DNA of 64,000 bases, taken from positions 214,901 through 278,900 of the forward strand of contig JAFDZV010000019.1 of the NCBI GenBank assembly GCA_018266795.1, read 5' to 3'. A program made the translations under genes and the position numbers. Shown here piece by piece: positions 1 through 64,000 of the stretch. The notes under the pieces are model-generated. The model searched no databases. It was given only the letters and a program-made list of their open reading frames with translations, and was not told where the DNA came from. This DNA comes from Bacteroidota bacterium. Lineage in GTDB: Bacteria > Bacteroidota > Ignavibacteria > OLB7. The first letter of the stretch is position 1; every line of letters starts with the position of its first letter.

Positions 1-366
1 AAGGCAACCGGCAGCTTCCGCGTAGAACATCGCTACGAAATACTTCCGGAAGGAGCGGTACTTCAGACTACGCACCGGACGTTCCTCCACGATGATGGAA
101 GTATTCAGTACGAAGAGCATTCCACCATCCTATTCTCACCGGAAGAGTATCCGTTCCTTCATGCCACCGTGAAAAGCGGCGGCGCAGCGATCGGAGGACC
201 GGGTTATTGCTACGGCAACCTTGTTCACTACGGATTGATCATCAGCGATACCAATTCGCTGGAGAACACCTACCTGGTGGATGCAGACACGATCCGTCTG
301 GACGGATCGGCCACGAACAACGGCAAGCCGACCGTCTGGGAGGAACGTTCACAGAGCAACGTCTGA
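1..366 (+). CDS. C-terminal part of an unknown protein (cut by window start)
   Basis: An open frame runs from the first base to a TGA at 364-366 and gives the last 121 residues of a protein whose start lies outside the window. The fragment is rich in Gly, Thr, Ser and aromatic residues in an alternating pattern, for example GGPGYCYGNLVHYGLIISDT, which suggests a beta-rich, possibly exported protein. I recognise no family. The only in-frame start inside the window is a GTG at 169, but the frame upstream of it reads as equally protein-like, so the gene is taken as truncated by the window edge. A 10-bp stem follows the stop. Confidence 0.6.
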   Translation, partial: KATGSFRVEHRYEILPEGAVLQTTHRTFLHDDGSIQYEEHSTILFSPEEYPFLHATVKSGGAAIGGPGYCYGNLVHYGLIISDTNSLENTYLVDADTIRLDGSATNNGKPTVWEERSQSNV

Positions 367-376
367 TCGGGCTCAC

Positions 377-432
377 GCGCCGTGGTCTTCGCGCGTACAG
401 CATGCCCGGACGTCGTATCGGAACCACGGCGC
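377..432. terminator. Long hairpin between convergent genes
   Basis: GCGCCGTGGT at 377-386 is matched perfectly by its reverse complement at 423-432, with a 36-base loop. It lies between the 3' ends of two convergent genes. There is no T-tract, so a termination role is inferred from position only. Confidence 0.35.
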
Positions 433-477
433 AGGACGGCGGAACGCAGACACCATCCCGAGGTTGGCACCGAATGA

Positions 478-1044
478 CTACGACGCACGCGTGTATGCAA
501 TCTCCAGCATCTTCTGCTCCGATGGCCCGGCGGCCGATCCAAGGTTGGACACGATCGCAAATGTGAAATGATCCGGGTCGATCATCGTATAGATGAATTG
601 GAACTGAACCTTCTGTCCCTCCTCCTCATTATTACCCCGCAGTGTAAGCTTCTTCGAAGCCGCGTCGTAGGCCCCTTCAGCGAAGACGGAGTACGTTCCC
701 ATTTCATCGACTTCCCACATGAAGTACTTTCCGTTGCGATTGTCGAACCCCATCATGGAGAACGTGTTCGCACTCATCCCCATCATCGTGCCAAAGGTTT
801 CCACCTTCAGGAAGCGGCCGCCAAGTATCATTGCACTGGATGCCGTCCCGTTGGAAGTCTGCGGCGCCCCGCTCATGTAGTCCGTCAGCTTGTAGTTCCA
901 ATTGCCGGCCATTCCCTTCAGAAGCTCATGCTGCGGACCCGGCTGGGCCTTCTTCATCATCTCCTCCATCGGCGACTGCGCGCGCGCCGCGGTAACGACT
1001 CCCATGGTGACGAGAGCAATGAGCATATAGCGGATGGTATGCAT
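478..1044 (-). CDS. Secreted DUF1579 family protein
   Basis: This 188-residue protein opens with a signal peptide (MHTIRYMLIALVTMG, cleavage probably after ARAQ, near residue 23). The mature part matches the DUF1579 pattern: an N-terminal PGPQHELLKGMAGNW segment, an antiparallel beta-barrel-like body, and the typical GGRFLKVETFGTMMG and GFDNRNGKYFMWEVDEMGT blocks. DUF1579 proteins are small secreted or periplasmic proteins of unknown function. The frame continues 132 bases upstream, but the ATG at 1044 is chosen because the signal peptide begins there and the upstream residues look non-coding. The next gene (lipoprotein at 1189) is divergent. Confidence 0.8.
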   Translation of the reverse strand: MHTIRYMLIALVTMGVVTAARAQSPMEEMMKKAQPGPQHELLKGMAGNWNYKLTDYMSGAPQTSNGTASSAMILGGRFLKVETFGTMMGMSANTFSMMGFDNRNGKYFMWEVDEMGTYSVFAEGAYDAASKKLTLRGNNEEEGQKVQFQFIYTMIDPDHFTFAIVSNLGSAAGPSEQKMLEIAYTRAS

Positions 1045-1188
1045 GGCAATATCGATTTGAGTGGATGGAATCACGAACTGCGTACACGCAGTCGTACGAT
1101 ATCGGGGAGGCATTGGACGGGGGGACGAAATATACAATGCTTCGGGCATACCAAGGGATTGGCCGATCACATTCATCAGGCATCAACA

Positions 1189-1926
1189 ATGCGTACGTAC
1201 ACGATCGTTTCTCTGCTCGCCGCAACGCTAACTCTTGCCGCGTGCGGCGGGAAGTCGGAGCCGGGCAGCGCACCAAAGTCCGGCACGGCAGCACGCGATA
1301 CGGCTGGAACGCGAAGCCACGACGATGCTCCGCACCCGGTGCCGCACGTTGTGGTGCATGACTTCGACATACGCAAGATCCCTGCTGCCTGCAGGTACTC
1401 GGGGGAGGTGTTGGGAGGCGCCCGCTGGGACGATGCCAACGGCGACAATGTGTTGATCGTGACCCATACGATGAAGGTGCCGCCGGGCGCCGAGACCGAT
1501 GAATCGAATGCGAGGGCGGAACAGATCATCGGAATCCTGTATGCCACGAGCGGCGGCGGCACGAAGCAGCTCTGGAAGATTCAGGATGCGGCGAACAACG
1601 TATGCGATCTGGGGCACGGTCTGCTCTCCAAGATCGTCGTGGCAGATCTCGACAGCGACGGCGTTGCCGAGAATGCATTCGTCTACAACATCGAGGGCTC
1701 CTGCGACGTATCGCCGATCACCGTAAAGCTCATCATGCACAGCGGGACAACGAAGCTGGCAATCAGAGGAACCACGCGAGCGCAGGTGTCGGAGAACAGC
1801 ATTGTTGGCGGTGAGAAGACGTTCGACCCGGCCTTCAACGGCCTGCCCGAATCCTACAGGGAGTTTGCATCGCAACTCTGGGAGAAGTCCGTTCGGCCGA
1901 TCGACATCCTCATGCCGAAACAGTAG
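1189..1926 (+). CDS. Putative lipoprotein of unknown function
   Basis: The protein has 245 residues. A short hydrophobic signal ends in a lipobox (LTLAAC, Cys near residue 19), followed by a Gly/Ser/Asp-rich linker, so it should be anchored in an outer or inner membrane leaflet. The body holds LLSKIVVADLDSDGVAENAF, a DxDxDG-like calcium-binding or FG-GAP-type loop, and two pairs of cysteines. The ATG at 1189 is preferred over an upstream in-frame start at 568, because that extension overlaps the neighbouring DUF1579 gene antisense and carries no signal peptide. Function is unknown. Confidence 0.75.
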   Translation: MRTYTIVSLLAATLTLAACGGKSEPGSAPKSGTAARDTAGTRSHDDAPHPVPHVVVHDFDIRKIPAACRYSGEVLGGARWDDANGDNVLIVTHTMKVPPGAETDESNARAEQIIGILYATSGGGTKQLWKIQDAANNVCDLGHGLLSKIVVADLDSDGVAENAFVYNIEGSCDVSPITVKLIMHSGTTKLAIRGTTRAQVSENSIVGGEKTFDPAFNGLPESYREFASQLWEKSVRPIDILMPKQ

Positions 1927-1956
1927 CAATGCAGGCAACGATGGAACCCGAATCGG

Positions 1957-3222
1957 CTACGATCGCGACGTGACCTCTGCGAGCCTGCGCGCCAGGTACT
2001 GACGTTCGGCCCCGTTGGAAACGAACTCCAGCGCGCGCATGTATGCCGCCGCCGCGGGCACGTGATGCCCGGCTCGCCGCAACAGGTCCGCACGGGCGGC
2101 ATGGAGCAGGTGGTAGCGATTCAACGAACCTTCCGCCTCGATGGAATCGATCATGCGAAGCCCATCGGCAGGCGTGGTTGCCATCGCAACTGCAACGGCG
2201 CGATTCAACGCCACAACGGGAGTCGGGTTCAGGCGGAGCAGTTCCGCGTACAGGAGTGCAATCTGCTCCCAATCCGTCTCCTCTGCACGGAGAGCGGCGT
2301 CGTGAAGGGCCGCGATTGCCGCCTGGATCTGATACGGCCCCGACGCCTGCATCCCAATCGCCTCATCGAGAAGCGCTGTCCCTTCGGCGATCATCCCACT
2401 ATCCCACAGGCTCCGGTTCTGCTCCTCCAGCACAATCAACTCGCCACTGGCACCGATTCGGGCCAGCCGCCGGGCGTCGTGCAGCAGCATCAGCGCCAGC
2501 AGGCCAAGTGCCTCCGGCTCGTGCGGCATCAACTCGCAGACGATCCTTCCCAGGCGGATCCCCTCGGCGGCAAGGTCGCTCCGTACCAGCGTATCGCCCT
2601 GCGATGAGGCGTAGCCTTCGTTGAAGATCAGATAGATCACCGCCAGCACGGCTTCGATGCGCTCGGGCAGGTCGCGATCGAACGGCACACGAAAGGGAAT
2701 GCGCGCATCCCGGATCTTCCGTTTGGCACGCACAAGCCGCTGTGCCATCGCCGGCACCGGCATCAGAAAGGCGCGTGCGATCTCCGGTGTACTCAATCCG
2801 CCAAGCATGCGAAGTGTGAGCGCAATCTGTGCGTCCGATGCAAGCGCAGGGTGGCAGCATGTGAAAATCAACTTCAGTCGTTCATCGGGAATCATGCTGG
2901 GTACGTCCTCCTCCATCGGTTCATTCGCCGGGGTTTCGACCTCGGCTTCGAGTGTGCCCAACGCACGCGCGCTCATTGCATCGCGGCGAAGACGGTCCAG
3001 CACCTTGCGCTTTGCCGTGGTGAGTATCCATGCACCAGGCACATCGGGAACGCCGGCCGCACGCCAGCGTTCCAGCGCGATCGCAAATGCCTCCTGCATG
3101 GCATCCTCAGCCAGATCGAAATCGGCGAACTGCGACACGAGCGCCGCCATCACGCGTCCGGATTCGCGTCGGAACGTCTGTTCAACTATGCCGTCTATGT
3201 TCCTCATACCATGGTCGCTCAT
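1957..3222 (-). CDS. ECF42-type RNA polymerase sigma factor with C-terminal extension
   Basis: The protein has 421 residues. The N-terminal ~75 residues hold sigma region 2 ([20 protein letters not shown], then [17 protein letters not shown]), region 4 with its helix-turn-helix lies around residues 125-175 ([13 protein letters not shown]), and a ~230-residue helical TPR-like extension follows, including [20 protein letters not shown]. This layout (DUF6596 family) is characteristic of the ECF42 group, whose members are typically encoded beside YCII/DGPF-domain proteins. Two such genes lie immediately upstream. No anti-sigma factor is present, so the extension is the probable control domain. 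A strong ribosome site (AAGGGGGA) precedes the ATG. Confidence 0.92.
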
Positions 3223-3248
3223 CGGTGCGTTCCCCCTTCGATGCGCAT

Positions 3249-3590
3249 CTACATCAGCGGCCGCACTTCAATCGTGCCGAATGCTGCCGTAGGTATCCGC
3301 GCGGCGAGCGCGCAGGCCTCATCCAGATCGGCACACTCCACAATGTAGTACCCTCCCACCAGTTCCTTCGTCTCGGCATACGGACCGTCCACTCGGATCA
3401 CCCTGCCGTTGTCCAGACGCACGGAGGCTCCGGATGCAGGTGAATGCAGGCGGCCGCCATCAACCCACGTTCCCTGCTGGATCAACTCCTGAGCAAGATT
3501 GCGGTGATGCTGTGTATGCTGCTCCTGCTGCCGTGGATCCAACTGGTTCCAGCGTTCCTGGTCCGTATGAATCAACATCATGAATTGCAT
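3249..3590 (-). CDS. YCII-related (DGPF) domain protein 1
   Basis: This is a complete 113-residue single-domain protein with the family signature DGPYAETKE at residues 68-76 and the conserved GGYYIVE and GTIEVRPL ends. YCII domains adopt a ferredoxin-like fold; members beside ECF42 sigma factors have no settled biochemical function. The start is fixed by a textbook ribosome site (AGGAGG) just before the ATG at 3590; the frame stays open upstream but is not protein-like. It lies 26 bases upstream of the sigma-factor gene, so the two are almost certainly cotranscribed. Confidence 0.92.
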
Positions 3591-3792
3591 ACTCCCTCCT
3601 GTTGACGAACGTGTGTTACTGCTTCCATCGAAATCCCCAGTGCCTGCGGGCCTACAGCGGGCACCGGTACCGGGCATCCCGGAGAGAATCGGACGGCCGC
3701 TGCGCGCGGCTCCGAACGCCACGCGCAACGGCACACTGAACGACATGCCAGCCTGCAGACGCCACCGCGCATGTCGCGCCGGACGACCGGGC

Positions 3793-4146
3793 TCAGGCAC
3801 CGGCCTGCATCAACGGACGGACTTCCACGGAGCCGTGTGCGGAAGAGGGGATCCTGGCAGCGAACTCGAGCGCATCATCGAGATCCTTGCAGTCCAGAAT
3901 GTAGTAGCCGCCAAGCTGTTCCTTCGTTTCAGCAAACGGCCCATCGGTTTTCAACGCGCGTCCGTCACGAACGCGCACCGTTGTAGCCACGGTCACCGGA
4001 TGCAGGGCACTCCCGGATACGTAGGCGCCGCGCTCGCGAGCGTCCACAGTGAACGCGCCGAAATCGGCCCACATCTTCTGGCGCTGCTCGTCTGTCCACC
4101 GGACCTCCTCGGCCTGGTTGGTGTAGATCAAGAACATGTACTTCAT
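3793..4146 (-). CDS. YCII-related (DGPF) domain protein 2
   Basis: A 117-residue paralogue of the neighbouring protein. The signature DGPFAETKE sits at the same residues (68-76), and LGGYYILDCKDLDDALEFAA and GSVEVRPL follow. The ATG at 4146 is preceded by GGAGAC; twelve extra upstream codons are possible but lack a ribosome site. A 202-base gap separates it from the first YCII gene, and all three genes (two YCII, one ECF sigma) run on the minus strand as a probable operon. It may be a partner or target of the sigma factor; this is inferred from the known ECF42 association. Confidence 0.92.
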   Translation of the reverse strand: MKYMFLIYTNQAEEVRWTDEQRQKMWADFGAFTVDARERGAYVSGSALHPVTVATTVRVRDGRALKTDGPFAETKEQLGGYYILDCKDLDDALEFAARIPSSAHGSVEVRPLMQAGA

Positions 4147-4333
4147 GAGAGTCTCCGTGCTCGAGTTGACGTTTGTGAACAATTACGGCGCGTTCCGTGC
4201 CGCACATTTGTCCATACGACGAGCAGGTCCGACGAAATCGACAGGGGGTGAAAAAAAAATTCTTCGAAGGAGTCCGGGCGGGTCCGTGTCCACGGCGGCA
4301 AAAGGTCGGGCAGGCAGGCACCGTAACTCACAG

Positions 4334-4377
4334 GGCTCCCTGCTCCAGTACCGTAGGCGATCCTGGAGCAGAGAGCC
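4334..4377. terminator. 15-bp hairpin 3' of the DUF262-HNH gene
   Basis: The arm at 4334-4348 pairs with the arm at 4363-4377 over 15 positions with one mismatch, leaving a 14-base loop. It begins 9 bases past the stop codon of the minus-strand DUF262-HNH gene. No T-tract follows. Confidence 0.5.
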
Positions 4378-4385
4378 GATAGGCG

Positions 4386-5690
4386 CTATCGTGCTCCCTT
4401 GCGGGAATTGCAGCTCCGGCACATCAGTGCCGCATTGGTTTGCGACGTGCGTCCGCCGCGACTGTGAGCGATAACATGGTCGATCGTGAAGTTCTCCCAG
4501 GAGAGAGCCTCCCGGCAACGACAGCAGCGCCGGGTTTCGGCCGTATGCCAGATCAGGCGTCGCTGCTCCCGGGTAAACGCGCGCCGCTCATCCTTTACTT
4601 CGAACAACCCTCCAAGCAATCCGCGCAGGATATCGGCACGTCGCCGCCGTGTGACCAGGCTATCGGTGTTCCCCTGCACCGTCACCAGATAATCCCGATA
4701 GAGCGCGTCCTCGAGCGTAACTCCCTCGCCGTTACGCATACGGATACGGACCTCGTCGATCCGTTTGGCGAACTCCACCAGCAGAACCTGCGCCTGGGCA
4801 TTGCGGCACCGGTCGGTCAGGATCAGCCCATCCGCCTCGAGCTCATAAATGAGCATGTAGAGCGAATAGAAGTCCACCACGTTCGCGAAGCGCGTGGTAG
4901 TGATCTCCGGCAATATCCCCTGCAGCAGATGCAGCACTCTCGAGAGCTTGCGCGCAGAGTTCTCGAGCTCCTTGCGATCAACAAGATCCCCGCCGATCAC
5001 CTTGTCCACGGCCTTCTTCTTGTCGATGATCCCGCCGTTGCACACCGAAGCAAGCAGCTCGCACACCAGCTCCACGTGTTTCATACGACTGATCTGCGCC
5101 GGGGTCAGCAACGACTCGAAGTAGTCGTGATGTTTCCGTGCCAGGCGCTGCGCGGCCAGGAACCACGGACTCCGGAAGTATCGCGCATGCCGCTTCTCCG
5201 CGCTGGTAAGCCCCTTCCCGGTAGAGTTGATGCGGACGAAGAGTGAGATGATATCGGAGAGATCCCCCTCGATCTCCACGGTCTGAATCTTGTACCCCAT
5301 CAACCGATGCTCGAACCCTGCACGCCGCACGGTGCTCCAGTCCAGCTCCTCACACTCATCGGTATCAACCTGCACGGCGGCACTGAATCGGTTGCCGCGA
5401 AATCGCCGCACGCCTTGAAACATGAGGATCGTTTCAAGACGCTGCTTGCCGTCGATCACATCGTAAACAAGGCGTCCCTGTTCATCCACCTGTTTGTAGA
5501 GAAATATCGATGGGATCGGGTAATGCATGAATATCGTTTCGATCAGCTTCTTGCGATCGCTCGGCTGCCACACCGAGTCGCGCTGAAACCCAGGCTCGAG
5601 ATTCAACTGTCCACGTTCGAACAGACTCACGAGATCCTGTACGGTCTTGTGACCATATTCGTACTTCAACTGGTTCAATGCTACCTCCAT
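4386..5690 (-). CDS. DUF262 (GmrS-like) plus HNH endonuclease protein
   Basis: The protein has 434 residues. The N-terminal half is a DUF262 domain, with FQRDSVW at 35-41 and the hallmark DGKQR at 80-84, the ParB-like nucleotide-binding motif seen in GmrS. The last ~50 residues form a classical HNH nuclease: CCRC, then DH (about 407-408), GG, N, CRSC and NSRKG. Related single-chain proteins of the GmrSD/DUF262 class act as modification-dependent restriction enzymes, but general nuclease roles are possible. The gene stands alone, with no methylase beside it. In-frame starts also exist at 5711 and 5786; the ATG at 5690 begins the conserved part, but its ribosome site is weak. Confidence 0.88.
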   Translation of the reverse strand: MEVALNQLKYEYGHKTVQDLVSLFERGQLNLEPGFQRDSVWQPSDRKKLIETIFMHYPIPSIFLYKQVDEQGRLVYDVIDGKQRLETILMFQGVRRFRGNRFSAAVQVDTDECEELDWSTVRRAGFEHRLMGYKIQTVEIEGDLSDIISLFVRINSTGKGLTSAEKRHARYFRSPWFLAAQRLARKHHDYFESLLTPAQISRMKHVELVCELLASVCNGGIIDKKKAVDKVIGGDLVDRKELENSARKLSRVLHLLQGILPEITTTRFANVVDFYSLYMLIYELEADGLILTDRCRNAQAQVLLVEFAKRIDEVRIRMRNGEGVTLEDALYRDYLVTVQGNTDSLVTRRRRADILRGLLGGLFEVKDERRAFTREQRRLIWHTAETRRCCRCREALSWENFTIDHVIAHSRGGRTSQTNAALMCRSCNSRKGAR

Positions 5691-7110
5691 GCACGCAATT
5701 GGTGAACGCATCAATAAACCACAGGCACGCACGGTCTCTTGCCGCCACCTGTCGCATGTGGGTGCGACAGAGGCGGGAACGCTCAACCACGAGCATGCGT
5801 GATTGCCGGCCGCGTTGCTCAGGCCGTGACTTAAATGGTGATGAACGATGATGCACCGGCAAACCGCAGAACCGGCACAGTGACGAAATAGACGAAGGCT
5901 CCATCAACGGATGCGCGCATGCCCTTCTCCTCCATCGGATCCCGTCAGGGTCGGAACGGGAACAGACGGGCAGGAGAACGGAATCCGGAGCGGATCGTCC
6001 ATGCAGCGCCTAGCGAAGCTTCGATAGCGATGGTGATCAGCGTGTTACATATGGCACCTCCCATCGAATGTCCTGAACGATGCGAGCGAGATTTGGAAGC
6101 GTTGGGAATTCCGGAACCTGACCGTTCCGGTGCTGTGGTATGGGCGAACGAGACCTCCAACCGCATGCGGATGTCTTGCGGAACCCGGGCGGAACCGCGC
6201 GACGCATAATGCCGGTTCCCCGGATGCCAGGAGCATACGGCAGAACCCGCAGGAGGCGGTTGTGTCGGTACATGTGCAAACTTTGGGGGAAAGCATGGCC
6301 GCGTGTCATTTCCAGTGAACAATGAGCACGTGCTGGTAGTCGAATTTGAGCCGCGATATTACCGTCTGCGCACTCAATATGCAATGAAGTTCCTACACTT
6401 CGGCCGGAAATATTTGGGCGCCTGCACCAATCGGCCCTGGTTGAGTTGAATTGGACCTATTGCAATTGATTACCTCATAGACCCACAGGCCATATACATC
6501 AATGTAACCAAACGACTCCCGCCCCGTTGCCCCTCGGCGGGCCAACGGACTGGGTGCACGGCTTGGATCAGATATCGTTATAAGAGACGCTGTTATGTGA
6601 CGCACCGCTGAATGCAACGTATCAACTACGCACCTGCACGGATACGCCTGCGTGGATCGTGATACTATCGATAAGGATGCACCGAAGTTGCAGCAACCGA
6701 AGGCGCCTGCACTCTCCCTGGCGCGCTCAACGCCCGCAACGTCGGGAGACGCGTGAATGCACCATCCCTCCTCCATCCATCTGAACAACCTGGAACGCCG
6801 ATTGTTACCACGGCCCGCCTGATGATATGACGTGCCGCGATCAACGAACGTTGTCTTCTCACACATGAATCATTATCACACACATCAGGTGGTGCCGTTA
6901 CGAGGCAAGAGTTGGAGGATCGAGGACTGGATGTTGGTGGCGCCGCATGTGCCGTCATGCTGCAGAGGCTACGCACAATCGAATTGTCATCAACGAACGT
7001 CGCCGCCCTGTCCGCGTGCGAGTGCAACGTTCAACAGGACGGCGAACGGAACGGGCGCTGTACCCAGTGGTGCGGGAATGGCCATATTGCCGTTCCCGCA
7101 CCGCTACTTC
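5691..7110. other. 1.4-kb stretch without a supportable gene
   Basis: Open frames here are short, overlap on both strands, and give Arg/Pro/His-rich translations without domains, signal peptides or good ribosome sites. Composition is less GC-rich than the neighbours, especially around 6330-6660. I saw no tRNA, repeat array or transposase. A small stem (CCGTTG...CAACGG) is present near 6525-6550. It could be a decayed region or long flanking regulatory DNA. Confidence 0.4.
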
Positions 7111-10236
<3,126 letters not shown>

Positions 10237-10362
10237 TGATCAGAGAATATTCGAGGATGGGGTGCGAGACTCGGGGAGCGCAGGCCCGGTGCCGGGAAGC
10301 GAAGGCCGCCGCGTGTTCGCGTTTCATCCTCGTTCGTTTTTCACTTCATCCTTCCCGTTTCC

Positions 10363-11778
10363 ATGGCAATACTGTTCGGCACCGACGGATGGCGCGCAAT
10401 CATCGCTGAGGATTTCACTTTCGCCAACCTTGAACTGGTGGCGCGCGCCGCCGCACAGTTCTACAGGAAACACCCGAACGCCGGAAACGGCATCGTTGTT
10501 GGCGGCGACGCACGTTTCCTCTCCTCCCGCTTTGCCGCCACTGTTGCCCGCGTCTTCGCCGCCGAGGGAATGGCGGTGTGGCTTGCCGACGGCATCGCAT
10601 CCACTCCCCAGATCTCGCTGGCCGCGAAGCAGAAGAAGCTCAGCGGCGGCGTCATCATCACCGCGAGCCATAATCCGGCAGAGTACAACGGCTTCAAGCT
10701 GAAGGCGGACTACGGCGGCCCGTCCGCACCGGAGGATATCGCAAAGGTGCAGGCCAGCGTCACGAAGCTGGAGACGGCACGCGACGCTGGAAGCCTGCGG
10801 CGCAGGGCACTTCCGGAGCTTGCCGATCTGGTGAAGGCCAGGAAGGTGAAGCGGTTCGATGCCAAGGCTCGCTATGTGGAGTACGTAAAGAAGAAGATCG
10901 ATCTGGACCTGATCGCCAGGGCGAACTTCCGGGTGCTCTACGATCCGATGCATGGCTCCGGCATCAACACCATGGACCAGCTTCTGCCGAACGTGGATCA
11001 GCTTCATAACAGCTTCAATCCCGCCTTCGGCGATCTGGATCATCCGGAGCCGCTGGGCGAGTATCTGCCGGGGCTCATCAACGGAATGCGGAGCGGCAAC
11101 TACTCCATAGGAATGGCCACGGATGGAGATGCAGACCGTCTGGGCATGGTTGACGAGGAGGGGAACTTCATCGACTCGCACCGTGTGTTCGTGCTGCTGA
11201 TGAAGTACCTCTACGAGGATCGCCGGCTGAAGGGATCGGTGGCGAAGACGATCTCGCTCACCACGATGATCAACACCTATTGCTCGCGCCATGGCATCAC
11301 GATGCACGAGACGCCGGTTGGCTTCAAGTACATCGCACGGCTCATGACAACGGAGAAGGTCGTGATCGGTGGCGAGGAATCGGGCGGCCTGGGAACAGCG
11401 CTGCACATTCCCGAACGCGACGGCATCTTCAACGGCCTGCTCGTGCTGGAGATGATGGCGCATCGCGGCAAGACGCTGGGACAGCTTTCGCGCGAACTGG
11501 ACGATGAGTTCGGCCCGCATCGCTACAGCCGTCGCGACGTTCGCATGAGCGTTGCCCAGAAGAATGCCATCCTCAAGAGCGCGCAGCGCGGTATCTCGAA
11601 GCTGGGCCCCTATCCGGTTACCGCAACCAGCACGCTGGACGGATTCAAGTTCTTCGTGGAGAATGGGTGGTTGCTGATCAGGGCATCGGGCACGGAGCCG
11701 CTTCTGCGCTACTACGCCGAGGCCGATTCCGAGGAGAAGGTCGGCCGACTGCTGGATGCCGGACTGAAGCTGGCGTAG
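10363..11778 (+). CDS. Phosphoglucomutase/phosphomannomutase family protein
   Basis: It interconverts hexose 1- and 6-phosphates. The 471-residue protein has all four alpha-D-phosphohexomutase domains. FGTDGWRA is at the N-terminus, the phosphoserine loop TASHNP is at 100-105 (Ser102), the metal-binding DGDADR at 254-259, the sugar-binding GEESGG at 337-342, and the phosphate loop RASGTEPLLR near 440. Whether glucose, mannose or glucosamine phosphate is preferred cannot be read from the sequence. Enolase is upstream and a GalT-like protein downstream, consistent with a sugar-phosphate or nucleotide-sugar role. Confidence 0.93.
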   Translation: MAILFGTDGWRAIIAEDFTFANLELVARAAAQFYRKHPNAGNGIVVGGDARFLSSRFAATVARVFAAEGMAVWLADGIASTPQISLAAKQKKLSGGVIITASHNPAEYNGFKLKADYGGPSAPEDIAKVQASVTKLETARDAGSLRRRALPELADLVKARKVKRFDAKARYVEYVKKKIDLDLIARANFRVLYDPMHGSGINTMDQLLPNVDQLHNSFNPAFGDLDHPEPLGEYLPGLINGMRSGNYSIGMATDGDADRLGMVDEEGNFIDSHRVFVLLMKYLYEDRRLKGSVAKTISLTTMINTYCSRHGITMHETPVGFKYIARLMTTEKVVIGGEESGGLGTALHIPERDGIFNGLLVLEMMAHRGKTLGQLSRELDDEFGPHRYSRRDVRMSVAQKNAILKSAQRGISKLGPYPVTATSTLDGFKFFVENGWLLIRASGTEPLLRYYAEADSEEKVGRLLDAGLKLA

Positions 11779-11903
11779 CGGTGGAACCTGGGGGCCTGCC
11801 ATCCAGAGTCACGTTCCGGCGGTCTCGAGAAACGTGGATGCGCCGCGCTGCATGCAGCGGCACAACGGCCTTTCGATCGGAACCATAACTCACGGATCTC
11901 ATC

Positions 11904-13229
11904 GTGCATTACTCCACCTTCTACAGCATCATGCCCGATGGAACGGTGAAACAGATCAATCCGTTCACCGGCAACGAGGTGTGGGCTGTTCCCGGGCGCG
12001 CTTCCAAACCGAGCCAGTTCGGCCGCGGGAACGGAGCGCCGGAGCCCGAACCGATCGGCGACATCGACAGGCTCGCGGTCTGCTCATTCTGCGAGAAGAG
12101 ATACTTCGAGACCTCGCCGGAGAAATCGCGATGGGTGTTCAGGGAGAATCGGTGGAGCGAACTGCCGGAGCTTCCCGCCGCCGAGTACTTCAATTCCGTT
12201 GCCGAGTTCCGCCGCGTGGCGAACCTGTTCGAGATCGTCACGCTGGATTACTGGAAGAAGAACTACGGATACGTTCTTCCAAAGCATGAGCTGGAACGAA
12301 TGCAGGCGTATCTTGGCTCTCCGATCGGCCACAAGCATCTCGAGGATGTGGTTGCGTACAAACGGTCCTACATCAAGGATCCACAGGGGAACGCGATTAC
12401 GAATGAGGAGGAACTGCTCCGCTTCAGCGAACCGTTCTTCGGCGGCTGCCACGAACTGATCACCGCACGGCAGCACTACCGTCCAGATGGTGGCACCGAG
12501 CGCGATCTGGTCTCCAGCGGCGTCCTGAACGGTGAAGAGCACTACTACTACTTCAGGATCACGGTGGATGCCATTCGTGCGATCATCGAGCGCAACCGCT
12601 ACGTACGATACGTCTCGGTCTTTCAGAACTGGCTGCGCGAGGCCGGCGCGAGTTTCGACCACCTTCACAAGCAACTGGTCGGCATCGATGAATGGGGCGC
12701 CTCCATCTCCCGGCAGGTGAAGATGTTGAAGGAGGATCCGAACGTGTTCAACGAGTACGGCGCCAACTTCGCCGCGATGTACAATCTCATTTTCGCGGAG
12801 AACGAGTACGCGATGGCTCTCGTGGGAATCGGCCATCGCTTCCCCACCATCGAGATCTTCTCGAAGTCCGTACACGACCGGCCGTACGAACACTCGCTGG
12901 AGGAACTTCGAGGCATGAGCGACCTGGTGCATGCCTGCCATGCAGCAACGGGTGCGGAGATAAGCTGCAACGAGGAGTGGTACTATTCACCTGTCGATGC
13001 CGTGGTGAAGATGCCATGGCACGTGCTGATCAAGTGGCGCATCAACGTCACTGCCGGATTCGAAGGCGGCACCAGCATCTACATCAACCCGATGACTCCG
13101 CACGAAATGCGCGACCGGATAGTCCCGCGGCTCTACGCGCTGCGCGACGCCGGCATTATCGCACCGATACGGATCGCCGAGGAATGCCGTATCGAGCCCA
13201 ACCCGTTGAAGTACGTAATGAGCAGTTGA
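11904..13229 (+). CDS. DUF4921 family protein, galactose-1-phosphate uridylyltransferase-like
   Basis: The protein has 441 residues. The pair C60/C63 (CSFC) recalls the zinc site of GalT-like proteins, and FDHLHKQLVG at 251-260 holds the H253-L-H255-K-Q257 motif of the HIT/GalT superfamily, where the central His is the nucleotidylated residue. A basic, aromatic-rich C-terminal half follows. The family is DUF4921; its true substrate is unproven, but a nucleotidyl transfer to a sugar phosphate is the likely reaction. The gene starts with GTG at 11904 and lies 125 bases after a phosphohexomutase gene, which suits a nucleotide-sugar pathway. Confidence 0.82.
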   Translation: MHYSTFYSIMPDGTVKQINPFTGNEVWAVPGRASKPSQFGRGNGAPEPEPIGDIDRLAVCSFCEKRYFETSPEKSRWVFRENRWSELPELPAAEYFNSVAEFRRVANLFEIVTLDYWKKNYGYVLPKHELERMQAYLGSPIGHKHLEDVVAYKRSYIKDPQGNAITNEEELLRFSEPFFGGCHELITARQHYRPDGGTERDLVSSGVLNGEEHYYYFRITVDAIRAIIERNRYVRYVSVFQNWLREAGASFDHLHKQLVGIDEWGASISRQVKMLKEDPNVFNEYGANFAAMYNLIFAENEYAMALVGIGHRFPTIEIFSKSVHDRPYEHSLEELRGMSDLVHACHAATGAEISCNEEWYYSPVDAVVKMPWHVLIKWRINVTAGFEGGTSIYINPMTPHEMRDRIVPRLYALRDAGIIAPIRIAEECRIEPNPLKYVMSS

Positions 13230-13893
13230 TGCCATTTGCGCCACGGCGCATCGTTGCGGTGCTACATGAACCTGCTGGCGCACAACAGCCGGGGGGCGCC
13301 AACCACTCCCCCTCCGTGCCCGAAGCAACGGCACGGTGCAACGCGGATCCCTCCCTTCACAACCCACCGTCAAACAACACTTCCGCCACATAACACGAGC
13401 GAGCGTCATGCCACGGAGTGCCGTGGGCACAATGCTCGCTCGAGCGCTATCGTGTGATGATGTACAAAAGCTCGTAGCATCTCTTCCGAAGATTGCCGCC
13501 TCCGGTGCCGTCACGGTTGCCGCATGCGCCGGCCGTCAGCCCGGCGTTGGCCGGTACCTGTCGCGACTCCGGAGGACCCGACGACCGGCACCAACAGTGC
13601 GCCGCGCTTGGCGGCATCTCGGCTTTCAAACCTACGGTGCCGAAAGCGGGCACCCGGCGTGTCTGGATGGAGAACCGAACTTGAGCAGGCTGCGTACGAT
13701 TCCCCTACGTACACGGCCCCGGGGTCCCTACCATTTTCGAGCGTGGCTCCCTCAGATGCGGCCAGCGAGCCCCCCTCATATTCATTGCTCGCAGACCATC
13801 ATCGTACGATGGGCGCTCTATCCTCCACGCCGGGTGTTCCCTGCGACAACCTTCAGGCTCAACGGGAGCTGGCAGTATGCTCCCGGTTGGCAC
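13230..13893. other. 664-base stretch without a supportable gene, rich in hairpins
   Basis: No convincing gene is present. The stretch has a 7-bp stem (CCGTGCC at 13314-13320 with GGCACGG at 13330-13336) just after the DUF4921 gene, a nested stem-loop at 13396-13442 (listed separately), and several smaller GC-rich stems around 13530-13660. One plus-strand open frame crosses it and runs antisense into the GH18 gene; its translation is not protein-like. Confidence 0.4.
13396..13442. other. Nested stem-loop, possible structured RNA or terminator
   Basis: The outer stem is CGAGCGAGC (13396-13404) with GCTCGCTCG (13434-13442). An inner stem CCACGG (13411-13416) with CCGTGG (13421-13426) has loop AGTG. 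It lies 167 bases beyond the DUF4921 stop and 450 bases from the end of the convergent GH18 gene. Function is unknown. Confidence 0.4.
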
Positions 13894-14808
13894 TCAACAG
13901 CAAGTCAAGCTTTCATGAATTGCACCGGCATACGTAAAGCCGGTGTCTGCATTGATATTGAATTCCATCATTCCTCCCTTCCACTCGCGCTGCGGCTGCC
14001 AGCGTGCAAGCTGGATCACCTCGTGCAGCGGAGTGCTTGGGTTGGCCGTCGAGAAACCGAAGAGAAGATTTTTTGCGCCGACAATCGCGGCGTACTGTTC
14101 AAACTGATTCTTCATCTCGGTCATCGGCCAGAAGTATCCCATCAATCCGATGTAGTCGAACAGTGTGTGTGTCCGCTGTAGAAATCGCCAGTCAGTTTCC
14201 ATTTCACGGGAAACGAATGTCATCATCCGTCCCGATCCGCTCTGTGGTCCGAAGTATCGGCTCAAGGCTTCGACCACCGAAACAAAGGTCTCGTTCGGTG
14301 TCTCGCTGTCGCCGATTTCCGGGTCGATATCTATTCCATCCAGCCCCCACTCATCGATCACCTGCGACGCCACTCGCTCGGCGAATTCCACGGGGTTCGG
14401 TATCGTGTTCCATGATATGCGCGGATACGGAGTGCTGACGATTGATGCCAGCACGCGTGTACCACGCTTCTGCAGAGCATGGGCACCATCGATGATCTCC
14501 TCCCAGCTCATTCCCCCCGAGGTCAGCAGATCGTTGTTCAATCCGCGTACCGGCCAAATATTGAGCGTAAAAAGATGGACGACATCGATATATTCGGGAA
14601 GTGCCTCCAGACGGATCCCGTTGTTGGCATACCCTACCCAGTAGGCAGCCATACGCGGACGCGGCGTCTCTTCACGATCTCGATTCAATGCCCTATTCGA
14701 ATCGAAGAGTGAATGCAGAATCGAAGCACTCGTTCCACTTCTCGCGAACTCCCCGGAGCCCGACGAGTCATCGCACTGCTGAAATATCATTTCCAGATCG
14801 CGGCCCAT
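13894..14808 (-). CDS. GH18-like glycoside hydrolase (chitinase / endo-N-acetylglucosaminidase type)
   Basis: The protein has 304 residues. The core from about residue 53 (MAAYWVGYANNGI) follows the GH18 TIM-barrel pattern, with the catalytic DxxDxDxE motif as LDGIDIDPE; the final Glu (164) would be the acid/base residue. DYIGLMGYFWP matches the later barrel strand that carries the conserved aromatic/Tyr. GH18 enzymes cut beta-1,4 GlcNAc linkages in chitin or N-glycans. No signal peptide is visible and the first ~50 residues are Ser/Asp/Arg-rich and unmatched. Starts at 14808, 14790 and 14652 are possible, none with a good ribosome site; the one at 14790 overlaps a small ORF by ATGA. Local GC is lower than average. 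Confidence 0.75.
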   Translation of the reverse strand: MGRDLEMIFQQCDDSSGSGEFARSGTSASILHSLFDSNRALNRDREETPRPRMAAYWVGYANNGIRLEALPEYIDVVHLFTLNIWPVRGLNNDLLTSGGMSWEEIIDGAHALQKRGTRVLASIVSTPYPRISWNTIPNPVEFAERVASQVIDEWGLDGIDIDPEIGDSETPNETFVSVVEALSRYFGPQSGSGRMMTFVSREMETDWRFLQRTHTLFDYIGLMGYFWPMTEMKNQFEQYAAIVGAKNLLFGFSTANPSTPLHEVIQLARWQPQREWKGGMMEFNINADTGFTYAGAIHESLTCC

Positions 14809-14921
14809 AGGTACGTGCGCGGATCGCGCGTCGGTTCATTTCGGATTTCAGTGTCGTCGAACTTCGAGATCCCGACCTCCGTTGCCTCTCCCGGACTCTG
14901 CGTACCGCCAGATTGGTTCAT
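14787..14921 (-). CDS. Possible 44-residue peptide overlapping the GH18 gene
   Basis: An ATG at 14921 opens a 44-codon frame whose TGA (14787-14789) overlaps the in-frame ATG of the GH18 gene at 14790 in an ATGA arrangement typical of translational coupling. The peptide has ordinary composition (FDDTEIRNEPTRDPRTYLW near its end), unlike the Arg/Pro-rich shadow frames nearby. GAGGAG lies about 14 bases before the ATG, rather far for a ribosome site. It could instead be a stretch of a longer GH18 N-terminus displaced by a frameshift. I recognise no family. Confidence 0.35.
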   Translation of the reverse strand: MNQSGGTQSPGEATEVGISKFDDTEIRNEPTRDPRTYLWAAIWK

Positions 14922-15260
14922 GATATGTCGGAAGTCTCCTCGTGCCGGTTGTCGGCAGTCCCTCGATCAATCACAGATGCAATATCGATTCATGAATCGG
15001 GCATTGAGTACTCAATTACTACTCACGTCGTAGATTGCACGGGTCGTGTCGCCCTATCCCTTTCGGCTGGTTTGGTCCGCCGTACCGGCGATTCCGGCCA
15101 GAATCTGGAGCGGCACGCACGGTGCCCCGCACTGCGCTGAGTAGAAAATGAGTACCTGATGCCCCGCTCCCCACACTAGGTTTCAACAACAGGCTGCCGG
15201 TCGTCCTGACCGGTACGCCTGAATTCCGCCCAAATAACCCTCATCATGGAGAGCCCTCCC
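14922..15260. other. Divergent intergenic region, no gene seen
   Basis: This 339-base spacer lies between the minus-strand GH18/peptide unit and the plus-strand His-rich orphan. It must hold promoters for both directions, but I cannot point to a clear motif. Confidence 0.35.
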
Positions 15261-15653
15261 ATGGCAACAGATTCCGCATCCAATTCAACCGCACCCATCG
15301 GGTACTACGCCGACGTCGCCAACCTGGACTCCACGGACTTCCCTCTCACCTTTTACGTGGTGGACGCAAGTGGTACCCAGATCCCAACGGAGATCTACGG
15401 CAACGGAGTCAATCAACCGCTCAATGCGGACACACCTCCCACGGGCTACGGTCAGGTGTCCGTGTCGATGCCGACAACCAGCTCGAAGCCGACCTCCGTG
15501 TCTACCGTTGTCGTACTTCCTTCCGGCGTCTGTCCGGTGTTCAACCCGGGCACGCAGCGAACCATTCGCATCACGGTTCGCAATTTCCCGATCACCGAAG
15601 GACGTTCGGAAGAGAACGATCATGGCAACCATGGTCATCACGGCAACGAGTGA
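15261..15653 (+). CDS. Orphan protein with His-rich C-terminus
   Basis: The protein has 130 residues and no signal peptide. It is Thr/Ser/Pro/Val-rich with beta-type alternation (DFPLTFYVVDASGTQIP, then GQVSVSMPTT, then TQRTIRITVRNFPI), like a small immunoglobulin-like or adhesive domain. It ends with an acidic-His tail (NDHGNHGHHGNE) that could bind metal. The ATG at 15261 is chosen over one at 15246 because GGAGAG is well placed before it. It is divergent from the GH18 gene; a strong hairpin follows. I recognise no family, and the GC-poorer setting hints at acquired DNA. Confidence 0.6.
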   Translation: MATDSASNSTAPIGYYADVANLDSTDFPLTFYVVDASGTQIPTEIYGNGVNQPLNADTPPTGYGQVSVSMPTTSSKPTSVSTVVVLPSGVCPVFNPGTQRTIRITVRNFPITEGRSEENDHGNHGHHGNE

Positions 15654-15803
15654 GCAGTCCGGGTGCACGGTACCGCCGGACAGCACTGAAGGCTGAGGTT
15701 CTTCGAAGCTCGATGTGATTGGTGTGGTGGGGACCGGCGTCGAATCGCTCACGCAGGGAAACAATCAACCGCCGTCTGTTTGGCCCAGTGGCGGAAGAAC
15801 GAT

Positions 15804-15839
15804 CGGTCCGCGATGGCAGGCTCATACCATCGCGGACCG
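15804..15839. terminator. 13-bp perfect hairpin between convergent genes
   Basis: CGGTCCGCGATGG at 15804-15816 pairs perfectly with 15827-15839; the loop is 10 bases. It lies between the 3' ends of the His-rich orphan (+) and the STAND protein gene (-), so it could serve both. The plus side continues TTCCCGTTTC; there is no true T-tract. Confidence 0.65.
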
Positions 15840-15881
15840 TTCCCGTTTCAGTGCCGTCCGGTGCAGAGGGCTTCGCGTATT

Positions 15882-18800
15882 CTACTCGCCGCCCACGGCG
15901 CCATCCAGGTCATGCAGGAGCGCCTGCACTTCGGCCGCCTTCGCATGCCCGGCCTCTTCCATCTTTGCCAGAATGCTCAACGCCTTCCGACCCAGCAGCC
16001 GCGACGAGTGAACGTCGCCGCGGCGGCGCGCAAGCTCCGCAAGGTTGCCCAGCTGAATACCAACCTGCGGATGGCTTTCACCGAAACTGCTCTCGAGCAT
16101 CTCTATCGCGCGCCGAAGCAGACGTTCGGCAACCCAGAGCTCGTTGCGATCGCGATAGACCATTGCCAGCCCGCTCAACGTCACCGCCGCATCCGGATGC
16201 CCCTGGCCGAGAATGGCGCACTGCAGATCGTAGGCGCGCCGCAGATAGCGTTCGGCGCTGTCCAGATTGCCCGCGTAGTAGTAGATCCGGCCGATTGAAT
16301 AAACGATGATCGCGGTCTCGCCGTTCGCCTCCGCATGGGCCCGTTCGTGGATGGCCAGCGCACGCTTCATGAGCGGCAGAGCAAGCGTGGGGTTCCCCTT
16401 GGCCAGGAACCCGGCCCAGTTGCAGAGCACGGACGCCACCATGGGATGTTCGGCGCCAAGCGTGCGCTCCATCGATGCGGCAACGCGACTGAACGCTTCC
16501 ACTGCTCCGGCGCCGTCCCCGCTATCGCAGAGAAGCGCAGCAAGATTGTTGAGCGTGATCGCCGTGTTCGGATGATCGGGACCGTAGATCGATTCGCACA
16601 CGGAGAGCGCACGCCGGAACAGCATCTCCGCTTCGTCGTACTGCCCCTTGTCGTGAAGAATGCCGGCGAGATTGTTGATCGCGTCCGCGAGATAGGGATC
16701 GTTACCCGGCGAGCGTTCCACGATCGTAAGCGCCGTCCGGTACAGATGCTCGGCCGCATCATACTCCCCCTTCTCACGCAGCACTCCGGCCAGACTTCCG
16801 ATGGTGCGGGCCGTAGTGGGATGCTCCGTTCCCAGCAGAGCCTCCTGCACGGCCAGCGCGCGGCGATAGCAGAGTTCCGCCTCGTCCACATCGCCACGAT
16901 CCTGCAGAATGTGCGCCAGTTCGTAGAAGACGTGAGCGGTCTCGATATGTTCGCCGCCATGTAGTTCCTCCTGGAGAGCAGCAGCACGGCGCAGAAGCGT
17001 AAGGGCTTCATCGAAGTGCGCGCAGAGGCGCAGGAACTCGCCGGCCGCACTCAACACCGCTACCAGCTCGCGCCGGTCGGGGCCGGAGCGTTCGTACTCC
17101 TCAACGGCCTCCATATAGGCCGGCACAACGCTTTCCGAGGCATCTGCCTCCAGCCAGTACCCCAGCAACTCGTAGCCGCGCTCCTCGCGGATCAACGGCA
17201 GAAGAACATCCGGACTTGCAATACAGCTCTTCATCGCCTCTCGATCGCCCGCATTCTGGAACTGCCACGGAAGCTCCTCTGCGCGCCGGCGCCCGGGCTC
17301 CTCCTCACCGAAGAAGTGCGCCATCCGGCTGTGAAAGTCCCGGCGAGCAGTATCGCTGTTCAGATAGCGGCGCTCCACGGCGCGGCGCAGTGCATCGTGG
17401 TAGAAACGGAGCCGTCCATCGCTCCGAAGAAGATGATAGTCCAGCGCACCCAGAAGTTCAGCCAGTTCGAGCGGCGAACACCCGGCGCTCCGCTCCAGCT
17501 CGCGCTCGCTCATGCCGTACCGCGCACACCATATCGCGCAGAGCATGTGCCCGAGCAGGCCCGTGCCGAAGCGGTCCTCCAGCCGTTCGAGAACCTGATC
17601 GAACAACTCGTCCAGACTCTCCGCGGCGAGATATCCCTCAAGGTTCCGTCCGCGCCGTTCGAAGGAACCGAACAGGCGAATCTCCTCCAGGCGCGTGCGA
17701 AGAAAGAGCGGGTTGGATGAGGAGTCATCCACCGCAACGCGCATCACGCGGTCGGCCGGAACGGTAGCATGATGTTCGGTGATATAGTGCTGGCCGATGG
17801 CGATGCGCTCGTTGACGCTGAGCGGCTCCAGATGAAGCTGCGGCCACTTCTCCTGCCGGGCCCGGAACGGCACATCGACCGATGTGACGATGAGGCGAAC
17901 ACCGGGCGGGATATAGTTCGGCAACCACTCCAGATCGCGCGCGCCCTCACCCAGCTGCCCGATGCCGTCCACGATCAGCAGCATGCCGATGGCGGCCGCC
18001 TTGGCGAGCCAGATCGGAAATGCCTCCTCCAGTTCCTCGATGCCGGCAGGAAGATCCTCTCCCTCACCGAGCCGCTCGCGCACCTCCATCATCACGCGGC
18101 GAAGCAGTTCCGCCCGCGTTCCGCTCGAGGAGACAGCGCCCACATAGTGCGTGATGACGAAGGCATCCGGATGCCGGCGCCGATACTCGGCGCTCCAGTA
18201 CGCTACGAGCGCGCTCTTGCCGGCACCGGAAGCGCCGGTGATCACCAGCGGTGTCCCCTCTGCGGCTATGTGCTCCTCCAATCGTTCCAGCACCTCCGCC
18301 TTAGGCACGTAGGTATGCCGGCGCGATGCCGCAAACGTCTCGTGCGAGCGGCGCTCCAACTCGAGCGGCGTAAGCGATACACCCTCGGGAACAAGGCGGT
18401 TGATCACCCCGAGAAGATCGTCATGCACACGGGCGGCGAACGAGTCGGGAGTCGGGAAATCCTCGCGCACGCGCACGCCGCTCTCGCGTATCCGGGACTT
18501 GAGATCGTCCAGACGATCGGATTCATCCTGCACGTCGTCGCGATCCCCATCGCGGAAGTAGAAGAAGGAGCGTTCCTTCAACTCGTCGCTCGCAAGCACT
18601 CCCTCGGAGATCTCGATGTCGAGCATGCTTCGCTTCTGCGCGATCAACGGAAGAACGCGTGTGTGGGGATCGAGCAGCGTTGCATCGGCAGGCGGCACCG
18701 GCCGCGAGGACGCCCACCCGTAGCGCGCGCCCAGCAGACCGATAACGTACGGTCTGTTGCGCTGAAGCTCATCGAGACTGAGGCGCAACAGCTTCGCCTG

Positions 18801-18998
18801 GTGGGCAAACGTGCGCTGAACACCACGGCGAAGGTTCACGAGGGTGAAGCCGAGTCCCCTGGTCTCGCAGATCTTTGCGAGACTTGGAAAGACATCTCTG
18901 GCGAGGAGATCCAGCTCCGACTGCATCTCCCGTCCGTCGCATGTGACGAATACGCGAAGTTCGCCGACGTCGTTTGTGATGCCGTACTGTGTGCTCAT
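15882..18998 (-). CDS. DUF4062-NTPase-TPR (STAND / nephrocystin-3-like) protein
   Basis: The protein has 1038 residues. Residues ~15-100 form a DUF4062 domain (RVFVTC, REMQSELDLLARDVFPSL, LVNLRRGV, LLGARYGWA). A P-loop NTPase follows, with Walker A GASGAGKS at 255-262, Walker B MLLIVDGI near 340 and sensor RLIVTSVD near 370, then a helical winged-helix-like linker. From ~640 to ~1010 lie many TPR units of the TEHPTTARTIGSLAGVL type. This is the architecture of STAND signalling ATPases such as NPHP3/TEP1-like proteins: the TPRs sense, the NTPase oligomerises, the N-terminal domain acts. In bacteria such proteins serve in regulation or phage defence; the role here is inferred. The TPR-LuxR gene lies 36 bases upstream on the same strand. 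Confidence 0.9.
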   Translation of the reverse strand: MSTQYGITNDVGELRVFVTCDGREMQSELDLLARDVFPSLAKICETRGLGFTLVNLRRGVQRTFAHQAKLLRLSLDELQRNRPYVIGLLGARYGWASSRPVPPADATLLDPHTRVLPLIAQKRSMLDIEISEGVLASDELKERSFFYFRDGDRDDVQDESDRLDDLKSRIRESGVRVREDFPTPDSFAARVHDDLLGVINRLVPEGVSLTPLELERRSHETFAASRRHTYVPKAEVLERLEEHIAAEGTPLVITGASGAGKSALVAYWSAEYRRRHPDAFVITHYVGAVSSSGTRAELLRRVMMEVRERLGEGEDLPAGIEELEEAFPIWLAKAAAIGMLLIVDGIGQLGEGARDLEWLPNYIPPGVRLIVTSVDVPFRARQEKWPQLHLEPLSVNERIAIGQHYITEHHATVPADRVMRVAVDDSSSNPLFLRTRLEEIRLFGSFERRGRNLEGYLAAESLDELFDQVLERLEDRFGTGLLGHMLCAIWCARYGMSERELERSAGCSPLELAELLGALDYHLLRSDGRLRFYHDALRRAVERRYLNSDTARRDFHSRMAHFFGEEEPGRRRAEELPWQFQNAGDREAMKSCIASPDVLLPLIREERGYELLGYWLEADASESVVPAYMEAVEEYERSGPDRRELVAVLSAAGEFLRLCAHFDEALTLLRRAAALQEELHGGEHIETAHVFYELAHILQDRGDVDEAELCYRRALAVQEALLGTEHPTTARTIGSLAGVLREKGEYDAAEHLYRTALTIVERSPGNDPYLADAINNLAGILHDKGQYDEAEMLFRRALSVCESIYGPDHPNTAITLNNLAALLCDSGDGAGAVEAFSRVAASMERTLGAEHPMVASVLCNWAGFLAKGNPTLALPLMKRALAIHERAHAEANGETAIIVYSIGRIYYYAGNLDSAERYLRRAYDLQCAILGQGHPDAAVTLSGLAMVYRDRNELWVAERLLRRAIEMLESSFGESHPQVGIQLGNLAELARRRGDVHSSRLLGRKALSILAKMEEAGHAKAAEVQALLHDLDGAVGGE

Positions 18999-19034
18999 AG
19001 GCTGGGTGAGTCCGCTCGCACGTTGATCGCTGTT

Positions 19035-20708
19035 CTACAGCGCAGCAAGATGAATGGCAAGGTTTGCATCGGCAGGCAGCCCCATCTTCTTTCGCAGGCG
19101 ATAGCGATGATTCTCCACCGTTCGCTCGGAGAGGTAGAGCAGGTTGGCAATGTCCTTCGTAGCCAGGTTGGTTCTGAGCAGCGCGCAGATCTTCAGTTCC
19201 GTCGGTGTCAGTTCGGAGTGGAGCGAGGCAAGTGTTCGTATGAACTCGCCGTGCAATTGATCGAACTGCTCCTCGAACGCCTTCCAGTCGTTCTCGACAT
19301 CGCGGGCGGATTCGATCTGGTCAACCACGGTCTTCAACAGCTGCGTGCCTCCGGCCCCGCCACCAACCGTGCGTGCGATGCGCTCCTTCAGAACATCGAG
19401 CATCCGGTTCTTCTGAACGATGCCCAGCGCCATTGCCGTAAGCTCGCGCGACTTCAGTTCCACCTCCTTCTGCAGCTGCTCCGCCTTGAGCCGGTAGATC
19501 TCGCGTTCCCGTTCGGCCTTCTCCAGCGCAACCCGAACCTCTATCTCCGCCACGGCTTTCCGCTTCTCCTCCCCCTGCAGTTCCTCGCGCAGACGTGCGA
19601 ACATCTTGTGATGTTCCAATGCCTTGTCCGCCGCTCCAAGTTCCTCGAACGTCCGCGAGAGCGCCTCATGAATCTGGAACTCCAGCCTGCGATCACCCAG
19701 GCCCATTGCAACCCCGAGCGCACGATCCAGATCGGCAATTCCGTTCCAGAACTCGCCGCGACGGCGGCGCAGCACGCCCAGACCCGCCAGCACGGTGGCC
19801 AGGAGCGCCGGACGATTCAGCGTCTCGGCAATCGACCGCGCCTTCAACAGATGCGATACGGCATCGGTCAGGCGCCCGCTCTTCTCGTGAATGGTAGCAA
19901 TGGTCACCAGCGCCTCGGCGGCACCCGCAGGATCGCCCAGCCCCTCCTGCAGCACCAGCGTACGCATGGCGCACTCGAGCGCGGCGTCCAGTTCACCGTT
20001 GGAGAGATGAACGGCGCTGATGTTCCCCAGCGCACGCGCCTGGAGGTAGTTGTTGGAGCTTGCACGGAACAGCTCCATTGCACGCGTGAAGAAATCGAGA
20101 GCCGTTGCCAGCTCGCCCATCTGCGCGTAGACGAAACCGATGTCCAGACAGGTAACACCAACAGCATCACCGTCGCCGTCCGGCTCGCGCATGCGAAGCG
20201 CCTCGAAGTGATGCTCGAGCGCAGGCACGTATTCACCGATGTCCACGTAGACATTTCCGAGCGCCGTGTGCGCAAGCGCAATCGTAGCTGCGTCACCGTG
20301 GCGCCGTCCGATCTCGAGACTCTGCTCGTACGCCTCGAGAGCCCCGGTATACTGCTTCAGGCCAAGGCGCGCGCGCCCCAGGCCGAGCATGGCCTCCGCT
20401 GCGTCCGACCATTCGCCGAGGTTCTCGTAGAGCCTGTAGGCTTCGTGGAGATGATTCTGTGCGGCTCCGTACTCGCCGGTTGCAAGCGAGCACCAGCCGA
20501 GATGGCGCGTTGCATGAGCCCGCGCGTGCCGGTCGCCCAATCCCTCGGCGAGCGCCAACGCCTCCTCCGCCTGTTCGCGAAGCCGCGCATCGTCACCATG
20601 ATGTGAGTTGCGCAGCGCCGCAACAAGCATGGCGAGCCGGTTACGCTGCTCTCCTACGGTCGCGACCCGCACCGAGGATATGGAAACACTACCGTTGCTG
20701 GCAGTCAT
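19035..20708 (-). CDS. TPR-repeat protein with C-terminal LuxR-type helix-turn-helix
   Basis: The protein has 557 residues. A run of tetratricopeptide repeats (for example AAEAMLGLGRARLGLKQYTG, GNVYVDIGEYVPALEHH) fills residues ~20-360. A strongly charged coiled coil (EEKRKAVAEIEVRVALEKAE onward) leads to a C-terminal LuxR/GerE DNA-binding domain: LTPTELKICALLRTNLATKD, then SERTVENHRYRLRKKMGL. Many Bacteroidota TPR-coiled coil-LuxR regulators share this layout, usually with an extracytoplasmic or receptor partner. No transmembrane segment is present. An in-frame GTG at 20729 would add seven residues; neither start has a clear ribosome site. It precedes the STAND gene by 36 bases and probably shares its transcript. 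Confidence 0.88.
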   Translation of the reverse strand: MTASNGSVSISSVRVATVGEQRNRLAMLVAALRNSHHGDDARLREQAEEALALAEGLGDRHARAHATRHLGWCSLATGEYGAAQNHLHEAYRLYENLGEWSDAAEAMLGLGRARLGLKQYTGALEAYEQSLEIGRRHGDAATIALAHTALGNVYVDIGEYVPALEHHFEALRMREPDGDGDAVGVTCLDIGFVYAQMGELATALDFFTRAMELFRASSNNYLQARALGNISAVHLSNGELDAALECAMRTLVLQEGLGDPAGAAEALVTIATIHEKSGRLTDAVSHLLKARSIAETLNRPALLATVLAGLGVLRRRRGEFWNGIADLDRALGVAMGLGDRRLEFQIHEALSRTFEELGAADKALEHHKMFARLREELQGEEKRKAVAEIEVRVALEKAEREREIYRLKAEQLQKEVELKSRELTAMALGIVQKNRMLDVLKERIARTVGGGAGGTQLLKTVVDQIESARDVENDWKAFEEQFDQLHGEFIRTLASLHSELTPTELKICALLRTNLATKDIANLLYLSERTVENHRYRLRKKMGLPADANLAIHLAAL

Positions 20709-21006
20709 GGATTGCGTCGTCTGAGCCACGGGGATACTACTTGGCCGGGGGAATTACCGATGACCGGAGTGACGTCAACGGCGGCATGGTACAACCTTCA
20801 TCGTCGGCACCAAGGCGCACATGCGTACAAAGCACTGAAGCTTACATAAACGGCCGCGAATACCCAAATTATACGTGTACTCGGTTCACCATTGCATCGA
20901 GACAGGAGATGGCTTCATCTTGAAACGAATCACGTCTTTACCATCTCGCTAACTTGATCGCTTCCTGCATCGATCGGGCCGGGAACGCCACGGTCGGGAA
21001 CAGAGT

Positions 21007-22146
21007 GTGGCAACGTTCGCCAAACATATCGAACGCGCTATCCGGCGCGGCATGCTCGCATTGCTGGGCCGCTCCTCGCGCAGGCGCGCGGCACAACACG
21101 CTACGGAGCGGCACGCTACGGAGCGGCACGGAGTTACGCCGATAGTGCCCGGCAGCGCCCCGCGCATCCTTCTTCTGCGTCACGATCGCATCGGCGATGC
21201 AATCGTCTCCACTCCGATCGTGGCGGCGTTACGCGAGCGCTATCCAGCAGCGGAGATCGTGATGCTGCTCGGTGTGAAGAACGCCGCCGCGGCGCCGCTC
21301 CTCGGCAGCCTGAACCGTACGCTCGTGCTCCCGCGCACGCTCGCCGGCGTCGTACGAACCGTACGCGAACTGCGCCGTTCGCGCTTCGATCTGGTGATCA
21401 ACCTTCTCGCAAAGGATTCCGCAAGCGCGGCGATGCTCACGGCATCGAGCGGAGCGCGCTGGCGCATCGGCTTTGCCGGGAGCAGCACCGCGATCTACGA
21501 TAGCCCGGTGCAGGTGCCGGACGATGCAGCTGGTGAGCACATCGTGCGCCGCACCTGGCGGCTCCTCGGCCCGCTCGGCATCCCGCCTCTCGGCCCGGTG
21601 CCGCTGCGTCCGGCCGAGCGGCTCTCCGTGGTCATACCTGCCGACGGCGAAGCGGTTCATCCGGACATCATACCGGACGGATGTCGCATTGCGATCAATA
21701 TCTCCGGATCCAGCCCGCAGAAATACTGGGGGCGAGAGAACTATGCCCGCCTGGCACGGGAGCTCCGTGCCCGCGGAATGCATCCGGTTATTGCGGGCGC
21801 CCCTTCCGATGCGGATGAGGCGGCAGCGATCGCAGCGCTGGCGGAATGCCGCCTGCTCCCGCCAATGCCGGATCTGGCACGGTTTGCAGAGGCGCTGAGT
21901 ATTTCGGCGATGGTGACGACTCCGGATACATCCATCGTGCACATCGCCGCCGCGCTCGGCAAGCCGGTCGTGGAACTGGTTGCCGATCCGGAGACCGGGA
22001 ACATCTGGGGCCCGTGGGGCGTCCCATTCCGTATCGTGGCTGGAGATGGCACGATTGCTTCGATCACGGCATCCGATCTGCTGGAAGCGATTACTACTCT
22101 GGCCGGCGAAACATCGCAGGCACACACTTCGTCATCAGGCACATGA
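21007..22146 (+). CDS. Glycosyltransferase family 9 (heptosyltransferase-like)
   Basis: This 379-residue cytoplasmic protein has the GT9 N-terminal motif ILLLRHDRIGDAIVSTPI, a central NISGSSPQKYW loop and the nucleotide-sugar-binding segment VTTPDTSIVHIAAALGKPVV. GT9 enzymes add ADP-heptose or related sugars to lipopolysaccharide inner core. Here the start is a GTG at 21007 and the first ~45 residues are basic, including a duplicated ATERH coded by a 15-bp tandem repeat at about 21108-21137. The stop overlaps the next gene's start (ATGA at 22143-22146), so transfer and export proteins are translationally coupled, consistent with LPS or glycolipid assembly. Confidence 0.88.
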   Translation: MATFAKHIERAIRRGMLALLGRSSRRRAAQHATERHATERHGVTPIVPGSAPRILLLRHDRIGDAIVSTPIVAALRERYPAAEIVMLLGVKNAAAAPLLGSLNRTLVLPRTLAGVVRTVRELRRSRFDLVINLLAKDSASAAMLTASSGARWRIGFAGSSTAIYDSPVQVPDDAAGEHIVRRTWRLLGPLGIPPLGPVPLRPAERLSVVIPADGEAVHPDIIPDGCRIAINISGSSPQKYWGRENYARLARELRARGMHPVIAGAPSDADEAAAIAALAECRLLPPMPDLARFAEALSISAMVTTPDTSIVHIAAALGKPVVELVADPETGNIWGPWGVPFRIVAGDGTIASITASDLLEAITTLAGETSQAHTSSSGT

Positions 22147-23972
22147 GCGTCATCCGACGATTCCTCCCGTTCCTCAAGCCCTATCTCCCGCTGCTCGTGC
22201 TGATCGTGATTCTAAGCGCGGTCCTCTCTGCAGTGAGCGCCGCCTCGATCGCGGTGATCTGGCCGGTGATGAAGGTGATCTTCCCGCAGAGCAACTCCAC
22301 GGCTCCCGTCCAGGCTCCGGCCGGCATCGGCGGGGCGTTCAGCGGCGTGAAGGATTGGTGTCTGAACACGATGCAGACCTTCATCATCCACCCGACGGAC
22401 AAACTGATCTCGCTGCGGAACCTCTGCTTCCTCGTGATCGGCATCTTCGTTGTGAAGAACGTTGTGAAGTATATCACCTACGTGCTCAACACGGCGGTGG
22501 AGGAACGGATCATGAAGGATGTGCGCGATACGCTGTTCCGCAAGGCGATCAATCTCTCCATCAGCTTCTTCAACGAGAAGCGCGCCGGCGATCTGATATC
22601 GGTGGTAACCAACGACGTGGGAACCATGAACGCCGCCGTGACGCCGATGATCGGCACCGTTATCCGCGAGCCGATGCAGGCGCTGATCATGCTGGTGGGG
22701 CTGCTTGCCATCTCCCCCACGCTCACGTTGATCGCCTTCTCCACCAGCATTCTCTCCGTGGTGGCTGTCCGATTCCTCACCAAGTACATCAAGCGCTACT
22801 CGCAGCGCATACAGAATGCGCTGGCGGAGATTACCAGCCGGCTGCAGGAGAGCTTCCTCAACATCCGCATCATCAAGGGCTATGCTGCCGAGCGCTACGA
22901 GGCCGCACGATTTGAGAAGGAGACGGCCTGGTATGTGCGCTCCGCGCTGAAACACTCGGCGATGGTGAACCTGATGAATCCCGTCAACGAGATCTTCGCC
23001 ATCGTGGCGCTCTCCGTAGTGCTTTTCTATGGCGGCTTTCAGGTCGTGGAGGGATCGATGAAGGCCGATGAACTCTTCACCTTCCTCTTTCTCCTCTTCG
23101 CCATCATGCAGCCGGTGGTTGCGACGCTCAGCATTCCGGCCACCATCCAGCGCGGGCTGTACGCGGCCGAGCGGGTTTTCGCCGTGATGGATACGATGCC
23201 TACGGTTGTCGGCGGAACGCGTTCCGCCACGGCGCTCCGCAACGAACTCCAGTTGCTGAATGTCGGGTTCAGCTACCGCCCGGCACATCCGGTGATTCGC
23301 GACGTGACGCTCACGGTGAAACGCGGCCAGACCCTCGCGCTCGTTGGGCCCTCCGGCGGCGGCAAGTCCACGCTGATGGATCTCGTGATCCGGCTCTACG
23401 ACCCGCTCTCAGGCGGCATCTACCTGGACGGAGTGGATATCCGCGAGTTCACGCTGGAGAGTTACCACGGCCAGTTCGGAATCGTGACGCAGGAGTCCAT
23501 CCTCTTCAACGACTCCGTACGCAACAACATCGCCTACGGGCTGGACGATATTTCGGAGGAGAAGATCGTGGAGGCTGCGCGTGCTGCAAATGCGATCGAT
23601 TTCATCGAGCGCCTGCCGCACGGGTTCGACACGCCGATCGGCGATCGCGGCGTACTCCTCTCCGGCGGGCAGCGGCAGCGCCTGGCGATTGCGCGCGCGC
23701 TGGCCCGCGACCCCCAGATCCTGCTCTTCGACGAAGCCACGTCCGCACTCGACACCGAATCGGAGATGCTGGTTCAGGAGGCGATCAACAAGCTGCTGGA
23801 GGACCGGACCGCAATCGTGATAGCGCATCGGCTCTCCACGATCAAGCATGCGCACATGATCGCGGTTGTGGAGGAAGGAGCGATTGTTGAATACGGAACG
23901 CACGAGGAACTGCTCGCAGCCGGCAGCCTCTACAAGCGACTCTACGAGGTTCAGTTCCGGGAGGATGGATGA
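22143..23972 (+). CDS. MsbA-like ABC exporter, fused membrane and ATPase domains
   Basis: The protein has 609 residues. Six membrane segments lie in the first ~310 residues (FLPFLKPYLPLLVLIVILSA is the first), followed by a full ATPase domain: Walker A GPSGGGKS at 402-409, signature LLSGGQRQRLAIARALA, Walker B ILLFDEATSALD and the H-loop IAHRLSTI. This is the type IV exporter layout of MsbA and related lipid-linked oligosaccharide or peptide exporters. Its coupling to a heptosyltransferase-like gene by ATGA overlap supports a lipid A-core flippase, but the substrate is inferred. The true start is the overlapping ATG at 22143, not the open frame upstream. Confidence 0.93.
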   Translation: MSVIRRFLPFLKPYLPLLVLIVILSAVLSAVSAASIAVIWPVMKVIFPQSNSTAPVQAPAGIGGAFSGVKDWCLNTMQTFIIHPTDKLISLRNLCFLVIGIFVVKNVVKYITYVLNTAVEERIMKDVRDTLFRKAINLSISFFNEKRAGDLISVVTNDVGTMNAAVTPMIGTVIREPMQALIMLVGLLAISPTLTLIAFSTSILSVVAVRFLTKYIKRYSQRIQNALAEITSRLQESFLNIRIIKGYAAERYEAARFEKETAWYVRSALKHSAMVNLMNPVNEIFAIVALSVVLFYGGFQVVEGSMKADELFTFLFLLFAIMQPVVATLSIPATIQRGLYAAERVFAVMDTMPTVVGGTRSATALRNELQLLNVGFSYRPAHPVIRDVTLTVKRGQTLALVGPSGGGKSTLMDLVIRLYDPLSGGIYLDGVDIREFTLESYHGQFGIVTQESILFNDSVRNNIAYGLDDISEEKIVEAARAANAIDFIERLPHGFDTPIGDRGVLLSGGQRQRLAIARALARDPQILLFDEATSALDTESEMLVQEAINKLLEDRTAIVIAHRLSTIKHAHMIAVVEEGAIVEYGTHEELLAAGSLYKRLYEVQFREDG

Positions 23973-23983
23973 GTTCAATTCGG

Positions 23984-24048
23984 AATTAAGAATGAGGAAT
24001 TATCAATTGATTTAATTCCCAATTCTTAATTCCTAATTGATAATCCCC
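23984..24048. repeat. Inverted pair of AT-rich heptamer arrays
   Basis: Four 7-base words beginning AAT (AATTAAG, AATGAGG, AATTATC, AATTGAT) fill 23984-24011. After a 2-base offset five more (AATTCCC, AATTCTT, AATTCCT, AATTGAT, AATCCCC) fill 24014-24048. The second half is largely the reverse complement of the first. It lies between the convergent ABC-exporter and murJ genes and may also act as their terminator. Confidence 0.8.
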
Positions 24049-24064
24049 TGCTGATAATTTCTTC

Positions 24065-25690
24065 TCACCTTTTCATTCGTTGAAGAAGGCGCCGGATCCG
24101 CCCCGCCACGCTTGCTGCCTCAGGAATGCGCAGCAGGGAGGCGCAGACGAAGTAGAGGACGCCGTATGGGATCAGCACGGCGGCGGCCATCACGAGCGGG
24201 TGTGCGTGGCCAACGAGAAGTTTGATTCCCCAACCCGCCGCAGCCGCCACGATCGCAGAGCCCCAGAGCTGAGCAACGTACCGGATATGAAGACCGGTCC
24301 TTCCAATGCGCGCGTTCAATGTGCGGCGCAGCATGGTGAACTCGATCCACCCGGCAAGCCCGGCAGATACCGTTAGGCCGGCAGTTCCCCATCGCGGATC
24401 GATCCCAAGGAGCTTGATAAGCGGCACTGCGCAGATATATCCCATCACCGTGGTCAGCGCCACACGGATCAATGCAAAGCGGAGCGGCGTGCGGGTATCG
24501 CGCAGCGCGTAGTAGGTGGAGGCATACAGGCGGCCGAGCGTTGAGGCGAGGAGGCCGACCGTGGAGCCGGCAAGCACGATCCAGACGTAGACGCTGTCAT
24601 CGTGAGTGAATTTGCCTGACTGAAAGATGGCGCCGGTGACCACGTCGCCGAGTGCGAGAAAGGCCATCGACGACGGGACGATGAAGAAGGCGATCCGGTG
24701 CAGACCGGAATCGAGCCTCGAGCGCAGATAGACGGCGATCTCCTCAGCGCTTCCGGTTGCGCTGGACATCGCGGGCAGCTCCGCCGCGGAGATGGCCATC
24801 CCGAAGAGGCTTACCGGAAGCGTGTACAGCGTCTGTGCGTAGCCGAGCGCCGCCACCGCCCCATCGGGGAGAAGGCTTGCGAGAACGTTGTCGATGTAGG
24901 CGCTGATCTGCACAACGCCACGACCTATGAACGCGGGCATGAAGTTGGTCACCACGGTCCGCACGTTCGGCAGCCGGAGGGCAAGCGCGATCCGGAGATG
25001 GCGCACCAGGCGGAGCACCGACGGAAGCTGCACCAGCAGCTGGAGCAGGCTGCCGCCAACAGAGCCCCATGCCAGCGCCTGGGCCAGCGGATACTGATCC
25101 ATCCTCCTGCCGAAGAAGACCAGCGTGAGGATCATCGCCACGTTCCAGATTACCGGCGCCGTGTAGGAGAGAAAGAAGCGCCGATGGCTGTTGAGAATGC
25201 CGAGGCACCACGCGGAGAGCACCAGAAGACCCGCACCGGGAAAGAGAATCCGCACAAGCGATATCGTGAGCTCGCGTTTGTCGCCGCTGAAGCCTGGAGC
25301 AATCAGATCGATCATCCACGGCGTTGCAAGCACACCCGCCAGAACCAGGAGAGAGACCACCAGCCCAAGGATGGCGGCAATTGCCCCGGCAACACGGCCC
25401 GCCTCCTTTTCGTCGCCGCGCGCCAGCAGCCCCGCGTACACCGGAATGAAGGAGGCGGAGAGCACACCTTCACCGAAAAGGTTCTGCAGGAAGTTGGGAA
25501 TGCGAAAGGCGGACTTGAATGCGTCGGCAGCGGCGGAGTTACCGAAGTAGTAGGCGAAGACACGCTCGCGAACCAGCCCCGCGATCCGGCTGAGAAGAAT
25601 GCCGGCGGCAACGAGGAATGCGGAGCGCCCGGAACCGGATTGCGTTTTCGAGGATGCTTCGGATGAATCAGCGACGGAGGATGAGGACAC
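24065..25690 (-). CDS. murJ: Lipid II flippase MurJ (MviN family)
   Basis: It flips lipid-linked peptidoglycan precursor across the inner membrane. The 541-residue protein has about 14 membrane helices and the family's blocks: GILLSRIAGLVRERVFAYYF near the N-terminus, GNSAAADAFKSAFRIPNFLQ, LFGEGVLSASFIPVYA, and SLFGMAISAAELP in the middle. The first ~22 residues are Ser-rich and cytoplasmic. The start is a GTG at 25690 with a weak ribosome site. It converges on the MsbA-like exporter across an AT-rich inverted repeat, so the pair is grouped by envelope function but not cotranscribed. Confidence 0.95.
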   Translation of the reverse strand: MSSSSVADSSEASSKTQSGSGRSAFLVAAGILLSRIAGLVRERVFAYYFGNSAAADAFKSAFRIPNFLQNLFGEGVLSASFIPVYAGLLARGDEKEAGRVAGAIAAILGLVVSLLVLAGVLATPWMIDLIAPGFSGDKRELTISLVRILFPGAGLLVLSAWCLGILNSHRRFFLSYTAPVIWNVAMILTLVFFGRRMDQYPLAQALAWGSVGGSLLQLLVQLPSVLRLVRHLRIALALRLPNVRTVVTNFMPAFIGRGVVQISAYIDNVLASLLPDGAVAALGYAQTLYTLPVSLFGMAISAAELPAMSSATGSAEEIAVYLRSRLDSGLHRIAFFIVPSSMAFLALGDVVTGAIFQSGKFTHDDSVYVWIVLAGSTVGLLASTLGRLYASTYYALRDTRTPLRFALIRVALTTVMGYICAVPLIKLLGIDPRWGTAGLTVSAGLAGWIEFTMLRRTLNARIGRTGLHIRYVAQLWGSAIVAAAAGWGIKLLVGHAHPLVMAAAVLIPYGVLYFVCASLLRIPEAASVAGRIRRLLQRMKR

Positions 25691-26752
25691 GAACTGGTTG
25701 GAATCGATGAGACTTGACGTCGAGGAGCAGCATGCGTTCGCATTTCAACAACGCGGGCCGAACGGCTCCGTTCTCACAGGTGAACGAACCTTCGGTGCAC
25801 ATGCGCGAGCGCGAAGTTACTGAATCGGCATGAGACAGGCGGGCGTGGAGCGATCGGGCCGAGGTTCATGCAAACGAACAATGCCGGCGGTTAGGCCAGC
25901 ACGGTTCGGGGAGCACGTTTTTCAACGCGATCCTGTATGGTGGAACACCTGCAGCGGCTGCGTGCGGCGCCGATCGCGCCCAGCTACTGCTGCCATGTGT
26001 TGGAACGTTCGCTCGTAATGTGCTCTTCATCCGCATGAGCCCACATCAAGGTCTCCCTCCTCATCCGCCGCAGGGCGAAAGCAATTTCACCTCGCACTCA
26101 CGTACCGCAGCGCACAGCATTGCAACTGCCCGCAGTCCGTTCGGCGTGCCACATGAGGAATCGAGAAATGATGATGTGATGTAGTATGATGCAAGCTGGA
26201 AACAGCGTGCCTCGGTTCGCACGATGCGAGAAGAATCCTACCGAGAAGAAAATCGATGCCGGCGGGCCGCTCCCTTTTTCTATCCCCCGTTGTCGAGAGA
26301 CGACCCGCCGACATTGCGAAAAACAGCGCGAGGCTGCCTATTTGCAAGAACCTTACAAGCGTTCGGTGTGGTGCCTCACATGGTATCGCCGGTATGCCGA
26401 TTGGCCCTGTGGAATTGTGCCGAACGTTTACGATGCAAAAGTACGCTCCCGGCATAGGGGCCTGACAGTACATCTTTGTGTACCGTCCCTCCCGGCTCTT
26501 GCATTCCCCTTCTTCGCAGATATATCGCAAGGCGATTGTATGATGGCGGCGTTTCGCTTCGTGACCCGAACGGGGTGATCGCCCGCCAGGCCTTTCCGTG
26601 CAAGGGCTTCACGGCGGACCAGTTCAGCAGGAGCGCGGGCACCTCGGTGCATTCGGACACGTTCGGCAGATACATCGCGCCGATTCCCCGTCCCGGATCC
26701 GGGCACGATCGGCGGCTCTTCTCCGATCCCCGGCATTATAAAAATGTATTGT
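25691..26752. other. 1.06-kb stretch without a supportable gene
   Basis: Short overlapping open frames on both strands give Cys/His/Arg-rich translations without recognisable domains, signals or ribosome sites. Composition dips in GC around 26160-26560. I found no tRNA, repeat array or transposase. Promoters for murJ must lie at its left end. Confidence 0.4.
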
Positions 26753-27211
26753 TCACACGGCCGGCAAAGCCTGATTGTCCGGCGAGTCCGCCGGGCGCAT
26801 CTCCATCCAGCGCTCCGGCGCGGTCAGCTCGTTGAAACCGTATTTGCGATACAGCTCGTGGGCATCACGCGTGGCAAGCAGCCAGCGGCGCATTTTCTGC
26901 ATCTCCGGATAGGACACCACGCACTCCATCAGCCATTTGCCGAGCCCTTGGCCACGGTATGCCTCGAGGACGTACACATCGCAGATCCATGCGAACGTCG
27001 CATAGTCCGTAACTACGCGCACCATGCCGATCTGCCGGTTGCCGTCGTACAGGCCGAAGGTGATGGAGTTCTCCAGCGAGCGATCAACCACCTCGCGCGG
27101 ACGGTTCGGCGCCCAGTAGCTCTCCTGCAGCGCGGCATGAATGGCCTCCCGATCCAGACGAGACGGATCGGTGCTGACGGTGAATCGATCGCGATGAAAC
27201 TCGGCCGGCAT
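26753..27211 (-). CDS. GNAT family N-acetyltransferase
   Basis: This 152-residue cytosolic enzyme has the GNAT fold. The acetyl-CoA loop R86-G-Q-G-L-G91 lies in AYRGQGLGKWL after the strand ICDVYVLEAY, and the C-terminal ELYRKYGF motif is typical of the family. The substrate is unknown. AAGGGAG precedes the ATG at 27211, while the frame upstream overlaps the next gene, so this start is firm. Only one base separates it from the stop of the YpdA-like gene upstream; the two are cotranscribed. Confidence 0.9.
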   Translation of the reverse strand: MPAEFHRDRFTVSTDPSRLDREAIHAALQESYWAPNRPREVVDRSLENSITFGLYDGNRQIGMVRVVTDYATFAWICDVYVLEAYRGQGLGKWLMECVVSYPEMQKMRRWLLATRDAHELYRKYGFNELTAPERWMEMRPADSPDNQALPAV

Positions 27212-27212
27212 G

Positions 27213-28205
27213 TTACTTGCTCCCTTCGAGACGCCGCGCGATCTCGGCAATGACAACGGCGGCATGCCGCCGTCCGTTCTCGATGAAGATCTCCCAGGTC
27301 TTCGATCCGCAGGCAACGGAGCCTGCGATGAACAGGCCAGGCACATTCGTTTCGAAGGTCGCCGGATCGTACGTCGGCACCAGCGTCTCCTCCGCATACG
27401 TAACTCCGCAGGCTTCCAGCAGCGCAACGCTTGGGCGATGGCCGATCATCGCATACACGAAGTCGTTCGTAATCGTCTGCTCCTCGCCGGTCTCCCTGTT
27501 TCGCAGCCGCACCGCACGCGGCAGGATCTCCACGGCCTCCGTATTCCAGAGCATCGCGATCTGACCCTTCGCCACGCGGTTCTCGATGTCGGGCCGGATC
27601 CAGTACTTCACACTGCGGCCGAAGGAGTCGCCGCGATGAACCATCGTGACGCGCGCGCCGTGCCGCCACAGATCCAGCGCCGTCTCCACTGCGGAGTTGC
27701 GCCCACCGATCACCAGCACGTCCTGGCTGTAGTGCCCGTACGCCTCGCGATAGTAGTGGCTCACCTTCGGAAGCTCCTCTCCCGGAATCCCGAGCGGGTT
27801 CACCTGATCGAAGTATCCCGTGGCAATTGCCACATGGTGCGCCCGGTAACCGCCGCGCTCCGCGCGTACGATGAAGCCCTGATCCGCCCGCTCGACTCCT
27901 GCAACGCCGTTGTAGAGGGAGAGATTCACCTGGCCTGCCCGCGCAACGCCGTGATAGTATTCAACCGCCTCGATGCGATCCGGCCGTACATTGGGTGAGG
28001 TGAACGGCATCCCTCCCAGTTCCAGAAGTTCCGGCGTCGAGAAGAAGATCATGGTGGTCGGGAAACCGACGATCGTGTTCACCAGCGTCCCCTTCTCCAG
28101 CACGAGATGCGTCATGCCGCGTCTCCCCGCCTCGACGGCACAGGCAAGGCCGGCGGGTCCCGCGCCCACGATCACCACGTCGTATATCGATTCGTTCTCC
28201 AGCAT
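27213..28205 (-). CDS. YpdA-family FAD/NAD(P) thiol-disulfide reductase
   Basis: The 330-residue length is normal for YpdA. FAD-binding GAGPAG lies at 14-19 (DVVIVGAGPAGLACAVE), the NAD(P)H site is VLVIGGRNSAVETALD near 165-180, and the C-terminal FAD motif is PGLFIAGSVACGSK. It lacks the CxxC of thioredoxin reductase, as expected of YpdA, which reduces bacillithiol disulfide. This suggests bacillithiol or a related low-molecular-weight thiol in the host, as in Chlorobi and some Bacteroidota. The ATG at 28205 is used since the NAD(P) fold begins there. The GNAT gene follows directly. Confidence 0.88.
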   Translation of the reverse strand: MLENESIYDVVIVGAGPAGLACAVEAGRRGMTHLVLEKGTLVNTIVGFPTTMIFFSTPELLELGGMPFTSPNVRPDRIEAVEYYHGVARAGQVNLSLYNGVAGVERADQGFIVRAERGGYRAHHVAIATGYFDQVNPLGIPGEELPKVSHYYREAYGHYSQDVLVIGGRNSAVETALDLWRHGARVTMVHRGDSFGRSVKYWIRPDIENRVAKGQIAMLWNTEAVEILPRAVRLRNRETGEEQTITNDFVYAMIGHRPSVALLEACGVTYAEETLVPTYDPATFETNVPGLFIAGSVACGSKTWEIFIENGRRHAAVVIAEIARRLEGSK

Positions 28206-28359
28206 GATCGTCCACTCTGGTGTTTGTTCGGTCGAAACCGGATTACCGCAGGCTGCTGCAATCGTCTCGCCGGTGCAGCCGGGCGGCAACGAGTTGCGCC
28301 CGTCGTGCGCCGGTATGTCGACGTACAACGGGCGCAAAGGGTTGGCCGGGGCCGCGAGG

Positions 28360-28893
28360 TTATTCCTCGCCGGTATAATCGATCAGCGCGTGTACGTCCG
28401 CTACGCCCGCCTGCGCAAGCACGTTGCGGCCGCGCAGGAAGGAGAGTTCCACCAGGAACGAGGCGCTTACGATGGTGCCGCCGCTCCGCTCCACAAGCCC
28501 CGCAGCAGCGGCCATGGTGCCGCCCGTAGCAAGAAGATCATCGTGCAGCATCACCCGCTCCCCCGGCGCGATAGCGTCCTGATGCATCTCGATGCTGTCC
28601 GTTCCATATTCCAGACTGTACTCCATGCTGTAGGTAGCGTACGGCAGCTTCCCCTTCTTACGAATGATCACCAGCCCCGCACCGATCAGATACGCAACGA
28701 TGCCCCCCACGAGAAACCCGCGCGACTCCACAACGGCCACCTTGTCGATCGCGGAGTCACGATAGTACGAGGCAAGGCTGTCCGCAGCCTCGCGCAGCGC
28801 GCCGCCGTTGGCCAGGAGCGTCGTGATGTCCCGAAACATGATCCCCGGCTTCGGATAGTCGGGGATCGTGCGGATGTAGTCGCGAAGAGTCAT
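28360..28893 (-). CDS. apt: Adenine phosphoribosyltransferase
   Basis: It salvages adenine to AMP using PRPP. The 177-residue length is typical. The family start IRTIPDYPKPGIMFRDITTL is intact, VVESRGFLVGG follows, and the PRPP loop VMLHDDLLATGGT sits at 114-126. The ATG at 28893 starts just upstream of these motifs. The gene lies 36 bases after sdhB on the same strand and may be read through from the sdh operon; a 154-base gap then separates it from the YpdA-like gene. Confidence 0.97.
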   Translation of the reverse strand: MTLRDYIRTIPDYPKPGIMFRDITTLLANGGALREAADSLASYYRDSAIDKVAVVESRGFLVGGIVAYLIGAGLVIIRKKGKLPYATYSMEYSLEYGTDSIEMHQDAIAPGERVMLHDDLLATGGTMAAAAGLVERSGGTIVSASFLVELSFLRGRNVLAQAGVADVHALIDYTGEE

Positions 28894-28929
28894 GCGCTCG
28901 GTTCCACGTTGAGATTCTGCCGGACGACG

Positions 28930-29694
28930 TTAGTCATTGGAGGCCACCACCGCCTTGACGTACTCGCGGCGCATGATCGCAATCGCGCTGATAGAAATCT
29001 GCTTGGGACATACCGCCTCGCACTCGCCGTGATTGGAGCAGTCGCCGAAGCCCTCCGCCTCCATCTGATTCACCATCGCTATCACGCGGCGCCTCCGCTC
29101 CGGCTCACCCTGCGGGTAGAGCGAGAGATGGGCGATCTTCGCGCCGGTGAAGAGCGAGGCGGAGGCATTCGGGCAGGCCGCAACGCAGGCACCGCAGCCG
29201 ATGCAGGCCGCGAAGTCGAACGCGGCGTCGGAAGCGGCCTTCTCCACCGGAAGAGAGTTGGCATCGGGTGCGCTGCCGGTGTTCACGGAAACGAATCCGC
29301 CGGCGGCGATGATGCGATCGAACGCACCGCGATCGACAACCAGGTCCTTGATCAACGGGAACGCGTTGGCACGCCACGGCTCCACGGTGAGCGTGTCGCC
29401 ATCCCTGTAGTGCCGCATGTGCAGCTGGCACACGGCGGTGCCACGATGCGGCCCGTGCGGGATGCCGTTGATCACCATGCTGCACGATCCACAGATCCCC
29501 TCCCGGCAATCGCTGTCGAACTCGATCGGCTCCTCACCGCGAAGAATCAGACGCTCGTTCAGCAGATCGAACATCTCGAGGAACGACATATGAGGGTTCA
29601 CGCCCTCCACGGTGTACGGCGCCAGGCGCCCCGGCTTGTCCGGGCCGTCCTGCCGCCACACCTTCAGATTGATCGTCATCAACTTGTCTGCCAT
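28930..29694 (-). CDS. sdhB: Succinate dehydrogenase/fumarate reductase iron-sulfur subunit
   Basis: This subunit carries electrons between the flavin and the membrane quinone site. The 254-residue protein has all three cluster motifs: 2Fe-2S at C63, C68, C71 (CREGICGSC) and C89; 4Fe-4S at C164, C167, C170, C174 ([12 protein letters not shown]); and 3Fe-4S at C219, C225, C229. It lies 9 bases after sdhA, in an sdhC-sdhA-sdhB order typical of the b-type (SdhC-only) enzymes of Bacteroidota and relatives. Whether the complex runs as succinate dehydrogenase or fumarate reductase cannot be told from sequence alone. Confidence 0.96.
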
Positions 29695-29703
29695 GGCACT
29701 CTT

Positions 29704-31644
29704 CTATTTGTAGCTGCGCTGGGTCAGCTTTACGTTTTCGAATACGAGTTCTTCTCTGTGCTTCACTTCATCGCCCACACGCCCGGTGTGCTCCCAAGCG
29801 GCCACGAAGGTGAATTCATCGTCGTTGCGGAGCGCCTCGCCATCCTCGGTCTGATACTCCTCACGGAAGTGCCCGCCGCACGACTCCTCGCGCTCCAGAG
29901 CATCGCGCGCCATCAACTCGCCAAGCTCCATGAAGTCCGCAACACGTCCCGCGAACTCCAGGTTCTTGTTCATCGTGTCGTTGGAGCCGGGCACGCGCAG
30001 GTTGTTCCAGAACTCCTCTCGAAGCGAACCGATCGCACTGATGGCATGGTTCAAGCCGTCACGGTTGCGGGCCATTCCCACGTCGTCCCACATGATCTTC
30101 CCAAGCTCGCGATGGAAGTGCACCGGGGTTTTCTCCCCCTTGATGCCGAGCAGTGTTGCAAGGCGTTCGCGCGAATCGTTTTCGGCATCTGCGAACGCCG
30201 CGTTGCTCTCGTCCACCTTCGGCAGCGATGTGTTCGCGATGTAGTTGCCGAGCGTATGGGAGATGACGAAGTACCCGTCGGAGAGGCCCTGCATCAACGC
30301 GCTCGCGCCCAGACGGTTGGCACCGTGATCGGAGAAGTTGGCCTCACCCAGCACGAAGAGTCCGGGAACCGTGCTCATCAGCTCGTAATCCACCCACAGC
30401 CCTCCCATCGTGTAATGGACGGCCGGATAGATTCGCATCGGCACCTTGTATGGGTTGTCGCCGGTAATCTTCTCGTACATCTCGAACAGATTGCCGTACC
30501 GCTCACTGATCACCTTCTCGCCGAGACGGTTGATGGACTCCGCGAAGTCCAGATACACGGCCATGCCGGTCTCGCCAACGCCCTTGCCGTGGTCAGCCAT
30601 CTCCTTGGCATTGCGCGACGCAACGTCGCGCGGCACCAGGTTGCCGAAGCTGGGATACTTCCGCTCCAGATAGTAATCGCGTTCATCCTCCGGGATCTGC
30701 TCCGGTGAACGCCTGTCGCCCGCGGTCTTCGGAACCCACACCCGGCCATCGTTGCGCAGGCTCTCGCTCATCAGCGTCAGCTTGCTCTGGTAATCGCCGG
30801 ATACCGGGATGCACGTCGGGTGAATCTGGGTGAAACACGGGTTGGCAAAGAACGCGCCGCGCTTGTGGCAGCGCCATGCCGCGGTCACGTTGGAGTTCTT
30901 CGCGTTCGTGGAGAGATAGTACACGTTGCCGTAGCCGCCCGTGCAGAGAAGCACGGCGTCACCAACGTGGCGCTCCAGTTCCCCGGTCGCCAGATTGCGA
31001 ACGATGATGCCGCGCGCACGCCCGTCCACCACAACCAGGTCCAGCATCTCGCGGCGGTCGTACTGCTTCACACGCCCGGCGCCAACCATCCGTTCCATCG
31101 CCTGATACGCACCCAGCAGCAGCTGCTGCCCCGTCTGCCCGCGCGCGTAGAACGTGCGCGACACCTGGGCGCCGCCGAAGGATCGGTTGGAGAGCAGGCC
31201 GCCGTACTCGCGTGCGAAGGGAACGCCCTGCGCCACGCATTGATCGATGATGTTGTTGCTGATCTCCGCCAGCCGATGCACGTTCGCCTCGCGCGAACGA
31301 TAGTCCCCCCCCTTGATCGTGTCGTAGAAGAGGCGCCAGACGGAGTCGCCGTCGCCCGGATAGTTCTTCGCAGCATTGATGCCTCCCTGCGCTGCGATGC
31401 TGTGCGCGCGGCGGGCGGAATCCTGGATGCAGAAGGAACGGACGTTGTACCCCAGCTCCGCCAGCGTTGCCGCGGCGGATGCGCCGGCAAGACCGGTGCC
31501 CACCACAAGAATGGTATGCTTCCGCTTGTTGTTCGGGTTGACCAGTTTCGCCGTGTTGAGATAGTTCTCCCACTTCTGCTGAAGCGGGCCGGCGGGGACC
31601 TTGGAGTCCAGTCGGGGAGAGTTGTTCATGGTTGAAGACGTCAT
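29704..31644 (-). CDS. sdhA: Succinate dehydrogenase/fumarate reductase flavoprotein subunit
   Basis: It oxidises succinate (or reduces fumarate) with covalently bound FAD. The 646-residue length fits the b-type family. [20 protein letters not shown] is the FAD-binding Rossmann motif, and [19 protein letters not shown] contains the His that binds FAD. Substrate-site blocks [13 protein letters not shown] and [13 protein letters not shown] follow, and [15 protein letters not shown] lies further on. GGGAGGTG before the ATG at 31644 fixes the start, and this ATG overlaps the sdhC stop (ATGA). The frame stays open upstream inside sdhC but is not protein-like. Confidence 0.96.
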
Positions 31645-32351
31645 GCCGCACCTCCCTGGAAATGAATCCAGATGGGGAGGAAGATGAAGGCTGCTGCAAG
31701 AATGATGGCGAGGATGAACGCCAGAGCATAGATCGTGCCCGAAGCGCGCGGCTTCATCGCCCCGAGCGATTGCAGCATGCTCCAGATGCCGTGGCGGAGA
31801 TGGAAGCCGAGAAGCAGAACTGCGCCCACGTAGAATACCACCCATCCGATGTGCGAAAAGGTCTCCACCGTGATGCGGCGCAGGTCGTGAATCTTCGTGC
31901 CGTCGCTCAGCGTCTGTACGTATCCCTCAGCCTCGCCGGGACCGAACCTGAACTGCAGCACATGAACGGTGATGAAGACAAGCATCACCGTTCCGGTGAT
32001 GATCATCGTGCGCGACGATATGGACTGCTTGCTGGGAGCTCCCTTGCTTCCGTGCACGGCATATCCCTGCTTGCGCGCAGCACGCTTGCGCATCCAGATC
32101 GTGATGCCGATGTAGGCGTGCAGCAGGATGGTTACGCCAAGGCCGATCTCCACCAGGTAGAAGAGTTTGCCGAAGCCGTGAAGGAAGGCACCGTACTTGT
32201 TGAACGCCGTCGGATCGTTTCCGAGAAGGCTGAGATTGCCCGATATGTGCGCGATCAGGTAGAGAACGAGCAGCACACCGGTGATGCCCGTAAGCACCTT
32301 CCGCCCCACCTGCGAGGTGAGAGCCGAGAACAAACGTGACTGGTTATTCAT
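31641..32351 (-). CDS. sdhC: Succinate dehydrogenase cytochrome b subunit (b-type SdhC)
   Basis: The 236-residue protein anchors the complex in the inner membrane and binds heme b and quinone. Five membrane helices are visible, starting with [20 protein letters not shown]; histidines in helices ([32 protein letters not shown]) are the expected heme ligands. This fused five-helix form replaces separate SdhC and SdhD. It is the first gene of the sdhCAB operon; the ~160-base region before it holds a palindromic candidate operator. Confidence 0.94.
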
Positions 32352-32476
32352 AGCGATTCGATTGACACGCGGAACTCAATGAGCCGAGATCCGAAGGAGT
32401 GCGCCGGGCTGCCCGATGGACGGACAACCGCAGGACAGACCGGGAGAAGATACAATGAGGGGCCCCTAACCACGCA

Positions 32477-32488
32477 TGACAAATGTCA
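32477..32488. promoter_or_regulatory. Candidate operator upstream of sdhCAB (TGACA-n2-TGTCA)
   Basis: TGACAAATGTCA is a 5-bp inverted repeat with a 2-base spacer, 126 bases before the sdhC start and about 24 bases before the 3' end of the next minus-strand gene. It resembles a dimeric-regulator site. No regulator is identified. Confidence 0.25.
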
Positions 32489-32511
32489 CGTTTGGGGATT
32501 GTTGATGGGTT

Positions 32512-32964
32512 TTACTCGGTTTGATCCAGCCCGCCGGCCCCCAGCTCCTCGAGGTGCTCGTCCCACTCGTCCGCCACGGGCAATGCCTTGTCGTGCCAAA
32601 CGGCAAGCAGTAGAAGCAGAAGCGGACCGGCAAGCGCAACAACTCCGGCCGCATAGGGAAAGCCTTTCCCGCGGGCTACCAGGCACGCCCCGGCAACATA
32701 GGCTGCGAGCCCAACGAACAGCGCCGGCTCCACCAGCACGTCGCGCAGGGCGCCCGAGTCCCGCGGCAGCAGGTAGGGCGAGAGCACGAGAACAACTCCG
32801 AAAACCAGGGTAAGCCCGCCCCATTTCTTGAACCGGGTGCGCCGCATCCGTTCGGCCGCAACCGTGGGTGCCTCGGGCGGCAGTTCTCCCATCAGTGCTA
32901 CGTGGCAATCGGAACAGAACTTGAACCCCGGGCGATACTCGGCACGGCATTGTGGGCAGTACAT
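32512..32964 (-). CDS. Zinc-ribbon membrane protein 1
   Basis: The protein has 150 residues. It begins with a zinc ribbon (MYCPQCRAEY, then FCSDC), a cytosolic pattern common in membrane proteins of unknown function, and has two to four membrane segments (LTLVFGVVLVLSPYLL, VGLAAYVAGACLVA, AGVVALAGPLLLLLLAVW). The C-terminus is acidic. A TTG at 32988 would add eight residues; the ATG that begins the zinc ribbon is preferred. The next gene (33145) codes for a protein of the same design, so the pair looks like an old duplication. Confidence 0.75.
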   Translation of the reverse strand: MYCPQCRAEYRPGFKFCSDCHVALMGELPPEAPTVAAERMRRTRFKKWGGLTLVFGVVLVLSPYLLPRDSGALRDVLVEPALFVGLAAYVAGACLVARGKGFPYAAGVVALAGPLLLLLLAVWHDKALPVADEWDEHLEELGAGGLDQTE

Positions 32965-33144
32965 GGCGGTTGGGATTTGTTGTTGCAACGCTATTCACCG
33001 ATTCATCGGCGGCACAGGAAACGATCATCGCCCGAGGCCGCCCCAGGCCGGACGGCCGATCCGGCGCAGCTTGCAATGAGCCGGGCATCCCGGCGCCGGA
33101 GCCGCACGAACGCCCTTCGCTCCCCGGCAGGCGGTCCCGGCCGA

Positions 33145-33567
33145 TTACGTCCTGTACTTATCGCGGATAACGAAGAGGATGAGCAGGCCTATCATTCCAA
33201 CGAATATCAGCAACCCGGTATACCACGGATATCCCTTGGAGCGGGCGAAGTAGAACGCGCTGGCAATGAAGATGCACTGCGACGCGGCGAGTGCGAGAAA
33301 CAGAAACACGCCCGCGTAGAAGAATCCGCCGTCCGACGAGGAGGAATGTCCGCCGGTGGTAATGCCGATGATCAACATGCCGCCCAGGAGCACGGCTATG
33401 CCGATGTACAGGAGCCGTCGGGCCTGCGAACGATACAGACCGGCTCGTTCGCGGCTCACTATCTTCGAAGCCCAGAAACCGGGCATATCCATATCCAACG
33501 TCCCACCGCACTCCGTGCAATCGGTCTCATCGGCTTCGAACTCGAGCAGACAGGTTTCGCAGTACAT
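33145..33567 (-). CDS. Zinc-ribbon membrane protein 2
   Basis: This 140-residue protein starts with a CxxC-n-CxxC zinc ribbon (MYCETC, then CTECGG), followed by about three membrane helices (LLYIGIAVLLGGMLIIGI, AGVFLFLALAASQCIFIA, WYTGLLIFVGMIGLLILFV). It matches the neighbour at 32512 in layout (zinc ribbon, helices, similar motif FARSKGYPWYTG / ARGKGFPYAAG) though not in length. Function is unknown; the shared motif supports common ancestry. Confidence 0.78.
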   Translation of the reverse strand: MYCETCLLEFEADETDCTECGGTLDMDMPGFWASKIVSRERAGLYRSQARRLLYIGIAVLLGGMLIIGITTGGHSSSSDGGFFYAGVFLFLALAASQCIFIASAFYFARSKGYPWYTGLLIFVGMIGLLILFVIRDKYRT

Positions 33568-33656
33568 GACATTCCGTTAGTGGGTGGGAACTGCGTTGAT
33601 TGAACATGAACGACAGCGAAGCAGGCAAGGCCGTTCCCCCCGGGCACCGATCCTGC

Positions 33657-34436
33657 CTACAGAACTCCGCGCTCACGCAGAACGGCGATCACGCGTTCGG
33701 GGAAATTGGTGACGATCACGTCCACCCCGTATCGAAGGGCACGCTCGATCTCCTCGAGCGTATTGATGGTGTAGACGGCAAGCGGCAGACGATGCTGCCG
33801 GGCATCGTGAACGCGTTCGTGCGAAAGCTGGTGCTTGCCCAGCACAACCGCCCTGGCGCCAACCGGCAGGGCACGTTCGGAGGGAAGAGCGCGATCGTCC
33901 GGATCCAGAATCACGGCGCACGGGACATCAGGATTGATCGCAGCCGCCGATGCAAGCATCTCGTGGTCGAAGGATGAAACGAGCGTGTACGGAACCATGT
34001 CCGCAACCTCCACCGTTCGCAGAACGCCGGCCAGCAGCTTCTCGCCGTTTTCGGGATCGCCGTCGTAGCGTTTCAGTTCGATGTTGAGATATGCCTCCCC
34101 TCTGAGATACTCCAGCACATCGAGCAGAAGAGGCACGGGCTCGCCGGCGTAGCGTTCATCCATCCACCCGCCCGCATCCAGCGTACCGATCTCGTAGTAT
34201 GCATGCGCGTCCACGCGCCCGCTTCCGTTGGTGGTTCGCCCCAGAACGTGATCGTGGAATACGATCAGCCGATCGTCGAGCGTGCGCTGCACGTCGATCT
34301 CCACCATTGCCGCGCCGGCCTCGACGCCGAGACGCACGGCAGCCATGGTATTCTCCGGCGCCGTGCCCGAACTGCCTCGATGAGCAACAACGAGCGGACG
34401 CGTTCCAAACGGATATTCACGCAGAGGGGGAAGCAT
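33657..34436 (-). CDS. Glycerophosphodiester phosphodiesterase
   Basis: This 259-residue TIM-barrel enzyme splits glycerophosphodiesters into glycerol-3-phosphate and an alcohol. The catalytic pair is in VVAHRGSSGTAPENT (HRG, then ENT) and the metal and second-His sites are in MVEIDVQRT and VFHDHVLGRTT. There is no signal peptide, so it is probably cytosolic. The first 20 bases of the gene overlap the 3' end of fmt upstream, which implies cotranscription on the minus strand. Confidence 0.93.
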   Translation of the reverse strand: MLPPLREYPFGTRPLVVAHRGSSGTAPENTMAAVRLGVEAGAAMVEIDVQRTLDDRLIVFHDHVLGRTTNGSGRVDAHAYYEIGTLDAGGWMDERYAGEPVPLLLDVLEYLRGEAYLNIELKRYDGDPENGEKLLAGVLRTVEVADMVPYTLVSSFDHEMLASAAAINPDVPCAVILDPDDRALPSERALPVGARAVVLGKHQLSHERVHDARQHRLPLAVYTINTLEEIERALRYGVDVIVTNFPERVIAVLRERGVL

Positions 34437-35355
34437 GCTCGAATCTCTCTCCTTGGTCGAAACGAAAACCTCGAACGAACTCCGCGGCGGTCATCGCCCG
34501 CTTCCCCTGCTGCTGTACCTCCAGCACGTCGAGGGCCTTGGTTCCGGTCCCCGCGAGCAGCCGTTCGCCGCGCACCTCGACTCTTCCCGGCGGGATGCCG
34601 GAAATGTCTGTTCGTTGGCAGCGGTAGATCTTGATCGTTGCCCCGGCGTACGCGGTGAAGGCACCTGGATGCGGTGCCAGTCCGCGAATGAAGTCGTGGA
34701 GACGCTCCGCGGAACGGCTCCAATCGATCGCACAGTCCTCGCGAAAGATCTTCGGCGCCGGGGTAGCCTCTGCGTCGTCCTGCTCGAGGGGCACGATCGC
34801 TCCGCGCTCAATCATTGCCAGCGTATCGCGAACGGCCAACGCCCCAACGTCCATCATCACGTCGTGCAGTTCGCCGGCCGTCATCTCCGGGCCGATGGAG
34901 ATCGCGCGCTGAAGAATGATGGTGCCGGTATCCACGCGCTTCCGTAGAAAGAACGTCGTGACGCCGGTCTCGCGTTCACCGTTGATGATCGCCCAGTTGA
35001 TGGGGGCAGCGCCTCGGTATTTCGGCAGCAACGATCCATGCAGGTTGAAGCTGCCGAGACGGGGAATCGTGTAGACCATCTCCGGAAGGATACGAAATGC
35101 CACCACGCAGATCACATCCGGCTCCGCGGAGCGGATCCTGTCGCAGAACGATTCCTCCTTCAACGACTCCGGTGTAGCAACGTCCAGCCCACGCTCGAGT
35201 GCAAACGCCTTCACGGCGGAGGGGCTCAGCTTCAACCCGCGGCCGCGCTCGCGATCGGGCGTGGAGACCACGAGCGGAACGTCGTGTCCGGCATCGAGAA
35301 TGGCTCGCAACGAAGGAACGGCAAACTCCGGCGTCCCCATGAAGATCACACGCAT
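34417..35355 (-). CDS. fmt: Methionyl-tRNA formyltransferase
   Basis: It formylates initiator Met-tRNA. The 312-residue protein starts RVIFMGTPEFAVPSL and has the catalytic block FNLHGSLLPKYRGAAP (N104, H106 and D142 match the known catalytic triad), followed by a C-terminal tRNA-binding OB fold. The TTG one codon upstream is ignored in favour of the ATG at 35355. The 3' end overlaps the phosphodiesterase gene by 20 bases. Peptide deformylase, its usual neighbour, is not adjacent. Confidence 0.96.
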   Translation of the reverse strand: MRVIFMGTPEFAVPSLRAILDAGHDVPLVVSTPDRERGRGLKLSPSAVKAFALERGLDVATPESLKEESFCDRIRSAEPDVICVVAFRILPEMVYTIPRLGSFNLHGSLLPKYRGAAPINWAIINGERETGVTTFFLRKRVDTGTIILQRAISIGPEMTAGELHDVMMDVGALAVRDTLAMIERGAIVPLEQDDAEATPAPKIFREDCAIDWSRSAERLHDFIRGLAPHPGAFTAYAGATIKIYRCQRTDISGIPPGRVEVRGERLLAGTGTKALDVLEVQQQGKRAMTAAEFVRGFRFDQGERFEHASPSA

Positions 35356-35434
35356 CAACGAATGTAGTTCGGTTCGAGGTGATTACAATGCCCGGCGGAG
35401 AGCACGGCGGCAACGAAATGCCCGCCTGCACTGA

Positions 35435-35465
35435 AACCGCCGTCCGGGCTTCCCGGGCGGCGGTT
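35435..35465. terminator. 14-bp hairpin 3' of the secreted-protein gene
   Basis: The arm 35435-35448 pairs with 35452-35465 over 14 positions (one G-T wobble), loop CTT. It lies 40 bases past the stop of the minus-strand gene 35505-36215. There is no T-tract. Confidence 0.55.
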
Positions 35466-35504
35466 CACATTGGTATACAGCGGCCGGCGCTCGCAAGCAC
35501 CGGC

Positions 35505-36215
35505 TCAGCGTCCCGGCTGGCCGATCTTCATGCGCTGAAGGTTCTCGGTGCCGATCTCGGCGCCGCTGTGGGCAACCCAGCGGCCGCGGAGCACATCCGG
35601 TGCCTCCGTATAGCAGATCGCGCCGAAGTCATCCGATGCGCTCCCCCACCCGACTGCGATCTGCTTGCCGCAGCGAATGCCGATCCCATAATAGACGTCC
35701 TGGTTGACATGCCACTCGAAACTGTACATGTCACCGTCGTGCGACACCTTCAATATGCCGGAATAGCTGCTGCCGTAGGAGGTTCCGTTGGAAGGCGGGT
35801 TGGTGCCGGAGACACGGAACTGCGTCGCCTTGGCGGCAATGGAACCGCCAACCAGGTATTCGGCCCCCTGATCCTCCGGGCTGCCGGAGTTGGCCCAGAC
35901 GCCGTTCACGGTGGAATCATTGACGATGGTGTAGAGAACGAAGCCGAACGTGGAGTTGCCCCAGGCGCAGTAAAGCATGTGATCCTGCTCCATGCCAAAG
36001 CCCTTGTACGTCTTCCCCGCCGCGTTCCATGCAAGGTTGTAGATAAGCTTGCCAGGGGTGATATCCACGAGGCCATCGTAACGCGAGTCGCCGTAACGGC
36101 CATCGGTTATCGTCCAGCGGCCGGTGAGCAACGCGTCGCTCTGTGCACGAACGGCCAGCGGAGCAACAAGCGCGACGAACGCCATCAGCAAAGCAACTCT
36201 GGTAACTCTGTTCAT
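35505..36215 (-). CDS. Secreted protein of unknown function
   Basis: This 236-residue protein opens with a clear signal peptide (VTRVALLMAFVALVAPLAVRA, cleaved near residue 25). The mature part has repeated short beta blocks that look like three similar units: GRWTITDGRYGDSRYDGLV, then WNAAGKTYKGFGMEQDHMLY, later SYSGILKVSHDGDMYSFEWH. The pattern YGIGIRCGKQIAVGWG echoes FGMEQDHMLYCAWG, suggesting an internal repeat with a lipocalin- or beta-sandwich-like fold. I recognise no family. The ATG at 36215 was chosen for the signal peptide; a hairpin follows the stop. Confidence 0.72.
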   Translation of the reverse strand: MNRVTRVALLMAFVALVAPLAVRAQSDALLTGRWTITDGRYGDSRYDGLVDITPGKLIYNLAWNAAGKTYKGFGMEQDHMLYCAWGNSTFGFVLYTIVNDSTVNGVWANSGSPEDQGAEYLVGGSIAAKATQFRVSGTNPPSNGTSYGSSYSGILKVSHDGDMYSFEWHVNQDVYYGIGIRCGKQIAVGWGSASDDFGAICYTEAPDVLRGRWVAHSGAEIGTENLQRMKIGQPGR

Positions 36216-36403
36216 TCTGTATGCTCCATTTGTGGATCGGTTGTTCGGTATCGCAATAGCGCGAAGGATACGAACTGCGCGCAAACTAATCGATCGTCCT
36301 CCAACGCCGCATCACGCATATGCAACGGGCCCCCTGTCTTCCAACGTGTGGACCCGCCCTCATGATAGCAGCCGTGCGGGCCGATCCGTTCCTGCGGGCC
36401 GGC

Positions 36404-36979
36404 CTATCCGTGCATCGTTGGAGCCGAGGCCAGGGCAAGAACGATCTCGGCCTCGCGCGCGGCCAGCGCATCAAGCCGGGCGCGCACGTCACGTTCCGGA
36501 TAATACTCGCAGGCGATGTCGTAAAACGTGCGGTAGTGGCCGGCCTCCGAAGCGAGCAGCGACCGGTAGAACTCGCGAAGCGATTCATCCGGCACGTGCT
36601 TGCTCAGCACGGAGAAGCGCTCGCAGGAACGCGCCTCGACCAGCGCTGCAACCAGAAGCAGATCCATCATCCGCTGCGGCTCGTTCTGATGTACCTCCCG
36701 GTGGAGCGCCTGAACGTAGGGATCGCCCGGGTCGCGTTCCAGATCCACTCCCCGCTCCCGCAGCAGAGAGTAGACCATGCCGAAGTGTTCCATCTCCTCC
36801 GTCGCCAGCGCGATCATCTCCCGCACAAGCATCTCGCAGCCCGGATACCGGCTTACCAGCGCCATGGCATTCACCGCCGCCTTCTTCTCGCAGTGAGCAT
36901 GGTCAAGCAGAACGCGATCCAGATCGGCCCGCGCGGCTTCGATCCACGACGGCTGCGATGGTACCTTCAAACAGAGCAT
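36404..36979 (-). CDS. miaE: MiaE-like tRNA hydroxylase (ferritin-like diiron protein)
   Basis: The 191-residue protein resembles tRNA-(ms2io6A37) hydroxylase. Di-iron ligands appear in the family order: DHAHCEKKAA, ATEEMEHFGM, EARSCERF and SEAGHYRTF. The shorter form, starting MLCLKVPSQPSWIEAA, matches the Bacteroidota-type MiaE N-terminus, so the ATG at 36979 is chosen, with AAGGAA upstream, over open frame extending to 37075. MiaB and MiaA are not in this window. Related ferritin-like proteins are close in sequence, so the exact reaction is less sure than the fold. Confidence 0.85.
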   Translation of the reverse strand: MLCLKVPSQPSWIEAARADLDRVLLDHAHCEKKAAVNAMALVSRYPGCEMLVREMIALATEEMEHFGMVYSLLRERGVDLERDPGDPYVQALHREVHQNEPQRMMDLLLVAALVEARSCERFSVLSKHVPDESLREFYRSLLASEAGHYRTFYDIACEYYPERDVRARLDALAAREAEIVLALASAPTMHG

Positions 36980-37132
36980 GTAGCTATACGTTCCTTCGTG
37001 CGACGTTTCCAACCAGCTGCCCGGCAGGGGCTCGATGCTTGCACTTGCGCTCGACGTTTCCCTGCCACTGACCAAGAACTCCCGGCGAGGCGCGGGCGAG
37101 CGTACGAAGAACCAGGCCGGGCGATGCGCCTG

Positions 37133-37903
37133 CTACAGATCCAGCAGATGCACGGTGATGAAATATATCGCGAAGAGCATCATCACACCGCCATAGATTC
37201 TCTCCAGCGTCACATTTCGCAGACGCGTTGCGATACGGGCACCGAGATAGCTCATCGGTATCACCGCGATGGAAAGAATCAGCGCAACGTTCCAGTCGAT
37301 ATGCTCCAGCATGGCATGCACCACCACGCCCGGAAGCGCAAGGAGCGCAACACAGAAGAGCGAGGTTGCAAGGGCGCTCTTCATCGGAAGCCGCAGGATC
37401 TTCACGAAGGCCGGCACCAGAACCATGCCGCCGCCGATGGCCAGGAAGCCGCTCATGAAGCCGGCCACGGCACATGCCAGATAGGCCTCCATCCCGAACG
37501 CCCGCTCCGGCAGGGCCTCCAGCGCCTCCAACTCCGAATCCTTGCGCAGACCGCGGCGCAGAAAGGTCCACGATACGAACAGAAGCGTCAGACCGGTGGC
37601 CACCATCAATACAACGTCGGGCGTGACCTTCGTGAGATAGGAACCAACCACCGTCATCGGCATTGCCACCATGACAGCGCGCAGCCCCACCTGGTAACGC
37701 ACCAGACGATTGCGGGCATAGGCGATCGATCCGGATATCGAGGATGGAATCGCAGCAGGCAGCGGCGTTGCAAGCGCCAGCTTCGCCGGAAGAAGCAGCC
37801 AGACATTCAACAACGGAGTTGCCAGCAGCGCCCCCCCGATGCCGAACATCCCGGATGAAACACCTATGATAGCGCCGATGACGATCGTGACGAAGAGATG
37901 CAC
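37133..37903 (-). CDS. TauE/SafE family sulfite exporter-like permease
   Basis: This 256-residue inner-membrane protein has about eight helices. It shows the family's two-fold repeat: GVSSGMFGIGGALLATPLL in the first half and AGFMSGFLAIGGGMVLVPAF in the second (GxxxGxxGIGGG-type motifs). TauE/SafE proteins carry sulfite, sulfoacetate or similar anions, but the substrate cannot be predicted. The start is a GTG at 37903, preceded by AGGA. A heptamer repeat array begins about 25 bases upstream of the start. Confidence 0.88.
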   Translation of the reverse strand: MHLFVTIVIGAIIGVSSGMFGIGGALLATPLLNVWLLLPAKLALATPLPAAIPSSISGSIAYARNRLVRYQVGLRAVMVAMPMTVVGSYLTKVTPDVVLMVATGLTLLFVSWTFLRRGLRKDSELEALEALPERAFGMEAYLACAVAGFMSGFLAIGGGMVLVPAFVKILRLPMKSALATSLFCVALLALPGVVVHAMLEHIDWNVALILSIAVIPMSYLGARIATRLRNVTLERIYGGVMMLFAIYFITVHLLDL

Positions 37904-37928
37904 GGAGAGATCCTGGTTGAGTACTGCC

Positions 37929-38152
37929 GGTTGGCTGGTTGTTATCTTTCAGTCGTCAGTTGTTGGTAGTCAGTTGCCAGGGTTCCTACCAAACGGCCGA
38001 TCACGTAACCAGCGGCCCGGTTCTTTGCACGCTAGCCTGCAACGGCCAAGAGTTCCAGGTCAGTTGCAGGAACAAGCCGAGCGGAAGAGAACAACATCGA
38101 TGAAGAGCCGGGTCGATAGATAACCTATCGACGACTGACTACTGACTACTCC
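37929..38152. repeat. Inverted pair of heptamer arrays (CAGTNGT type)
   Basis: Eight 7-base words (GGTTGGC, TGGTTGT, TATCTTT, CAGTCGT, CAGTTGT, TGGTAGT, CAGTTGC, CAGGGTT) fill 37929-37984. After about 140 bases, four words in the opposite sense (CTATCGA, CGACTGA, CTACTGA, CTACTCC) fill 38125-38152. The right array overlaps the 3' end of the next minus-strand gene and supplies its stop codon. Confidence 0.7.
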
Positions 38153-39329
38153 CACCGATCTTCCCCTCGTACGGCCGCTGCACGAGTGCGAAGCCCAGCG
38201 TGATATACCAGAACGAGCCGGAGAACGATGGATCGTAGGAGGAAAGCCCGGTGTGCGTGCAGCCGACGCGGACTCGGAAATCGAGATGAGGACCCGCATC
38301 GAACGGGACGCGGCAGCCAATCATCAGACCAATGTCGTAGCCGATCGCATCGCCGGTGTGCGGAGGCTCCGGCGCAGTATCATCGGTTACCGCCCGGCTC
38401 ACGTTCTGCACGCCGAGTCCCGCAAAGGGAGTTACCGCGAGACGACCGTTGCGGAATTCGTAGCCGAGGTCGAGGGCGATGCTGGTCAGCTCCGCATTCC
38501 CCTGCGGCCATGCGGAGCCGCGAGCCGTGAACGGATTGGTTGCATGCGCAACACCGAAGAGAAACGATGCGGCCACGGTCACCTCGCGGATGTACAGCTC
38601 ACCGGCCAGAAGGAGCCCATGTGCGTATGCGAAACGATCGCCAAGGTCGCCGCTGAACCGTCCGACACCGTATCCCGCACTGAAGGCGGCGCCGAACGGC
38701 ACCTCCCCATAGTCCCGATGAATGTAGCGCCGTGCAAGCGGAACAAGAGGCGATGCAGGGTACTGTCCGGCGAAATTCTCCACCCTCCTGTTCAACTCCT
38801 CTCTGCCTCGCAGCCCGCTCACGAAGAGATGATTGATAAGCAGGTTGAAGAACGCCCGCTCCGCATCGGAGGGGGCTCGATCGTCCAGCACCGCGGCAAC
38901 CGCATCCGCCCTGGTACGCAGAGCCTCGCGCAGCGCCGGATAGAGCCGGTCGCGATAGTCCGGATGCTCGCCGAATGCCGGCACGGCCTGCTCAAGCAGC
39001 GCGCTCAGCCGCGCCGTATCGCGAAGCAGCGCGGGATCGGCGAGCATCGTCTCGGCGAGCAATCGCTCCGAGGCTGTGAGCGCGGATGCATCGGTGCGAT
39101 CGATTGTGCTCAGCACATTCCGCGCTTCAACGCGATCACCCCTCTCGAGATCCCGCGCCAGCAGCCGTCGTGCGGCAACGAGAAACGGAAGGCCGGGATA
39201 CGCGGTCACGATCGTCCGCGCCACGGCAGCGGAATCGGGCACGGCGCCGCTCTCCTGCGCGCACATCTGCGCAACGAAGGACACAGGCAGGAACGCGACT
39301 GTTGCGAGGAAACGGAGCGGAGCGCTCAT
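38139..39329 (-). CDS. Outer-membrane beta-barrel protein
   Basis: The protein has 396 residues. A signal peptide (MSAPLRFLATVAFLPVSFVA, cut after AQ) leads to an Ala/Leu/Arg-rich alpha-helical region (about 30-210), then a C-terminal domain of alternating hydrophobic and polar beta strands ending FWYITLGFALVQRP, like an OmpA-type or porin-like barrel strand. Function is unknown. The last residues (GGSSQ) and the stop codon come from a heptamer repeat array (AGTAGTCAGTAG), so the original C-terminus may have been altered. Confidence 0.78.
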   Translation of the reverse strand: MSAPLRFLATVAFLPVSFVAQMCAQESGAVPDSAAVARTIVTAYPGLPFLVAARRLLARDLERGDRVEARNVLSTIDRTDASALTASERLLAETMLADPALLRDTARLSALLEQAVPAFGEHPDYRDRLYPALREALRTRADAVAAVLDDRAPSDAERAFFNLLINHLFVSGLRGREELNRRVENFAGQYPASPLVPLARRYIHRDYGEVPFGAAFSAGYGVGRFSGDLGDRFAYAHGLLLAGELYIREVTVAASFLFGVAHATNPFTARGSAWPQGNAELTSIALDLGYEFRNGRLAVTPFAGLGVQNVSRAVTDDTAPEPPHTGDAIGYDIGLMIGCRVPFDAGPHLDFRVRVGCTHTGLSSYDPSFSGSFWYITLGFALVQRPYEGKIGGSSQ

Positions 39330-39412
39330 CGAGGCCGGAATGGCTGTTGAAGTACGTTGAATTACGTAGATGCCGTTGACCGTTCAACGGCGACCGGAAG
39401 CCGTGCGGCCGG

Positions 39413-39460
39413 CGGGCGCAGCTGCCGACGGGCGCAGCTGCCGGCGGGCGCAGCTGCCGG
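39413..39460. repeat. 16-bp tandem repeat, three copies
   Basis: CGGGCGCAGCTGCCG(G/A) occurs three times head to tail at 39413-39428, 39429-39444 and 39445-39460. The array is flanked by an 8-bp inverted pair, GGAAGCCG at 39396-39403 and CGGCTTCC at 39458-39465. It lies in the gap between the barrel-protein gene and a lipoprotein gene. Confidence 0.8.
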
Positions 39461-39489
39461 CTTCCCGATCGACATCGTCCGTGGGTATG

Positions 39490-40071
39490 CTACAGGTTCG
39501 GCTTCAGCGGCTGAAGTTTGATTGTTTCCACCGCAGCGGTCAGACGGTTCACCAATGTGCTGTCACTTCCAACCACGAACGCATGGAACATCACCGGCTC
39601 CGATGCGTTGCGAATCCGGGGCTGCGGGAAGAGCTCCGCGGTCACCATCTCCCGTTGATACAGTCGCTCTCCCGCATCGCCCGTGATGGCGCGTTCGCGC
39701 CAGATCACGTCGGCATCGGCAACGTGGCCGCGATATCGCTCGCACTCCGCCGTATCCGGAATGATGTGAATCGGCGCCGGTTCCACATCGATCACCAGCA
39801 TTCCACGCTGGGTCTGCCCCGTGTCGGCGGGTGAGTAAACGAAGAACTTGTCGAAGCGGTTTTCACGTGTCCATTCGGAGGCGAATCCCTCCGGCACCAT
39901 CATCGTGATGTCGTTCACGCCGGTATGTCTGTTCAACAACCGGAGTTCCTCCAGGCGCACGCCACGAAGCTGAGCGCTCCGGTCCTTTCGCGGAGTACAA
40001 CCGGTTGTCATGCCCATGATCATCACCGGCAACAATGCAGCCAGCACCAGAGCATGCGGTCCGCGGCCCAT
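39490..40071 (-). CDS. Putative lipoprotein, paralogue of 40187-40822
   Basis: The protein has 193 residues. It starts MGRGPHALVLAALLP and ends its signal in MTTGC, a plausible lipobox (Cys 25). The mature part shares the C-terminal pattern FVVGSDSTLVNRLTAAVETI with the neighbour (YVAGSDSSRVAELMRAAGTL), and both carry a similar central block (WRERAITGDAGERLYQREMV versus WRIWTEKLPDGAPYFQREIA). They are therefore a tandem duplication. An upstream ATG at 40095 would add eight residues. Function is unknown. Confidence 0.75.
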   Translation of the reverse strand: MGRGPHALVLAALLPVMIMGMTTGCTPRKDRSAQLRGVRLEELRLLNRHTGVNDITMMVPEGFASEWTRENRFDKFFVYSPADTGQTQRGMLVIDVEPAPIHIIPDTAECERYRGHVADADVIWRERAITGDAGERLYQREMVTAELFPQPRIRNASEPVMFHAFVVGSDSTLVNRLTAAVETIKLQPLKPNL

Positions 40072-40186
40072 GGTTGAATCGAACAACGTGCACATGCGAA
40101 TGTGGGTTAGAGATCGGCCGGTCCGACGTTGGCGGTTCGCCGCACGCAACGGGGTGCGCCGGCACATGCGGCCGGCACCGGATTGC

Positions 40187-40822
40187 CTACGGCGACAACG
40201 CAAGCGTTCCCGCGGCCCGCATCAGTTCGGCAACGCGGGAAGAATCGCTTCCGGCAACGTAGACATAGAGATGGAGCGGCGCGCGGCCAAGCTCCGGAGA
40301 GATGGTTGCAAAGATGTCGTGGCTCGCGATCTCGCGCTGAAAGTAGGGCGCGCCGTCGGGAAGCTTCTCGGTCCAGATCCTCCACGTGACCGGCGTGTTG
40401 CAAAGCGTGGTTGGCTGCTCGGAGTACTTCATTCCCTTCTCGATCGCGGTGCGCGGGTTCACGCCCACGTAGAAGCACATGAAGCCGGGAGTGATCTTCG
40501 TGGAGTCGCGCAGGCTGGGATCGTCGTTCCGCACGAAGAAATATTCGTCGTTGGGAAGATGGCTCAGATCCTTCACGGTATAGCCGGCAGGGAGCGTGAT
40601 GAAGAAGTCCGGTGCCGGTGTATGCTGCGTGGGAAGATGAAAGCGGCCGGCCGGCAGGTTCGTGCGAAGCGTGGTATCGGCCGGCACCTTCGCCGAATCG
40701 CGCCCGGAGGCGCCTCCGGACTGCTTCGCGGCGGGGCCCTTGTCGCCGCAGGCCGGGAGAAGCATGCAGAGCGCCACCGCGAGAATCGAACCGATGCGTA
40801 TCGAAGCGCGAGTGGTGATCAT
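40187..40822 (-). CDS. Putative lipoprotein, paralogue of 39490-40071
   Basis: The 211-residue protein has a strong signal and lipobox (LLPAC, Cys near residue 25) followed by a Gly/Ser-rich linker. Its mature part (ITLPAGYTVKDLSHLPNDEY, then YFQREIASHDIFA) resembles the next lipoprotein, with similar C-terminus YVAGSDSSRVAELM. Start and pyrE stop overlap by ATGA (40819-40822), so pyrE and this lipoprotein are translationally coupled. That coupling does not by itself mean a shared role; lipoprotein function is unknown. Confidence 0.78.
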   Translation of the reverse strand: MITTRASIRIGSILAVALCMLLPACGDKGPAAKQSGGASGRDSAKVPADTTLRTNLPAGRFHLPTQHTPAPDFFITLPAGYTVKDLSHLPNDEYFFVRNDDPSLRDSTKITPGFMCFYVGVNPRTAIEKGMKYSEQPTTLCNTPVTWRIWTEKLPDGAPYFQREIASHDIFATISPELGRAPLHLYVYVAGSDSSRVAELMRAAGTLALSP

Positions 40823-41466
40823 GCCGTACAGCTCTCCAGATATGCCTCCAGCACGTCACGCCATTCCGAACGCACGTTCATCACGTCGTGAATCGAGGCG
40901 AGCGCGTAGACCTTCAGCCCGGTCTCCTCCTCGAAGACCTCGCGGGCCGTGCGACCGCTGGCGTCTACAGCCTCGGCTCGATCGAACGCAATGATGAAGC
41001 CCAACGGCTCGCAACCTGCCTCGCGCAGCTTTGCAATCGCTTCCAGCTTGGTGCCGCCGGTGGTGATCACGTCGTCCAGGATCACCGCCGTATCTCCCGC
41101 ACGCAGCACGCCGAGGAAGGAGCTGGCGTCGCCATGCGTCTTCGCCTCCTTCCGATCGCTCACGGCCCGCATCTCCTCACGCGACGACCCCTCGAGCGCA
41201 GCCGCCGTGGCTACCGCAATCGGAATCCCCTTGTACGCGGAGCCGAACAGAACAGTGGCGCCGCTGAAGTCCGGTATCAGATTCAGAAGACCGGCATACA
41301 GCTCTCCCATCTTCGCAAGCTGGCGCCCGGAACAGAGGGAGCCGGTGTTGAAGAAGTACGGCGACTTGCGGCCGCTCTTCAACGTGAAGTCGCCGAACGT
41401 CAGCACTCCCTCACTGATGAAGAAGTCCACGGCGCGCGCATGAAGCTGGTTGGTGTCGTTCCACAT
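40819..41466 (-). CDS. pyrE: Orotate phosphoribosyltransferase
   Basis: It converts orotate and PRPP to orotidine 5'-phosphate in pyrimidine synthesis. The 215-residue length is standard. FGDFTLKSGRKSPYFFNTG is the family N-terminal block, VLFGSAYKGIPIAV follows, and the PRPP-binding loop is AVILDDVITTGGT. An ATG at 41466 is embedded in the edge of a heptamer repeat array. The stop overlaps the lipoprotein gene. Confidence 0.96.
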   Translation of the reverse strand: MWNDTNQLHARAVDFFISEGVLTFGDFTLKSGRKSPYFFNTGSLCSGRQLAKMGELYAGLLNLIPDFSGATVLFGSAYKGIPIAVATAAALEGSSREEMRAVSDRKEAKTHGDASSFLGVLRAGDTAVILDDVITTGGTKLEAIAKLREAGCEPLGFIIAFDRAEAVDASGRTAREVFEEETGLKVYALASIHDVMNVRSEWRDVLEAYLESCTA

Positions 41467-41661
41467 GTCGGTTATTGGTCGGTTGTCAAATGTCGGTTGT
41501 CAGTAGAAAAGGAGTCCGATGCAGGGAGCCGACGGCGCAGGATCCCTCCGCCTGCTCAACGTCTGTGCCAGAATGAAGGATCACGCATGTAGTGAGATGG
41601 TTTCTCGTCAGTTGCAGTAGCAAGGCATTCACCATGACTATTGACCACTGACTACCTACCA
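41466..41661. repeat. Inverted pair of heptamer arrays (CGGTTGT type)
   Basis: Six 7-base words (TGTCGGT, TATTGGT, CGGTTGT, CAAATGT, CGGTTGT, CAGTAGA) fill 41466-41507. About 125 bases on, four words of the other sense (ATGACTA, TTGACCA, CTGACTA, CCTACCA) fill 41634-41661. The left array touches the pyrE start codon and the right array the stop of the AtuA-like gene. Confidence 0.72.
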
Positions 41662-41997
41662 TCACATCACATCCAGATCGTCGGGCACCTCGATCTCCAT
41701 CCGGAGCATGGCCGAGGAGAGTGTCTTCCCCTGCGCATCCAGCTTCAGCGATACCGTTCCTCCACCGCCGAGAGTGTTGTGCAGAAGAAAGTTGAGCGCC
41801 CATAGATTCGGCAGCTCGAAGCGCTCCACGGGGCCATGACAGATTCCGGTGAAGTGTTCCTTCACACGCTCTGCTGTCAAAGCCTCCGCGATGATGGGAT
41901 ACCACTCGGCGCGGCGCGCTATAACGCCCACATTGCCGGCGTCCCCCTTGTCTCCGGAACGCGCGTGCGCAAGCTTCAGCAGTTGAACTCGTTTCAT
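41662..41997 (-). CDS. AtuA C-terminal domain-like small protein
   Basis: This 111-residue protein matches the small domain found at the C-terminus of AtuA (acyclic terpene utilisation) proteins. MKRVQLLKLAHARSGDKGDAGNVGVI is the family's opening, with the conserved SGDKGDxxNVG motif. The larger AtuA-like domain is a separate gene at 42835-44202 on the same strand, with a lipoprotein gene between them. So AtuA is split into two genes here, unlike single-chain homologues. The ATG at 41997 starts the conserved part; 20 upstream codons are ignored. Confidence 0.85.
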   Translation of the reverse strand: MKRVQLLKLAHARSGDKGDAGNVGVIARRAEWYPIIAEALTAERVKEHFTGICHGPVERFELPNLWALNFLLHNTLGGGGTVSLKLDAQGKTLSSAMLRMEIEVPDDLDVM

Positions 41998-42074
41998 CGG
42001 CTCTGATTGTTGTTGGCCGGCCCCCGAATGATCGGCAGCACTCACCGGGCTGCCCATGGTTCGCCGGCTGTTGA

Positions 42075-42713
42075 TTACTTCCCGCCGGAGGATGGGCCGG
42101 TCATGTTGAACAGCGGAGCAAGGAGCGCAACACGCAGCTTCGTGTAGATATCCGCAAGGCCGCCTCCCTTCCCATCGTTGGTGTAGAGCTTCCCGCCCAG
42201 GTATGCCTTGTCGATGCTCAGCTTCTCTCCGCCAAGCCGTGCACGCACCCAGATGTGGGGCATGTCGGTCATCACCATCGTGGTATCGTTCACGAAGCGC
42301 AGCAGCCCAAGCTCACGGGCCGTCTGAAACAGCGCTTCAGCCTGGTCGTTCGCCATCGGCCTCCGCGATCGGTAGCGGATATCGTCGCGGTCGAACTCGT
42401 CGTACCGCCAGGCCTCCGCCTCGTAGATGTAGAACTTCGCCGGGGAGGTTCGAAAGATGGAGACGCGAGCATCGCACTTGCCGAAACAGGTTCCGATCTC
42501 CACGTGGAGGTAGTCACCGTTGGAGATCGCCACCAGACTGTCCAGGCGCACCGCCGTGAAGTCCGGATAGGTGATGTTCGCGGTGTTGATCGGTATCGCC
42601 TCGTTGTGCTCGGGCTGCGAGGTGGAGGTTCCGCTCCCCCTGTTCGCTTCCTTCGGCGTTGAACAGGCGGCCAGCAGCAGTGCAAGGCAGAGTCCGGCAA
42701 GGATTGTTCGCAT
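42075..42713 (-). CDS. Putative lipoprotein with CxGxC motif, between split AtuA genes
   Basis: The protein has 212 residues. A signal peptide (MRTILAGLCLALLLAAC) ends in a lipobox at Cys 17. The mature part has IGTCFGKCDARVSIF, like the CxGxCxxY block of DUF6438-type secreted proteins, though the match is partial. Asp-, Arg- and Tyr-rich blocks (RYDEFDRDDIRYRSRR) follow. It sits between the two parts of a split AtuA, on the same strand, which suggests insertion into an older operon. Function unknown. Confidence 0.72.
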   Translation of the reverse strand: MRTILAGLCLALLLAACSTPKEANRGSGTSTSQPEHNEAIPINTANITYPDFTAVRLDSLVAISNGDYLHVEIGTCFGKCDARVSIFRTSPAKFYIYEAEAWRYDEFDRDDIRYRSRRPMANDQAEALFQTARELGLLRFVNDTTMVMTDMPHIWVRARLGGEKLSIDKAYLGGKLYTNDGKGGGLADIYTKLRVALLAPLFNMTGPSSGGK

Positions 42714-42783
42714 GGGTCGGATTGAAGAGTCTCGTTCCGAAAAGGGGGCGGCAACTCCGTGAAGCTGCCGGGAGATATGGATT

Positions 42784-42823
42784 GCCACAGGCCGGCTTCC
42801 GGCCGACCGCTCCGGCCGGTGGC
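42784..42823. terminator. 12-bp hairpin between AtuA-like and lipoprotein genes
   Basis: GCCACAGGCCGG (42784-42795) pairs with CCGGCCGGTGGC (42812-42823), 11 of 12 positions, loop 16 bases. It lies just 3' of the AtuA-like gene (42835, minus strand). Confidence 0.4.
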
Positions 42824-42834
42824 CCGTCGCAGGT

Positions 42835-44202
42835 TCAGACTTCGGTCACTTCCACTCGAATGCGCGAATCGATGCGCGACTTTTCGATCAGCGCCGGCCA
42901 GTATGCCACCACCTCCGACGGGCGGGGGCGTCCGCCAGCGAAACCGGTGACGTTCGGCGGACCGGTAAGGATCAGCGGAGCGATCTCCTTGCCGAAACGC
43001 TCCACCGCCTTGAAGTCCGGGCCGCGTACTCCGACGCGCATCATCACTTCCTGCGGATCCGGATTGGCGGCCTCGGAGAGCGGGCCGTGGCAGGCGTTGT
43101 AGCCCACGAACTCGGTAAGCACCTCCTCGAAGTGCAGCCCCAGCTTCTGCAGGCGCGCCCGCAGGATGGCATCGGCGGCCCTGGCCTTGTCGATGGCATC
43201 GGGCCAGGCATACGTAAGCGTGGCAAACGCGGAGTAGCCGTCGGCATAGCTCATGGAGACCTTGTAGAACGGCGTGTTGGGACGGCCGGTGATGCCGTGC
43301 ACGCGAACGCGGTCGTTCCCCTCATCCTCCAGATGGATCGTGGTGAAGTCCGCGATCACATCCGGAGTGATATACTCGTTCGGGTTGCCGATCTCATACA
43401 GGCACTGCTCGGCAACCGTGCCGCGCGAGACCCGCCCGCCGGTGCCTGCATGCTTCGTCACCACGAACTCGCCGCCCGGCGTTGCCTCGATGATCGGGAA
43501 GCCGATGTTCGCCATGTCCGGAACGCTGCGCCAGTCCTCCATGTAGTTGCCGCCCGAGGACTGCGCGCCGCATTCGATGATGTGTCCGGCGATGGTCCCG
43601 GCCGCCAGGCGGTCCCAGTCGTCCATGCTCCAGCCGAACTCGTGGATCATCGGCGCAAGGCAGAGCCCGGTATCGGTGGTACGCCCGGTGACGATGATCT
43701 GCGCCCCCTGCCGAAGCGCCTCGACGATCGGCGCGGCACCGAGATAGACGTTCGCCGAGAGGACGCGATCGCGGATCGAGGAGCCCGGCTCGCCGTTCTC
43801 CATGTTGCGCAGTTCCGCCCCCTGCGCGCTGAGCGCGTCCAGGTCATCCAGGATGTTGTCACCAGTGACGATGCCGATCTTCACGCTGACACCGTGCCGG
43901 CGTGCAACCTCCACGATCGCATCGCGGCACGACTCCGGGTTTACGCCGCCGCCGTTGGTGATGAGACGAATCCCCTTCCCGACCAACTGCGGCATGATCG
44001 CATCGATCGTCGCCACCAGATCCTTCGCATAGCCGAGCTTCGGATCCTTCAGCTTCTGCTTCTGCATGATCGACATCGTTACCTCGGCTAGGTAGTCCAT
44101 CACCAGATAGTCGATCGGACCCTTGGTCACCTGATCGATCGGCGCGGTGAGAAGGTCTCCCCAGAATCCCTGGCCTGCAGCGATGCGGATCATCTGCTTC
44201 AT
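42835..44202 (-). CDS. AtuA-like protein (DUF1446), large domain
   Basis: The 455-residue protein has the DUF1446/AtuA core: [18 protein letters not shown] at the start, [46 protein letters not shown] and [15 protein letters not shown]. AtuA is linked to acyclic terpene and short branched acyl-CoA catabolism in Pseudomonas, but most members are uncharacterised; the role is inferred. The normal C-terminal extension is coded separately at 41662-41997. GAGGAC precedes the ATG at 44202. Confidence 0.88.
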
Positions 44203-44399
44203 CGGTCCTCGTAGCTCTGTTGTTGATCGGTTCAAGACGCGCAAAACTACGAAGCCGCACGGTTCCGCACGGCATCGGCTACAACTGTGTACAAAAGTGC
44301 TGGCGGGAATGTCGGCTGCGGGTGGGGAGCGCGTTCCGCTCCTTCAACTCGAGGGCTGTCGCCGCGCACGGCTCGCGATCGCCCGGCGTATCCGGTCCA

Positions 44400-44419
44400 C
44401 CGGGGTCCTGCGACCCCGG
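44400..44419. terminator. 8-bp hairpin 3' of BNR protein 1
   Basis: CCGGGGTC (44400-44407) and GACCCCGG (44412-44419) form a perfect stem with loop CTGC, 41 bases past the stop of the minus-strand gene at 44461. Confidence 0.45.
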
Positions 44420-44460
44420 CTGCCCCCCGTCACTTCCATCTCATAACTCGCGCCTCCTGC

Positions 44461-46305
44461 CTACCGCGCTATCACGAACGACCGCGTCGCATTGCCGAGT
44501 GTGCTTGCAAGATGGCAGAAGTAGCGGCCGCTGGGAAGCGGGCCAAGGTTCACACTCACCGAGCGCGTCCCGGCTTCCAACCGGTCATCGATGGGTGTTG
44601 CCACGATCTGGCCCGAAGTGTTGAACACCTCCAACCGTACGTGGGCGCCTTCGGTGAGCGTGATGCCGAAACGGGCCTCGTTGCCGGAGACGACCGGCTC
44701 TGCCATCGAGAGTTTCTCGGTGACTGCGGAGAGCCTCTCCACACCGGAGACATCGGGTTGAATCGGGACGATGGCGGAGTAGATGTTCAGATCGCCGGTG
44801 TTGCCGCGCCCGTCCGTCCAGACCGGAATCGCGTAGCCGCCGGCGGCAACCACCTGCGTGTACTCACCGATGCCGAACTGCGAGTTCCTGTTCCCAACCG
44901 TGCTGAAGTTGGTGGGCTTCGCCGTAATGACGAAGTTCTTTGTAAAGGTTTCGCCGCCATCGAACGAATAGGCCATCATGTAGTTGGTGATGCGGCTCGC
45001 GGAGTCGCCGCGGCGATCGTACCAGCTTACCGCAACAACGCCCTGCTGGCTCACGGTGATGCTCGGGTAATGATGGTGCCGTGTGTTGGTGCGATCGCGA
45101 TCGTCGTTCACAACGATCGGCGTGCTCCAACTGGCACCGTTGTCCGCGGAGCGGCTGAAGTAGATGTTCAGACCGCGATTCAGATTCGAAAGCTCTCCGT
45201 CTGCCGTCCAGACCGCATAGATATTGCCGCGTGTTGGCGACGAGGAATTGTCGATGGTGAACTGGGGGCATGGATAGAGGCGGTTGCTCGAAATTCCTGG
45301 AAGCGTATAGAACGTGCCGGTGGAGAAGCCCGGGAAGTGAACGTCGGCAATCTTCTGCGGCGTGGAAAAGGAAAGCCCGCCGTTGGAGGAGACCGAATGC
45401 CAGAGAGCGTACTGTGCGTTCGAGGGGGACCCGAAGAACATGACATGCACCTTGCCGAACGGATCGACCTCTATGCTTCCGAACTGCACGCGTTCGAAGG
45501 TGCTGTCCGAAACCGGCACGGACGTATGGCTGAACGAGGAGCCGCCTGCGGCAAGCCTTCGCACCACGATTCTTCCACCGCCGTTGCTCCCGCCGAGCTG
45601 CACGAAGGAGACGTAGACGTTGTTCCGACGCGCCCCCGACGTGCGGTCCACGGCGATCCATTCCTTGTCGAACACCTCCGGATTGCGCGTCGAGCGGCTG
45701 TAACGCGCAATCCCCACATCGTCGGTATCCGTCTGTGCCCAGGTAACGCCGCCGTCGGTGGAACGCGCCCAGTAGAGGCCGAAGTATGTGCTGTCGCTGG
45801 ATGTGGGCGGCTGGAACAGGCTGATCCATACCAGGTAGCCGGTGCCGTCCGCATCGAACGCGAGCACCGGATCGCCGCCGCCGTTGTTCAGAATATCGAG
45901 CCCCCGCGGGATCGTGCGGAAGACGCTCTTGTGCCAGGTGACGCCGAAGTCCTTGGTGTAGTACACCGGGCAGAGGAGCCCGTCGGCAAGGTTCAGGCGG
46001 ATCGGCGAGACCAGGATGTTGTTGCTGTCCAGAGGATTTATCGCCGCGTGCACCTCCGACTCCGGAACAGCCTCCGCGCTGACAACGGATTCACCGGTGG
46101 TTACGGACTCATTCCCCTGTGCCTCCGGCGAGCCCCCCTTCAATGCCTCCAGATGCGCGCGCCGCACCTCCTCCGGCGTCCAATGCGTCTTCTCCTCGAT
46201 CACCTCCCACGAGCTCCCCTCCTGGGCATACCCCGTGATCTGCGACAGCAGAAGAATGAAGAGTGCCGGAAGAGTTGAACAGAGAAGCCGGGTAGCATGG
46301 CGCAT
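44461..46305 (-). CDS. Secreted BNR/sialidase-like repeat protein with T9SS sorting domain 1
   Basis: The protein has 614 residues. A signal peptide is followed by an N-terminal helix with the shared motif HWTPEEVRRAHLEAL. A six-bladed beta-propeller-like region carries BNR/Asp-box style repeats (STDGGVTWAQ, SSNGGLSFST, SADNGASWST, SFDGGETFT). The end (VSVNLGPLPSGRYFCHLAST) is a type A T9SS sorting domain. Asp-box propellers occur in sialidases, but the sialidase catalytic Arg triad is not evident, so it may bind or cut other glycans. Its paralogue lies 184 bases upstream. Confidence 0.88.
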   Translation of the reverse strand: MRHATRLLCSTLPALFILLLSQITGYAQEGSSWEVIEEKTHWTPEEVRRAHLEALKGGSPEAQGNESVTTGESVVSAEAVPESEVHAAINPLDSNNILVSPIRLNLADGLLCPVYYTKDFGVTWHKSVFRTIPRGLDILNNGGGDPVLAFDADGTGYLVWISLFQPPTSSDSTYFGLYWARSTDGGVTWAQTDTDDVGIARYSRSTRNPEVFDKEWIAVDRTSGARRNNVYVSFVQLGGSNGGGRIVVRRLAAGGSSFSHTSVPVSDSTFERVQFGSIEVDPFGKVHVMFFGSPSNAQYALWHSVSSNGGLSFSTPQKIADVHFPGFSTGTFYTLPGISSNRLYPCPQFTIDNSSSPTRGNIYAVWTADGELSNLNRGLNIYFSRSADNGASWSTPIVVNDDRDRTNTRHHHYPSITVSQQGVVAVSWYDRRGDSASRITNYMMAYSFDGGETFTKNFVITAKPTNFSTVGNRNSQFGIGEYTQVVAAGGYAIPVWTDGRGNTGDLNIYSAIVPIQPDVSGVERLSAVTEKLSMAEPVVSGNEARFGITLTEGAHVRLEVFNTSGQIVATPIDDRLEAGTRSVSVNLGPLPSGRYFCHLASTLGNATRSFVIAR

Positions 46306-46488
46306 TGTCGTACTCCGCGTTGTCACGTAATCCGTGTGTTCATATATGCACAGGCACGCAGCCGGTGCGCTCGATGCAGACGAGGGAATTCATGGTTGGG
46401 ACGGACACCCGGGCGCGCTGGGTGAACCCGGGAGATGCAGGCCGGCGCGAGCACGCGCGCAGCCTGCAGCGGAACGTTCGGCCGGGGC

Positions 46489-48402
46489 CTAGCGTACGAT
46501 CACCACCTGCCGCGTTGCCCTTCCGGCGCTGCTCTCCGCGGTGAGGAAGTAGTGGCCGGCCGGCAGCGCCGCCGTGTTGACGGAGAACGGATGCGGCCCG
46601 CTCTCGAAGGTACCGTCGGTGACGGTAGCCACGTGGCGTCCGAGCATGTCGAACATGCGGAGTTGGAGATGCGATGCCGTGTTCAGATTCACCGTGACGG
46701 CGATCGCGTTGCCGCTCACCACGGGATCGCTCATCGCCAGTTCATCCGTCACACTTCCAAGACGCTCCACACCGGCAGCCTCACGCGAGATTGGAACTAC
46801 CGCGGCGAGAATGTCCAGGTCGCCATTGCCGCTCCGGCCATCCGTCCAGACCGGGATGGCGTAGCCGCTGGTGGTGAGCACGGCCGTATACTCACCGATG
46901 CCGAAGTTCTGATTCTGCTCCCCGACCGTGGCGAAGTCCGTTGTCTGCGATGTAACGGGAGCCCCCTCGGTGAAGGTGTTTCCGCCATCGAACGAGTAGG
47001 CGATGTAGTAGTTGGTGATGCGATTCTCCGGATCGCTCCGCCGGTCGTACCAGGTGACGGCCACCACGCCGCCCGGTGATACGCTGATGCTGGAGTAATG
47101 CTGATGCCGCACGACCCCACGAGGATCGTGATGCACGACAACGGGCTGGCTCCAGGTGGCGCCGTTATCCACCGAACGGCTGAAGTAGACGTCGAGGCCG
47201 TTGCCGAGATCGGACGTGAACCCGTCGGCGGTCCAGGTCATGTACAGGTTCCCGCGCGATGCGGCGTTGGAGTTATCGATCGCGAACTGCGGCGCCGGAT
47301 ACAGACGCGACGGATCGATGCCGGGGACGCTCAGCTGCTGGGTGCCGGGGGAGAAGCCGGGGATATGAATCGAAGAGATCGGCTTCGGCTCCGAGAAGCT
47401 TTCGCCGCCGTCGGTGGAGACCGAGTGCCAGATGGAAAATCCCGTGAGGGTATCCTTCGATCCGAAGAACGTCACATGAACCCCGCCCTCCGGATCGACG
47501 TCCACACCGGAGAACTGCACCATCTGGAAGGAGTCATCCGAGACGGGAACGGACTGGTCGGTAAAGGAGGTTGCCGCAGGAGCCTTCTTTCGAACCACGA
47601 TCTTCTGCCCGATGGTTGTTCCGGCATGCAGGAAGGCAACATACACCGTGTTGCGCGTGGCCTTGCTGGAGCGATCCACCGCGGCCCACTCCTTGTCGAA
47701 GAAGTCGCCGTCGCTGGACTGCGAGGAGACCGAATACGCTACCGCATCGTTCTCGGGGAGCGTCCAGCTTGCACCTCCATCCTTCGATGAAGCCCAGAAG
47801 AGTCCAACGTTGAGCGCCTGCGTCTGGAAGTTCTCGAAGTAGACGCTGATCCAGATAATGTACGCGGTGCCGTCGCCGTCGAAGACGAGGATCGGATCGC
47901 CGCCTCCCACCACGAGCGGATTGTTCGCGCGCGGCAACGTCTGGAAGGAACTCTTCTTCCATGTTCTGCCGAAGTCCTTGGAGTAATAGACGGGGCAGAC
48001 CAGTTGGTCCAGCGCACCGGCGTTGGAACGGATGGGGGAGACGATGAGGTTGTTGGAATCCTTCGGATTGATGGCTGCATCCACCTCCGATTCGATATCA
48101 CTGCTCCCGCTCACCACACTCTCCCCTGTCGCGGTCTCGAGCATGCCGGCCTTCTCCGGCGCCGGCATCGCCATGCCCGGCGCCATGCCGGGCGCCATGC
48201 CGGGCGCCATGCCGGGCCGCAGCCCTCGCTCGCGCAGCGCCTGTTCCACCTGGGCAGGGGTCCAGCGCAGTTTCTCCCGGAGCAGTTCGCGTACAACGCG
48301 CGACCGTTCCTGCGCCGCCGCATGCGGCGCAAGGATACACAGGCTCAGCAATGCCGCGATCGATACGGCAACGGGAGAGATCCTCAGTAGTGATGAGCGC
48401 AT
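46489..48402 (-). CDS. Secreted BNR/sialidase-like repeat protein with T9SS sorting domain 2
   Basis: This 637-residue protein is a paralogue of the next gene: signal peptide, motif LRWTPAQVEQAL, then the same propeller (STDGGESFSE, SVDNGATWSQ, SFDGGNTFTE) and a type A T9SS sorting domain ending GHYFLTAESSAGRATRQVV. Unlike its partner it has four tandem MAPG units near residue 65, coded by a 12-bp repeat that could vary in length. The two genes are tandem on the minus strand and probably formed by duplication. Cargo function is unknown. Confidence 0.88.
   Translation of the reverse strand: MRSSLLRISPVAVSIAALLSLCILAPHAAAQERSRVVRELLREKLRWTPAQVEQALRERGLRPGMAPGMAPGMAPGMAMPAPEKAGMLETATGESVVSGSSDIESEVDAAINPKDSNNLIVSPIRSNAGALDQLVCPVYYSKDFGRTWKKSSFQTLPRANNPLVVGGGDPILVFDGDGTAYIIWISVYFENFQTQALNVGLFWASSKDGGASWTLPENDAVAYSVSSQSSDGDFFDKEWAAVDRSSKATRNTVYVAFLHAGTTIGQKIVVRKKAPAATSFTDQSVPVSDDSFQMVQFSGVDVDPEGGVHVTFFGSKDTLTGFSIWHSVSTDGGESFSEPKPISSIHIPGFSPGTQQLSVPGIDPSRLYPAPQFAIDNSNAASRGNLYMTWTADGFTSDLGNGLDVYFSRSVDNGATWSQPVVVHHDPRGVVRHQHYSSISVSPGGVVAVTWYDRRSDPENRITNYYIAYSFDGGNTFTEGAPVTSQTTDFATVGEQNQNFGIGEYTAVLTTSGYAIPVWTDGRSGNGDLDILAAVVPISREAAGVERLGSVTDELAMSDPVVSGNAIAVTVNLNTASHLQLRMFDMLGRHVATVTDGTFESGPHPFSVNTAALPAGHYFLTAESSAGRATRQVVIVR
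48169..48216 (-). repeat. 12-bp in-frame tandem repeat (four copies) coding MAPG
   Basis: Plus-strand CGCCATGCCGGG occurs at 48181-48192, 48193-48204 and 48205-48216, with a near copy (CGCCATGCCCGG) at 48169-48180. It codes for tandem MAPG in the N-terminal linker of BNR protein 2. In-frame gain or loss of copies would alter the linker length. Confidence 0.9.
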
Positions 48403-48600
48403 GATGATTCCTGGAATAATGTGCCGAAGGGGTCGCGTGAAAGTACTACAGTTGCCCGAATTCGGAACCGACTATCCTCGTACCACATTGCTGCACGCGC
48501 CGTATGGCTGCCGGCACCACACCGCGACAGCAACGCGGCCGTTCCGGGTGCATGGCCGGCGCTACCGATCGGAGAGCGATCCGCCGGGCAGCACATGCAA

Positions 48601-48634
48601 CGGCCCCGAACGGCATCAGTTCCGTTCGGGGCCG
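48601..48634. terminator. 13-bp perfect hairpin 3' of the dehydrogenase gene
   Basis: CGGCCCCGAACGG (48601-48613) pairs perfectly with 48622-48634; loop 8 bases (CATCAGTT). It lies 42 bases past the stop of the minus-strand gene 48677-50362. There is no T-tract. Confidence 0.6.
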
Positions 48635-48676
48635 TCATCGTGTTGACACGTCCGCCACGCGATGCATCACGCCCTG

Positions 48677-50362
48677 CTACTTCGCCCGCCCGGCCGCCTT
48701 CTTCGATCCCGCTTTTGCGGCCGCGGATCCCTTCTTCGCCGGCAGGCGCTTGGCAGCAGGCGCCTTCTTCGAACCGCTTCCGATGCCCCGGGCAGCGCCA
48801 CGAGCGCCGCCGATCTTGGTGGCAACGGACTTGGCCTGCAGGAAGAGAAGCAGGTAGTCGCGGCCGCCGGCCTTGGAGTCCGTACCGGAAAGATTGAAGC
48901 CGCCGAACGGATGCACGCCCACGAGCGCGCCCGTGCACTTGCGGTTCAGATAGAGATTGCCCACGAAGAATTCGCGCGAGGCACGCTCCAGCTTCTCCGC
49001 GTTCTCCGAGTAGACGGCACCGGTGAGTCCGTAGGGTGAGTTGTTCGCGATCTGCAGGGCGTGATCGAAGTTCTTCGCCTTCACCACCGCAAGCACCGGC
49101 CCGAAGATCTCCTCCTGTTCGATGCGCGCGCCGGCCGGAACGTCCACGAATACGGTGGGCTGAATGAACCAGCCCGGCCCATCCGCAGGGCCGCCGCCGT
49201 TCAGGAGACGTCCCTCCTTCTTCCCCACTTCGATGTAGTTCAGGATTCCCTTGTACGCGCGCTCGCTGGAGACCGGCCCCATGTAGACGTTCTCCTTCGG
49301 GTCGCCGATCTGGATCCTCGCAACACGCTCCTGAAGCTTGGCAACGAACTCGTCGTACACCTTCGCGTCCACGATGGCGCGCGAGCAGGCAGAGCACTTC
49401 TGCCCCTGGAATCCGAACGCCGAGACGGCAACGCCTTCAACGGCCATATCCACGTCGGCATCGGAATCCACGATGATCGCATCCTTGCCCCCCATCTCCG
49501 CAACCACACGCTTCAGCCAGAGCTGATTCTCCGGCGTGCGGGCGGCACGCTCGTTGATGCGCTTGCCTACTGCGGCGGATCCGGTGAAGGAGATGAACCG
49601 CACCTGCGGGTGATCGACCATGAAGTCGCCGATCTCGCCGCCGTGCCCCGGAACGAAGTTCACGACTCCTTTCGGGACACCAACCTCGGTGAGGATCTCC
49701 ACCAGCAGCCACGCCATCATCGGCGAATCACTCGAGGGCTTCAGCACAACGGTGTTGCCGGTAACGATCGCAGCAGTGGTCATGCCTGCGGTGATGGCGA
49801 AGGGAAAATTCCACGGCGGGATCACCGCGCCAACACCGAGCGGGAGATACACCAGCTGGTTCACCTCACCCGGGTACTGCAGCGGCTGCTCCGGACTTGC
49901 ATAGCGAAGCATCTCTCGCCCGTAGTACTCGAGGAAGTCGATCGCCTCGGCAGTGTCGGCGTCTGCCTCGGCATAGTTCTTTCCAACCTCGCTGATCATC
50001 CAGGCGTTGATCTCGAGACGCCGCTCACGCATCCGCTCCGCTGCCCTGAACAGATACTCGGCACGCTCTTCGGCCGGGACCCTGCTCCACGATTCGAAGG
50101 CCTTCTGCGCCGCCTGGATTGCAGACTCCGCATGCTCGCGCGACGCGAGATGAAAGTGCCCCACAACCTCAGCGATGCATGCCGGGTTCAGCGAGTCGAT
50201 CGTGTCGCCGGTCTTGATCTTCCGGCCGCCGACGATGATCGGATATTCCTTCGCGAACTTCTTGCGCACCTTCGCAAGCGCTTCCTGCTGCTGACGTCTG
50301 ACGGATGGATTGTTGAAGTCGAGATAGCTGGTTGGAGCGTACGGTTTGAGCTTCTTCGCCAT
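48677..50362 (-). CDS. L-glutamate gamma-semialdehyde (P5C) dehydrogenase with basic C-terminal tail
   Basis: The 561-residue protein oxidises proline-derived P5C/glutamate semialdehyde to glutamate. It matches the single-function P5CDH class: PPWNFPFAITAGMTTAA, VVAEMGGKDAIIVDSDAD with the general-base Glu, FGFQGQKCSACSRAIV with the nucleophile Cys, and the end VGVHPFGGFNLSGTDSKAGG. Family members usually end near residue 515. Here some 45 more residues follow, rich in Lys, Ala and Gly (SKKAPAAKRLPAKKGSAAAK), like a histone H1-type tail. Proline dehydrogenase is not in this window. ATG at 50362 is firm. Confidence 0.9.
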   Translation of the reverse strand: MAKKLKPYAPTSYLDFNNPSVRRQQQEALAKVRKKFAKEYPIIVGGRKIKTGDTIDSLNPACIAEVVGHFHLASREHAESAIQAAQKAFESWSRVPAEERAEYLFRAAERMRERRLEINAWMISEVGKNYAEADADTAEAIDFLEYYGREMLRYASPEQPLQYPGEVNQLVYLPLGVGAVIPPWNFPFAITAGMTTAAIVTGNTVVLKPSSDSPMMAWLLVEILTEVGVPKGVVNFVPGHGGEIGDFMVDHPQVRFISFTGSAAVGKRINERAARTPENQLWLKRVVAEMGGKDAIIVDSDADVDMAVEGVAVSAFGFQGQKCSACSRAIVDAKVYDEFVAKLQERVARIQIGDPKENVYMGPVSSERAYKGILNYIEVGKKEGRLLNGGGPADGPGWFIQPTVFVDVPAGARIEQEEIFGPVLAVVKAKNFDHALQIANNSPYGLTGAVYSENAEKLERASREFFVGNLYLNRKCTGALVGVHPFGGFNLSGTDSKAGGRDYLLLFLQAKSVATKIGGARGAARGIGSGSKKAPAAKRLPAKKGSAAAKAGSKKAAGRAK

Positions 50363-50464
50363 GGGATGTCGCGGGCTTACTGATTCGAAAGGGTTTGGAA
50401 CAGCAGCGCAAAGTTAGCAGAACGCGCCGCATGCTCCGTAATGCAAAGTGTGAGACGCGTTGCA

Positions 50465-50562
50465 GGTTATGGGTTATGAGGGTAACTGGGGGGTACGCAT
50501 TGCGGACGTGAGCCATCACCCCATCACTCATAACGCTACACTCATAACGCATCACCCATCAC
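50465..50562. repeat. Inverted pair of heptamer arrays (GGTTATG type)
   Basis: Four 7-base words (GGTTATG, GGTTATG, AGGGTAA, CTGGGGG) fill 50465-50492. Seven words of the opposite sense (CATCACC, CCATCAC, TCATAAC, GCTACAC, TCATAAC, GCATCAC, CCATCAC) fill 50514-50562. GTTATGAG at 50473-50480 is the reverse complement of CTCATAAC at 50527-50534 and 50541-50548. The right array ends 8 bases from the 3' end of the GH3 gene. Confidence 0.75.
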
Positions 50563-50569
50563 TCCTATT

Positions 50570-52069
50570 TCACTTCGTGGCCCGCGCCAGCGCTTCGATC
50601 GACGCGGCCAGGCTGGCGGAGCTGGCGGAGAAGGTGTCGATGCGGACGCTCGGCTCCGCATCGCGAAGCAGATACGGATTGCCGAAGCTGATCAGGATCG
50701 CAGGCCGGCCGAGCGCGCGATCGGCAATCTCGCGTTGTGCGGAGCTCAGGCCAACCGTTCCCGCATAGCCGCGCGGCTTTACGAAGAGCGCCATCATCAC
50801 GGAAGCCGCGCCGTCGATCATCTCCATGATCTCGCAGACGCGCTCGGGCGCAACGTCCGGCGTCACCACAACAGCATGCGCCTCCCCCTTGTGCCAGTCC
50901 GCAACGTGACGAAGCCACTCCTCCGCCTTGTCGTTCTCCGGCGTATCCACCATCGCAACGATCACCAGCGGTTCGGCCAGGTTGCGCAACCGGCCGGATG
51001 TGGAGATGGAGCGCCGCGCCGCTTCCAGCGCGATCAGATCGTGACCGCGCCAAGTCAGACTCTGCGTCTGCACGTCATCCTGAAATGCGGCCGCCCATTT
51101 CCGCATGGCGCCGATGCGCGACGAGGAATCGCGCAGCCGGCTTACCGTGATTCGCTTTGCGGAGAACGCGGCAACGAGAGCTTCGTAGGCGGCAACCGGA
51201 TCGGCTGGAATGCAGAGCACGTCCACACCGGCATGATAGGCCATCAACGCCGCCTCGCCCGCACCGTATGTATCGGTGATGGCATTCATGTCCAGCGCAT
51301 CGGTGACGATCACGCCGTCGAATCCGAGCTCCAGCCGGAGCACGTTGCGCGTGATCGCCTCGGAGAGCGACGCCGGCAGACCGCTCGGGTCCAGCGCGGG
51401 AACGCCGATATGGCCAACCATGATGGAGCGTACGCCGTTGCGGACGGCATTGCGGAACGGAAGCAGTTCCACACTGTTCAATCGCCTCCGGTCAGCATCA
51501 AGAACGGCGAGCTGGCTGTGCGTGTCCACGCTGGTATCACCATGCCCCGGGAAGTGCTTCGCGCACGCCGCCACGCCGCCGTCCTGCATCCCCTGCACGT
51601 AGGCATGAACGTGATCGGAGACCAGTTCCGGCGATTCGCCGAACGCGCGGACGTTGATGATCGGGTTCTCGGGGTTGGTGTTGATGTCTGCAACGGGAGC
51701 AAAGTTCCAGTGGAGGCCGATCGAGCGCATCTCGCGCGCGATGCTTCGAGCCACGGAGTACGTGGTGGAGACATCGCGCGAGTTGCCGAGCGCCATCATG
51801 CTCGGGAACTGGGTTCCTCCGGAGAAGCGCATCGTAACCCCATCCTCGCAATCGGCTGCGAAGAGCAGGGCTCCGCCGCTGCGCGAGCGAAGTTCTGCCA
51901 GCACGTTCTGCACTGTTTCAACGGAGCCATCGAACACCACAAAGCCCCCCACCATCCGGTTGTCCACCAACCGGTTGATATCGTCGCGGTAGGAACCGTC
52001 GTTGTTGTACTGATTGCAGTTGAGGCGCGGAAAGATCGACTGCGCCAGCAGTTGATTGTGTTCAACCAT
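50570..52069 (-). CDS. Glycoside hydrolase family 3 (beta-N-acetylhexosaminidase-like)
   Basis: The 499-residue protein is a two-domain GH3 enzyme without a signal peptide. ACAKHFPGHGDTSVDTH carries the loop with the general acid/base His-Asp of NagZ-type enzymes, and DGVIVTDALDM contains the nucleophile Asp. It should remove beta-GlcNAc from muropeptides or similar glycans. NagZ itself is usually one domain of ~340 residues; the extra C-terminal domain (VIVAMVDTPENDKAEEW, PAILISFGNPYLL) is common in Bacteroidota forms. Cytosolic location and substrate are inferred. Confidence 0.9.
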   Translation of the reverse strand: MVEHNQLLAQSIFPRLNCNQYNNDGSYRDDINRLVDNRMVGGFVVFDGSVETVQNVLAELRSRSGGALLFAADCEDGVTMRFSGGTQFPSMMALGNSRDVSTTYSVARSIAREMRSIGLHWNFAPVADINTNPENPIINVRAFGESPELVSDHVHAYVQGMQDGGVAACAKHFPGHGDTSVDTHSQLAVLDADRRRLNSVELLPFRNAVRNGVRSIMVGHIGVPALDPSGLPASLSEAITRNVLRLELGFDGVIVTDALDMNAITDTYGAGEAALMAYHAGVDVLCIPADPVAAYEALVAAFSAKRITVSRLRDSSSRIGAMRKWAAAFQDDVQTQSLTWRGHDLIALEAARRSISTSGRLRNLAEPLVIVAMVDTPENDKAEEWLRHVADWHKGEAHAVVVTPDVAPERVCEIMEMIDGAASVMMALFVKPRGYAGTVGLSSAQREIADRALGRPAILISFGNPYLLRDAEPSVRIDTFSASSASLAASIEALARATK

Positions 52070-52409
52070 GGAATGCGTGATTCAATGCGGATCGCTCGAG
52101 CATGCCGCGTCGCCTTCGCGAACGCAGGGCATGATACTACTACTGACGGCAAATCGCGCCCAACGGTAACGCGGGGGCCCGGCCCCCGCGGCGATTGCCG
52201 CTCCCGTTGATATACCCGGGCGGCGGAAAATGTTACGCCACGGATCCGAATGACCGGCCAAGCTACGCAGGCACGTTCTGCCCGTGCCCGTGTAGATAGT
52301 AACGGAACGTCAGCACCGGCAGGCTGGAAACCTATCGAGCGTTGTAACCCGTCCCCTTTTTGTATATTTGCGGTCTTCTCGACATTTCAGGACATACTGC
52401 AGGACACGT
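52070..52409. other. Divergent intergenic region between GH3 gene and glgA
   Basis: The 340-base spacer holds the putative glgA promoter (listed separately) and a GC-only hairpin at 52170-52190 (CGCGGGGG paired with CCCCCGCG). No gene is seen. Confidence 0.5.
52342..52370 (+). promoter_or_regulatory. Putative Bacteroidota-type promoter of glgA
   Basis: TTG at 52342-52344 is followed after 18 bases by TATATTTG at 52363-52370, a perfect match to the -7 consensus TAnnTTTG of Bacteroidota. The glgA ATG is 40 bases further on. Confidence 0.6.
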
Positions 52410-53885
52410 ATGGCAAAAAGCCTGAGCATTCTCTTCGTCACGAGTGAAGTAATACCGTTCGCAAAGACAGGAGGACTTGCCGATGTCAGCGCAGCCCTGC
52501 CGCTTGCACTGACCGAGCTCGGGCACGATGTGCGGATCGTGGTTCCGAAGTACGGGACGGTATCGGAGCGGCGAAACCGGATTCACGAGATCAAGCGCCT
52601 GAAGGATATTCCCATCATGGTTGCCGGCGAGGAAACGATGGCAACCGTGAAGAGCTCGCAGGTAGTCAATTCCCGCGCCAAGGTTCAGGTCTATCTCGTC
52701 ACCAACGACAAGTACCTGGAGCCGGTGAAGGGAATCTATCAGAACCCGACCACCGGGAAGGATTTTCCGAACAACGACGAGCGGTTCATCTTCTTCCAGA
52801 AGTCCGTCCTGGAGACCTGCATCCGTCTGGGCTGGCGGCCCGACGTGATTCACTGCAACGACTGGCAGACAGCACTCATCCCTGTGTTCCTGAAGGAACT
52901 GTATGCGAAGGACAACTTCTTCGCACATACGCGTGTAGTGTTCACGATGCACAATCTGGCGTATCAGGGAAGCTTCCCCGCCTCCACCTTCGAGAAGACA
53001 GGCCTTTCGCCGAAGCTCTTCGCCGGCAACGGCCTCGAGCATGGCGGCAATATCAACTTCATGAAGGCGGGCATCGTCTATGCCGATGCCGTCTCCACGG
53101 TCTCTCCCACGTACGCCAAGGAAATCCTTACGCCTGCGCACGGCTTCGGATTGGAGGGTGTGCTGAAGAAGCACAAGGAGAAGCTGTTCGGCATAATGAA
53201 CGGCGTGGACACGGAGATCTGGGGTCCGGAGACGGACAAGCTGATCGACACGAAGTACTCCCGCGCCTCACTGGAGGGAAAGTTCGAGAACAAGACCGCG
53301 CTCGCCGCGAAGTTCAACATGGTGGCCGATCTCGACACGCCGATGGTGGGAATGATCGGGCGGATGGTGGCCCAGAAGGGATACGATCTGATCGTGGATG
53401 CGATCGACGAGCTTGCCAAGGCCGGCATTCAGCTGGTGATCATGGGCGAGGGAGAAAAGAAGTATCTGGCTGCGCTGGAGAAGGCGGCGCGCAAGTACAA
53501 GAACATCGGCCTTGTGCCGGGATACGACGAGGAGATGGCCCATCAGATCCAGGCCGGCTCCGACATGCTTCTGATGCCCTCGCAGTTCGAGCCGTGCGGA
53601 TTGAATCAGCTGTACGCGCTCGCCTACGGCACGGTGCCGATCGTGCACCGGACCGGCGGCCTTGCCGATTCCATCGTGGACTACAATCCGAAGAAGGGCG
53701 CCGGCAACGGTTTCGCCTTCACTCAGTACGACACGGCGGGTCTCCTGGAGGCGTTGAAGCGTGCCATTGCGCTCTATCGTGACGAGGAGAAATGGGAGGC
53801 GCTTCTGCAGTCGATCATGGAGGAGGACCACTCCTGGAAGGCATCCGCTGCGGATTACGTGGAGAAGATGTACCGGAAGCCGTAG
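52410..53885 (+). CDS. glgA: Glycogen synthase (ADP-glucose, GT5)
   Basis: It extends alpha-1,4-glucan from ADP-glucose. The 491-residue protein has the GT5 N-terminal AKTGGLADVSAALPLALTEL block (KTGGL binds ADP-glucose), DVIHCNDWQTALIP, and the C-terminal MPSQFEPCGLNQLYALAYGT and VHRTGGLADSI. The ATG at 52410 is preceded by AGGA and a good promoter; 14 further upstream codons are open but skip the known start. No glgB/glgC lie nearby. The gene appears to be a single unit. Confidence 0.96.
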   Translation: MAKSLSILFVTSEVIPFAKTGGLADVSAALPLALTELGHDVRIVVPKYGTVSERRNRIHEIKRLKDIPIMVAGEETMATVKSSQVVNSRAKVQVYLVTNDKYLEPVKGIYQNPTTGKDFPNNDERFIFFQKSVLETCIRLGWRPDVIHCNDWQTALIPVFLKELYAKDNFFAHTRVVFTMHNLAYQGSFPASTFEKTGLSPKLFAGNGLEHGGNINFMKAGIVYADAVSTVSPTYAKEILTPAHGFGLEGVLKKHKEKLFGIMNGVDTEIWGPETDKLIDTKYSRASLEGKFENKTALAAKFNMVADLDTPMVGMIGRMVAQKGYDLIVDAIDELAKAGIQLVIMGEGEKKYLAALEKAARKYKNIGLVPGYDEEMAHQIQAGSDMLLMPSQFEPCGLNQLYALAYGTVPIVHRTGGLADSIVDYNPKKGAGNGFAFTQYDTAGLLEALKRAIALYRDEEKWEALLQSIMEEDHSWKASAADYVEKMYRKP

Positions 53886-54132
53886 ACGGCCCTGCGTTGC
53901 GTTGCCCTTCGTCGTGCGGCGCCGCCCGGTACCGGAGCACGGCGCATCGGTGCGGGCCGCGGAGAACCCGGCGCCTCGCGCGCTCTGCAACACGGCCGCT
54001 TCCGTTCGCCTCCGCGGTTACGTAGTTGCCACCCGGACGTCATACAGCGGAACCCGTTCCGAATCGACGTCCGTTCGTGTGGTACCCGGAACGATCCTTG
54101 CCCTGCATCAACCTGAGCGGTAGCTTCATTGC

Positions 54133-55458
54133 ATGCGATTTAATCCTGTCCGTTTTCTTCTCGGGGCCATCATCCCGGCCGCTCTCGCGGCGTTCGCGAC
54201 CTCGTGCAACGACAACCCCACCACGATCGGTGCGGGCTATCTCTCGCAGAATGTCACGCTCCGCGCGTACACGCTGACCCCCGACGACTACTACATCATG
54301 AGCGGTGTCTCCGCAGCCACCAACGGCTCCGGCGAGACCGGGCTGGGCATGCTCATCGGGCACACCGCCGAGGGAGCAACGGCCCATGGGCTGCTTGCGC
54401 TTACGTCGCAATCGCCAACGATCTCCGGCACCGGTTCCTTCCCCGTCAAGAGCGCCTCGCTCCAGCTCCACACCATGAGCTACCACCTGGTTACCGGCGA
54501 TACGGCCACACGTGACTTCGCGTTCGACGTGGTGGTGCTGGACGAGGTGTTCTCCCTGAATGCAAAGTGGACAGCGGATTTTGCGACGCGAATCGCCAAC
54601 GCCCCTTCGCTCGGAACGTTCACCGGCACCTACACGGACAACCAGGCAATCAGCGTCACGCTGGATCCCACGGCCACACAGAAGTTCCTCCAGGAGTACT
54701 TCCGCTACGATTCCACCAGCACCGGCCCGGAATTCCGGACGCTGAAGACGCTTGCGCTGCGCGCGAAGTCCGACGGCAGAATCATCGCCGGTCTGAACGG
54801 CGTCAACGCCGTGGACGATTCGCTCCGCCCGAAGCTCTCCGTGGTTGCAGCCGACGGCACGCCCGATGACACCACGGTGACGCTCTCGCTGGGCACGTCC
54901 AGCTGGATTGCGGACGCAAAGATGGACTACGGCGTCGGCAAGGTAGCGATCGCATCGGGCCTTCCGGTGCGTACGCTGATTCAGTTCCGGCTTGGCAAGA
55001 TCCCGGCCACCGCAACGATTCACAGTGCGGAGTTCCGCCTTACGGTGGATACCGCACACTCGATCGTTGGTTCGCTCGGCATCCCCTCCTACCTCGTCGG
55101 TTATCTTGCCGTTGATTCATCGATGCGCCCCTCGTACTACCTCGAGTCCGGCATCACGGGAGTCTTTCCGGTAAACCGCGTGACATCCACGGATGCAGGC
55201 GGCGCCAGCATCTTCACGAACACGTTCCGCTTCACCACGCTGGCGCCGATCATCAACAGCTGGCTGCGCAACTCGCGCGGCGTTCCGGGATACACGAACG
55301 ATGGCATCATCCTTGCCTTCAACCGTACCGTCACGTCGCAGGCGAACCTGGAAACGGCCACCCTGGATCGTCTGGTATTCTATGGATTGGACGAACCGGA
55401 CTCCACGAAGCGTCCGAACATTACCATCTACTACTCGTTGCAGACCGATGCGAACTAA
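54133..55458 (+). CDS. Lipoprotein, DUF4270-like
   Basis: The 441-residue protein has a signal with lipobox (AFATSC, Cys 25), followed by NDNPTTIGAGYLSQN, which resembles the CDxxPxxIGxxLL start of DUF4270 lipoproteins of Bacteroidota. The body is beta-rich with two similar halves containing VKSASLQLHTMSYHL and IHSAEFRLTVDTAHSI (DNRLRE-like lectin-fold strands). It should lie on the cell surface or in the periplasm. Its end overlaps the next gene's start by 11 bases, so it forms a unit with the beta-barrel protein at 55448. Function is unknown. Confidence 0.8.
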   Translation: MRFNPVRFLLGAIIPAALAAFATSCNDNPTTIGAGYLSQNVTLRAYTLTPDDYYIMSGVSAATNGSGETGLGMLIGHTAEGATAHGLLALTSQSPTISGTGSFPVKSASLQLHTMSYHLVTGDTATRDFAFDVVVLDEVFSLNAKWTADFATRIANAPSLGTFTGTYTDNQAISVTLDPTATQKFLQEYFRYDSTSTGPEFRTLKTLALRAKSDGRIIAGLNGVNAVDDSLRPKLSVVAADGTPDDTTVTLSLGTSSWIADAKMDYGVGKVAIASGLPVRTLIQFRLGKIPATATIHSAEFRLTVDTAHSIVGSLGIPSYLVGYLAVDSSMRPSYYLESGITGVFPVNRVTSTDAGGASIFTNTFRFTTLAPIINSWLRNSRGVPGYTNDGIILAFNRTVTSQANLETATLDRLVFYGLDEPDSTKRPNITIYYSLQTDAN

Positions 55459-56722
55459 CCGGCGAATCGCTTCAGTGCACACGTTGTGCCTCGTGCCGCT
55501 GATGCTTGCTGCATGTGTGGTTCCGCTCGCTGCGCAATCGAGCGGTGGAAGCACTTATTCGATCTTCAACATCGGCGACCTGCAGATGGGGACCACGGCC
55601 TCCGCTGCGGGACGTGCCGGGGTCGAGACGGCAGTGCCCAGCAACACGATCATCAATTCGCTGAACCCGGCCGGGTGGCAGGATCTGCATGTGGTCACGC
55701 TGCAGGCCGGGATGAACTTCGAGCAGTATCGTGTCTCCGACGGGAACACGTCCATCTACCAGAACAACAGCAAGCTGCAGAACTTCGCCGCCTGCTTCCC
55801 GTGGTCCGAGGCGCTTGGCGGAACGGTGGCATTCTCCGTGCATCCGTATTCCACGGTGACATACCGCACGTTGGTGCAGACGCCCGTGAACACCGGCGAT
55901 TCCAACACCACGATGCAGTCCACGTACGGCGGGCACGGCGGCATCTCCGAGGCTCTGGTGGGTTCGTCCATCCGCCCGTTCCCATGGCTCGCGCTGGGTG
56001 CAACGGCCGATCTCTACTTCGGCTCGATCACGAGCACGACGAACGTCTCCTTCAGCGATCCGAATCTCAACACGGCGAACTACCAGACAACGCAGCGCTA
56101 CGTTGGCTTCGGCGGCCGCTTCGGCGTTCAGGCGAAGCCGTTCGAGGAGCTGCGTCTGGGCGCGGTGTACGAAACCGGCGGCAGGCTGAACCGCCAGTCC
56201 GTGGTGAGCACCACGGTTCAGGACAACGGGAATCAGTTCTACGACACGCTCGCCAACTCGGAGCAGGATGTGAACCTTCCCGCCCGCATCACGTTTGGAG
56301 CCGCAGTGATTACCGGACGGTTTCTGTTGTCGTCCGATGTCAGCATGCAGTCGTGGAGCCGCACGGAGTTCCCGAACGCGCGCAACGCCGCCCGCTATGC
56401 CGTTGGCGTCGATCGCCTTGCCAGCACGTCGTTGAACGCAAGCGGTTTGGACCGCTGGGCATTCCGCATGGGAGCCTACTACGACCAGACCTATTACCAG
56501 CCGGGGACTGCGGACGGCATCGATCAGATGGGTGTCACGCTCGGCCTTCGCTGCCCGCTCAGCACCATGAGCGCAACAAACAACTCCAACACCGCCATCG
56601 ACGTGGCGCTCGAGTTCGGGCAGCGCGGCAAGACCGTTGGCGGTCTGACCAAGGAGACGTTCGGCAAGCTGTCGCTTCAGCTCTCGGTGAGCGAGCTCTG
56701 GTTTGTTCGTTCACGGAGATAG
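55448..56722 (+). CDS. Outer-membrane beta-barrel protein (FadL/PorV-like)
   Basis: The 424-residue protein has a signal peptide (cut near AAQ at about residue 30). It begins with the block YSIFNIGDLQMGTTASAAGR and NTIINSLNPAGWQDL typical of OmpP1/FadL-like barrels of Bacteroidota, then has many amphipathic strands with Gly-rich turns. Family members carry hydrophobic molecules or, in some species, form scaffolds for T9SS cargo. The start at 55448 overlaps the lipoprotein gene by 11 bases. ispF starts 4 bases after the stop, with its ribosome site inside this gene's end. Confidence 0.82.
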   Translation: MRTNRRIASVHTLCLVPLMLAACVVPLAAQSSGGSTYSIFNIGDLQMGTTASAAGRAGVETAVPSNTIINSLNPAGWQDLHVVTLQAGMNFEQYRVSDGNTSIYQNNSKLQNFAACFPWSEALGGTVAFSVHPYSTVTYRTLVQTPVNTGDSNTTMQSTYGGHGGISEALVGSSIRPFPWLALGATADLYFGSITSTTNVSFSDPNLNTANYQTTQRYVGFGGRFGVQAKPFEELRLGAVYETGGRLNRQSVVSTTVQDNGNQFYDTLANSEQDVNLPARITFGAAVITGRFLLSSDVSMQSWSRTEFPNARNAARYAVGVDRLASTSLNASGLDRWAFRMGAYYDQTYYQPGTADGIDQMGVTLGLRCPLSTMSATNNSNTAIDVALEFGQRGKTVGGLTKETFGKLSLQLSVSELWFVRSRR

Positions 56723-56726
56723 CCCC

Positions 56727-57203
56727 ATGTACGTCGGGTTCGGTTACGACATCCATCGATTGGAACGCGGGCTCCCCATGCGCCTGGGCGGGGTGGACAT
56801 CCCCACGGCGGAGCAGGGGCCGGTGGCGCATTCGGACGGAGACGTGCTGCTGCACGCGTTGTGCGACGCACTGCTGGGCGCCGTGGCGCTCGGCGATATC
56901 GGCCGCCACTTCCCCGATACCGATCCCGCCTATCGAGGCACCGACTCGGCTGCGCTCCTGCAGCGTGTGGTGGCTCTGCTCGCCGAAACGGGAATGCGGC
57001 CGCGCAACATCGACTGCATGGTGCTGCTGGAGGCGCCGAAGATCGCACCGTATCGCGAGGCGATGCGCGATGCGATCGCCCGGGCAACCGGCCTTCCGGT
57101 TGAGCGGATCTCCGTGAAGGCCACCACGAGCGAAGGGCTGGGGCCCATCGGCGCGCGCGAGGGAATCGCCGCATATGCCGTTGCAACTGTGGAGCCGCTG
57201 TAA
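56727..57203 (+). CDS. ispF: 2-C-methyl-D-erythritol 2,4-cyclodiphosphate synthase
   Basis: It forms MEcPP in the non-mevalonate isoprenoid route. The 158-residue protein starts with the metal ligands D8 and H10 (GFGYDIHRL) and has HSDGDVLLHALCDALLGA with H43, DIGRHFPDTDP and SVKATTSEGLGPIGAREGIAA. GGAG precedes the ATG at 56727, and an upstream start at 56703 overlapping the barrel gene is ignored. It is sandwiched between envelope genes and a histidine kinase, which does not itself imply a shared function. Confidence 0.97.
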   Translation: MYVGFGYDIHRLERGLPMRLGGVDIPTAEQGPVAHSDGDVLLHALCDALLGAVALGDIGRHFPDTDPAYRGTDSAALLQRVVALLAETGMRPRNIDCMVLLEAPKIAPYREAMRDAIARATGLPVERISVKATTSEGLGPIGAREGIAAYAVATVEPL

Positions 57204-57367
57204 AAACCGCCGATCTTCTCGTAGCTTCCGTGCGGACGCCGACGGCGGAAACGCCTCGGGCGGAAGGATCGCGGGCGAAGCGCCACGGGCGGAAACGCCG
57301 CCCGGTCTCCATCGAAGCAGTTCCCGGCTCTCCGGCCCCCCGCGCCCGTGAACGTCGCAACACACAC

Positions 57368-59614
57368 GTGACCGCACGCCCAACCATAGCGTTCGCAACT
57401 CTCCACCGTCTGCTGATCCCGTGCATTCTCCTCTGGCTGCCGTGCGTGGCTCCGCCTGCATATGCGCAGAGCCCGAACCAGCGAAGCGTTACCGACCGGT
57501 TGATCCATCTGCGCCGCGGATATCTCGGGCTTACCCGCGTCCCGCAGGGGGGAACCCTGACGCTGTACAACGAGGATCTCGCCAATGCCCGCACGATCGT
57601 CTTCACCGGACTCGCACCGCTGGATGCGGTGGCGATGCCCGGCAACGCACTTCTCCTTGCCACGGGAGTGCGCGGCACGGGGCTGTATCGTGTTGCGATA
57701 GATTCGCTTCCCACGGTGACGGCGATCTGGGAAGGGCCGGCCTCCACGTTGAACCGCATCGTTGGTGTTGGCGATTACAGCCGTGAAGGTGGCCCCGAAG
57801 CCGTGCTTGCCGGCGACTCCGCGTTCGCCGTGATCGGGCTCGACGGTCGCGAGCGGATGTCGCTGCATATGCCGATGCTGGATGCGGTTGTGTATGGTGT
57901 GACGCCGGCGCGCTACGTTCTGGTGTCGAGAAGCCTGGACGCAATTCAGGTGGCGGCAATCGATGCGCGGACGCTTCAAACGGTTGCCTCGCACCAGCTT
58001 CCGTATGCGGAGTCCGTGATGGCGCGCGTGGTGGGCACCTCCGGCGGCGACCTTGTTGCCGTCGCAACCTCCGGGCCGGCACCTGCGGCATATCTTTTCG
58101 ATCGCACGCTGGCCCCGGCGCCGGATGCCTTCCCGCTTCCGGCTGCGCCGATCGGCGTGCTCACCATCCGCAGCAACGGCACGTCGACGCCCGCGGCCAT
58201 CATCAGCGGTTATCCCTCTCCCATCGCCATTCCGCTTCGCACCGGCGCAGAGCCGGTAACGCTGGACTATCCGCTGACCGGCACGCCGCTGCAGGCAGCT
58301 GCGCTGGGGGACCGCATCGCGCTCGCCGCCCGCGACAGCATCGCGTTGTACGACGGTTCGCTCCGCCTTCTCACGATGCTGCCGTCCAACGGCACGGCGT
58401 CCGCGCATCTGGAGCTGGTCGGTAACGGATCCGTTCTCGCGTCCGCACCTGGACACTCTGCGCTCCTGGCAATACCAGCGCACGAACTCCGCTGGTATGA
58501 ACTGCACCTGCGCCTTCTTGCTGCAGTCACGCTGGGCCTCGCGGTGGTTGCGATCACGGTCATGTTCATCCGCCGCCACCGCTTCATCCGCACGGTGTAC
58601 AACAACCTGGTGCAGAATCCGGGCTCGGCCGGCACCATCATTCTCTCCCGCTCGCAGCGCGTACGCCATATCAACCAGCCGGCCCGCCGGCTGCTGCACA
58701 TCGATTCCCTTGCGCCGCTCGGCCGCCACATCATGGAGTATCTCTCCGGCCCCGAGCTGGGGGACGTACTGTCCGAGCTTCGCATGCTGTTCCTGGAGGG
58801 ACGCGAGTTCGAACTGCGGATCGACGTTCCGGTGGAGGGCCATGCCCGTGCATTGATGTTCCGCGGCCGCACGATGGCCCGCCGCTACGGGTCCACCGCC
58901 GGCTACCTGCTGCTCGTGGAGGACGTAACGCAGACAATCGAACGCGAACGGTTGGTGAACTGGGCCTCGATCGCGCATCATATCGCGCATGAAATGAAGA
59001 CGCCGCTCGGCACTGTGCGGATGACCGCGGAGATGCTGCACGACCGGTTGAGCTACAACGGCGGCGACGTCGAGGGAATGCGCGCCACGAATCGCATCGT
59101 TCGCCAGTCGCAGCGGCTCCGCTCCATCGTGGATGACCTGCTCACCGTTGCGCGTACGGAGGCGCTGCAGAAGGAGGATGCCGATCTCGGACTGGTTCTT
59201 TCCACGCTGGTGCACGACGTAACGGACTCCCTCCCGCCGGCAATCGAGCTGCGGCTGGAGATGTCGGGGAACGATCATCGCTGCCGCATCGATGCCGCCC
59301 AACTCAGTGTTGCGCTCCGCAACGTGCTGGACAATGCCGCGCAGGCGATCAACACGCGTGAGAACGGGCTGATCAGAATTATTCTTGCGGAGCACACGAA
59401 AGGGCTCTCCATTATCGTCGAAGACAACGGCATCGGCATGAGCGCCGAAACGCTGGCCCGACTCTTCCAACCATTCTATACTGAACGCCAAGGCGGGTCC
59501 GGAATCGGAACCGTGATCCTGAAACGTGTTGTGGAAGGGCATGGCGGCACGGTGGATGTGAAGAGCGAGCGAGGCATGGGAACGCGATTCATGATCCTGT
59601 TGCCGAGGGAATAG
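57368..59614 (+). CDS. Sensor histidine kinase with periplasmic propeller-like domain
   Basis: The 748-residue protein has a signal segment, a ~350-residue extracytoplasmic beta-rich domain (GVGDYSREGGPEAVLAGDSA recalls FG-GAP/PQQ-type propeller blades), a membrane helix near 380-400, a PAS-like region, then the kinase: H-box with H541 in HEMKTPLGTVRM, N-box NVLDNAAQAI, G1 VEDNGIGMS and G2 HGGTVDVKSERGMGTRF. A GTG at 57230 gives a longer, Arg-rich N-terminus; the GTG at 57368 is preferred because the signal follows. No response regulator is adjacent. Confidence 0.85.
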   Translation: MTARPTIAFATLHRLLIPCILLWLPCVAPPAYAQSPNQRSVTDRLIHLRRGYLGLTRVPQGGTLTLYNEDLANARTIVFTGLAPLDAVAMPGNALLLATGVRGTGLYRVAIDSLPTVTAIWEGPASTLNRIVGVGDYSREGGPEAVLAGDSAFAVIGLDGRERMSLHMPMLDAVVYGVTPARYVLVSRSLDAIQVAAIDARTLQTVASHQLPYAESVMARVVGTSGGDLVAVATSGPAPAAYLFDRTLAPAPDAFPLPAAPIGVLTIRSNGTSTPAAIISGYPSPIAIPLRTGAEPVTLDYPLTGTPLQAAALGDRIALAARDSIALYDGSLRLLTMLPSNGTASAHLELVGNGSVLASAPGHSALLAIPAHELRWYELHLRLLAAVTLGLAVVAITVMFIRRHRFIRTVYNNLVQNPGSAGTIILSRSQRVRHINQPARRLLHIDSLAPLGRHIMEYLSGPELGDVLSELRMLFLEGREFELRIDVPVEGHARALMFRGRTMARRYGSTAGYLLLVEDVTQTIERERLVNWASIAHHIAHEMKTPLGTVRMTAEMLHDRLSYNGGDVEGMRATNRIVRQSQRLRSIVDDLLTVARTEALQKEDADLGLVLSTLVHDVTDSLPPAIELRLEMSGNDHRCRIDAAQLSVALRNVLDNAAQAINTRENGLIRIILAEHTKGLSIIVEDNGIGMSAETLARLFQPFYTERQGGSGIGTVILKRVVEGHGGTVDVKSERGMGTRFMILLPRE

Positions 59615-59620
59615 GCAGGT

Positions 59621-59740
59621 GGTTAGTTGTTAGTAGTTGGTTGTCAGTAGTATGAGGTTCTTGTTCTCCACTGACTACCAACGATTGACTACTGACTACG
59701 AACGATTGACTACTGACTACGAACGATTGACTACTGACGC
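59621..59740. repeat. Inverted pair of heptamer arrays (TGTCAGT / CTGACTA type)
   Basis: Four 7-base words (GGTTAGT, TGTTAGT, AGTTGGT, TGTCAGT) fill 59621-59648. After 22 bases ten words in register (CTGACTA, CCAACGA, TTGACTA, CTGACTA, CGAACGA, TTGACTA, CTGACTA, CGAACGA, TTGACTA, CTGACGC) fill 59671-59740. The last 63 bases are also three copies of a 21-bp unit. The array ends three bases before the ClpB-like start codon. Confidence 0.9.
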
Positions 59741-59743
59741 ACA

Positions 59744-61060
59744 ATGAACTTCCAGAAATTCACGTTGAAGTCGCAGGAGGCGATGCAGACTGCGCAGGAG
59801 ATCGCAAGCGGCAACTCCAACCAGCAGATCGAGCCGATTCATATTCTCGGCGCGTTGCTTCAGGACTCGGCGGGGCTTGTTCCGCCGATGTTGATGAAGA
59901 TCGGCGCGAATGTGAACTATGTCAAGAAGAAGACGGAGGAGTTGATCGCGGCGCTCCCGAAGGTTTCCGGCGGCGGCGTGAGCGGGCAGTATCTTTCGCA
60001 GAACACATCCCGCGTGCTGGAGACTGCATTGAAGGAAGCGGGCAAGATGGGAGACGAGTATGTCTCCACAGAACATCTTCTCCTCGCGATCGCGGAGGAC
60101 ACGGCAACACCGGCCGGCAGCCTGCTGCGCGATCAGGGCGCGAACACGAGCACGATTGCCAAGGCGCTGGCGGAGGTACGCGGCTCGCAGCGCGTCACCG
60201 ATCAGAACCCGGAGGACAAGTACCAGTCGCTGACGCGGTACGGGCGCAACCTGAACGATCTTGCACGCAAGGGGAAGATGGATCCGGTGATCGGGCGCGA
60301 GGACGAGATCCGCCGCGTGATGCAGGTGCTGATGCGACGCACGAAGAACAATCCGGTATTGATCGGCGAGCCGGGCGTGGGAAAAACCGCGATCGCCGAG
60401 GGGATCGCCATCCGCATCGTGCAGGGCGATGTGCCGGAGGGGCTGCGCACGAAGCAGATCGTTGCGCTGGACATGGGCGCGCTTGTTGCCGGCACCAGTT
60501 TCCGCGGCCAGTTCGAGGAGCGCCTGAAGGCGATCGTGAACGAGGTGTCGGAGTCCAACGGAGAGATCATCCTCTTCATCGACGAGCTGCACACCCTTGT
60601 CGGCGCCGGCGCAGCGCAGGGCTCCGTGGATGCGGCGAACATCCTGAAGCCGGCCCTCGCACGCGGCGAACTGCGCACGATCGGTGCAACCACGCTGGAC
60701 GAGTACCGCAAGTACATCGAGAAGGATGCGGCGCTCGAGCGCCGGTTCCAGCCGGTGCTTGTGCCGGAGCCGAGCGTGGACGATGCCATCTCGATCCTGC
60801 GCGGACTGAAGGAGCGCTACGAGGTGCACCATGGCGTACGTATCACCGACAGCGCAATCGTAGCCGCCGCGCAGCTCTCCGATCGCTACATCGCCGATCG
60901 GTTCCTGCCGGACAAGGCGATCGATCTGGTGGACGAGGCTGCATCCAGACTTCGCATCGAGATAGACTCGATGCCGGAGGAGCTGGACTCCATCGAGCGG
61001 AAGATCCGGCAGCTGGAAATCGAGCGCGAGGCGCTGCTGCGCGAACTGAACGCCGGGTAG
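59744..61060 (+). CDS. ClpB-like chaperone lacking the second half
   Basis: The 438-residue protein aligns with the N-terminal part of ClpB. The double Clp-N domain ([31 protein letters not shown]) and the first AAA+ module are complete: Walker A GEPGVGKT at 208-215, Walker B IILFIDE near 275-281, and the Arg-finger region [19 protein letters not shown]. It stops with TAG inside the start of the middle coiled coil ([17 protein letters not shown]). Normal ClpB is ~860 residues, so the middle domain and second AAA+ module are missing. A hairpin follows the stop. It may be a stable truncated form or a remnant. Confidence 0.85.
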
Positions 61061-61093
61061 TGTCCGGATGCAGTCTGCGCGCCGAGGATTCAG

Positions 61094-61133
61094 ATCGCCC
61101 GCAACACCATGAATGAAGCGTGTTGCGGGCGAT
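61094..61133. terminator. 14-bp perfect hairpin after the ClpB-like ORF
   Basis: ATCGCCCGCAACAC (61094-61107) pairs perfectly with 61120-61133; loop 12 bases. It begins 34 bases past the early stop of the ClpB-like ORF. There is no T-tract. Confidence 0.6.
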
Positions 61134-61320
61134 TCCACAATGAACAGCGGGAACGAGAACAGCACCTCCGGTGCCTCTCGTCGGCGAGCCTCCGGGTCCG
61201 GGCAGCGAGCCCTCCCCGCTTTGCGCGATACCGGGATGCCGCCAAATGAACGCGCGATTGTCTTCGCGCTGTTCTATATTGTTGGACAATCGGATCTTCC
61301 CCAGAAGAAGGAATCGCACA

Positions 61321-62262
61321 GTGCCGAATCCTGTTTCCTCCTCCTCCTCAGACATGCCGATGCCGCGCCTTGTGATGCAGACACTCGTTGGCGGGATGAC
61401 GATGCTTGCGTTCATCCTCACCCTTGCAGCATGCAGTTCCAGCAGCGAAACCACGCGCGAGGAAACGCCGAAGGATTCGACAGCCACTGCCGCAGCCATG
61501 CCTCCCGCGGATACCGCGCACCCGAAGCATGAGGAGACGCTCGGCGAACAGCTTGGCCGCCTGGATGCGCAGATGAAGACGGCGCCCGCGGACAGCCTGC
61601 CGATGCTCCAGGCGAAGTACGACAGTCTTCTCGCGAACGTAACGAGCGGCGGTAACATCCAGAAGGGAGGCCGCGACTGGACCAACTCGGCAGATCTGGA
61701 CAGCATCAAGATCACGACGGGACCGGGGTCACACGGCGGTGCGGACTCAGCCGGGTTGATGGGTTTCCGAGCGAGCGAACTGGACACGGCGTCGCCGGCA
61801 GTGCACGCGGCACCCGCTCCGCATTACTCGCACAAGGTCACCTACCTCCGCGCCGCACCGGCACCGGAGGAGCCCGAGAGGCCGGCCCCGGACTCAGCGC
61901 GCCAGCGCGAACGGAGCTACGTTGATGGTCTGGTTGCGGCGCGCTCCGGAAAGTATCAGGACGCCGTGCGGGAACTGCCTGCAGTGGTCGCCAGGCCGCC
62001 GAAGGGACGTGCGAGCATCGTGCGCTCGGCCTATGCAGAATCGCTGGAGAAGACCGGGAGCACCAATAAGGCAACGGAGCAGTATCGCAAGGCCTCCGCC
62101 GGGAACGACGAGGTTGCCAACAAGTCCTATCTCTCCTACTGCCGCATGCTGGCAAAGTCCGGAGACCGCACCAAGGCGCGGCAGTTGCTCTCGCAGTTCA
62201 TCGCACGGCACCCGAGAAGCCCGCAGGTTGTGAACGCCCGGCAGTTGCTGCAGACGTTGTAG
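61321..62262 (+). CDS. TPR-like lipoprotein
   Basis: The 313-residue protein starts at a GTG at 61321, preceded by AGAAGG; an upstream open frame to 61171 lacks support. The signal ends in LTLAAC (Cys 38), followed by a Ser-rich linker and long Ala/Pro/Glu-rich regions. The last ~100 residues carry TPR-like units (YVDGLVAARSGKYQDAVREL, then KATEQYRKASAG, then ARQLLSQFIARHPRSPQVVN), similar to the repeat tail of BamD-type or YbgF-like lipoproteins. It is probably anchored to the outer membrane. Function is unknown. Confidence 0.8.
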   Translation: MPNPVSSSSSDMPMPRLVMQTLVGGMTMLAFILTLAACSSSSETTREETPKDSTATAAAMPPADTAHPKHEETLGEQLGRLDAQMKTAPADSLPMLQAKYDSLLANVTSGGNIQKGGRDWTNSADLDSIKITTGPGSHGGADSAGLMGFRASELDTASPAVHAAPAPHYSHKVTYLRAAPAPEEPERPAPDSARQRERSYVDGLVAARSGKYQDAVRELPAVVARPPKGRASIVRSAYAESLEKTGSTNKATEQYRKASAGNDEVANKSYLSYCRMLAKSGDRTKARQLLSQFIARHPRSPQVVNARQLLQTL

Positions 62263-62443
62263 GCCACCGCCGGACATCCTCCTCCGTCCACAGATTCATG
62301 ACGGGCGCCGGAATCGGCTCCGCCGCGCGACGCCGTTCCCCGGACGAAACCGTTGTGCACCACCCGCCGACGACCCGCAGCATATGAGGACCCGACGGCA
62401 GATCCCGTTGAATCGCCGCACTCCTCGGCCTGGCATGCTCACG

Positions 62444-63544
62444 CTACCGCTCGATCATCACGGAGTAGGAGAACGTGAGCGCAAGGATGACGAGCGAGAG
62501 CCAGCCGATCGCCATGCGCCGCCGGTCCAGCGGGGTATCATCTCCCACCGGCGGATGCTTCAGCTTGATGATGAAGCGCACCAGCAGCGCCCAGAGTATC
62601 CAGCCCGGGAAGCCATCCAGCCACCATGGAACGGCGCGCGCAATCGCCCCCAACACCGGAGCCAGCACGTTCTGAATCGAGGCCGGCAGCAGCCCGTCGG
62701 CGCCGGCCTGCACGTCCGCCCAGAGCATCGATACGATTGCTCCCAGTCCGATGACGAGGAGAACCCGGTATGCCCACCGCGCTATCACTTCCTGCCTGCG
62801 TCCGAACATCGAGTAGACGATGTGCCCGCCGTCCAGCTGTCCCAGCGGCAGCATGTTGAGCGCGGTCACCAGCATGCCGAACCATCCCACCGCGAGAAGC
62901 GGATAGTGATAGAGCTCGTTCATCGGCGGAAAGAACGCGCCGCGAGGCACCAGCAGGGCGCGCAGCCCGGCGAACAGCGCGAAGTTCCCGAATCGCATGC
63001 CGGCATCCGGAATGCCTGAAAGCGTGCGATATGCGGGATGAATCGCGTAGATGGTCTCGATGCCCGGCCGCGACAGCATGCCGATTACCAGATAGGCCAG
63101 GGCCACAACGAAGCCCGAGAGCGGCCCGGCCACACCGATGTCGAAGAGAGCCCGGCGGCTTGGAATGGACGAACGAATGCGGATCACCGCCCCCATGGTG
63201 CCGAACGGGCTCAGGAACGGAAGCGGGATGTAGAATGGCAGCGTGGTGGCAACGCCGTGCGCCCGGGCGGCGAAGTAGTGGCCGAACTCGTGCGCGGAAA
63301 GGAAGAACATCAGCAGCGTGCTGAACAGGAACGCCTGCGGCAGATAGGCCACCATGTCGCCGTAGCTCCCAACGGTGTCCGGCGTCACGAAGACAAGTCC
63401 GGCGAGCGTGGTCGAGGCCCACGTCAACAGAAAGAGAAGGATGTGCCGCGGGTAACGCTGCGGGTAGCGGCGCGGCGCGAGGTCCACCATCTCCGGCAGT
63501 GGTCCCCAGACGTATCGGTCCTCTCCACCTGTCTCCGGGTTCAT
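62444..63544 (-). CDS. Site-2 protease family protein (peptidase M50)
   Basis: The 366-residue inner-membrane protein has the metalloprotease core: H85-E-F-G-H89 in a membrane helix (FLSAHEFGHYFAARAH) and the second motif NMLPLGQLDGGHIVY that supplies the third zinc ligand. About eight to ten helices are visible. Family members cut membrane-bound regulators within the bilayer, but no substrate is identified here. A heptamer repeat array starts 12 bases upstream of its ATG at 63544, so there is little room for a normal ribosome site or promoter. Confidence 0.9.
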   Translation of the reverse strand: MNPETGGEDRYVWGPLPEMVDLAPRRYPQRYPRHILLFLLTWASTTLAGLVFVTPDTVGSYGDMVAYLPQAFLFSTLLMFFLSAHEFGHYFAARAHGVATTLPFYIPLPFLSPFGTMGAVIRIRSSIPSRRALFDIGVAGPLSGFVVALAYLVIGMLSRPGIETIYAIHPAYRTLSGIPDAGMRFGNFALFAGLRALLVPRGAFFPPMNELYHYPLLAVGWFGMLVTALNMLPLGQLDGGHIVYSMFGRRQEVIARWAYRVLLVIGLGAIVSMLWADVQAGADGLLPASIQNVLAPVLGAIARAVPWWLDGFPGWILWALLVRFIIKLKHPPVGDDTPLDRRRMAIGWLSLVILALTFSYSVMIER

Positions 63545-63555
63545 CGTACAATCAG

Positions 63556-63779
63556 ATCTTGGTTCTTCGGGCTTCGTTCTTGGGGCTTCGTTCTTGGTTC
63601 TTCGGGCTTCGTTCTTCGTTCTTGGGTCTTCGTTCTTGGGTCTTCGTTCTTGGTTCTTCGGGCTTCGTTCTTCGTTCTTCGTTCTTGGTTCTTCGGGCTT
63701 CGTTCTTCGTTCTTCGGGCTTCGTTCTTCGTTCTTGGTTCTTCGGGCTTCGTTCTTCGTTCTTGGTTCTTCGGGCTTCA
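63556..63779. repeat. Heptamer array, 32 in-register units
   Basis: Thirty-two contiguous 7-base units with no length slips fill 63556-63779. Four word types are used: TTCTTCG (13), TTCTTGG (9, the first as ATCTTGG), GGCTTCG (8, the last as GGCTTCA) and GTCTTCG (2). A shorter array of CCAAG-containing units on the same strand (opposite sense) follows at 63821-63881. The array begins 12 bases upstream of the M50 protease start codon (minus strand). Confidence 0.95.
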
Positions 63780-63820
63780 AGCTACCAAGTACTACAGCTC
63801 GGCGCTAGCGGCGTCCTTGT

Positions 63821-63881
63821 GCCAAGTCCAAAGGCCCAAGCACCAAGTACCAAGCACAAGTACCAAGCACAAGTACCAAGC
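63821..63881. repeat. CCAAG-type heptamer array, opposite arm
   Basis: Units of CCAAGNN (GCCAAGT, then CCCAAGC, ACCAAGT, ACCAAGC) alternate with some 6-base units (ACAAGT) up to about 63881, the reverse-complement sense of CTTGG in the array at 63556-63779. A CAGTAGTCAAC word completes it at the end of the outer-membrane gene. Confidence 0.75.
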
Positions 63882-64000
63882 TCAGTAGTCAACAGCGAAT
63901 CCGAGCGAGAAGCTCCGGTTCTCTTCGCTGAAATGCTGGCCGTACGGCGAGCGGCCGGAGTAATAGATCCCCTCGATCGTCACCCCCTTCCCCTGCACCG
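63882..64000 (-). CDS. C-terminal end of an outer-membrane beta-barrel protein (cut by window end)
   Basis: Minus-strand frame 63882-64000 gives the last 38 residues of a protein that starts beyond the window, ending VTIEGIYYSGRSPYG, then SFSLGFAVDY. Alternating aromatic and polar residues with a terminal aromatic are typical of the last strand of an outer-membrane barrel. The end codons and stop (GTT GAC TAC TGA) match the CTGACTA-type heptamer word, so the repeat family reaches the coding end here. The family cannot be named from so little. Confidence 0.6.
   Translation of the reverse strand, partial: VQGKGVTIEGIYYSGRSPYGQHFSEENRSFSLGFAVDY

What the first reader, a model, noticed from the sequence alone, without database searches (positions are those of the whole stretch)
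15882..20708. TPR-LuxR regulator cotranscribed with a DUF4062-NTPase-TPR STAND protein
Two minus-strand genes 36 bases apart code a cytoplasmic TPR-coiled coil-LuxR transcription factor and a 1038-residue DUF4062-NTPase-TPR protein. STAND proteins with N-terminal effector-like domains and C-terminal repeats include immune and stress switches in bacteria and NPHP3/TEP1 in animals. The TPR-on-both-proteins pairing suggests one sensing partner and one output, or direct protein-protein control. The flanks (GH18 and orphan patch on one side, envelope genes on the other) do not explain it. The pairing as a system is not something I recognise.
Basis: inference. Interest (0 to 1): 0.65.

Follow-up and report, generated by a model that had tools for sequence, protein, structure and literature searches.

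The report
Duplicated sensor-switch and regulator gene pair
A bacterium of the Kapaibacteria/Chlorobiota group carries eleven diverged copies of a two-protein module, an immune-receptor-like ATPase switch beside a DNA-binding partner, and in most copies the cell-killing part of the switch is broken or gone, which suggests the family has been rewired from triggering cell death to controlling genes.

Summary
Two minus-strand genes 36 bases apart encode a TPR-coiled-coil-LuxR protein and a 1038-residue TIR-like(DUF4062/NPHP3/TEP1)-NTPase-TPR STAND protein; a terminator-like hairpin follows the second and none lies between them. The pair is a real, heritable unit. This Kapaibacteria/Chlorobiota genome has 11 such STAND paralogues and its sister species 4, and all 15 lie beside a TPR signalling partner: TPR-LuxR in 14, TPR-histidine-kinase plus LuxR-type response regulator in 1. 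The two proteins diverge in step across 14 pairs (r=0.93; 0.82 after removing rate effects; 0/10,000 permutations). STAND homologues examined outside the genus have no such partner. The TIR-like domain's catalytic Glu, kept in 26/26 unpaired homologues, survives in 3/15 paired ones (including this one) and the whole domain is gone in 5, while Walker motifs persist. Sister modules often carry opposite-strand cargo (small predicted beta-proteins, caspase or transglutaminase-like enzymes). Best reading, inferred: a 'split MalT', an NLR-like ATPase that signals through its TPR partner to transcription rather than, or in this copy perhaps besides, NADase killing. Partner contact, DNA targets and trigger are untested. 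New variant of a known kind.

The parts
19035..20729 (-). TPR-coiled-coil-LuxR(GerE) regulator, first gene of the pair (start GTG 20729 or ATG 20708)
   Evidence: GerE 40 bits, TPR_12 109 bits; same gene order found only in L029
19053..19214 (-). LuxR-type helix-turn-helix (residues 506-559)
15882..18998 (-). TIR-like(DUF4062/NPHP3/TEP1-type)-STAND NTPase-TPR protein, 1038 aa
18384..18962 (-). TIR-like domain (residues 13-205)
   Evidence: TEP1 TIR 11gz_A E 6e-9; model pLDDT 83, VIA-align top hits RPS4 TIR Z 11.0, DNPH1 10.9, MilB 10.2
18612..18614 (-). Glu129, equivalent of the TEP1 catalytic E1008 (R23, K69, R92 align with R908, R954, R976)
   Evidence: PMC13174449
17199..18371 (-). STAND NTPase core (about residues 210-600); Walker A GASGAGKS at 18213-18236
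15951..17081 (-). C-terminal TPR array (about residues 640-1016)
   Evidence: kinesin-light-chain-like TPRs
15804..15839 (-). Terminator-like hairpin after the operon (15-bp stem, 10 G-C pairs)
15246..15653 (+). Candidate cargo: 135-aa orphan ORF convergent with the STAND; its position resembles the small predicted beta-protein cargo of sister modules, homology not shown
13894..14808 (-). Possible cargo hydrolase: EndoS/GH18-like TIM barrel with DGIDIDPE motif; no other copy in four genomes; membership in the module is inference

Best explanation
The pair is a two-protein signal-transduction module that works like a split MalT. The STAND protein is the sensor-switch: its TPR array is the likely ligand-binding surface and its NTPase core the ADP/ATP switch that multimerises. 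The TPR-coiled-coil-LuxR protein is the output: TPR-TPR contact with the activated STAND would let its LuxR domain bind DNA, with the pair's own operon and neighbouring cargo genes as candidate targets. The STAND descends from TEP1/NPHP3-like TIR-NTPase proteins whose TIR-like domain in other lineages is an NAD-cleaving killer. In this genus, pairing with a TPR transcription partner went together with decay of that domain. In the window copy the pocket residues are kept, so it may have two outputs. Shown: two genes, the domains, the fold, the co-inheritance, the loss pattern. Inferred: cotranscription, partner contact, DNA targets, trigger, biological role.
For: 15/15 STANDs of the family in two species have an adjacent TPR partner; 14 pairs co-diverge, Pearson 0.93, 0/5000, and 0.82 without row effects, 0/10,000. 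The partner is a TPR-LuxR in 14 and a TPR-HisKA-HATPase plus REC-GerE pair in one (L028): the constant is a TPR transcription output. The LuxR tree needs at least two changes (window+L029 against 12 others), while the 15 STANDs form one side of a supported branch (95/91). Walker A GKS and the Walker B Asp persist in 15/15 while the catalytic Glu is kept in 3/15 against 26/26 unpaired (Fisher 6e-8, not corrected for relatedness). Closest precedent: MalT and PH0952, STANDs with TPR sensors (PMC6468293).
Against: No physical interaction, DNA target or inducer was tested. Pairing is known in only two genomes of one genus. The window copy itself keeps the TIR-like pocket (R23, K69, R92, E129), so killing may still be its output. 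Solo TPR-LuxR genes are common in these genomes, so the LuxR protein may do other work.
Confidence: 0.5

Rival explanations
1. The STAND is an NADase executioner (TEP1/Swarozyc-like abortive defence) and the LuxR protein only sets its expression level.
For: Window keeps E129 and the three Arg/Lys pocket positions; TIR fold; DUF4062 domains are NAD+ hydrolases in bacteria and in TEP1 (PMC13174449).
Against: 12 of 15 equally paired STANDs lack the catalytic Glu or the whole domain, yet keep the switch and the partner; the SST loop that is near-invariant in homologues is TCD here; human NPHP3, NWD1 and NWD2, with the same architecture, were inactive (PMC13174449).
Confidence: 0.25
2. An extension of the best explanation, not exclusive with it: the module is a three-part conflict system of STAND switch, TPR-LuxR relay and divergently transcribed cargo (small predicted beta-proteins with caspase, transglutaminase-like or other hydrolases) as the true effectors.
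For: Opposite-strand genes lie between STAND and LuxR in L024-L027, L030, L032 and L035, their starts facing the LuxR start across 66-417 bp. Caspases in L030 and L032 with His/Cys dyads, transglutaminase-like in L027. Homologous cargo across distant modules: L030/L032, L031/L036. The A4 cargo family is found genome-wide only in modules. Unpaired STANDs also tend to have a convergent small ORF and sometimes a C39-like peptidase.
Against: The window has the reverse order (LuxR first); its 135-aa ORF has no detectable homologue and its GH18-like gene is not shared with other modules. L028 has no cargo in the gap. Many cargo ORFs are too short and divergent to call with certainty, and no matched control for convergent neighbours was run.
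Confidence: 0.3
3. The genes are neighbours by inheritance without functional coupling: an old tandem copied as a block.
For: One genus only; a single origin of the paired STANDs is compatible with the tree.
Against: All 15 copies stayed paired through divergence to about 22-30% identity, gene order is reversed in two copies, and at least two LuxR lineages plus a kinase/response-regulator version fill the partner slot.
Confidence: 0.07

Closest known systems
Human TEP1 / NPHP3 / NWD1 / NWD2 (DUF4062-NACHT STANDs)
   Same: Order TIR-like domain, STAND NTPase, repeats (TPR in NPHP3); significant match to the TEP1 TIR structure; catalytic Glu kept in the window copy
   Different: Bacterial; paired with a TPR-LuxR gene; TIR-like domain decayed or deleted in most paralogues
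Swarozyc (KpSwz), PMC13174449
   Same: Same TIR-like NADase superfamily with the catalytic Glu
   Different: Swarozyc is DUF4062 plus a winged-helix auxiliary domain that binds the phage portal; here NTPase plus TPR and a regulator partner; no defence shown
MalT and LAL regulators (STAND-TPR-LuxR in one chain)
   Same: STAND NTPase, TPR sensor and LuxR output
   Different: Here the output sits on a second TPR protein, and the STAND carries a TIR-like N-terminal domain
NTP-dependent conflict systems of Kaur et al. 2020, PMC7159879
   Same: NTPase switches with caspase or other hydrolase effectors nearby
   Different: DUF4062 is not mentioned and LuxR only in the reference list of the main text
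FxSxx-COOH system TPR protein FxsT (NF040586)
   Same: Similar TPR array
   Different: 219 bits against a cut-off of 300; an FxSxx peptide was not looked for

Membership tests
DUF4062 TIR-like NADase | Match to the Pfam DUF4062 model over cut-off | tested here: not met
   No PF13271 row at E<=0.001; PF25022 NPHP3 21.7 bits < 33
DUF4062 TIR-like NADase | TIR/NDT fold | tested here: met
   11gz_A E 6e-9; VIA-align TIR/NDT hits Z 10-11; Foldseek alone had no hit at E<=0.001
DUF4062 TIR-like NADase | Catalytic Glu (TEP1 E1008) | tested here: met
   E129; R23, K69, R92 at the other pocket positions
DUF4062 TIR-like NADase | NAD+ hydrolysis | not testable with these tools
   needs enzyme assay
Swarozyc | Auxiliary winged-helix domain after DUF4062 | tested here: not met
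   NTPase and TPRs follow instead
Swarozyc | Activation by phage portal, phage protection | not testable with these tools
   needs phage assay
TEP1/NPHP3-type STAND | TIR-like domain, STAND NTPase with Walker A and B, C-terminal repeats | tested here: met
MalT/LAL | NTPase, TPR and LuxR HTH in one protein | tested here: not met
   Split over two genes
MalT/LAL | ATP- and ligand-gated DNA binding | not testable with these tools
   needs biochemistry
Known anti-phage systems in PADLOC 2.0 | Match to system models | tested here: inconclusive
   Only generic TPR, CARF-tagged TPR/HTH and weak DpdH/mad8/Jet matches

The most novel reading that the evidence does not exclude
A lineage-specific arsenal of NLR-like modules (11 in one genome) in which a TIR-type cell-death receptor has repeatedly lost its NADase and been rewired to a trans-acting TPR-LuxR or TPR-kinase relay that switches on divergently encoded protease or hydrolase effectors: a bacterial case of immune receptors moving from executioner to gene inducer.
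Probability: 0.35. Interest if true: 0.82.

Novelty: new variant of a known kind. Interest (0 to 1): 0.62.

Why it matters
DUF4062 was only recently named a TIR-like NADase family, with antiphage action in bacteria and activity in the vault protein TEP1, while NPHP3 and NWD1/2 were inactive (PMC13174449). A bacterial family with the same architecture, in which catalytic decay goes with acquisition of a transcription partner, gives a tractable model for what non-catalytic TEP1/NPHP3-type receptors do. It would also add a two-protein form of the STAND-TPR-LuxR switch known as one chain in MalT.

Tried and rejected
Alignment A1 was too diverse for the search for related loci; A2 worked. Foldseek alone gave no significant hit for the TIR-like model; the second look by VIA-align did. 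The 135-aa orphan has no convincing homologue in the four genomes searched and folds poorly alone. PADLOC gave no specific system. A codon-usage gene caller trained on the pair genes missed much of the beta-rich cargo, so cargo was judged by homology and Pfam. Rejected: that the 945-aa antisense ORF 17769-20606 (+) is a gene; it mirrors two well-supported coding genes. Rejected: that the pair is merely a chance neighbour of two common genes.

Full report
What is there. The window lies in contig C10 of a 5.97 Mb genome. The two minus-strand genes are as described. The upstream gene (19035-20729) encodes TPRs, a coiled-coil stretch judged from sequence, and a GerE domain; the downstream gene (15882-18998) encodes an N-terminal domain, an NTPase and a long TPR array. 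Nothing that looks like a terminator lies in the 36-base gap, and a 15-bp-stem hairpin follows the second gene. Cotranscription is therefore likely but inferred.

The N-terminal domain. Pfam does not call DUF4062 here. The sequence matches the crystal structure of the TEP1 TIR-like domain (11gz_A, E 6e-9). Chain positions 15, 61, 83 and 115 are R, R, R and E, which equal TEP1 R908, R954, R976 and E1008 if the chain starts at 894; the paper (PMC13174449) names exactly these residues as pocket and catalytic. The window has R23, K69, R92 and E129 there. The AlphaFold model (18 sequences, pLDDT 83) matches plant TIR domains, SPARTA TIRs and nucleoside hydrolase/transferase relatives at Z 10-11. 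The near-invariant SST loop of relatives is TCD in the window, so activity cannot be assumed.

Paralogues and pairing. Searching the N+NTPase part found 11 family members in this genome, 4 in the sister species, and others in the same family and class. I fetched flanks of these and tested for the LuxR protein. All 15 in the genus have a TPR signalling partner on the same strand, upstream in the window and L029, downstream elsewhere. In L028 the partner is a TPR-HisKA_3-HATPase kinase overlapping the STAND end, followed by a REC-GerE response regulator. None of the STAND homologues in other genera, including further ones from Methylococcaceae, Metabacillus and Puniceicoccaceae, has a comparable same-strand neighbour in the stretch held; some of those stretches are short. 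A phylum-wide sample of 395 genomes shows the STAND itself is rare (7 genomes).

Co-evolution. For 14 STAND/TPR-LuxR pairs the distance matrices correlate at 0.93 (0/5000 permutations) and 0.82 after removing per-row rate effects (0/10,000). The STAND tree puts the 15 paired copies on one side of a branch with 95/91 support. In the LuxR tree the window and L029 partners are separate from the other 12 (at least two changes), and L028 uses another class of protein. So the partner slot seems to have been filled more than once by a TPR transcription-output protein, which is hard to explain unless the STAND needs such a partner.

Loss of the effector. In 26 of 26 unpaired homologues the Glu of the S-x-x-x-x-E motif is present. 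In the 15 paired ones it is kept in the window, L023 and L027, lost in L024, L025, L026, L029, L030, L032 and L037, and the domain is absent in L028, L031, L034, L035 and L036. GKS of Walker A and the Walker B Asp are kept throughout. The Fisher value (6e-8) ignores relatedness, but different replacements and whole-domain losses inside one subclade suggest several independent events.

Cargo. In L024-L027, L030, L032 and L035 the gap between STAND and LuxR holds genes on the opposite strand whose starts face the LuxR start (66-417 bp apart). L030 and L032 encode caspase-fold peptidases with His and Cys in place, L027 a transglutaminase-like protein. The small proteins of L024, L026 and L035 form a family found genome-wide only in these modules, with a weak hit (15 bits) beside an unpaired STAND in G003. 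L030/L032 and L031/L036 share cargo although their STANDs are only about 27-32% identical. Unpaired STANDs in two families also tend to have a convergent small ORF, and three of them a C39-like peptidase nearby. No matched control for convergent neighbours was run, so I treat cargo as a strong lead, not as shown. In the window the counterpart would be the 135-aa orphan (15246-15653) and perhaps the GH18-like gene (13894-14808); neither has a homologue in the other modules.

How it most likely works. By analogy with MalT and PH0952, STANDs with TPR sensors held closed by NTPase-sensor contacts (PMC6468293), the STAND opens on ligand binding and ATP exchange and multimerises. I infer that the multimer captures the TPR part of the partner and thereby activates its HTH. 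The window copy could in addition cleave NAD.

What is known. Swarozyc and TEP1 share the N-terminal domain; MalT shares the logic; Kaur et al. 2020 share the theme of NTPase switches with nearby hydrolases. Nine papers in the library mention DUF4062; from their titles, abstracts and the one read in part, none describes this pairing, and subscription papers are mostly missing from the library. I therefore call it a new variant of a known kind.

Noticed in passing
window 17769-20606 (+): A 945-codon open frame runs antisense to both genes; probably a by-product of GC-rich codon usage.
   Followed up: partly
L033 (G000:C18:82440-82691): A separate short DUF4062 protein (206-codon frame, 50 bits over the Pfam cut-off) exists in the same genome, not part of a STAND module.
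   Followed up: no
L086, L090, L094, L101: In Methylococcaceae and one Chlorobiota MAG a same-strand gene after the STAND has a GVTGHRDI-type motif or its continuation (SLOG-like?); a recurring neighbour in another phylum.
   Followed up: no
L054, L056, L091: STAND homologues of about 600 aa without TPRs, followed by same-strand genes of about 480-570 aa, as if the repeat part were split off.
   Followed up: no
L100: Three DUF4062-STAND matches in tandem in a Puniceicoccaceae MAG.
   Followed up: no
L080 (G003:C87) and G004:C38: Solo TPR-LuxR genes lie within about 6 kb of a 935-947-codon frame with a caspase domain over the Pfam cut-off; the G003 one branches among the paired LuxR proteins.
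   Followed up: no
L023 13745-15428: Two phage tail collar domain proteins follow this module's LuxR gene.
   Followed up: no
L031 5499-7426 and L036 4101-6734: Homologous cytochrome-P460-like (below cut-off) plus small predicted beta-protein genes sit divergently upstream of the STAND in both modules.
   Followed up: partly
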